Positions 1 through 39,114 of a DNA stretch of 39,114 nucleotides are shown in pieces; position 1 is the stretch's first letter; each line of letters opens with the position of its first letter. This DNA comes from an uncultured bacterium. Its GTDB lineage: Bacteria > Bacillota > Clostridia > Lachnospirales > Lachnospiraceae. Under the pieces are notes generated by a model. That model saw nothing but the letters and a program-made list of their open reading frames with translations, ran no database searches and was not told the origin of the DNA. The position numbers and the translations under genes are program-made. Location: assembly GCA_947651225.1 (NCBI GenBank), contig CANSYK010000031.1, forward strand, positions 1 to 39,114, in the 5' to 3' direction.

Positions 1-84
1 ACCTTTTCTTTTAGAATTTTCAGGGTTGTTTTACTGTTCAGTTATCAAGGTTGTTCGTGCTAACTTTTTTGTGAGTCAGCGAGA
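1..84 (-). promoter_or_regulatory. Probable rRNA operon leader (transcribed leftwards)
   Basis: Read on the minus strand, this stretch contains CCTTGATAACTGAACAG around positions 33-49. From memory this resembles the boxA-like leader and spacer sequences of Firmicutes rRNA operons, which typically read CTTGAAAACTGAACA. It lies directly downstream of four tandem promoters pointing out of the window. No coding frame is evident. The 16S gene itself would lie outside the window, so the identity is inferred from the leader and the promoter array. Confidence 0.55.
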
Positions 85-87
85 TAT

Positions 88-116
88 ATGTTACCATATC
101 TTTCCACTCTTGTCAA
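88..116 (-). promoter_or_regulatory. Tandem sigma-A promoter, copy A (nearest the leader)
   Basis: On the minus strand: -35 TTGACA (111-116), a 17-bp spacer, then -10 TAACAT (88-93) preceded by TGG, an extended -10. An A-tract upstream of the -35, on the right, resembles an UP element. It is one of four copies of an imperfect repeat of about 85-97 bp. Confidence 0.75.
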
Positions 117-172
117 CACTTTTTTTGTTTTTTTTAAATCTTCTTTTGCTGTGATTTTGCAACAGCGTTTTT

Positions 173-201
173 ATACTACCACATCTTTTCATCTTTGTCA
201 A
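173..201 (-). promoter_or_regulatory. Tandem sigma-A promoter, copy B
   Basis: On the minus strand: -35 TTGACA (196-201), a 17-bp spacer, -10 TAGTAT (173-178), with the same TGG extension before the -10. The flanking CAACAGCG sequence is shared with the other repeat copies. Confidence 0.75.
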
Positions 202-269
202 CAACTTTTTTGATTTTTCCCAAAATCTTTTCTGTTGTTACACATTACTTTTGTGCGACAGCGAATTAT

Positions 270-298
270 ATATTACCATATCCTTCCACTCTTGTCAA
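270..298 (-). promoter_or_regulatory. Tandem sigma-A promoter, copy C
   Basis: On the minus strand: -35 TTGACA (293-298), a 17-bp spacer, -10 TAATAT (270-275), TGG before the -10. An A-rich stretch lies upstream of the -35. Confidence 0.78.
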
Positions 299-363
299 CA
301 CTTTTTTTATCTTTTTTGCAGTTATTGTTATCACTCACTTCGTAACCAACAACAGCAAGACAT

Positions 364-392
364 ATATTACCACCCATATTTTCATTTGTCAA
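364..392 (-). promoter_or_regulatory. Tandem sigma-A promoter, copy D (furthest upstream)
   Basis: On the minus strand: -35 TTGACA (387-392), a 17-bp spacer, -10 TAATAT (364-369), TGG before the -10. Upstream of it the array runs into the 3' end of the isomerase gene, where the start of a fifth repeat unit (TGCAGCG, 421-427) is visible. Confidence 0.78.
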
Positions 393-411
393 CACTTTTT
401 TACATTTTTTT

Positions 412-1116
412 CTATTTTTTTGCAGCGCCAGGGTTACTATTCACGGCTGGATACTCAAAACACAACAAACGGTATGGTTCTTCATCTTCCTCAATCTCTG
501 GAAATCGCCCAACCCCCTCATAAAAACGGTTATCTGTATTGTCATCATTGCACATGGAAACTTCACCAATCAGCACATCACCACTGCCAGAAAGAACATC
601 AAAGTCGTGATACTGATGCGGCCATAGTGTAATACTCTCGCCCGGATTAAGCTCTACCGCAGTTCCAGCAGGGACATAATAAGAACGCCCATCGGAATTG
701 ACCAGAACATCTGTCTGTGCCAGACCGCCTTCTCCGTCATCATTATATACATGGATCAACAGCGTGCCACCACCACGGTTTATAATATCCTCTGATTTAT
801 TCCAGTGAAAATGCATTGGCGAATGCTGCCCTTCTTTTAGCATCAAAAGCTTTTCTGCGTATACTTTCTTATATTTAGGATTGTTTTGATTACCATTGCG
901 GAGTGTAATCAGTGCAAACCCCACTTTTTCCCAATCCCCACAGCCATAATCCGTAATATCCCAACCAAGCATATTATCACGAATCTCATCATATTCATGT
1001 CCCTTACTTTCCCATTCTTTTGGTGTCCAACTGCAAAACGGCGGCAAGCAGAATCCATTTTCTTTTGCTAAATCCTCCATCATATGTATTGCCCTGTTAA
1101 TCTCACTTCGCTTCAT
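412..1116 (-). CDS. D-lyxose/D-mannose ketol-isomerase (cupin type)
   Basis: A 234-residue protein of the D-lyxose isomerase family, cytoplasmic metal-dependent cupins that interconvert D-lyxose and D-xylulose and often D-mannose and D-fructose. The expected metal ligands are visible: His102 and His104 in HFHW, Glu109, and His170 in PHQYHDF. The start at 1116 has GAGGAG six bases upstream. Family members as I recall them end soon after the LLCFEY segment; this one continues with about ten extra residues, AVNSNPGAAKK. Their codons come from a dispersed repeat (433-449) and from the edge of the promoter array, which supplies the stop codon. The fold is clear; substrate preference cannot be read from the sequence. 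Confidence 0.87.
   Translation of the reverse strand: MKRSEINRAIHMMEDLAKENGFCLPPFCSWTPKEWESKGHEYDEIRDNMLGWDITDYGCGDWEKVGFALITLRNGNQNNPKYKKVYAEKLLMLKEGQHSPMHFHWNKSEDIINRGGGTLLIHVYNDDGEGGLAQTDVLVNSDGRSYYVPAGTAVELNPGESITLWPHQYHDFDVLSGSGDVLIGEVSMCNDDNTDNRFYEGVGRFPEIEEDEEPYRLLCFEYPAVNSNPGAAKK
433..449 (-). repeat. Dispersed repeat R1, copy 1
   Basis: Plus strand reads GTTACTATTCACGGCTG (minus: AGCCGTGAATAGTAAC). It lies inside the last codons of the isomerase gene. Further copies lie at 1175-1190, 16477-16493, 25752-25767 and 30533-30548, all in the same orientation. Confidence 0.7.
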
Positions 1117-1144
1117 AAATATCTCCTCTCTACACTTCTACTTA

Positions 1145-1168
1145 ATCCCCGCACATGCAATAAGCCAA
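1145..1168 (-). repeat. Leader element shared with the atpG upstream region
   Basis: This 24-bp stretch in the isomerase leader matches 11468-11491, upstream of atpG, at 21 of 24 positions. The minus-strand core is TTATTGCATRTGCGGG. Function is unknown. Confidence 0.55.
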
Positions 1169-1172
1169 TCAC

Positions 1173-1214
1173 CGTTACTATTCATGGCTATTCTAAATAT
1201 CATTTGAAAAACCA
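1173..1214 (-). repeat. Dispersed repeat R1, copy 2 (long form)
   Basis: It contains GTTACTATTCATGGCT and continues into about 25 further bases (TATTCTAAATATCAT, then TGAAAAAC) that are also shared with the copy at 25752. It lies in the leader of the isomerase gene. Confidence 0.65.
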
Positions 1215-1240
1215 TTTACTGTAGTATATTGACTAATACG

Positions 1241-1277
1241 AAAATAGGGCACCGCCTGTCCTATACAGTGCCCTATT
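1241..1277 (-). terminator. Terminator after the 67-residue gene
   Basis: Perfect 10-bp arms, AATAGGGCAC (1243-1252) and GTGCCCTATT (1268-1277), are followed on the minus strand by TTTT. It separates the hypothetical gene at 1329-1532 from the isomerase gene downstream. Confidence 0.75.
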
Positions 1278-1328
1278 CTTACAAACATTATTTTTTTATT
1301 GCCGTTCTTCACATTTCCAGCATCGCCT

Positions 1329-1532
1329 TTATCCCTGAAAGCTATTAGACGCAAGCCTGTCCACCAATTGATTCATATCTGCATTTTCCGCACGCTTTCT
1401 CTCTTCCTCGTGTGCAAGCAGATTTTCTGTAATGGCGTTTCTCTGTTCTTCTTCTGTCATATTATAGAATCTTTTCTTATCCTCGCTGTTCAGCTTTTTT
1501 AAAAAATCCAGTCCATCTGGCACATTATCCAT
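1329..1532 (-). CDS. Small hypothetical protein, charged and helical
   Basis: A 67-residue protein starting MDNVPDGLDFLKKLNS and very rich in Glu, Lys, Arg and Asn, likely alpha-helical and cytoplasmic. The open frame extends further upstream, but the start at 1532 is chosen because AAAGGAGG sits six bases before it; the upstream part has no ribosome site. It follows the 334-residue coiled-coil gene at 1682-2686 on the same strand and ends at a good terminator, so the two are probably cotranscribed. I do not recognise the family. Confidence 0.6.
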   Translation of the reverse strand: MDNVPDGLDFLKKLNSEDKKRFYNMTEEEQRNAITENLLAHEEERKRAENADMNQLVDRLASNSFQG

Positions 1533-1681
1533 ATACTTCCTCCTTTTCACTTTCCTATAGACTATTTGCCCGCCATCTATATTACAGGCAATACGAAAGT
1601 TCGTATCAGTAGTATATGGTATATTAGGTATAATATTCATTGCTTTGTTATGATTCATACTGTGACACAGCTTAATATTCC

Positions 1682-2686
1682 TTATACCTGTTGATTTACC
1701 CTCAGGCCCTTCATATCTACATCCAGTACAATCTGATCCTGAATCAAAACTTTAATATTGGTCTGCAAATTCTGGGTTGCCTGCTGATCGCCAGATGCCA
1801 TCTGCATTGCTGCAGAAAATACAGTTTCTTGTAATTCCTGTTCTGATACTTCTTGCTCCGCCTCTTCTTTCTTCATTTTCTCCCTGCGGATCTTTTCTTC
1901 CAAAGCTTTTTCCTTTGCTTCGACCTGCTCTTTTTGTGCCTCTTCTGTATCTTCATCAACTTTATCGACACCCTCCTGCAAAAGATCGCCAATTTGCTCT
2001 TTTAATGCACTTTTTATCATCTCTTCCGCATCTTTTTGAGCATCTACCATTGGATGCACCTTTAAAAGCGCCTTCTCCGTTGCATGAATTGTGGCATTTT
2101 CCACGGCAATATTCTGATGATTACTTTGGATAATATTTCTGTATTTTTCTTCCTCTTTGTCGCACTCTAACATCTCTTTCTGGTATTCTGTCAGTGGCGG
2201 CATCTCCTGCAGACGCTTTTCTTCCTCTTCTGTAAACGCAAGTTCTTTATTAAATGGATCTTTTTTTGCTAAATTTGCCTTCTGTACCAGCTCTAAATCT
2301 TTCTGCTCCTGACTGTCTGGGTCTATTTCATAGCGTCCCATAATCTCGCCCCGTCGTTCATCAATTGCCTTAATATGCTTATGCGCATCCAGAGCATCCT
2401 TTTCAATTTCACCAATGAGATTCTCACTCTCTTTCATTCCCTCATCAATCGCCAAATCTGCTTCAAACTGATCCATCAGGCACTTTACTGCCCTTTTCTG
2501 TGCCTGTGCGAATTTATCACTGACCATCTCCTGGCGGTTTATTAAATCGCCCACATATAATGTGTTTCCTCGCAGACGGCTATCCTTATCATTCTGCTTT
2601 TCCTTTTTTCTGGTCATTACCTGAAGCAGAATTTTGTCGTTATCCTGAACTGCCTTACTCTCCCCAATTGTAATTCCGTTTCCCAT
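1682..2686 (-). CDS. Hypothetical coiled-coil protein
   Basis: A 334-residue, highly charged protein without a signal peptide or membrane segment. The middle and C-terminal parts (roughly residues 70-275) are long Glu/Lys/Gln-rich stretches expected to form coiled coils, including AEQEVSEQELQETVFSAAMQ near residue 280. The last 30 residues turn hydrophobic (KVLIQDQIVLDVDMKGLRV). The start at 2686 has GGGGGA four bases upstream. It is followed on the same strand by the 67-residue gene. I do not recognise the family and propose no function. Confidence 0.7.
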   Translation of the reverse strand: MGNGITIGESKAVQDNDKILLQVMTRKKEKQNDKDSRLRGNTLYVGDLINRQEMVSDKFAQAQKRAVKCLMDQFEADLAIDEGMKESENLIGEIEKDALDAHKHIKAIDERRGEIMGRYEIDPDSQEQKDLELVQKANLAKKDPFNKELAFTEEEEKRLQEMPPLTEYQKEMLECDKEEEKYRNIIQSNHQNIAVENATIHATEKALLKVHPMVDAQKDAEEMIKSALKEQIGDLLQEGVDKVDEDTEEAQKEQVEAKEKALEEKIRREKMKKEEAEQEVSEQELQETVFSAAMQMASGDQQATQNLQTNIKVLIQDQIVLDVDMKGLRVNQQV

Positions 2687-2807
2687 AATTCCCCCATTTC
2701 TGCAAAAAGAATAAAATCCATTTTTGCCTGGTTTCTATCCAGAAATCACCTGCCAAAGAACAAGTTGTTTCTGATGATTTCTTACTCTTAGTAACTGTAA
2801 ATAATCA

Positions 2808-2823
2808 AACGAACACGCTCTAG
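2808..2823 (-). repeat. Dispersed repeat R2, copy 1
   Basis: Minus strand CTAGAGCGTGTTCGTTTG. Other copies lie at 8624-8641 (CTAGAGCGTGTTTGAAAAT) and 21867-21885 (CTAGAACGTGTTTAAAAAT). All are intergenic and in the same orientation. The common core is CTAGARCGTGTT. Confidence 0.55.
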
Positions 2824-2914
2824 TATATATATCGACAAGTGCACACGATGTTTTTAGATTAGGAACTGTAAGAAAATAACTGCGCAGGATATTTCTTTGC
2901 GTGTGCAGGCCAAA

Positions 2915-2938
2915 AACGTAGGCATAGTGGTCTATGCC
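2915..2938 (-). terminator. Weak terminator after glpK
   Basis: Arms GGCATAG (2921-2927) and CTATGCC (2932-2938) with a 4-nt loop are followed on the minus strand by ACG and five T. The stem is only 7 bp, so termination may be partial. Confidence 0.45.
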
Positions 2939-2957
2939 GAGACTTTTACAATATTTA

Positions 2958-4454
<1,497 letters not shown>

Positions 4455-4493
4455 TTACTTTTCCTCCCTTTATTTTTTTCAGAAGCCTATAAA

Positions 4494-4556
4494 AAAATAA
4501 CTTAAACAAACTTCGCAACTGGAAAAATAGTCATGTCAGAATGTTTAAGTTATTTT
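4494..4556 (-). promoter_or_regulatory. Leader hairpin with T-run before glpK (possible attenuator)
   Basis: Perfect 15-bp arms AAAATAACTTAAACA and TGTTTAAGTTATTTT (4494-4508 and 4542-4556) enclose a 33-nt loop. On the minus strand the second arm runs directly into more T residues. The hairpin lies between the glpK promoter and the start codon. In Bacillus subtilis, glycerol genes carry a leader terminator controlled by the antiterminator GlpP; the layout here is similar, but a GlpP orthologue cannot be seen in this window. It could instead be a distal terminator of fbp. Confidence 0.5.
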
Positions 4557-4575
4557 ATCTGCAGTTCCTTTTTAT

Positions 4576-4604
4576 ATTGTACTCTTTTACACATAATAGT
4601 ACAA
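4576..4604 (-). promoter_or_regulatory. glpK promoter
   Basis: On the minus strand: -35 TTGTAC (4599-4604), a 17-bp spacer, -10 TACAAT (4576-4581). The expected start point is near 4569, leaving a leader of about 120 nt containing the hairpin at 4494-4556. Confidence 0.6.
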
Positions 4605-4749
4605 GTATATTTTTTAGTATTGGACACATTGTACACTATCCATAGTTACTGTTCACGCATGGAGGATATTTGGCAAGTTGTTTCATTTAATTATTTCCAG
4701 ATCCTTAGCTCAAATTGGGAGTTCAAATCGTGAAAATGGTTAGCAAATA
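4605..4749. other. Intergenic region between fbp and glpK
   Basis: No gene and no clear terminator for fbp is visible. It includes a diverged R1-like sequence (minus GCGTGAACAGTAAC, near 4644-4657). The GTTCAAATCG at 4721-4730 resembles a tRNA T-arm, but no cloverleaf can be built around it. Confidence 0.4.
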
Positions 4750-6615
4750 TTACTTATAGTATTCAAGAAGCTTTTTCAAATCAGAAATATCTTCAAGAAT
4801 TTGTTTGCCATCATCTGTGTCCCTTACCATCACACGCATCTTTTCCGTTTCTACAAAATTAGAATCTGATTCAATATCTTTATTCTTCCGAAGAGCCTGG
4901 TACACGCTTTCAAAAGGCTGATGCGACTTCAGGCGTAGCCCATGCGAATTATAAATCAGGGTATACCCTGCAATTCCTGTTGTTTCATGCAGGTTTCTGC
5001 AAAAACCGCCATCGATCACCAACAGCTTGCCATCTGCCCGAATCGGCTGCTCTCCTTCAATTGTCTTAACAGGGGTATGCCCGTTAATAATGTGTGACAT
5101 AGAAGTGTACAGGCCAAATTCACGCAAAATCATGTTACAGGTCTTTACTTTCTGATAATGTCTGTAATATGGATTGGTTTCTTCTGCCCACGCTGTCTTA
5201 TCCTCTACAAAAGTCCGCTCAAATGTCTTGATATTCCGCCCACAAAGTGGCGATTTCCGCCCTGACCATAGATACCACATAAAGTCTTTGGCATCTTTAT
5301 CATGTTTACCATAATACGCCCGCCTTGCCGCCCTGTCCGCATAGTCCAGATATGATTTCCCTTGATAAATTTCCCCCTCCATCTGCACACCTTCAAAGTT
5401 CCCTGCCTCATCCATAGGAATGCAGCCATGATACAAAAGGTTTCCGTTATAAATGCGATACATACTTCCCTTTTCATACAAAAAGCTAATATGTTCCTGC
5501 AAACGTACACTATTTAAAAACGATGCCTTCAGTTCGTCCATAACGGCCTGTTCTTCCTTTGAAAGGGCATACACATCCTTTCTATCTATAGTAGGAAAAA
5601 CCATGTCATTCATTTTAAAATGCTTTTCCTGAATCACAACTTCGCCTGCCTCAAAATCTATTTTATCCAGAAGCAGCCTGTCACTCATTTCATACTCTGG
5701 ATGGCTTCTGATAATGTCGCCCTCTAACTTGAAAAGTATAACCGAAATCGCTTTCAAGGCAGCTTCCATTGGATTTTCGTTCTGGTATGTATCCACGGCA
5801 AAGAGCGCCAAAGATCGCAGGCTGATACCATAACCGCTCTCCAAAATCTCTGTATTGTGATTTTTCAAATTGTTACGAACAACGTTTGCAATACACGCCC
5901 TGCTTCCACAGGCCGCCCCCATCCAGAGAATGTCATGGTTTCCCCATTCAATATCCAATGAATGATGCTCCCGCAGCAAATCCAGAATTTTGTCCGCATA
6001 AGGTCCCCTGTCAAAAATGTCCCCCACAATATGCAGATGGTCTACCGCCATCTGCTTGATCAATGCAGAAAGCGCAATAATAAATTCATCCGCATTATTG
6101 ATATCTAAAATTGTATCAATAATTTTTCTGTGATACAACACCTGATTATCATCTTCATCTTTCTGAACATGGAGCAGCTCATCAATAATATAGGCAAAAT
6201 CCTCCGGCATCGCTTTTCTTACTTTTGACCTTGTGTATTTGGAAGACAGCAGCTTTGCGATTTCGATTAGCTGGCTCAAAATCATCCGGTACCATTCCTC
6301 TGACAGTTCAGACTCCTTTTTCAGCATATCCAACTTTTCCCTTGGATAATAGATCAAGGTACAAATTTCCTGCTGCTCAAAATCTGTCAGAATATCCCCA
6401 AATAAAAGATTTACCTTCTCGCGGATTACACCAGAACAGTTATTTAATATATGATAAAATGCTTCGTATTCTCCATGTAAATCACTCATAAAATGCTCTG
6501 TTCCCTTTGGCAGATTCAAAATCGCATTCAGATTGATAATTTCCCTGCATACCGCCTGCTTCGTTGGGTATTTCTCTGCCAATAGCTTTAAATATTTTTC
6601 CTCTTTTAAATTCAT
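4750..6615 (-). CDS. fbp: Fructose-1,6-bisphosphatase, class III
   Basis: A 621-residue Firmicutes-type (class III) FBPase that hydrolyses fructose-1,6-bisphosphate to fructose-6-phosphate in gluconeogenesis. It has the calcineurin-like metallophosphatase signature: DLHGEYEAF near residue 45, VGDIFDRGPYADKILD near 197, WGNHDILWMGAA near 224 and INGHTPVK near 513. Length is typical of the class (about 620-670). The start at 6615 has AAGGAG eight bases upstream. It sits between glpK and an AAA-ATPase gene on the same strand; with glycerol kinase downstream, this fits growth on glycerol or other gluconeogenic substrates. Confidence 0.95.
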   Translation of the reverse strand: MNLKEEKYLKLLAEKYPTKQAVCREIINLNAILNLPKGTEHFMSDLHGEYEAFYHILNNCSGVIREKVNLLFGDILTDFEQQEICTLIYYPREKLDMLKKESELSEEWYRMILSQLIEIAKLLSSKYTRSKVRKAMPEDFAYIIDELLHVQKDEDDNQVLYHRKIIDTILDINNADEFIIALSALIKQMAVDHLHIVGDIFDRGPYADKILDLLREHHSLDIEWGNHDILWMGAACGSRACIANVVRNNLKNHNTEILESGYGISLRSLALFAVDTYQNENPMEAALKAISVILFKLEGDIIRSHPEYEMSDRLLLDKIDFEAGEVVIQEKHFKMNDMVFPTIDRKDVYALSKEEQAVMDELKASFLNSVRLQEHISFLYEKGSMYRIYNGNLLYHGCIPMDEAGNFEGVQMEGEIYQGKSYLDYADRAARRAYYGKHDKDAKDFMWYLWSGRKSPLCGRNIKTFERTFVEDKTAWAEETNPYYRHYQKVKTCNMILREFGLYTSMSHIINGHTPVKTIEGEQPIRADGKLLVIDGGFCRNLHETTGIAGYTLIYNSHGLRLKSHQPFESVYQALRKNKDIESDSNFVETEKMRVMVRDTDDGKQILEDISDLKKLLEYYK

Positions 6616-6658
6616 TCTATTTTCTCCTTTCTATAACATTGCGGGCAAATCCAATGTT

Positions 6659-8362
6659 TCACCATTCCTGTTTCCTTATTAATACATTTTTCCCCTCAAA
6701 GGCAAATCCATACTTCCTGATACGTTCTGATGGAATCCCTTTTGCCTCCAAAGCTGCCGCATAGCCTTTTTCTTCAATCTGCTGCAATGCTGCTTTTACA
6801 GTTTCCTCCAAATCTTTTTCTTTTTGGGGACGGTGGACTTTAAATTCCATAATAATTGCATCGTCCTTATCATTTTCATTTAAAGGCTCTAACATTACAT
6901 CATAACGTCCAAAGCCACTTTTGCGGTTTGATGTAATCATGTATCTGCCCGCTAAATCTACCATCAGTCCCAATACAAACCCATGATAAAAACGTTCTGG
7001 CTGTACCTTCGCTGAAGGTCTTTTTCCCGTATCAAAATTGCTGAACGTAGCAAGCGCAACACTGTTCATATATTCATTCATTTCTTCAATGTCTCCTTCT
7101 AACAGCGCCTTGATAAAATCATTATACTCTGATACATATTGCTTAAACCATTCCTCAATCATATTGCAAAACATCAACTTTACTTCTTTATTTGTAAGCT
7201 TTAAATCATACACTTCTTCTCCAGTTTCCCCATTGAATAAATATCCCTCTGCCTTTAAATATCCACTTGCAAGCAACAGGCTCCAAATTGCGCTTTCATT
7301 TCGGTCAAGCTGGCTAAATACAATCTGCTCATCAATTCTTACATGAAGTGTTTCTCCATTCAGCAAATCTTCCATATGCATTTTTACTTCCTTGCTCCCC
7401 TCACGAATCAACTTTCCTACAAGGCCGTTGCTGCTGGTATTCGCCCAATATGTTCCCAATTTTCCCTTGTCAAGAAAATTAATAATAGACCATGGATTAT
7501 AGATCTCTGTTCTTTCCCCAAAAGTAAACCCATCATACCAGTCTTTCACCCCTGGCTCCATGTCCGACATTCCGAATTCAGCCAAAGCCTCCGATACTTC
7601 TTCCTGTGTAAACCCAAAAACTTTGGTATATTTCGTTGAAGTGGCTGTCACTACCTCAAGATTATTCAAATCAGAAAAAATAGATTCTTTACTCACCCTT
7701 GTAATTCCTGTCATAATTGCCCTGTCAAGATATGGGTTTGTTTTAAAAGTACAATTAAACAGGTTTCTGATAAACCCTGCAATCTCATTCCAATATCCAT
7801 AGACATACGCCTCCTGCATCGGCGTATCATATTCATCTAACAGGACAATAACATCTTTCTTATAATAGCGCTTCATATAATCACATAATCTTTGCAAAGA
7901 TACTACAGCATCTGTTTCTGCCATATTTTCAGATACCTTATTAAAATAATTGATTTCTCTTTCCGTAAGAAGACCGCTGCTTTTCAAAAACTCTTTCTTG
8001 CTATATAAATCAGAAAGAATCTGGCACAGCCGGATTTTTGCACTTTCAAAGGTATTCTCCTTTACATTTGCAAAGCTAAGGCTGATTACCGGATATTTCC
8101 CTTGCATTTCCCGGTATTTTTCCTCTTTCCATATGTTCATTCTTTCAAACAAATCGCCCCGCCCTGCATAGTCAACTGAAAAAAACTGTTCTACCATACT
8201 TATATTGAGTGTTTTTCCAAACCTTCTAGGACGGGTAATCAATGTCACTTCATCATCATTTTCCCACCATTCTTTGATAAAAAGCGTCTTGTCAACATAA
8301 AAGTTATTGTTCCGCACAACTTTTTCAAAATTCTGTTTTCCAATACCAACTGTTCTTGCCAT
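6659..8362 (-). CDS. AAA-ATPase-like / PD-(D/E)XK nuclease-like protein
   Basis: A 567-residue protein of the AAA-ATPase-like family that is greatly expanded in gut Firmicutes and Bacteroidetes. The N-terminal ATPase domain has a P-loop variant RPRRFGKT (about residues 44-51), a Walker B strand VIVLLDEYDTP (about 170-180) and the family motif TGITRVSKESIFSDLNNL. The C-terminal part has a PD-(D/E)XK-like core, GFGRYDVMLEP then AIIMEFKVHR (about 480-510). Function is unestablished for the family; nucleic-acid or defence-related roles are guesses. It stands alone between the atp terminator and fbp, unrelated in role to either. Confidence 0.85.
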   Translation of the reverse strand: MARTVGIGKQNFEKVVRNNNFYVDKTLFIKEWWENDDEVTLITRPRRFGKTLNISMVEQFFSVDYAGRGDLFERMNIWKEEKYREMQGKYPVISLSFANVKENTFESAKIRLCQILSDLYSKKEFLKSSGLLTEREINYFNKVSENMAETDAVVSLQRLCDYMKRYYKKDVIVLLDEYDTPMQEAYVYGYWNEIAGFIRNLFNCTFKTNPYLDRAIMTGITRVSKESIFSDLNNLEVVTATSTKYTKVFGFTQEEVSEALAEFGMSDMEPGVKDWYDGFTFGERTEIYNPWSIINFLDKGKLGTYWANTSSNGLVGKLIREGSKEVKMHMEDLLNGETLHVRIDEQIVFSQLDRNESAIWSLLLASGYLKAEGYLFNGETGEEVYDLKLTNKEVKLMFCNMIEEWFKQYVSEYNDFIKALLEGDIEEMNEYMNSVALATFSNFDTGKRPSAKVQPERFYHGFVLGLMVDLAGRYMITSNRKSGFGRYDVMLEPLNENDKDDAIIMEFKVHRPQKEKDLEETVKAALQQIEEKGYAAALEAKGIPSERIRKYGFAFEGKNVLIRKQEW

Positions 8363-8648
8363 ACTTTAAATCTCCTATATCCCTATTTTCCCTGCACGAA
8401 TACTTTGCCCTGCACAGAAGCCATTTACACCTTGCAACACAATCACTCTACAACCGGATTATAACCTATGTGATATAATCTTGCAATTCTTTCATTTGTT
8501 GTAGCAAAAAAATTGAATATGAGTATACTTGGAATCATTGCCACGATTGCTGGCAGAAAATTGTCAGAAAAGGATAGATAATCCATAAATAGACAAGGAT
8601 ATGTTCCAGATGACGAAAAGCAATTTTCAAACACGCTCTAGAGTGCTT
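8363..8648. other. Intergenic region with an R2 repeat and a short unassigned frame
   Basis: About 290 bp between the atp terminator and the AAA-ATPase gene. A minus-strand frame (8443-8634, 63 codons) begins inside an R2 repeat and encodes a hydrophobic stretch FLPAIVAMIPSILIFNFF, then ERIARLYHIGYNPVVE. The hydrophobic part faintly resembles the last membrane segment of sugar ABC permeases, but there is no ribosome site, so I treat it as a possible remnant and not a gene. Confidence 0.35.
8624..8641 (-). repeat. Dispersed repeat R2, copy 2
   Basis: Minus strand CTAGAGCGTGTTTGAAAAT, next to the atp operon terminator. It shares its core with 2808-2823 and 21867-21885. Confidence 0.55.
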
Positions 8649-8681
8649 AAAAAAGGAGTTCTGCTTTTACACAGAACTCCT
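8649..8681 (-). terminator. ATP synthase operon terminator
   Basis: Perfect 10-bp arms AGGAGTTCTG (8654-8663) and CAGAACTCCT (8672-8681) with an 8-nt loop, followed on the minus strand by a run of T. It lies 19 bp after the atpC stop and is a textbook intrinsic terminator. Confidence 0.9.
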
Positions 8682-8700
8682 GTCGTATTTTCCTGCTTTT

Positions 8701-9108
8701 CTATTTCCTACCTGCAAGATCAATTCTTGTAAGTGCCTTTTTCAATGCAAGTTCCGCACGAATCATATCAACATCCTTACGTCCGCTCTTAATACGATTT
8801 TCCGCACGTTCCTTTGCCTCATTGGCACGTTCGACATCAATTTCATCGGGCCACTCACAGGATTCTGCGAGTACTGTTACCTTATCTTTTCGGATTTCGA
8901 CAAAGCCATCATGCAGCGCCGCTTCTTTTGTTCCTGTCCCCTGCCTGATTTTTAACACACCCGGTTCCAGAATGGCAGTAAGAGGAATGTGACCGGCAAG
9001 CACGCCAATCTCACCCTCTGATGTTTTCATTTCTACCATTTCAACATCTTCGTTAAAGAAGATGCGTGTCGGAGAGATAATCTGCAGGTTGAATGTTTTG
9101 TCAGCCAT
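8701..9108 (-). CDS. atpC: ATP synthase epsilon subunit
   Basis: A 135-residue F1 epsilon subunit of the central stalk, which couples rotation to catalysis and can inhibit ATP hydrolysis. The N-terminal beta-sandwich includes GEIGVLAGHIPLTAILEPG, and the C-terminal two-helix part includes ERANEAKERAENRI. The frame is open a few codons further upstream, but GGGGGA sits five bases before the ATG at 9108, giving MADKTFNLQI, the expected start. It is the last gene of the atp operon. Confidence 0.94.
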   Translation of the reverse strand: MADKTFNLQIISPTRIFFNEDVEMVEMKTSEGEIGVLAGHIPLTAILEPGVLKIRQGTGTKEAALHDGFVEIRKDKVTVLAESCEWPDEIDVERANEAKERAENRIKSGRKDVDMIRAELALKKALTRIDLAGRK

Positions 9109-9132
9109 ATTCATCCCCCATATCAAATACTG

Positions 9133-10548
<1,416 letters not shown>

Positions 10549-10561
10549 TTACTTATATTTT

Positions 10562-11443
10562 CTATGAGATGGCGGATGCTCCCGCTATAATCTCTGTAAG
10601 TTCCTGTGTAATAGACGCCTGTCTGGCTCTATTATATTTCAGGGACAAATCACTAATCATTTCTTCTGCGTTGCTGGTAGCAGAATCCATCGCCTGCATA
10701 CGCGCACCGTTCTCGCTGGCATGTGACTCAACCAAACCTCCATATATCAAACTGTTTATATATTTTGGAATAATTGCGTCCAATGCCTCTTCCGGCTCAG
10801 GCTCATAATTCATCAGCGTAATCCTGTCAATCGGATCTTCCGACACATCTTCTGCTTCCGATATAATATCCTCTGCGTCAATTGGCAGAAGCTTCATCAA
10901 TGTCGGAATCTGCACAACCGTATTTTTAAATATGGTATATGCAAGATAGATTTCTCCAATTTCCCCCTGTACAAAGCGGCTTAGCACTTCTTTTCCAATC
11001 TGTGTTGCATCACTGTAGAGCGGCTCATTGATTGCATCCGAATAATCTCCGGCACGCTCAAAGCCTTGACGTTCCAGTGCATCTCTGCCTTTTGTCCCTA
11101 CAGCAAAAATCATGGTATTTTCCTTTGTAAAACGCCCGTCCTTTGTGACCAGCTTAACTACATTGGAATTATAACCGCCTGCCAGGCCTCTGTTAGAGCT
11201 GATAAGGATTACTGCTTTTTTTTCTGACTGGCTTTTTTGAAGAAATGGATGTGACATCTGACCTGATTTTGCAATCATGCCGGCAACTGTATTGTACATC
11301 GTATCAAAATAAGGCTTTGATACCTCTGCGCCAACCTTTGCCTTCTGCAGCTTTACAGAAGACACCAGCTTCATTGCTTTCGTAATCTGTCCAGTGCTTT
11401 GTACACTTTCCTTACGCCTTTTAATATCTCTCATTGAAGCCAT
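10562..11443 (-). CDS. atpG: ATP synthase gamma subunit
   Basis: A 293-residue central rotor shaft of F1. Typical N-terminus MASMRDIKRRKESVQSTGQI and C-terminus YNRARQASITQELTEIIAGA. The open frame extends 16 codons upstream to 11491, but those codons include a repeat shared with the isomerase leader. GAGGG before the ATG at 11443 supports the shorter start. It follows atpA after a 93-bp gap, the widest in this half of the operon. Confidence 0.95.
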   Translation of the reverse strand: MASMRDIKRRKESVQSTGQITKAMKLVSSVKLQKAKVGAEVSKPYFDTMYNTVAGMIAKSGQMSHPFLQKSQSEKKAVILISSNRGLAGGYNSNVVKLVTKDGRFTKENTMIFAVGTKGRDALERQGFERAGDYSDAINEPLYSDATQIGKEVLSRFVQGEIGEIYLAYTIFKNTVVQIPTLMKLLPIDAEDIISEAEDVSEDPIDRITLMNYEPEPEEALDAIIPKYINSLIYGGLVESHASENGARMQAMDSATSNAEEMISDLSLKYNRARQASITQELTEIIAGASAIS

Positions 11444-11467
11444 ATCGTTTCCCTCGCAATCCATTTT

Positions 11468-11491
11468 ATTCCCGCATATGCAATAAACCAA
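11468..11491 (-). repeat. Leader element upstream of atpG, shared with the isomerase leader
   Basis: Matches 1145-1168 at 21 of 24 positions (minus core TTATTGCATATGCGGG). It lies in the atpA-atpG spacer. No hairpin or promoter is obvious within it. Confidence 0.5.
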
Positions 11492-11536
11492 ACATACCTA
11501 TACACACATTTGGCAACCACATATGGGTAACACATT

Positions 11537-13048
11537 TTAACTATGTGCAAAACCGGCCTTATATCCTTCAATCGCTTGAATCAGTTTCTTTTCGGTGTCT
11601 TCCGTAATCTCACCCACAATGCGAATGCTTTCAGGCACCTCTGGATATTTTGTATCAATATATTCAAATAATCCTTTTTCAAATTCCAGAATATCCTCTA
11701 ACTCAATGTCAATCAGATATTTCTTTGTTGCCGCATAAATAATGATTACTTCATTTTCTACTGGCATTGGATTATACTGATCCTGTTTTAAAATTTCACG
11801 GATGCGCTCGCCCTGTGCAAGCTGTGCTTTCGTCTCAGGATCAAGGTCGGAACTGAACTGCGAAAATGCTGCAAGTTCACGGTACTGCGCAAGCTCAATA
11901 CGGATTGGCCCAGAAATCTTCTTCATTGCCTTAATCTGCGCCGCACCACCTACACGTGATACCGACAATCCGGCGTTTACGGCTGGACGGAAACCAGCAT
12001 TAAACATTTCTGTTTCCAGATAAATCTGTCCATCCGTGATAGAAATAACGTTGGTAGGGATATATGCAGATACATCGCCTGCCTGCGTTTCAATAATCGG
12101 AAGCGCCGTTAAAGAGCCGCCGCCCAAAGCATCAGAAAGCCTTGCCGCACGCTCCAAAAGCCTTGAATGAAGATAGAATACATCACCCGGATATGCCTCA
12201 CGCCCAGGTGGACGCTTCAAAAGTAAAGCAAGTGTACGGTAAGCTGCCGCATGTTTTGTCAGATCATCATAAATAATAAGCACATCCTGCCCATTTTCCA
12301 TCCACTCTTCACCAATCGCACAGCCGGAATATGGAGCAATATACTGCAATGGCGCCAGCTCACTGGCAGTTGATGCTACGATTGTCGTATAATCCATTGC
12401 ACCAAACTCTTCCAGTTTTGACACGATAGAAGCTACGGTAGAAGCCTTCTGGCCGATTGCCACATAGATACACTTTACATTCTGCCCTTTCTGGTTAATA
12501 ATCGTATCAATCGCAATCGCAGTTTTACCAGTCTGACGGTCTCCGATAATAAGCTCACGCTGTCCCCTTCCAATCGGAATCATGGAGTCAATCGCTTTAA
12601 TACCTGTCTGCAATGGTGTATCGACTGATTTTCTGGAAATAACACCAGAAGCAACTCTTTCAATCTCACGATGCTTTGTTGTCTCTATCGGACCTTTTCC
12701 ATCAATTGGCTGTCCTAATGCATTTACGACACGTCCAAGTAATGCATCGCCAACCGGAACCTCTACCACACGCCCGGTTGTCTTGACAATATCACCTTCA
12801 TTGATATTTTTATGGTCTCCTAAGAGTACAGCACCGACATTATCTTCTTCAAGGTTTAACACCATGCCGTAAATTTCATTTGGAAATTCAAGAAGTTCAC
12901 CCTGCATCGCCTTTTCCAGGCCATGAATACGGGCGATACCATCGGCAACCTGGATTACAGTACCTGTGTCCGATACTTCGAATCTGGTACTATAGTTCTT
13001 AATCTGTTCCTTGATTACGGAACTGATTTCTTCAGGTTTCAAATTCAT
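11537..13048 (-). CDS. atpA: ATP synthase alpha subunit
   Basis: A 503-residue F1 subunit carrying the non-catalytic nucleotide sites and the regulatory interface. The P-loop GDRQTGKT is at residues 169-176; the alpha signature [17 protein letters not shown] lies near 350. Length matches the family (about 500-515). The start has AGGAG four bases upstream. It lies between atpH and atpG. Confidence 0.97.
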
Positions 13049-13078
13049 GATACTCCTGCACCTTCTTTCTTAAATATT

Positions 13079-13630
13079 TTATTTAGCAAGCTGGATTTTG
13101 GACAGTTCTTTTGCCATGTTTCCAAGCTTTGTCCGAATACTGCTGTCTACAACTCTGTCCCCAATGCGAATTACCATGCCGCCAATCAGCCCTGCATCCA
13201 CACTATAATCAATGCGGAATGACTGATATGATGTTGTCTCAAGCAAACGCTTTTCCAGACTTGCTTTCTGTTTCTGCGTAAGTTCTACTGCAGATGTCAC
13301 ATACGCAGTCCCTATTTTTTTGTATTCCCACACCCGTTCTTCAAAGTAGGCAAGAATGCCTTCTATCTCTGAAAACCTGCCTTTCTCAGCAACGGTTGTC
13401 AAAAGTCCTGTCAGTTGTTTTGAAGCCCTGCCCTGAAATACTTCTTCCAGCATGGAAATCTTCTGCTCCACTGGAATTTTTGGATGATTCAAAAGCCTGA
13501 CATACTCTTCATTTTTCTGAAAAACAGCATGCACAGCCTCAACCTCCTGAAACAGAGAATCAACTATGCCTTCTTCAACGGCAACCTCAAACAGAGCTTC
13601 GCCATATGTCTTCGCTATTAACTTAGCCAT
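13079..13630 (-). CDS. atpH: ATP synthase delta subunit
   Basis: A 183-residue F1 delta subunit, the peripheral-stalk cap joining F1 to subunit b. It begins MAKLIAKTYGEALFEVA, as delta subunits do, and ends with the conserved GGMVIRIGDRVVDSSIRTKL. It overlaps the end of atpF by 13 bp, implying translational coupling. Confidence 0.94.
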   Translation of the reverse strand: MAKLIAKTYGEALFEVAVEEGIVDSLFQEVEAVHAVFQKNEEYVRLLNHPKIPVEQKISMLEEVFQGRASKQLTGLLTTVAEKGRFSEIEGILAYFEERVWEYKKIGTAYVTSAVELTQKQKASLEKRLLETTSYQSFRIDYSVDAGLIGGMVIRIGDRVVDSSIRTKLGNMAKELSKIQLAK

Positions 13631-14172
13631 GTCTCATCACCCATTTCTTCCAATGTATCTGCGATTAACTGTGACTGTTTATTCTCATCTAAAGAAGCTG
13701 CAACGATTTTACCCGCCATAACAGAAGCAACGGATATCATCTCCTGTTTCACTTCATCTTTCACCTTATTCTTTTCCAGTTCCACTTCACGGTTTGCCCG
13801 TTCCAGAACCCTGGCTGCTTCTTCTTTGGCCTCGTTTACAATTTCATTTTCCTTCTTCTGTGCCTTTTTTCGTGTCTCTGTCAGAATCTCTTCTGCCTCT
13901 TTGCTAACACCCTTTAATTTGGCATCATACTCCTCTTTAAAATGAATTGCCTGCTCCTTCTCCTTTGCCGCTGTTTCCATATTCTCCCGTATACCATCCT
14001 GTCTCTTCTTCAGAAGATCCCTTGCAGGATTAAATAACAGATACGACAGAAGCACAAATAACGCAAACATCGCAATCATTGTAATTACGGCATCGACCAG
14101 GAGCTGCGGATCTAACCCGAAGATATAATCGCCCAATGCGTCACCAGCCAAAGCAACTTTCATTACATTCAC
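13618..14172 (-). CDS. atpF: ATP synthase b subunit
   Basis: A 184-residue Fo b subunit: one N-terminal membrane helix (VDAVITMIAMFALFVLLSYLLF) followed by a long charged helix forming the peripheral stalk (AKEKEQAIHF through VKDEVKQEM). Start choice: AAAGGAGG lies seven bases before a GTG at 14172, giving MNVMKVALAGD; an ATG three codons later is the alternative. The 3' end overlaps atpH. Confidence 0.92.
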   Translation of the reverse strand: MNVMKVALAGDALGDYIFGLDPQLLVDAVITMIAMFALFVLLSYLLFNPARDLLKKRQDGIRENMETAAKEKEQAIHFKEEYDAKLKGVSKEAEEILTETRKKAQKKENEIVNEAKEEAARVLERANREVELEKNKVKDEVKQEMISVASVMAGKIVAASLDENKQSQLIADTLEEMGDETWLS

Positions 14173-14274
14173 TTGATAGCCTCCTTTCTGCAATTAGCCC
14201 TTTCTTCGCTGTCTGCTGCCTTTTTCACATCAAGTGCTGTATCGCAGCATTTTTCAGCAAACAGAATACGCTGA

Positions 14275-14577
<303 letters not shown>

Positions 14578-14671
14578 TTAAATCATCTGTGACGAAAAAT
14601 GCTGCCTGTACATTTTTCATAGGTGTGATTTAGCTTTTACTTAGCGAGGTCCTTCCATACTTAGTAAAGCT

Positions 14672-15451
14672 TCACACCGTCTCATCACCAATTGCATCTG
14701 ACACAAAACACATAGTAAGCATACAGAATACATATGTCTGAATCGCACCGGAAAATACATCCAGATATACATGGAGCGCAGCCGGCCATACCAATGTAAG
14801 TACTCTTGGCAAAAGACCATACAAAAGCCCCATCATAACCGTACCGGATAAAATATTACCAAACAGACGCAATGACATGGAAATCGGAGTTGAAAACTCA
14901 CTAATCAGATTCATTGGAAAGAATAAGAAGATTGGTTCAAACAACCCTTTGATTTTCCCAAACTTCTGATACTTAAATCCATTGAACTGAATCAGTATCC
15001 AAGTCATAATTGCTAACGGAAATGTTACACCATAATCTGCTGTCGGCGGGCGCAACCCAAGCAGTCCGGATAAATTGCACACCAGTATAAACATAAACAA
15101 GGCGCTGACATAATTCCGAAACTTCAGTGCTTTTTTCTCACCCATAGAGCTTGTTACCATACCGTTTAACGACTCGACAATAAGCTCTACTACATTCAGA
15201 AATGGTCCCGGTACTTTATTCGGATCAGCATTCTTAATCGCACGGTTTGCACAAACCGCAAAAATGAGTATCGTAACAATCACAATAATCATGGAAATAT
15301 GTGTTGTCGTAAGATAAACATCCCAGCCGAAGAAAGAAAACTTCGTATCCGAATAACCATGGATAAAGAAATCTACCTGTCCACCGCTATCGGCATGGAG
15401 CAGATTTCCACCATTTAATCCCATTGACATTCCTAAAATGCCATTTCCCAC
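14672..15451 (-). CDS. atpB: ATP synthase a subunit
   Basis: A 259-residue Fo stator channel subunit with several membrane helices. The essential arginine lies in SMSLRLFGNILSG, and the C-terminal helices include YVFCMLTMCFVSDAIG. The start used is a GTG at 15451 with GGTGAG just upstream; ATG codons seven and nine residues later are alternatives, so the first residues are uncertain. It is separated from atpE by a 133-bp spacer without a gene. Confidence 0.94.
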   Translation of the reverse strand: MGNGILGMSMGLNGGNLLHADSGGQVDFFIHGYSDTKFSFFGWDVYLTTTHISMIIVIVTILIFAVCANRAIKNADPNKVPGPFLNVVELIVESLNGMVTSSMGEKKALKFRNYVSALFMFILVCNLSGLLGLRPPTADYGVTFPLAIMTWILIQFNGFKYQKFGKIKGLFEPIFLFFPMNLISEFSTPISMSLRLFGNILSGTVMMGLLYGLLPRVLTLVWPAALHVYLDVFSGAIQTYVFCMLTMCFVSDAIGDETV

Positions 15452-15564
15452 ATTCTCACCTTCCTTTTCTTAGATTTTTTATGGAGCCACAGATTATCCC
15501 CGCAACCCACACATTTCTGCAAAACTGCAGATTTATTGAAATAGCAAATTAATGCTATAACAAA

Positions 15565-15942
15565 CTACGTCAAATATTTGTGAAGCACTGGATTGAACAA
15601 TGCTGTCACCTTAATCCCAAATAGGCTCAATATAACTCCAAGCGGATGAATATAACCAGACAGCACAAACGAAACTCCTACTGCTGCTGCCATAAAGAAC
15701 ATTCTTTGAAATGCCGCCGCCTGAACATGCTTCTGTGCATGTTTCGCATCCATATCAAGTGCAATATCCAAGTGACGGTACATATGAAGTATAATGCCTG
15801 CTGCCACGGCCCCGCCAACAATCACTCCCGCAATTGCAGCAAGACGGTGCGTTGCAAGTATCGTCAGAATAATTCCAACTCCTGCCACCCATATCGCCAA
15901 GCCAATCAGCATCTCTTTACAAACCTGTTTTGCCTGTCTCAT
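15565..15942 (-). CDS. atpI: ATP synthase subunit I-like membrane protein
   Basis: A 125-residue protein with four hydrophobic segments (starting near residues 12, 35, 78 and 100), matching the AtpI family that precedes atpB in Firmicutes operons and assists c-ring assembly or ion supply. It overlaps the preceding gene by ATGA (15939-15942), indicating coupled translation. Sequence conservation in this family is low, so the assignment leans on position and topology. Confidence 0.82.
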   Translation of the reverse strand: MRQAKQVCKEMLIGLAIWVAGVGIILTILATHRLAAIAGVIVGGAVAAGIILHMYRHLDIALDMDAKHAQKHVQAAAFQRMFFMAAAVGVSFVLSGYIHPLGVILSLFGIKVTALFNPVLHKYLT

Positions 15943-16286
15943 CGATTTGCTCCTCTGTGTTCTGGATACCTCTTTTTCTTCCCCTCCATGACATGGGAAA
16001 AATCCTCCTCTGGATGATTTTCATGGTATTCCTTTAAATTCTTCATGTACTCTGCCTGTTCCTGCTCTTTTTTCAAATCCGCAGCATAAAAAGAGCGAGT
16101 CAGCAAATACAGATTACGGAATGCGGCTCCTATCCCGATAAACAACATAAGTAAAAATAAAAGCCCCTGGTTCAACCAGTTATTCAGCCAATATCCAATC
16201 ACACCGCATAAAAAAACAGGAACCATCATACTTATTCCGATTTGCGAAATCATGGCAAAACTCCGCAGAACCTTTTTATCTTTCAT
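15939..16286 (-). CDS. atpZ: AtpZ/AtpI-type ATP synthase accessory protein
   Basis: A 115-residue protein with two membrane helices (about residues 10-32 and 36-55) and a charged C-terminal tail. It matches the small AtpZ family (ATPase gene 1) found at the head of Firmicutes atp operons and implicated in cation supply to Fo. The frame is open to 16340, but GGGAGG lies four bases before the ATG at 16286, giving MKDKKVLRSF. It is the first gene of the operon, preceded by a probable promoter at 16348-16376. Confidence 0.8.
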   Translation of the reverse strand: MKDKKVLRSFAMISQIGISMMVPVFLCGVIGYWLNNWLNQGLLFLLMLFIGIGAAFRNLYLLTRSFYAADLKKEQEQAEYMKNLKEYHENHPEEDFSHVMEGKKKRYPEHRGANR

Positions 16287-16314
16287 GATGCCTCCCTTCA
16301 TCGTACCTACAATC

Positions 16315-16342
16315 AGGTGTGGCTTAACAAAACTACACACCT
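16315..16342 (-). promoter_or_regulatory. Stem-loop in the atp operon leader
   Basis: Arms AGGTGTG (16315-16321) and CACACCT (16336-16342) with a 14-nt loop, located at the predicted start of the atp transcript. It may stabilise the 5' end. No T-run follows, so it is not a terminator. Confidence 0.4.
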
Positions 16343-16347
16343 TTATT

Positions 16348-16376
16348 ATTATAAGTTATCATCTAGGAAAAGTCCA
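16348..16376 (-). promoter_or_regulatory. Probable ATP synthase operon promoter
   Basis: On the minus strand: -35 TGGACT (16371-16376), a 17-bp spacer, perfect -10 TATAAT (16348-16353). It lies 62 bp before the atpZ start. The -35 matches four of six consensus bases. Confidence 0.5.
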
Positions 16377-16476
16377 TAATATGGAATCTTTTTTTACAGA
16401 TTTTTCCGCAGTAACTATATCATTTTTTACTTTACAATACTATTTTGGCAGATTATAATATTTCTAATACCTCGTT

Positions 16477-16493
16477 GTTACGATTCACGGCTG
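16477..16493 (-). repeat. Dispersed repeat R1, copy 3
   Basis: Plus strand GTTACGATTCACGGCTG in the divergent spacer between the atp operon and the DUF402 gene. It carries the GATTC variant also seen at 30533. The rest of the spacer (16377-16600) shows no gene. Confidence 0.6.
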
Positions 16494-16609
16494 TCATTTT
16501 TCCTGCATACATGGAATAATGACAGGAAATCCATCTTAAGGAACTACTAAAAAAACATTCTTCGCAACTTGTCCATTTAATTTTACACTTCCTAACAAGG
16601 AGACTGCCT

Positions 16610-17104
16610 ATGAAATCAATACGACTATTCCGAAAACGCTATCTGCCAGATGAGACCATTGAGTTAAAAGACGACATTATTCTGTCCCTTTCCGAAAATA
16701 TGCTGATTACAAAATGGGATGTTTTAAAACCCCGCAGTGACATTTCTAATGGTTTCTCTGCCTACTTCTTTGACAAAGGCATCAAAGTCAGCAAAATATA
16801 CAACGCAGACCAGGAGCTTGTATATTGGTACTGTGATATTGTTGAGCCGCAAATTGATACAGAAACTGGTATGTATGTTTTTACCGATTTACTGATTGAT
16901 ATTCTGATTTATCCCGACGGCCATGTTGAGGTGTCAGATTTAGATGAGTTTGCTGATATGATTGAACAGGAGATACTGTCCCAGGCTTTAAGCATTGAAG
17001 CACTGCGCCGCACAGACCATCTTTTAAACCTGATTTATTCTGGCAACTTCCCAAAATTAACAAAATACATCGAAAACGTTGAAAAAACGGCAGCCTGTTC
17101 CTGA
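16610..17104 (+). CDS. DUF402 domain protein
   Basis: A 164-residue cytoplasmic protein and the only clear plus-strand gene in the window. It matches the DUF402 fold: an N-terminal beta-strand region, WYCDIV near residue 69, then VFTDLLIDILIYPDGHVEVSDLDEF near 84-108, where conserved Asp residues would bind metal. Characterised relatives include nucleoside tri/diphosphatases of Gram-positive bacteria and FomD; substrate here is unknown. The start has AAGGAG seven bases upstream. Its stop codon lies inside the shared terminator hairpin with serS. Confidence 0.8.
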   Translation: MKSIRLFRKRYLPDETIELKDDIILSLSENMLITKWDVLKPRSDISNGFSAYFFDKGIKVSKIYNADQELVYWYCDIVEPQIDTETGMYVFTDLLIDILIYPDGHVEVSDLDEFADMIEQEILSQALSIEALRRTDHLLNLIYSGNFPKLTKYIENVEKTAACS

Positions 17105-17129
17105 ATTCAGAAACAAGCTGCTGCTTTTT
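17082..17129. terminator. Bidirectional terminator between the DUF402 gene and serS
   Basis: A long imperfect hairpin (GCAGC...TGTT, CTGAATTCAG core, AACA...GCTGC) is flanked by CTTTTT on the plus strand and, on the minus strand, by a run of six T. It serves two convergent genes. Confidence 0.75.
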
Positions 17130-17161
17130 GCATAAATATTGCTGTTATCTTTTGTATCATT

Positions 17162-18451
17162 CTATTTACCAGGAACAAGCATTTCCTTACCACCCATATA
17201 TGGACGCAACGCCTCTGGAATCAAAACCGTGCCATCTGCCTGCAAATTATTTTCCAGAAATGCGATCAGCATACGAGGCGGCGCTACCACAGTATTATTC
17301 AGGGTATGGGCAAAGTACTTGCTTCCGTCCTCTTTCCGGATACGAATTTGCAGACGGCGTGCCTGGGCATCGCCTAAGTTCGAACAGCTTCCAATCTCAA
17401 AATATTTTTGCTGGCGAGGAGACCATGCCTCCACATCAATAGATTTCACCTTTAAGTCCGCCAAATCACCAGAACAACATTCCAGTGTACGCACCGGAAT
17501 ATCCAGTGTACGGAACAAATCAACCGTATTCTGCCAGAGTTTATGAAACCATTCCATACTCTCTTCTGGTTTACATACTACAATCATTTCCTGCTTTTCG
17601 AACTGATGGATACGGTAAACACCACGCTCTTCAATACCATGTGCACCTTTTTCCTTTCGGAAACAAGGAGAATAGGAAGTCAAAGTTTTAGGAAGCTCCT
17701 TTTCATCTGTGATCGTATCAATAAATTTACCAATCATAGAATGCTCACTTGTACCAATCAAATACAAATCCTCGCCTTCGATTTTATACATCATGGCATC
17801 CATTTCTGCAAAACTCATAACACCTGTCACAACATTGCTGCGAATCATATAAGGAGGGATACAATAGGTAAATCCTCTGTTAATCATAAAATCTCTTGCA
17901 TATGTGATCACTGCAGAATGAAGCCTTGCCATATCTCCCATCAGGTAATAAAAACCATTACCAGCCACTTTTCCTGCCGCATCAATATCTAATCCATGAA
18001 AGCTTTCCATGATTTCCGCATGGTATGGCACCTCATAATCAGGAACAACAGGCTCACCAAACTTTTCAATCTCAACATTTTCGCTGTCATCTTTACCGAT
18101 TGGAACACTTGGGTCAATAATGTTTGGAATTACCATCATAATCTCCCTGACTTTTTCCTGAAACGCTTTCTCTTGTGCAGAAAGTTCTTCCAGACGCTGT
18201 GCATTTTGTGCTACTTCTGCCTTCTTTGCCTCAGCCTCTTCCTTCTTTCCCTGTCCCATCAGCGCACCGATTTCTTTGGAAATCTTTTTGCGGGATGCCC
18301 TAAGCGCATCCGCCTCCTGCTGTGCTTTGCGTGCTTTCTCATCCAGTTCAATTACTTCATCCACAAGAGGAAGCTTATCCTCCTGGAATTTATTACGAAT
18401 ATTTTCCTTTACCACATCAGGATTTTCCCTCAGAAATTTAATATCTAACAT
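17162..18451 (-). CDS. serS: Seryl-tRNA synthetase
   Basis: A 429-residue class II synthetase that charges tRNA-Ser (and tRNA-Sec where present). The N-terminal 100 residues form the tRNA-binding coiled-coil arm (ARKAQQEADALRASRKKISKE). The catalytic core carries IGTSEHSM, motif 2 (CFRKEKGAHGIEERGVYRIHQF) and motif 3 (VVAPPRMLIAFLENN). IGTSEHSM differs from the IPTAE of many bacterial enzymes. AAAGGAG lies seven bases before the ATG. There is no room for a T-box leader: the next gene ends 49 bp upstream. Confidence 0.96.
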   Translation of the reverse strand: MLDIKFLRENPDVVKENIRNKFQEDKLPLVDEVIELDEKARKAQQEADALRASRKKISKEIGALMGQGKKEEAEAKKAEVAQNAQRLEELSAQEKAFQEKVREIMMVIPNIIDPSVPIGKDDSENVEIEKFGEPVVPDYEVPYHAEIMESFHGLDIDAAGKVAGNGFYYLMGDMARLHSAVITYARDFMINRGFTYCIPPYMIRSNVVTGVMSFAEMDAMMYKIEGEDLYLIGTSEHSMIGKFIDTITDEKELPKTLTSYSPCFRKEKGAHGIEERGVYRIHQFEKQEMIVVCKPEESMEWFHKLWQNTVDLFRTLDIPVRTLECCSGDLADLKVKSIDVEAWSPRQQKYFEIGSCSNLGDAQARRLQIRIRKEDGSKYFAHTLNNTVVAPPRMLIAFLENNLQADGTVLIPEALRPYMGGKEMLVPGK

Positions 18452-18500
18452 ATTCTCTCTCCTTTAATCGCTCGCTAATTATCTACACTGCTTTCCGTTT

Positions 18501-19094
18501 CTACAGACCCACCGGTACTTTTGTCTCCTCTGGTGCCACTGACCCTTCTGGTTCCGGTGTTGCTGCTTCATCTGGTACTGCCGTTTCTTCCGTTCCTGGT
18601 GTTGCTGTTCCATCTGGTGCTGCCGTTTCTTCCGCTCCTGGTGCATCTGTTTCATCTGGCACCACTGTTGGCATCGGTGTTTCTGTTGGCTTTGGTGTTG
18701 GCTTTGGCTTCTGGTACTTGCCAATCTTAACTACTGCTGAAAATTTACCATACGTAATTCTATAATTATTAGTTGTCCGAAATGCACGAACCTTTACATA
18801 ATATGCTTTACTGGATTTCAGTTTCTTTAGTTTGCAAGTCTGTGCCCTAATTCCATCTACCTGCTTATATTTTCCATTTTTAGAAGTCGAAAGCCAAATC
18901 TGGTATCCTGTTACGTTTCCCTTTTTCGCAATTTTAATTGTAGCTGTTGTTTTTGTACGTTTTGTTACAGTAACAGACGGCTTTGGCAGTGATGCCGCCT
19001 CTGTTCCTGATGATGCAAAAATTCCAACACAAATTGCTGTAAGCAGCAGGAACAAAATGCCAAATTGTACTGCTTTTTTTCTTTTCTCTGTCAT
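18501..19094 (-). CDS. Secreted Fn3-domain protein with Pro/Thr/Glu-rich tail
   Basis: A 197-residue exported protein. Residues 1-34 form a signal peptide (KRKK, then FGILFLLLTAICVGIF, with a cleavage-like TEAAS). Residues 37-130 resemble a fibronectin type III domain (GYQIWLSTSKNGKY, AYYVKVRAF), similar to the Fn3 module ending the galactanase at 31805-35022. Residues 130-197 are a low-complexity tail made partly of 14-residue repeats (GAEETAAPDGTATP). No sortase motif, membrane anchor or enzyme domain is seen, so how it is retained is unknown. GGAGGG lies five bases upstream. The gene is 49 bp from serS. Confidence 0.75.
   Translation of the reverse strand: MTEKRKKAVQFGILFLLLTAICVGIFASSGTEAASLPKPSVTVTKRTKTTATIKIAKKGNVTGYQIWLSTSKNGKYKQVDGIRAQTCKLKKLKSSKAYYVKVRAFRTTNNYRITYGKFSAVVKIGKYQKPKPTPKPTETPMPTVVPDETDAPGAEETAAPDGTATPGTEETAVPDEAATPEPEGSVAPEETKVPVGL
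18556..18670 (-). repeat. 42-bp tandem repeats in the Fn3 protein tail
   Basis: Two full 42-bp units (18556-18597 and 18598-18639) and a partial third. The unit length is a multiple of three, so copy-number change would alter tail length without breaking the frame. Confidence 0.75.
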
Positions 19095-19180
19095 ATTAAC
19101 CCTCCATATCCATTTTACATGCCATACGTCTACAAATATTTTCTACAATTTTTCCATGAGAAAAAGCAATGAATGATTTT

Positions 19181-21718
19181 TCACACTTCTTCCTTTAAAA
19201 AACATTTTTCATAGACATCGCCACGCACTACTCCATAATAAATATCCCCCTCAAAAATTTCGCAGCCAATTGAACGGGCAATTTCTTCTTGCAGTTGTGT
19301 CTGGATTCCCCCACAGGCAACCTCCAGTCCAAGCTCATGCACCATTTCTACAATTTTAGAAAAGATAATCTGCTCCGTTTCCCGTCTGGCATTCTTACGG
19401 AAATATTCTCCATGAAACTTAATCCCTGCAACCGGCAGACGACGCAGAGCGTGGACAGCCGTATGGTCTGAAGAGAACCGACTAATTACTACCCGATAGC
19501 CTCTCTGGCTTAAAGCTCTTAATGCCATCTCAAAATTTGCCGTCAAATCTGAAAAATATTGCTCCTGTATTTCAAATATAATATCATGCGGCTCTAATTT
19601 ATTTGATTTTACCATCTCGTCAATTTTGCTCACTGCATTCTGCATACTAAGCTGTCCTGTCGTAACATCTATGGACACTGGCATGATTTTCTTGCCACTC
19701 GCTTTCCATGCCCCCAAATTGGCACATACAATAGAAAGTGCATAAAATACAATCTGCTGTACAGCGCTGCTTCTCTCCACATAACGCCCCAGTTCCTCCA
19801 GGGAAAGATAGTCACCTCCTGGCAGCGGCACCCTTGGAACTGCCTTGCAACCAATTACATTTTCTTTATCCCCACGAATACGCGGCAGATAACAGATTTC
19901 AACCGTGTGATTTGCGATTGACTTTTCAATATTCTCTATAATCTCTTCCTCTCGGGTACGGCTGTTTTGCAGAGCATCTGTATAAATTGCATAGTGGTTT
20001 CCTCTGGTACCTTTAATACTTCTTCTGGCAATGTCCGCTTTCCCTAACATATCCATTATATCTGTATCTTCTGGCTGAATCAGGTAAATTCCACTGGTAG
20101 TTCCACTTGTGCTGTAATTTCTCTTTTCCTCAATATCTGTCTGCGTCTGAAGCATATGTGATATCTTCTTTAACAGTTCCCCATGACTTTGGTATACAAA
20201 AAATACAATAAAATAATCACCGCTGATACGGGAACATATATTTTCATACGCCATATGTGCCTGCAGCACTTTTGCCAGATCCTTTAATACCTCATCGCCA
20301 ATAGAAATACCATAATGATATGTAAGCTTTTGGAAACCATTGACATCACAGCAAAGAAGCCCATAATGTTCATCCGCTTTTCGGCTTTTTAGCTGATTCT
20401 GTGCTTCCTCTATAAAAGAATCATATGACATCATAGACGTAACATCATCCTGGAAGTTTGCCCTTGCTGTCCTTGCAATATTCAGAATTCTGCCTGTAAT
20501 ATCCTCTTTCGGAAGTGTTTCTGCCGTTTTTTTCTGTTCCGGCATATAAGAAGTATCTTCCAGAAGCATAGTCTCCCCATAGATAATATCTGGTGTATTT
20601 CCACCCTTTGAATCTACCGATATCATACTGACAGAACATGGATGATAATTCCCTTTTCCATCTCTCATACGATAAATTCCCTTTGCATGTCCAAGTTCTT
20701 TAATGCGCCCTGTAATATCCCTGGAAAAAATCTCTACATCATCTGAATGAATAAATGTCTTTAAATAATCAACAGAAAAAACATCCTGCAGCTCATCTTC
20801 GGAAGAATATGTCCCTTCCAGATATCCACTGCGGTACAGCGTTTGTTCTGGAATCAGATACGACCATTCTGTTTCTTTCATAAATTCCAGAAGGTACTTT
20901 GAACGGCGTACACTGTCCTCCATCTTCTGTTCCAGCCTCTTACGTGCCGTAATATCCATAATAATGCATAAATAAACCGGCATTCCTTTGTAATCATCTA
21001 CCCGGCAGCCATTGATATATGACCATCTAATTTCACCATTTTTGGAAACAATACGGCACTCAAAACTCAGTGCCCCCCTATTTTCTACAGCAGTATGCAC
21101 CATCCGCTCCACCATCGGCACATCTTCCTCATAAAGCACCACATTGCAATAGTTTCCAAAAAGAGACGCATACTCTACCCGGCTATACCCCGACAACCGA
21201 TAAAAGCCGTCATTTGCATATAAAATCGAATAATCAACCGCACATGCTTTAACCACTCCGCCCGGAACGCTGTTCGTGATCAATTCCGCTTCCCTTTTTG
21301 CATTGTATGCTGCATCCAGAGCCTGTTTTTGTCTGGTTACATCAAGAGCAGAGCAATAATACATAATTTCGCTCTCTGTCTGTACTGTCTGTGCCGTCAG
21401 TGACAGCCAACGCACCAGGCCATCTTTTTTCTGTACACGGAACTCTAACTGTAAAAGCCCTCCTGCTGCCGTCTGCCTTGCAATCAGATTGCGTACTTTC
21501 TGTTTCTCTTCTGGAACAATGACATCCATCAAACGCTTTCCATATTTTTCCTCAAACTCCTGCTGTGTATACTGCAAAAGAGCGTAAAATTTTTTATTGG
21601 CATAACATACATCAATATCCGGTACTTTTTTCGCCGTAAACATGGCACATTCCGACAAATCCATCAACCGTTCCAGTTCTTTTTTTACAAGTCCTCTTGT
21701 ACTGCTTTTCTTTTCCAT
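19181..21718 (-). CDS. PAS-GGDEF-EAL protein with degenerate catalytic motifs
   Basis: An 845-residue cytoplasmic protein: two clear PAS domains (about 15-130 and 150-258), a third PAS-like region (about 280-390), a GGDEF-fold domain (about 425-580) and an EAL-fold domain (about 590-838). The GGDEF signature is SGDYF at about 499-503. In the EAL domain GCKAVPRV replaces the EAL motif, SRFSSD replaces DDFGTG, and KFHGEYF replaces KIDRSF. Both domains therefore look unable to make or cleave cyclic di-GMP; a sensory or effector role is inferred. The start at 21718 is chosen over 21754 because GAAGGGGGTG lies just upstream. Confidence 0.85.
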   Translation of the reverse strand: MEKKSSTRGLVKKELERLMDLSECAMFTAKKVPDIDVCYANKKFYALLQYTQQEFEEKYGKRLMDVIVPEEKQKVRNLIARQTAAGGLLQLEFRVQKKDGLVRWLSLTAQTVQTESEIMYYCSALDVTRQKQALDAAYNAKREAELITNSVPGGVVKACAVDYSILYANDGFYRLSGYSRVEYASLFGNYCNVVLYEEDVPMVERMVHTAVENRGALSFECRIVSKNGEIRWSYINGCRVDDYKGMPVYLCIIMDITARKRLEQKMEDSVRRSKYLLEFMKETEWSYLIPEQTLYRSGYLEGTYSSEDELQDVFSVDYLKTFIHSDDVEIFSRDITGRIKELGHAKGIYRMRDGKGNYHPCSVSMISVDSKGGNTPDIIYGETMLLEDTSYMPEQKKTAETLPKEDITGRILNIARTARANFQDDVTSMMSYDSFIEEAQNQLKSRKADEHYGLLCCDVNGFQKLTYHYGISIGDEVLKDLAKVLQAHMAYENICSRISGDYFIVFFVYQSHGELLKKISHMLQTQTDIEEKRNYSTSGTTSGIYLIQPEDTDIMDMLGKADIARRSIKGTRGNHYAIYTDALQNSRTREEEIIENIEKSIANHTVEICYLPRIRGDKENVIGCKAVPRVPLPGGDYLSLEELGRYVERSSAVQQIVFYALSIVCANLGAWKASGKKIMPVSIDVTTGQLSMQNAVSKIDEMVKSNKLEPHDIIFEIQEQYFSDLTANFEMALRALSQRGYRVVISRFSSDHTAVHALRRLPVAGIKFHGEYFRKNARRETEQIIFSKIVEMVHELGLEVACGGIQTQLQEEIARSIGCEIFEGDIYYGVVRGDVYEKCFLKEEV

Positions 21719-21866
21719 ATTTACACCCCCTTCATTGATTCTTTTTCTATTCAACTATATGAAAATACAATTTTAACAAACAAAAAACTTCTCTGGATAT
21801 ATAATAGCACATAAATCCATTCGAAACAATCTCCTATTGTTCAAAAAGTACACCCCAGCCTGGAAT

Positions 21867-21885
21867 GATTTTTAAACACGTTCTA
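21867..21885 (-). repeat. Dispersed repeat R2, copy 3
   Basis: Minus strand CTAGAACGTGTTTAAAAAT, downstream of the gal terminator. It is the most diverged of the three copies. Confidence 0.5.
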
Positions 21886-21898
21886 GCAATTTTCTGAA

Positions 21899-21930
21899 CA
21901 AAAAAAGGACACCTCCCTGAATTGGTGCCC
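21899..21930 (-). terminator. Terminator of the gal operon
   Basis: On the minus strand GGGCACC, then GGTGTCC, followed by a run of T (plus-strand A run ending at 21906). One G-U pair occurs in the stem. It lies about 70 bp after galE. Confidence 0.8.
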
Positions 21931-21999
21931 TTTTCCATATTATTTTTCTTAAGAACTTATATATACTCCTCTGGCTAATAAACAGCCATTCACCATTCT

Positions 22000-22989
22000 T
22001 TATTCCGCAAATCCATTTGGATGATTTTTATGCCACTTCCAGGCAGTTTCAATAATTTCCTCCAAATCAGCATGCTCTGGCTTCCAGCCAAGAACTTCTT
22101 TTGCCTTTGCACTGGATGCAATCAGCTTTGCAGGATCTCCGCTGCGGCGTGGCGCAACAACTGCTGGAATTGGATGACCTGTCACCTTACGTGCTGTCTC
22201 AATAACCTCTTTTACTGTGAATCCAACCCCATTTCCAAGGTTAAACACATTGCTTTCTTTTCCATCCATTAAATATTTCATTGCAAGAATGTGTGCCTGT
22301 GCAAGATCTGTTACATGAATATAATCTCGCACACAGGTTCCGTCCTTTGTGTCATAATCATCCCCAAAGATATTAATTGCCTCACGCTGTCCATTCGGCA
22401 CCTGAAGAATCAATGGAATCAAATGACTTTCTGGATTGTGCGCTTCTCCAATATGACCGTCTACATGTGCCCCACAGGCATTGAAATAGCGCAGCGCCAC
22501 ATAACGCAAGCCATGTGCAACCCCTGTCCATTTCATCATTTTTTCCATCGAAAGTTTTGTCTCTCCATATGGATTTGTCGGCTCAGTACGGTCTGTTTCC
22601 AAAATCGGAATACTCTCTGGTTCCCCATAAGTTGCTGCCGTTGAAGAAAATACGATCTTATCAACATCATGTGCAACCATACTCTGCAACAGAACTTTCG
22701 TCCCATTCAGATTGTTGTCATAATATTTCAAAGGATCAGTCATGCTTTCTCCCACCAGAGAATTTGCCGCAAAATGGATTACCCCATCAATCTTTTCCTT
22801 TTCAAAAACGCTGTCCACAAATGCACGGTCACGGATATCCCCCTGATAAAAAACCGCCTTCGGATGAACTGCCTCAATATGCCCTGTTTCAAGGTTGTCT
22901 ACAATCACAACCTCTTCCCCTGCATCAATTAATTCACTAACCGTATGGGAACCAATATAACCTGCCCCTCCAAGTACTAATACTTTCAT
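22000..22989 (-). CDS. galE: UDP-glucose 4-epimerase
   Basis: A 329-residue short-chain dehydrogenase-type epimerase interconverting UDP-galactose and UDP-glucose. The NAD-binding GGAGYIGSH is at residues 7-15; the catalytic Ser-Tyr-Lys set is in FSSTAATYG and NPYGETK. The start at 22989 is preferred over the longer frame (23016) because GGAGG lies seven bases upstream. It is the last gene of GH53-galT-galK-galE. Confidence 0.97.
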   Translation of the reverse strand: MKVLVLGGAGYIGSHTVSELIDAGEEVVIVDNLETGHIEAVHPKAVFYQGDIRDRAFVDSVFEKEKIDGVIHFAANSLVGESMTDPLKYYDNNLNGTKVLLQSMVAHDVDKIVFSSTAATYGEPESIPILETDRTEPTNPYGETKLSMEKMMKWTGVAHGLRYVALRYFNACGAHVDGHIGEAHNPESHLIPLILQVPNGQREAINIFGDDYDTKDGTCVRDYIHVTDLAQAHILAMKYLMDGKESNVFNLGNGVGFTVKEVIETARKVTGHPIPAVVAPRRSGDPAKLIASSAKAKEVLGWKPEHADLEEIIETAWKWHKNHPNGFAE

Positions 22990-23017
22990 CTTTATACCTC
23001 CATTCCTGTCATTCACA

Positions 23018-24181
23018 TTAAAATGTTACTGGGCCATCTCCAATATCTACTACATAAAAATCAGCCGCATAGCCAATTTTCTCTTCATACTCTCTTCCCA
23101 CTTCGCTAATAAAATTATCTACCTTATCTTCTTCTACAATGCTGACTGTGCACCCGCCAAAGCCGGCTCCGGTCATTCGGGAACCAATTACACCTTCCTG
23201 CCTCCATGCTGCTTCCACCATAGTATCCAGCTCAATCCCTGTCACTTCATAATCCTTGCTAAGTGATACATGGGACTCATTCATTAATTTACCAAACAAT
23301 GCAATATTATTGTTATTTAAAGCCTCAACCGCTTTTATGGTTCTCTGGTTTTCATATACAGCATGCTTTGCACGGCGTATTCTTACTTCATCCTGAATTG
23401 CTAGCTTATGCTCTTCAAATTGCTCCTCTGTCAGTTCTCCAAGACTCTTGATCTCCACTTCTTTTTGCAACTCAGCAAGAGCTGTTTCACACTCACTTCG
23501 CCGCTCATTGTATTTAGAATCACCAAGGCCACGCTTTTTATTCGTGCAGCCAATCACGATTTTTGCGCCATCCAGCTTTACCGGAGCATATTGATAAGAT
23601 AAATCTGCCGTATCAAGGAAAATAGCATGATCCTTTTTCCCCATTGCAATGGCGAACTGATCCATAATTCCACAGTTTACCCCATTAAATTTGTTTTCAG
23701 AATACTGTCCAATTAACGCCAGATCCTGATTACTTACCTCAAAACCATAAAAGTCACGCAGAATATGGCCTGTCAGAACTTCTACGGAAGCAGAAGAAGA
23801 AAGCCCAGAGCCATTTGGAATATTACCAAATAAAAGCAAATCCATTCCACAGTCTACGGAATAACCTTTTTCCTGAAAAGCCCACATAACCCCCTTTGGG
23901 TAATTTGTCCAATCTGCTTCCTTTTCTGGCTTTAACCCTTCCACAGAAGATTCCAATACCCCAAGCTCTTCAAAATTCATGGAGTAAAAGCGCAGCACTT
24001 TGTCCTCTCTTTTTCTTGCCACACCATAAGTTCCAATCGTCAGCGCACAGGGAAATACGTGACCACCATTGTAATCGGTATGTTCTCCAATCAGATTGAC
24101 ACGTCCTGGCGCAAAATAAACCTTAGCTCCTTCAGCGTCACCAAAAACTTCTGTAAATTTTTCCAATACTTCTTTTTTCAT
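23018..24181 (-). CDS. galK: Galactokinase
   Basis: A 387-residue GHMP kinase phosphorylating galactose at C1. The family signature GRVNLIGEHTDYNGG lies near residue 25, the ATP loop PNGSGLSSSASVE near 122, and GAGFGGCTVS near 340. The start at 24181 (MKKEVLEKF) is preferred to 24193 because GGAG lies six bases upstream of it. It sits 36 bp after galT and 28 bp before galE. Confidence 0.97.
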   Translation of the reverse strand: MKKEVLEKFTEVFGDAEGAKVYFAPGRVNLIGEHTDYNGGHVFPCALTIGTYGVARKREDKVLRFYSMNFEELGVLESSVEGLKPEKEADWTNYPKGVMWAFQEKGYSVDCGMDLLLFGNIPNGSGLSSSASVEVLTGHILRDFYGFEVSNQDLALIGQYSENKFNGVNCGIMDQFAIAMGKKDHAIFLDTADLSYQYAPVKLDGAKIVIGCTNKKRGLGDSKYNERRSECETALAELQKEVEIKSLGELTEEQFEEHKLAIQDEVRIRRAKHAVYENQRTIKAVEALNNNNIALFGKLMNESHVSLSKDYEVTGIELDTMVEAAWRQEGVIGSRMTGAGFGGCTVSIVEEDKVDNFISEVGREYEEKIGYAADFYVVDIGDGPVTF

Positions 24182-24217
24182 CGCAATCTCCATTTCTATG
24201 CTAATCCTACCATTTTC

Positions 24218-25714
24218 CTACAAAGTTTCAACAAAACGTCCAAAGGCTTCCCTTCCCTCAGGAGTACATTTATAAACACCTGCATTTTCCAGAACGTGTA
24301 CAAAGACCTCGCCAACCTCTGTCTTCAGAATCTCCATAATATTTTCTGATGTGACAGAATCGTATTTCGGAAGAAATTCTTCTACCCAATCCGCATGCTT
24401 TTCCAATTCCTTATCTGCACGAATATCTTTCTTTGCAAGAATCGCATCTGCAAGATCTGCAAGCTCCTGCTTCAACCTGGCCGGAAGCACTGCAAGCCCC
24501 ATTACCTCAATCAGGCCGATGTTTTCCTTTTTAATATGATGATATTCGCTGTGTGGGTGATATACCCCAAGAGGACATTCTTCTGTAGTAATATTATTCC
24601 TCAAGGTTAAATCCAATTCAAACAAATCCCCCTTCATACGGGCAATTGGTGTCACTGTATTATGCGGTTCCCCATCTGTTTCTGCCAGAATAAACGCCTC
24701 CTCATCTGTATAACCTCTCCAACAGTCTGTAATATGGGTTGCCAAATCAATCAAACACCCTGCATCCTTTGACTGAATCCTGATAACTGACAATGGCCAT
24801 TTTACAATACCAGCAGTCACATCTTCATATCCCGGAATCGTAAAATTCTTTTCAAAATCAGCCTTTGCCATGGCAAAGTCATAATGTCCGCCCTGATAAT
24901 GGTCGTGGCTTAAAATAGAGCCGCCCACAATCGGAAGGTCTGCATTCGAACCCATAAAATAATGAGGAAACTGTTTTACAAAATCAAACAATTTTACAAA
25001 GGTCGCCCTCTCTATTTTCATAGGAACATGCTGTCCATTAAATAAAATACAATGTTCATTATAATATCCATATGGAGAATACTGCAACCCCCAATCCGTA
25101 TCATTTATTGTCAAAGGAATAATACGGTGTGTTTCACGGGCTGGGTGGCTTACATGGCCTGCATATCCTACATTTTCAATACAAAGCAGGCACTTAGGAT
25201 AACCACTCTGTTTCGCATTTTTTGCCGCTGCAATTGCCTTTGGATCTTTTTCCGGCTTTGAAAGATTAATAGACAAATCAATCACGCCATATGGGCTGTC
25301 AACTGTCCAACGTATGTCTTTACAAAGGCGGTATCTGCGGATATAATCTGTATCCTGGCTGAACTTATAAAAATAATCTGTCGCCGCTTCCGGTGATTCT
25401 TTATACTTTTCCCAGAATTTTTGAATCACCTGTGCTGGTCTTGGCACCAAAGTATTCATAATCTTTGTATCAAACAAATCACGGAATACAATACTATCCT
25501 CTACCAATCCCTTCTCTACGGCAATATCTAAAAGTTCCGACAATGTTTCTTCTAAATTAATGCCTGTTGGGATATTTTCTGGTGCTTCATACTCTCTTTC
25601 CCCAAACAAATCCAGCAATAGATTTGTCGCATAAACCGTTTCAGCTTTGGTAAGCAATTCAGCTTCCAGACCATACTGCACTAACTTTGCTATACTTTCA
25701 TCCAATTTACCCAT
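24218..25714 (-). CDS. galT: Galactose-1-phosphate uridylyltransferase, class II
   Basis: A 498-residue Firmicutes-type (class II) GalT, longer than the 350-residue enterobacterial class. It transfers UMP from UDP-glucose to galactose-1-phosphate. The nucleotidyl-transfer histidine region is visible as SHDHYQGGHYDF near residue 276. GGAGG lies eight bases before the ATG at 25714; the open frame runs five codons further. It follows the intracellular GH53 gene on the same strand. Confidence 0.96.
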   Translation of the reverse strand: MGKLDESIAKLVQYGLEAELLTKAETVYATNLLLDLFGEREYEAPENIPTGINLEETLSELLDIAVEKGLVEDSIVFRDLFDTKIMNTLVPRPAQVIQKFWEKYKESPEAATDYFYKFSQDTDYIRRYRLCKDIRWTVDSPYGVIDLSINLSKPEKDPKAIAAAKNAKQSGYPKCLLCIENVGYAGHVSHPARETHRIIPLTINDTDWGLQYSPYGYYNEHCILFNGQHVPMKIERATFVKLFDFVKQFPHYFMGSNADLPIVGGSILSHDHYQGGHYDFAMAKADFEKNFTIPGYEDVTAGIVKWPLSVIRIQSKDAGCLIDLATHITDCWRGYTDEEAFILAETDGEPHNTVTPIARMKGDLFELDLTLRNNITTEECPLGVYHPHSEYHHIKKENIGLIEVMGLAVLPARLKQELADLADAILAKKDIRADKELEKHADWVEEFLPKYDSVTSENIMEILKTEVGEVFVHVLENAGVYKCTPEGREAFGRFVETL

Positions 25715-25751
25715 TACATTAACCTCCATCCATTTTTCATTTCTAATACAC

Positions 25752-25790
25752 TGTTACTATTACGGCTATTCTAAACATCATGTGAAAAAC
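25752..25790 (-). repeat. Dispersed repeat R1, copy 4 (long form)
   Basis: Plus strand GTTACTATTACGGCT (one base shorter), then TATTCTAAACATCAT and TGTGAAAAAC. It matches the long form at 1173-1214. It lies between the intracellular GH53 gene and galT. Confidence 0.6.
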
Positions 25791-25793
25791 AGA

Positions 25794-26897
25794 TTATGCT
25801 TGGAAATCCCGAATCACTGCCAGAGCCGGCAGCGCATTGCCGTCATAATCAAACAAAGCCTGATTCGCCCATTCATTTCCGCCCGGTCCTGCTTCCCCTG
25901 TATAAGCAAGCGCTGCTTCTGTCGCCCAGCCACAGCCCGGCACCGGAATCCATCCTGGCTCCCAGTAAAAGAAACCGCAGCCTTTAGGTACAGAGGAAAT
26001 CCTTCCCATAACATCCTTCATAAAATCCGCCTGCCCCTCTTTTGTCATAGGGTATTGCAGCCCTTCTACAAGCTTCGGGCTTGTTGCCATTCCCTTCCGC
26101 TCTTCTGGTGCCAATTCCTCATACTCTTCATAACTTTCCATCGTAAAGCCCATAGAAACCTCTGCCACAATCAGTTCCTTTTGATAACGTTTTGCCATGT
26201 CCCTCATATTGTATTCCAGTTCATCCAACGTTCCATGCCAAAAAGGATAATAAGACAAACCAATAATTTGAAAATCTTCTCCCCGTTTGATAAAATTATC
26301 AAACCATTCACGATACATTTCATTATTTCCGCCATTATCCAGATGTATCATAATTGGAATATCCTGGTCAACCGAACGTACCGCACGGATGCCTGCATTG
26401 ATATAACGGGCAATCGTATCAAACTCCGGCTTTTTGCCTGTCGGCCACAAAAGACCATTTGTCAGTTCATTCCCAACCTGAACCATTGTTGGTGCCGCAT
26501 GGTTTTTCATCAGCGTTTCCATTGTTTCTTTTGTAAAGTCATAAACTGCCTGTTCCAGTCTTTCCATACCATAATCCTTCCATGCCTTTGGCACAGTCTG
26601 TTTTCCCGGATCTGCCCAGAAATCACTGTAATGAAAATCCAATAAAAATCCCATATCAAGTTTCAAAGCACGTTTTGCCATAACAAGCGTCTTTTCCAAA
26701 TCATTTGTACCAGCACCATAAGGAGTGCCATCCTCTGCATATGGATCATTCCAAAGACGAAGCCGGACATAATTTGCACCATAGGACTTCAAAATTTCCA
26801 ACAAGTCGCCTTCTTTTCCATTATCATAATAATGTGCACCACATACTTCCTGTTCAATCAAGGTAGAAATATCCATTCCCTTAATAAATTCTGCCAT
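25794..26897 (-). CDS. Cytoplasmic endo-beta-1,4-galactanase, GH53
   Basis: A 367-residue GH53 enzyme without a signal peptide or accessory domain, so it should act inside the cell on imported galacto-oligosaccharides. The fold markers are RLRLWNDPY, LLDFHYSDFWADPGKQ and FFYWEPGW. The general acid is Glu144 (VQVGNELTNG) and the nucleophile Glu246 (IVAEVSMG). GGAGG six bases before the ATG at 26897 sets the start. It is followed by galT, galK and galE, coupling oligosaccharide cleavage to the Leloir pathway. A hairpin at 26947-26990 separates it from the upstream genes. Confidence 0.93.
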   Translation of the reverse strand: MAEFIKGMDISTLIEQEVCGAHYYDNGKEGDLLEILKSYGANYVRLRLWNDPYAEDGTPYGAGTNDLEKTLVMAKRALKLDMGFLLDFHYSDFWADPGKQTVPKAWKDYGMERLEQAVYDFTKETMETLMKNHAAPTMVQVGNELTNGLLWPTGKKPEFDTIARYINAGIRAVRSVDQDIPIMIHLDNGGNNEMYREWFDNFIKRGEDFQIIGLSYYPFWHGTLDELEYNMRDMAKRYQKELIVAEVSMGFTMESYEEYEELAPEERKGMATSPKLVEGLQYPMTKEGQADFMKDVMGRISSVPKGCGFFYWEPGWIPVPGCGWATEAALAYTGEAGPGGNEWANQALFDYDGNALPALAVIRDFQA

Positions 26898-26946
26898 ATC
26901 ATTCCTCCATAGCGGCAATTACTTTCATCGCAATTTTTCATTCTAT

Positions 26947-26990
26947 AAAAGGGCAGACGCATTATTTATAAACAAAAAATGCGCCCGCCC
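26947..26990 (-). terminator. Intra-locus terminator or attenuator
   Basis: Twelve-bp arms (26951-26962 and 26979-26990, with two G-U pairs) followed on the minus strand by TTTT. It lies between the zinc-ribbon gene and the cytoplasmic GH53 gene and could set the ratio of the two halves of the operon. Confidence 0.65.
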
Positions 26991-26998
26991 CCGTTCTT

Positions 26999-27211
26999 TT
27001 AATCGAAATCGGTGATTCGTTCTAACATCTTACGATAACGGAAACGTACCATTTCATTCTTTTCCAAAACATCCTTTTCACTGCCTGTGTACTGACACCG
27101 CATACAGTAGTATTCCTTTTTATCTTTATCATAAAACATATCAATATCCAAATCACGCATAAAGCAGGAAGGACATCTAAAATTTAATTTGCCTTTTCCA
27201 GATTGAGCCAT
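26999..27211 (-). CDS. Small zinc-ribbon protein
   Basis: A 70-residue protein with two CxxC knuckles, Cys13-Pro-Ser-Cys16 and Cys36-Met-Arg-Cys39, spaced as in zinc ribbons, then a charged helical tail (KNEMVRFRYRKMLERITDF). The start overlaps the end of the 613-residue gene by 28 bp, and AAGGAGG lies ten bases upstream, so translation is probably coupled. I do not recognise a named family. A partner or regulatory role for its neighbour is inferred from the overlap only. Confidence 0.7.
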   Translation of the reverse strand: MAQSGKGKLNFRCPSCFMRDLDIDMFYDKDKKEYYCMRCQYTGSEKDVLEKNEMVRFRYRKMLERITDFD

Positions 27212-29025
27212 GTTGCAAATACCTCCTTATCACTGATTTTCTTCTGATATCCCAAAGTAAACATTGGCGAGAATGCATAACCTTCTCTGATATAGCCCTC
27301 TGCATCTGCTGCATCCGTGCTTAAAGATACCTTCGTCTCAATAGCAGGAATCACTGCGGCTGCACTTTTCGCCCCAGCCATAGCTTCTTCCCTGCACTTA
27401 TATTCATAAGTAAGCGATTTTGTCTCGCCCTCCTTATCAAGAGAAAGGATAATTCCGTTCATATCTTCTGGATATTCTGTTGTACCATAGCAGGCAACTA
27501 TATACCCATTGATTGTAACATCAGCATCTGGATTACTCATTTCCAGAATATTTCTTTCAATCTTAATATTAGAAGCGCCTTCCTCAAAATAAATCTTTGT
27601 CTGTATCTTTACCGTTAAATCATAGAACTCGATTTCCACCGGATCTAATGTAAGGATTCTTGTACCACCCTCTTGCGAAAAGCTTGCATGAGTACGGCAC
27701 AGACACAAATCTACTTCTTCTCCGTTATAGCATACTTTAGCGCTCCGAACAGTGCCTTCGCCCGCATAGTGTGTAAAGTAACCCGCACGATATTTTTCCT
27801 GAATCAGGAATGGATAGGAAGCATCCTGTACATGCTTTGTTCCAATTCCCACTTCCCATTTTAATTTTGCGGCATATGGTCTGAGATCAACAATCGCACC
27901 ACCCTGATCCATATTTACACAAGCTCTCATATAAGGATCTGCATACCAGAAAAGCTGTTTATCAGAACCATATAAAATATCCTTCCAAAGCGCACATTCC
28001 GGCTCCGTATAACTCTTATTTTCACGATAATAATCAGCAAACTCAGCCATTGTCATATCAACCAGCTTGCCCTCTTTTTTAAGCTGTCCATAATATGCCA
28101 TGCCATCTTCATAAGACTTAGCAAGCAGTTCATATGGAGCTTCCCAGCGTCCCATTTTGTTAAGCCAGCCAGGTCCTACAAACATCATATTATACGCATA
28201 GCCATTGTTGTATTTTTCCAGATGGCGGTACTGATCAATCAAATTGTAAAGATATGGATATTCCCACTTTTCACTGTCATAAATCATACCACGAAGTACA
28301 TTCTGCGGATGAGTACCAAAGTTGGAACCATTTCCATCATAGCATGCTAACAGGTCACGTGACAGATGCGGAATCGCTACGATACCACTGTCCTCTGCCT
28401 CATTTGCCGCTGGAGCATGGGTATTCTGTTTGGAAGGAATCCATGGATTCCATGGGCCGCCATCAAACAACGTATACCAGGAATTGTTACAAGTATGGTA
28501 CGCCTTAGGTCCCTCTTCCCAACAGGTAGCAATCGCACATTTTACCATTGGATATTTTTCTTTAATGTAGTTTGTCAGTTCTGCGTCCATATAATAAGAG
28601 CCAGTAGACTCTGGATAAAAACCAAAACGGTCATAAAACTTTCCAAATATATCGTCTACAATACTCTTTTTATCCTCCATAGAAAACATCCAAATACAGA
28701 AATCTTTTGTTTTATATTTCTCACGAAACTCTTTACATGGAAGTCCCAAAAGAGAAAGCGCAATTTCATCACCGTACTTTTCATGGTGCTCTTTTGCAAT
28801 CGCAACCGCCTCGTCATTAAAGAGGCTGGCATATGTCATTTGAATCGTTACTTTTAAATTATTTTTATGAGCCGTTTCCTGCTGAAACTTAAAGATATCC
28901 AAAGACTCTGTAAGCAGTGCTTTCTTTCCAATATCCTCCGCTTTTCCTTGTCTGGTTACTTTTTCCGCATATTCTGGAACCATTTCCGGACGATGGATAA
29001 TATTTACAACAAATGTATTTTCCAT
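27184..29025 (-). CDS. Uncharacterised 613-residue protein of the galactan locus
   Basis: A cytoplasmic protein (no signal peptide) between the solute-binding lipoprotein and the zinc-ribbon gene. Residues 1-260 read like a (beta/alpha) barrel of the polysaccharide-deacetylase or GH57 type: LKVTIQMTYASL, CIWMFSMEDKKSIVDDIFGKFYDRFGFYPESTGSYY with a NodB-like spacing, then IPHLSRDLLACYDGNG. Residues 400-613 look like beta-sandwich. The layout recalls the paired DUF3863/DUF3864 proteins, but that is from memory. AAGGAG lies seven bases before the ATG. A carbohydrate-active enzyme for an imported galactan fragment is plausible; the reaction is unknown. Confidence 0.75.
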   Translation of the reverse strand: MENTFVVNIIHRPEMVPEYAEKVTRQGKAEDIGKKALLTESLDIFKFQQETAHKNNLKVTIQMTYASLFNDEAVAIAKEHHEKYGDEIALSLLGLPCKEFREKYKTKDFCIWMFSMEDKKSIVDDIFGKFYDRFGFYPESTGSYYMDAELTNYIKEKYPMVKCAIATCWEEGPKAYHTCNNSWYTLFDGGPWNPWIPSKQNTHAPAANEAEDSGIVAIPHLSRDLLACYDGNGSNFGTHPQNVLRGMIYDSEKWEYPYLYNLIDQYRHLEKYNNGYAYNMMFVGPGWLNKMGRWEAPYELLAKSYEDGMAYYGQLKKEGKLVDMTMAEFADYYRENKSYTEPECALWKDILYGSDKQLFWYADPYMRACVNMDQGGAIVDLRPYAAKLKWEVGIGTKHVQDASYPFLIQEKYRAGYFTHYAGEGTVRSAKVCYNGEEVDLCLCRTHASFSQEGGTRILTLDPVEIEFYDLTVKIQTKIYFEEGASNIKIERNILEMSNPDADVTINGYIVACYGTTEYPEDMNGIILSLDKEGETKSLTYEYKCREEAMAGAKSAAAVIPAIETKVSLSTDAADAEGYIREGYAFSPMFTLGYQKKISDKEVFATWLNLEKAN

Positions 29026-29052
29026 TCCTATACTCCTTCTATCTGTTATTTT

Positions 29053-30324
29053 CTAATCGACAGGAGCTGTAATTCCTTCAACAGCCGTATCCAAAAGCTC
29101 CTGTAATTTTATTTTGCCAGAATTTCCTTCCACCAAAATTGCGCCAAGTGTCTTTGCCGGGTCCCAGAAGTTATCTCCAACCCTTTGGAGTGTCGCAAAC
29201 CGGGATTGCAAAGCAAGCGCCGCAATTGCCGGATTTTCTTTTACCTCTTCTGAATCTGCCGCCATTACATTGGAAGGCCCAAGCCCCCTGACTTTAAAAC
29301 GCTTTACCTGGTTGTCATAATTTGTTAAATACCGTGCAAGCTTCATGGCAGCTTCAACATTCTTCGAATAGGCGTTTACCCCTATCAGCTTGTAACCTGC
29401 ATAACTTGCCATTTGAACCTGTTCACCTGCACATGTATATGTTGGCAGCTTTGTGGCAGCATAGTTATCTCCCCATGCTTTTTCCACTTCTGCCGCATTC
29501 CATGTGCCACTGACTCCGGCAATAATAGAACCATCCTTTACACCTTTAAGGAACTCAACATCCTGAACATTCTTAAAGCCTTCACTGCCTGTGATATCCA
29601 ATATCGCCTGTGCCACGTCTGTACCTTTGTACTCTCCATCTGTAGCATTCCAATTGCAGATATTTGTCCCATCCTCAACTTTTGACAACTCTAAACCTGC
29701 ACCGGCAAAAAATGACAGAATATAGTAACCATCATCAACTGTCATAGAAACCTTTTTCTTTTTAGCCTCTGCAATTTTAAGCATAGTATCCAAAGTGGCC
29801 ACATCTTCTTCTGATTTAAAATATTTATTATTGTAAAACATGAAATAGCCATTATCAGCCGTCATTGGATAGGCATACAGCCTCCCGTCTCTGGAAGCCG
29901 CATTAACCGCAGCACTTTCCTCTCCACCATTTTCCTCAATCACCTGATCCACATCCAGTGTGATTTCATGCAATGTATTGCCCTCCAGCAAATCATCGAA
30001 CTGATCGTCCGCAAATGCAAAAAGATCTCCTGCCATCTCTGGATCATTTAATACATCATCCTTTGCGTCCTTTTCAGACTCCATACTGAGTTTGATGTTC
30101 CAGCCTGCCACCTCGGTATATTCCTTTTGGAAACTTTCAATCATTTCACCTAACATCACCTGATCATCCTCGGCGCCCCAAACAGTTAATGCAACACCTT
30201 CTTCTTCGTCCTCTTTCGATACACCTGATTTCTGCACATCCTCTTCCTTTGAAGAACCACAGCCAGAAAAACAGGTGAGAGCAATTGTGCCTGCCATTGT
30301 TAATGCAAGTAGCTTTTTCTTCAT
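29053..30324 (-). CDS. Sugar ABC transporter solute-binding lipoprotein
   Basis: A 423-residue extracellular solute-binding protein of the MalE-like (CUT1) type. Signal peptide MKKKLLALTMAGTIAL with lipobox FSGC, lipid-modified Cys22. The mature part has the typical LTVWGAEDDQVMLGEMIESFQKEY start. The locus points to galacto-oligosaccharides as ligand. Permease genes normally follow directly, but none is present in this window. GAAGGGGG precedes the start. It is the first gene after a strong promoter (30464-30492) with a LacI-type operator, so it heads the intracellular part of the locus. Confidence 0.9.
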   Translation of the reverse strand: MKKKLLALTMAGTIALTCFSGCGSSKEEDVQKSGVSKEDEEEGVALTVWGAEDDQVMLGEMIESFQKEYTEVAGWNIKLSMESEKDAKDDVLNDPEMAGDLFAFADDQFDDLLEGNTLHEITLDVDQVIEENGGEESAAVNAASRDGRLYAYPMTADNGYFMFYNNKYFKSEEDVATLDTMLKIAEAKKKKVSMTVDDGYYILSFFAGAGLELSKVEDGTNICNWNATDGEYKGTDVAQAILDITGSEGFKNVQDVEFLKGVKDGSIIAGVSGTWNAAEVEKAWGDNYAATKLPTYTCAGEQVQMASYAGYKLIGVNAYSKNVEAAMKLARYLTNYDNQVKRFKVRGLGPSNVMAADSEEVKENPAIAALALQSRFATLQRVGDNFWDPAKTLGAILVEGNSGKIKLQELLDTAVEGITAPVD

Positions 30325-30374
30325 GTTTTAACCCCCTTCTACGTTCTGCTACCCTCCTTTCTAATACTTTGCAA

Positions 30375-30408
30375 GGAACTGCGCAGAAATGATTTGATAC
30401 AGTTCCTG
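30375..30408 (-). promoter_or_regulatory. Stem-loop in the leader of the solute-binding protein gene
   Basis: Perfect 8-bp arms AGGAACTG and CAGTTCCT enclose an 18-nt loop. It lies between the operator and the ribosome site. No T-run follows. It may stabilise the mRNA or bind a regulator. Confidence 0.4.
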
Positions 30409-30429
30409 ATTATCTAAACCGGTCTTTTG

Positions 30430-30457
30430 TTGCGCAAATTGCGCAATCGGTTGTTCC
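30430..30457 (-). promoter_or_regulatory. Predicted LacI-family operator at the binding-protein promoter
   Basis: It contains TTGCGCAA twice (30430-30437 and 30439-30446) and, at 30440-30457, TGCGCAATCGGTTG followed by TTCC, a match to the operator at 35096-35113 at 13 of 18 positions. It covers the predicted transcription start. The divergence is in the distal half-site. Confidence 0.6.
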
Positions 30458-30463
30458 TTTTAC

Positions 30464-30492
30464 AGTATAAACAAGAACCGCTTCTCTGTCAA
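30464..30492 (-). promoter_or_regulatory. Promoter of the solute-binding protein operon
   Basis: On the minus strand: -35 TTGACA (30487-30492), a 17-bp spacer, -10 TATACT (30464-30469). Near-consensus. The start point should be near 30457, inside the predicted operator. Confidence 0.8.
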
Positions 30493-30522
30493 TGCATTTT
30501 TATCTTTTCTATACATTTTTGG

Positions 30523-30548
30523 GTTACTATTCGTTACGATTCACGGCT
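30523..30548 (-). repeat. Dispersed repeat R1, copy 5 (partly doubled)
   Basis: Plus strand GTTACTATTC followed directly by GTTACGATTCACGGCT, that is, one partial and one full copy head to tail, immediately after the lacI-type stop codon. Confidence 0.65.
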
Positions 30549-30550
30549 GA

Positions 30551-31612
30551 TTATTGTGTGGAACCCTTCAGAATCATCTCATATCCCAACAGTCTTTTCC
30601 TTTGCACTTCTTTGCCGGAAATATAGTCAAACAAAGTTTTGCAGGCGACCGTTCCAAGCTCTTTTGGATCATATTGCAGTGATGTAATAGACGGATGATA
30701 ATTATCCAAAATAGCACTGTTATAAAACGATGCTACTTTCACCTGCCCTGGAATATCAATTCCATCCTGTGCAAGCTTATTTAACACATACTGACAGATT
30801 TTATCATCTGTGCAGACAATACATTCTACCTTTCCCCGAATGCATTCTTCCACCGCATGCTCTACTGACTGCTCTGATTCGCAATCCATATAAACCCTGC
30901 TCTGACTGACAGCCGCCCCCTGTTCCTGAAGCCCCAGCTCAAAGCCCTGATACCTTGTCTGATTGACCACCTGGTTCATGCCTCCGCCAATCAGGGCAAA
31001 GCTCTTTATTCCTTTTATCCTCAAGATAGAGGTCAGTTCCCGGCAGGCATTAATATGGTCATTGTCAATCTGAATCACATCCTCCACCATCGAACTGCCA
31101 ATTACCACAAAAGGCATGCCACTTTCCTTGAGGTAGCTGACCCCCTCATCCTTCACCAGAGTTCTTCCCACAATCACACCATCTACTTTACGGTTTTTCA
31201 CAATTCTCTTTAACTGGGAAATATCTCGTTCAAAGACCATCGATATCAGAATGTCATAATCTTCTGCCATTGCAACTTCGCTCACTCCTATCATGCATCT
31301 TTGAAAAAACGGCAAATCTGTCAACCCCGAATCACCTGGAATTACCCAGCCAATGTTATAAGTTTTCGAGTTAGCAAGCCCTTTTGCTACAACATTGGGC
31401 CGATAATGGTATCGCTTAATATATTCCATCACCCGCTGCCTTGTACCCTCACTGATTCTGCCTTTACCGGAAATCGCGCGTGATACAGTTGTTTTAGACA
31501 CCCCCAGCGCTTCTGCTACATCATCAATCGTAATTTTATTCTGCTCTTTTTCCAAATGTACTGTAATATTTTCCAATGCAGAATCTGTCGTATTTTTTTC
31601 CTCCTGCGCCAT
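30551..31612 (-). CDS. LacI-family transcriptional regulator
   Basis: A 353-residue regulator. The helix-turn-helix TIDDVAEALGVSKTTVSRAIS lies near residues 28-48, after an unusual 25-residue N-terminal extension (most LacI proteins start at the helix-turn-helix). The rest is a periplasmic-binding-protein-like sugar-sensing domain. It lies between the secreted galactanase and the solute-binding protein genes, both of which carry TGCGCAA-type operators, so it is the likely repressor, relieved by galactose or a galacto-oligosaccharide. No matching operator is seen before its own gene. AAGGAG lies 11 bases upstream. Confidence 0.9.
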   Translation of the reverse strand: MAQEEKNTTDSALENITVHLEKEQNKITIDDVAEALGVSKTTVSRAISGKGRISEGTRQRVMEYIKRYHYRPNVVAKGLANSKTYNIGWVIPGDSGLTDLPFFQRCMIGVSEVAMAEDYDILISMVFERDISQLKRIVKNRKVDGVIVGRTLVKDEGVSYLKESGMPFVVIGSSMVEDVIQIDNDHINACRELTSILRIKGIKSFALIGGGMNQVVNQTRYQGFELGLQEQGAAVSQSRVYMDCESEQSVEHAVEECIRGKVECIVCTDDKICQYVLNKLAQDGIDIPGQVKVASFYNSAILDNYHPSITSLQYDPKELGTVACKTLFDYISGKEVQRKRLLGYEMILKGSTQ

Positions 31613-31696
31613 AGTCCCGCACTCTCCTTTTATTCTATTATTCCTATATGTACAGCTATAAATAAATGCTTACTGATACAGTTTAAAATAGAACAG

Positions 31697-31766
31697 AAAA
31701 AAAGGCAACCTTAAACAGAAATTAAATGAAGCGGCTTAAACATTTTTAAACCGCTTCATTGTTGCC
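31697..31766 (-). terminator. Terminator of the secreted galactanase gene
   Basis: Nested structure: an inner stem between AATGAAGCGG (31725-31734) and CCGCTTCATT (31751-31760), extended by paired T and A, and an outer stem GGCAAC (31704-31709) with GTTGCC (31761-31766), followed on the minus strand by seven T. Confidence 0.85.
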
Positions 31767-31804
31767 AGCAAAAGGATTATCTTCCGCACCCAAACTAAAA
31801 TATG

Positions 31805-34800
31805 TTATTTTACTTTAACATTTACTGTTTTGCTATAAGCTCCCGTTACTTTTTTCGCACCATTCTTTGCATAAGCACATACTCTGATATAGTATGTCTT
31901 TTTGCTCTTCAGGTTTTTTAATACCTTAGAAGTTTTACTTACTGTTACTTTTTTCGCATTTTTAAAGTTCTTTGATGTGCTGTATTGCACTTGATAGCCT
32001 GCTGCCTTCGCAGCTTTCTTCCAGCTCACTGTTACTTTCTTCTTTGCAGCTTTTGCTTTTACACCACTTACTTTCTTTGGCTTAACAGTAATTGTAATTT
32101 TCTTGGAAGCTGCTGTATACTTGTCAGTTGCTGCCGCATAAACGGTAATAACAGCTACGCCAGCTCCTTTAATCGTTACTTTTCCTGTTTTGCTGACAGT
32201 TGCTACAGCTTTGTTGTCTGTTTCATAAGTAAGTGCTCCCTCTGCTTTCGCATTTAATGTAAACGCTTTATTGCCATATGTCTTTGTGTAACTTGACTTT
32301 CCGGCAATAACCTGTTCAATTAATTCTGGAACACCTGGGACGTATTCACTGTTCAGATACAGAGAAGCATCATCCATGGTTCCCCATGCTCCGGCATTCA
32401 TTGCAGCATCTACAGTTAATGTAATGGTGTTTTGTCCGTTTTTAATCATATCCTCTGAAACAAAGATATCATTTACTTTTACCTGCTTCCAGCCAAGGCA
32501 GCCAGTAAGCATTGTACTTTCGGAAGAATATTCTTTTCCATCCCCAGTCACTGCCACAAGCTTCAGGCTTTCCCCTTCTCTTGTTCCTGCACTGGCAAGT
32601 CCCTGCATATAAATAAACGCATTGTAATGTCCTGCTTTTGTCACGGTAGTCGTCGTTGATGCCGTAAACTTAAAATCAGAATCGCTGTAGAAATGCAGAC
32701 ACATTTCTCCTGATCTTTTATCTTCTCCTGATTTGACAGCTCCGCCTTCTCCTGTTACCGTCCATGCAGAACCTTTATTTTCAAATCCCGGATCTGACAA
32801 TAAATTTGCTCCAACCACGTTTACTGTCACAACAACTGCATAAGAAGCATCGTCTGCTAATGTACCATTGATGGTGTAAGTACCAATTCCTACAGTAGTT
32901 GCTGCTGACTCATTTACTTTTGCCACATCTTCTTTGTTCCAGTTTACTTCTTTTTCCGCTTCGGAAGAATCATTATAAGTTACCGTAATCTTTGGCAAAA
33001 ATTCATCTACTGTCTGACCTGCTTCAATACTGATTTCCGCAGAAGTGTATCCATCCGGCTTAACCACAGAAGCCTCTGCCCCATACTTTAAGCAATCAGG
33101 ATTGTATACATCTAATACCGGAAGCGGATTGCCGTTAAAGTCGAATACACTCTGGTTCGTCATGCCGCTTCCTCCCCACCAGAGACCAGCATCATCCGGA
33201 TCATATTCTACAGAGTAACTACTTGCCCAGCCAGAGCCGCATTCTACATCAAGCACTTTATTATCTGCTTCAATCTTCTCTGCATCTGCTTTCAGATTGC
33301 CATTTTCATCATATACTGTCATTGCTGATATCCATGCAGGCTCCCAATAGAAGAAACCAAGCGCTGCTTTCTCTCCATTAGAAAGAGTGACATCAACATT
33401 ATTTACTGCATTGGCAACATCTCTGACTTCGTTTGCCTGCCCCTGAACAGTAACATTGTAATTCACATAATCCCCTGTTCTGAAATCAGACTGATTTGCT
33501 GTATGGCCAAGCTTATAAGTATTTGCCCATGAAGTTTCTGCGACCATAACATATTTATCATATGTCTTTGCCACATCAGACAACACATTGGTAAGATTTT
33601 CCATTGTACCATGAGAGTTTGGATAATAAGAAGAAGCAAACAAATCGTAGCTTACGCCTTCTTTTGTCCCATCTCCATCACCATCATAATCATCAAGATT
33701 TGCTGCATAGCTCATCAAAAGCCCGTCTTTTTCCGGATTGGTAAAATGAACTGCTGCAAGGATATTCTTGTCGATTGCATGGACTGCATCACAGCCGGCA
33801 TCAAAAATCCTGTTCATATCCGCCCATTCTGTTACACCACAGACATGCCCATTTGTCTCATTACCAACCTGCACCATAGCTACATCAACGCCATTATCTT
33901 TTACCAGTTTAGTAAGGGAGTCCGTAATATAATCTGAAACCGCTGTAACCTTCTGGTCAACTGTATAGTCGGCCCATGCCTTTGGCGCTTTCTGTTTTCC
34001 CGGATCTGCCCAGAAGTCAGAAAGATGGAAATCAATCAGAACCTTCATTCCGGCCTTTGTTACATATTTTCCCATTTCAATTGCCGTATCAAGATCATTG
34101 TTACCACCGCCATAGCTTTTTCCATTGGCGTCATATGGATTATTCCATACACGGATACGAATATAGTTCACACCAGACTTTGCAAGGAAATCAAAGAATC
34201 CCTGCTCGTCAAGCACCTTTCCGTCCTTGTCCTTGAATCCTATCTTGTTAATCTCCTCTTCACTTGCTCCAGCAGCCTTCATGTTTTCTCTTACCTTCTC
34301 ATATGCTTTCATAATACTAAGATAAGAAGAAACATCCATACCACGGATTGATTTTTCATCATAATTATCAATTTTTTTAATAAACAGCTCTGAAGGAATT
34401 GCCGGCTCGGAAGGAGGTGCCGTTTCTGTTGGATCGGATGACTCCACAGGAGGAGCCGGCGTTTCCTTAGAATCACTGCTTACAGCTTTGATACTGATAT
34501 TGTCAATGTGTCCCCATGCTTTGGCTTTACATTCTACATATACGCCAACTTCCACATTTGTCATATTTTCAGCAATGACAAATGTACCACTGCTCTCTGT
34601 CCAGTTCCCCCAGCCGGAATTTTCCTGAACTACATCACCTTTTTCCCCATTCAGGTAGACATAAACTTTTTCCCCATCAGCACCCTGTGACTGTGCTGTT
34701 ACCTTATACGTCCCAGCAGGAAGGCTTTCAATCACCTGAACACACTTGAACTCAATATCCGCATCCTCATTATAGAAATTTAATGCCTTGCCCCCAGTTT

Positions 34801-35022
34801 CTTCTTTTACTTCAAATGTCCCCGGTGCCGGTTCAGCCGTCCAGCCGTCCAGCCGTCTGTTCCATTTTCAAAATCCCCATTTACCAGTGCGATTTTCCCT
34901 TCCTTCTTAATAGAAGAAACTTTTCCTGCCGCTTCTGTCACAGAAACAATCCCCGGCTGTGTCAAAAGCATAGCCGCCCCCAGCAGACACGCCGCTACAC
35001 GCTTCATAATTTTTTTCCTCAT
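31805..35022 (-). pseudogene. Secreted multidomain GH53 galactanase, frameshifted by an 8-bp repeat
   Basis: As sequenced, the 5' frame starts at 35022 (GGAGG six bases upstream), encodes a signal peptide and stops after about 70 residues; the rest lies in another frame (31805-34735). Removing one of three 8-bp units at 34834-34857 joins them into a 1069-residue protein: signal peptide (1-32), galactan-binding-like module (42-180), Pro-rich linker, GH53 (about 210-645; acid Glu386 in VGNETNG, nucleophile Glu493 in VAETSWA), Ig-like (655-735), CBM61-like module (737-892), BIG2-like (895-980) and Fn3 (980-1069). It would cut beta-1,4-galactan outside the cell. No cell-wall anchor is seen. The repeat suggests phase variation; decay or a sequencing error is possible. 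Confidence 0.85.
34834..34857 (-). repeat. Three tandem 8-bp units (GACGGCTG) that break the galactanase frame
   Basis: Plus strand CAGCCGTC at 34834-34841, 34842-34849 and 34850-34857. With two copies (or five) the flanking frames join as DGWTAEPAPGTFEVK; with three they do not. Confidence 0.9.
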
Positions 35023-35046
35023 ATACATCCTCCAATCTTCACCTGT

Positions 35047-35080
35047 TTTTCTGACAAAACCCTATTTCCTTATCAGAAAA
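35047..35080 (-). promoter_or_regulatory. Stem-loop in the galactanase leader
   Basis: Arms TTTTCTGA (35047-35054) and TCAGAAAA (35073-35080) with an 18-nt loop. It lies between operator and start codon, in the same place as the leader stem-loop of the binding-protein gene. Confidence 0.35.
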
Positions 35081-35095
35081 GATTTTAAGAACCAA

Positions 35096-35113
35096 TGCGC
35101 AACCGTTTGCGCA
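35096..35113 (-). promoter_or_regulatory. Predicted LacI-family operator at the galactanase promoter
   Basis: Minus strand TGCGCAAACGGTTGCGCA: 7-bp inverted arms TGCGCAA/TTGCGCA with a central CG, the form typical of LacI-family operators. It spans about -1 to +17. Confidence 0.75.
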
Positions 35114-35118
35114 AAATC

Positions 35119-35147
35119 AGTATAACATCTTTTGCCCAGATTTTCAA
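35119..35147 (-). promoter_or_regulatory. Promoter of the secreted galactanase gene
   Basis: On the minus strand: -35 TTGAAA (35142-35147), a 17-bp spacer, -10 TATACT (35119-35124). It starts 10 bp after the GH2 stop codon. Ten-bp direct repeats (CCCAGATTTT on the plus strand, 35135-35144 and 35150-35159) overlap the -35 region. Confidence 0.75.
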
Positions 35148-35157
35148 CACCCAGATT

Positions 35158-38217
<3,060 letters not shown>

Positions 38218-38232
38218 TTATTTCTAAATACT

Positions 38233-38250
38233 CTTCTCAAAATTGAGAAG
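38233..38250 (-). promoter_or_regulatory. Inverted repeat upstream of the GH2 gene
   Basis: CTTCTCAA AA TTGAGAAG, perfect 8-bp arms with a 2-bp centre, 34 bp before the start codon. It is unlike the TGCGCAA operators, so a different regulator or a simple hairpin is possible. No confident promoter was found beside it. Confidence 0.4.
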
Positions 38251-38309
38251 GCATTCATTTTTTCTATGTTGATATCTCCTGCAAAAGATATGCCAAATCT
38301 TCCTGATTA

Positions 38310-39027
38310 CTAAAAAAATAGTTTTGTAGTCAGCCCTAATACCAGAAGATGCACAGGATAAAAGATATAGTAAGCATATTTAGGTAATTTGTCTTTTCGC
38401 TCCCCACTGTAAAGCCATATCAGATAAAATGCAATCGGACAGGTAAGGTATACTACCTCTGCTATAATTCCCAAAAGACTGGCAGCAATCCCCAAAACCG
38501 TCCTCACTCCACCTCTTTTCCGAAAAATATAAAATATTGCCACCAACAATACAATACAAAGGCCATACCGTGCCCTCAATATTGCAGCCCACCCCACAGC
38601 ACATAAAACAATGACAACCTCCCCCAGCCGATAAACTATGCCTTTTTTATCCTCATACATTTTAATAAAATACAACATTAAAAGGCTTATGCCCAGGCTC
38701 ATCATAGCATTTTGACTGGGACCAGTCAAACACTTTCTGGCTATTTGCCAGATCATAAGGTATTTCGCTAATCAAAGCAAAAAAGATAATGGAAAGAAGA
38801 TAACTTCTGTAACTCGAAGTTTTTCGGAATCCTTCAACCAGCAAAAAGGCAAATACTGGAAGGGCAAGGCCCCCAATAAGCTGCAATACAGAGCTCACTC
38901 CAGACAATACCATAAGCTGTGAGTTCTTCTCCATTGCTGCTGACAATTCTGCCTGTGTATACTGATCAAGATTTATCAGCCCTTTCTGTATAATTGTAAC
39001 TCCTATTGTCTGTGCTAATAAAATCAC
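38310..39027 (-). pseudogene. TraX-family membrane protein, frameshifted
   Basis: Two overlapping frames (38662-39027 and 38310-38756) together give one TraX-like protein with several membrane helices: GGLALPVFAFLLVEGFRKTSSYRSYLL, then FALISEIPYDLANSQKVFDW in the first frame and SQNAMMSLGISLLMLYF through AYYIFYPVHLLVLGL in the second. Deleting one C in the CCC near 38720 would join them. TraX-like proteins resemble acyltransferase membrane proteins; function in Firmicutes is unclear. The 5' end is uncertain: the coding sense (SISADGLKIFAG) continues upstream to about 39065, but an ATG at 39073 is in another frame. Confidence 0.7.
38711..38730. repeat. Inverted repeat at the TraX frameshift
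   Basis: TTTGACTGG GA CCAGTCAAA: perfect 9-bp arms around two bases, exactly where the reading frame breaks. Confidence 0.75.
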
Positions 39028-39114
39028 ACCAGCAAAAATTTTCAGCCCATCTGCCGAAATACTAGTACTCCATCCGGGCAGAAATTACAGTTTTGTTTTG
39101 GCAGGCACTGATGC

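Follow-up and report, generated by a model that had tools for sequence, protein, structure and literature searches.

Does the 8-bp tandem repeat within the secreted galactanase gene of this Lachnospiraceae genome switch the enzyme on and off, or does it mark the loss of the enzyme? To address this question, we analyzed the whole stretch of DNA (the window), which is one entire contig (C31, 39,114 bases) of a draft genome (4.38 Mb in 167 contigs, 96.7% complete). The gene consists of the following features.

34807–35022, minus strand: 71-amino-acid frame with a signal-like peptide and the start of an N-terminal domain, ending at a stop just past the array
34834–34857, minus strand: array of three perfect tandem 8-bp units, GACGGCTG on the minus strand, within the codons of a DGWTA motif
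31805–34834, minus strand: stop-free catalytic frame of 1009 amino acids with the rest of the N-terminal domain, GH53, Big_4 and fn3

Starting from the ATG at 35022 on the minus strand, ahead of which a GGAGG ribosome site is visible by eye, the shorter frame encodes a signal-like peptide (also judged by eye), NGDFENGTDGWTA, 11 more residues and a stop; we take the domain that starts here for a carbohydrate-binding one. The catalytic frame contains a full-length GH53 domain (profile positions 1–339), an fn3 domain and a Big_4 match of 21.4 bits, just below the cut-off of 22.1. The catalytic domain expected for a secreted GH53 endo-galactanase is thus complete, but the signal peptide lies in another frame. 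Tandem Repeats Finder and the sequence itself gave 3.0 copies of an 8-bp unit with 100% matches at 34834–34857, and a unit of this length alters the reading frame, as it does in phase-variable loci mediated by simple sequence repeats (SSRs). The D-G-W-T-A codons presumably recur after eight bases by coincidence. A preliminary description of the locus had stated that the signal-peptide frame and the catalytic frame are offset by exactly one unit, and both the frames themselves and the open two-copy gene of a relative (see below) bear this out. Its further statements, that two copies give a protein of 1069 residues and that the frames agree at two or five copies, are right as arithmetic on the still unjoined frames, and the rest of the gene is indeed free of stops from the array to 31805.

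We scanned a genome collection for homologs with the catalytic frame as the query and retained the best 80 of 192 relatives. Only two of these 80 were close, at 74% and 60% identity by best segment; the nearest two by GH53 protein were Lachnoclostridium sp. UBA7097 and Bacterium D16-36, and many further GH53 relatives in this set were labelled Lachnospiraceae. A DNA search of 28 genomes of the genus gave matches in four, the window's own genome included, and one match covered only 27 bases. IMG/VR contained no relatives that we could find, and plasmids yielded nothing beyond pieces of 69–72% identity in three records. UBA7097 carries one open gene of ~1113 residues, read as a whole in one frame from the upstream ATG, with two perfect copies of GAAGGCTG at the array site; the letters at this site are identical in the UBA7097 locus (L002) and in G004:C131. 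Over the coding stretch aligned with UBA7097, the 8-base gap was the only one whose length was not a multiple of three, the cut-off end aside. The gene in the window is therefore broken in frame in one genome and matched by an intact ortholog in a relative, as is expected of a pseudogene, and this comparison suggests that two copies are likely the older, working state. Moreover, the two UBA7097 units share one C-to-A change relative to the two units they were compared with in the window, which both lack it. As this change was found at 20 of 251 second codon positions of the gene pair, an independent second change would have a chance of about 8%, making the shared difference a weak hint of unit turnover. 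Bacterium D16-36 has a different N-terminal domain at the array position, and G002 shares the N-terminal domain (66% identity) but without the tandem.

The gene lies in a galactan cluster with the following components.

35158–38199, minus strand: GH2 beta-galactosidase, intact
35119–35147, minus strand: sigma-70-like promoter match, TTGAAA-17-TATACT with TG before the −10 element (pattern match)
35096–35113, minus strand: perfect palindrome resembling a LacI operator, between the promoter match and the gene
30551–31612, minus strand: LacI-family regulator
29053–30324, minus strand: extracellular solute-binding protein, distant to GanS (93.7 bits, cut-off 700)
27184–29025, minus strand: 613-amino-acid protein, unmatched in Pfam and NCBIfam and strongly conserved in the vicinity of GH53 genes
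25794–26918, minus strand: second GH53, 374 amino acids, profile 1–339, no signal peptide seen, intact
24218–25729, minus strand: galactose-1-phosphate uridylyltransferase
23018–24193, minus strand: galactokinase
22000–23016, minus strand: NAD-dependent epimerase, likely UDP-galactose epimerase, with the exact function taken from context

The profile match of the second, inner GH53 is full (C31:25815–26885), and we found no gene for a permease among these components. The preliminary description had pointed to an intact promoter and operator. A promoter-like site and a palindrome are present, but the promoter pattern was matched once against 0.7 matches expected in shuffles, which is no better than chance; the palindrome at 35096–35113 resembles an operator of the LacI type. 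A search with a pattern built from this palindrome itself gave a single new match, at 30440–30457 with three mismatches, upstream of the binding-protein gene, and at least two matches occurred in 1 of 100 shuffles. Gene order differs between the relatives. In G006 (C56, L192), the LacI gene directly follows the GH2 gene, with no secreted GH53 between them, unlike in the window (31805–38199), while in UBA7097 (L086) a TraX-like gene is directly followed by the GH53 gene. This placement suggests that the gene for the secreted GH53 is accessory and that its position varies from species to species.

We also made several observations on other genes of the window. The 613-residue protein (27184–29025) had no Pfam match even at an E value of 5 and no NCBIfam match at 0.001, is 96.6% identical to its G006 counterpart (pN/pS 0.028), and occurs at 60% identity or more in at least 46 of the 80 GH53 loci (the best 80 of 192), often adjoining the GH53 gene. 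Its structure model, of low confidence (mean pLDDT 64), weakly matched GH57/GH38-like and deacetylase barrels and galactose-mutarotase-like sandwiches (best E value 2e-10, TM ~0.3), so that it may be a carbohydrate enzyme, as yet unclassified, that belongs to galactan loci. A gene at 38310–39063, which resembles the gene upstream of the UBA7097 GH53 and appears TraX-like, is split into two frames that meet near 38720, less than 400 bases from the contig end; the split could be either decay or an end-of-contig error. A small gene for an fn3-like protein (18501–19094; 24.1 bits, cut-off 25) contains imperfect 42-bp and 24-bp repeats and differs in length in G006.

The catalytic frame has no further stop and a pN/pS of 0.21 against UBA7097, close to the values of three intact neighbors (GH2, 0.20; binding protein, 0.17; LacI, 0.16), although this comparison mixes species pairs, as the neighbors were set against G006. 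Because the rest of the gene is about as constrained as these neighbors, the frame break looks recent. The preliminary description had likewise argued against an old break. Constraint has not relaxed after the break by this measure, an effect that a recent break would not yet show. The three broken GH53 genes of the genome (see below) ranged from 0.12 to 0.21 and the inner GH53 stood at 0.29 with saturated synonymous sites, while the galactose-pathway genes were far more constrained (0.03–0.06). One control, a 715-residue neighbor of the C20 GH53, was left out of this comparison.

We then asked how unusual the array is. Among 422,116 bases of the genome, seven perfect arrays had at least 2.5 copies and at least 20 bp (units of 4–30), six of which keep the frame; that at 34834–34857 is the sole one with a unit that is not a multiple of three. 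Five Markov-3 simulations of the same size produced 0, 1, 0, 0 and 1 arrays with any unit. Perfect 8-bp tandems of at least two copies numbered 11 in the sample against 7–16 in the simulations, showing that the two-copy state is ordinary. The three-copy array is a single slip away from such an ordinary two-copy coding coincidence. Five added stretches, of which ~5 kb were counted twice, contained no further frame-shifting array of at least 2.5 copies, so that the one in the galactanase gene is the only one in 471,691 bases and has a copy number of just three. For this sampled part of the 4.38 Mb, a genome rich in contingency repeats is ruled out.

The genome contains four GH53 genes. The gene without a visible signal peptide is intact, and all three secreted ones, whose signal-like peptides were seen by eye, are damaged; a weak fifth match (C18) falls within a GH5 gene. 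The GH53 gene on C99 (L108, 2105–5285) has a 215-bp deletion with a frame change and lacks profile positions 193–261, while its G006 ortholog is an intact frame of 1147 codons with 86–89% identity on either side of the deletion. The gene on C20 (L127, 7116–8720) has an in-frame deletion of ~249 bp (~83 codons) at the end of the barrel, leaving profile positions 2–258 only, and its G006 ortholog is also intact (86% and 82% identity on the two sides; 81–89% for the C20 and C99 genes together). In both genes, part of the catalytic domain is thus missing. At each junction a short direct repeat can be made out by eye, imperfect in G006 (~7 of 8 letters in one case and 5 of 7 in the other), which hints at slippage as a possible origin of the deletions. 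A secreted GH5 gene on C55 (L215, 3893–6413; signal by eye) likewise carries a clean 245-bp deletion with a frame change and has an intact ortholog in G006 (C200). The three deletions are alike in size (215, ~249 and 245 bp), a likeness that is unexplained; a systematic assembly fault rather than selection is therefore possible, in which case the argument for loss would be weaker.

As a control, we paired genes of this genome with their homologs in stretches of G004 and G006, which gave 59 non-redundant pairs. Single frames with at least 85% coverage were found in 51 of them, and galK, flagged because a short match lies ahead of its start codon, is complete. Three pairs could not be judged because of low coverage (L112 2731–3231; L124 19724–19999, where a stretch ends; and the gene of low complexity at 18501–19094 of the window). 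The remaining four were broken: all three genes for secreted GH53 enzymes and, at the end of the window, the TraX-like gene. When the galactanase gene under study was excluded, both of the two other secreted GH53 genes were broken as compared with 1 of 53 other judged genes (~0.002 by a simple hypergeometric count), with controls that were mostly not secreted enzymes and stretches that were picked partly around GH53 genes. The phrase "otherwise intact" in the preliminary description is hence accurate for this gene, but it does not extend to its secreted paralogs or to the TraX-like gene. Once weak matches (26.7 bits or less) were set aside, 39 GH53 matches remained in the other 27 genomes of the genus, judged on the catalytic domain and not on N-terminal frames: 34 were near full length without a stop, one had a TGA, and four were partial (three in frames of 339–361 residues that are maybe another family, and one fragment of 55 positions). 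One G002 and one G017 match showed a stop outside the stretch counted among the 39. When the catalytic domain alone is considered, the contrast with the genus is milder: two of the four genes in this genome are defective, compared with 5 of the 39 matches elsewhere. Clear breaks were rare among the 59 gene pairs, with no sign there of general genome decay. Decay of secreted enzymes at large can be set aside as well: two GH43 and five GH5 genes look near full, so the loss is not general. Of two other GH5 matches, that on C13 is partial although its frame is open, and that on C55 is the broken gene. Each of the 11 binding-protein matches is confined to a single frame, and some of them span only part of the profile. 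Nor is there a sign of a mutator background in the MutS family, where three matches, in open frames of 922, 807 and 568 residues, span almost all of the MutS_V profile.

We propose, with a probability of roughly 60%, that the three-copy state is a null allele of recent origin, able in principle to revert, and part of a broader loss of secreted galactanase. Judging from the frames and the relative, a one-unit slip is the best account of the lesion. Slipped-strand duplication would have acted on DGWTA codons that formed a two-copy 8-bp tandem, raising the number to three. The extra unit puts the signal peptide out of register with the catalytic frame, and the product would be a 71-residue fragment, with no secreted galactanase from this gene. 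The array is one of three separate lesions that together hit every secreted GH53 found in the genome, while the signal-less GH53, beta-galactosidase, binding protein, regulator and galactose pathway are intact. With uptake presumably continuing, the cell would likely no longer attack galactan outside but live on fragments that others release. Reversion by loss of a unit would probably be more frequent than point reversion, and the three-copy allele may be a minority state.

The slipped-strand phase switch favored by the preliminary description would require slippage between two and three copies so often that a single population maintains both producers and scavengers. The frame offset by one whole unit, the unit length that is not a multiple of three, the position of the array between signal peptide and enzyme and the seemingly recent break all agree with such a locus, and the C-to-A difference shared by the UBA7097 units fits unit turnover, weakly given the ~8% chance. 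Nevertheless, we consider it unlikely. The array has three units only, stands alone as a frame-shifting array in the sampled bases, has no counterpart in the next relative, G002, and occurs in a genome whose near-complete MutS-family matches give no sign of a mutator. Moreover, the other two secreted GH53 genes carry deletions that cannot revert, and loss of the trait thus fits better than reversible control. Since the intact signal-less GH53 belongs to the same cluster, an "off" state would remove extracellular attack only. Somewhat more doubtful still is the idea that this gene is the last recoverable secreted galactanase, in which the array would let single scavenger cells regain the enzyme by one slip and so serve as a low-frequency, heritable public-good reserve.

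A sequencing or assembly artefact, with a true genome that has two copies and an intact gene, also appears improbable, although the genome is a draft in 167 contigs with a second frame break within 400 bp of a contig end and three deletions of similar size elsewhere. By arithmetic, a 24-bp array of period 8 yields no repeated 21-mer, which needs 29 bp, and an ordinary short-read assembler should therefore obtain its length straight from reads. In addition, the unit is not a homopolymer, and 51 of the 59 homologous genes were clean. It is least likely that the enzyme is still made as is, either from a downstream start or by translational frameshifting. The catalytic frame does have a GTG start at 34735, but this codon follows the signal peptide, so that its product would stay inside; no slippery heptamer is visible by eye in the array, and the whole UBA7097 gene is read in one frame from its upstream ATG.

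Low-copy repeats with comparable effects are known. The mutL gene of Salmonella and E. coli contains a three-copy 6-bp repeat. When slipped-strand mispairing adds or removes one of these units, mutL is inactivated, a change that is reversible; no conversion was seen in over ten thousand colonies of non-mutator strains (PMC2955026). Like the galactanase array, it is a low-copy, perfect, short-unit tandem within coding sequence. It differs in that its 6-bp unit keeps the frame, its alternative alleles were seen in culture, and three copies are the working state in mutL but the broken state in the GH53 gene (PMC2955026). This closest experimental parallel shows that low-copy repeats of this kind flip, and that they can do so too rarely to be seen in ten thousand colonies of ordinary strains. 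SSR phase-variable loci, as outlined in a review (PMC11868660), have hypermutable repeat numbers, typically changing 100–10,000 times above the basal rate. The GH53 array resembles them, putatively, in stochastic frame switching by copy number, whereas it is known from the sequence of one genome, in contrast to their hypermutable repeat number and raised rate (PMC11868660).

Our literature search found nothing that pairs galactanase with phase variation, and among papers on phase variation with glycoside hydrolases or in gut Firmicutes none dealt with this subject, going by titles and abstract openings. The sialidase gene nanH3 of Gardnerella, going by a title, reportedly undergoes slipped-strand mispairing, which would make it a similar case of a glycosidase gene with slippage in a human-associated bacterium. 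Several GH53 genes also occur together in the arabinogalactan locus of Roseburia faecis and R. hominis, where two of three have a signal peptide; only R. faecis among the strains tested used type 1 arabinogalactan, and the excerpt of that report mentions no frame break (PMC5320581). Butyrivibrio hungatei MB2003 grows poorly on pectin or xylan alone and scavenges sugars released by B. proteoclasticus (PMC6344614). That strain, however, expresses secreted carbohydrate-active enzymes including GH53 (PMC6344614), whereas scavenging here is suggested by gene lesions.

Were the switch true, the locus would be a phase-variable polysaccharide-degrading enzyme in gut Lachnospiraceae and a direct test case of producer–scavenger mixing. 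If the gene has instead been lost, which we hold to be more likely, separate small lesions would have cost a gut bacterium every one of its secreted galactanases and left its inside pathway in place, which would be a clear genomic case for cross-feeding.
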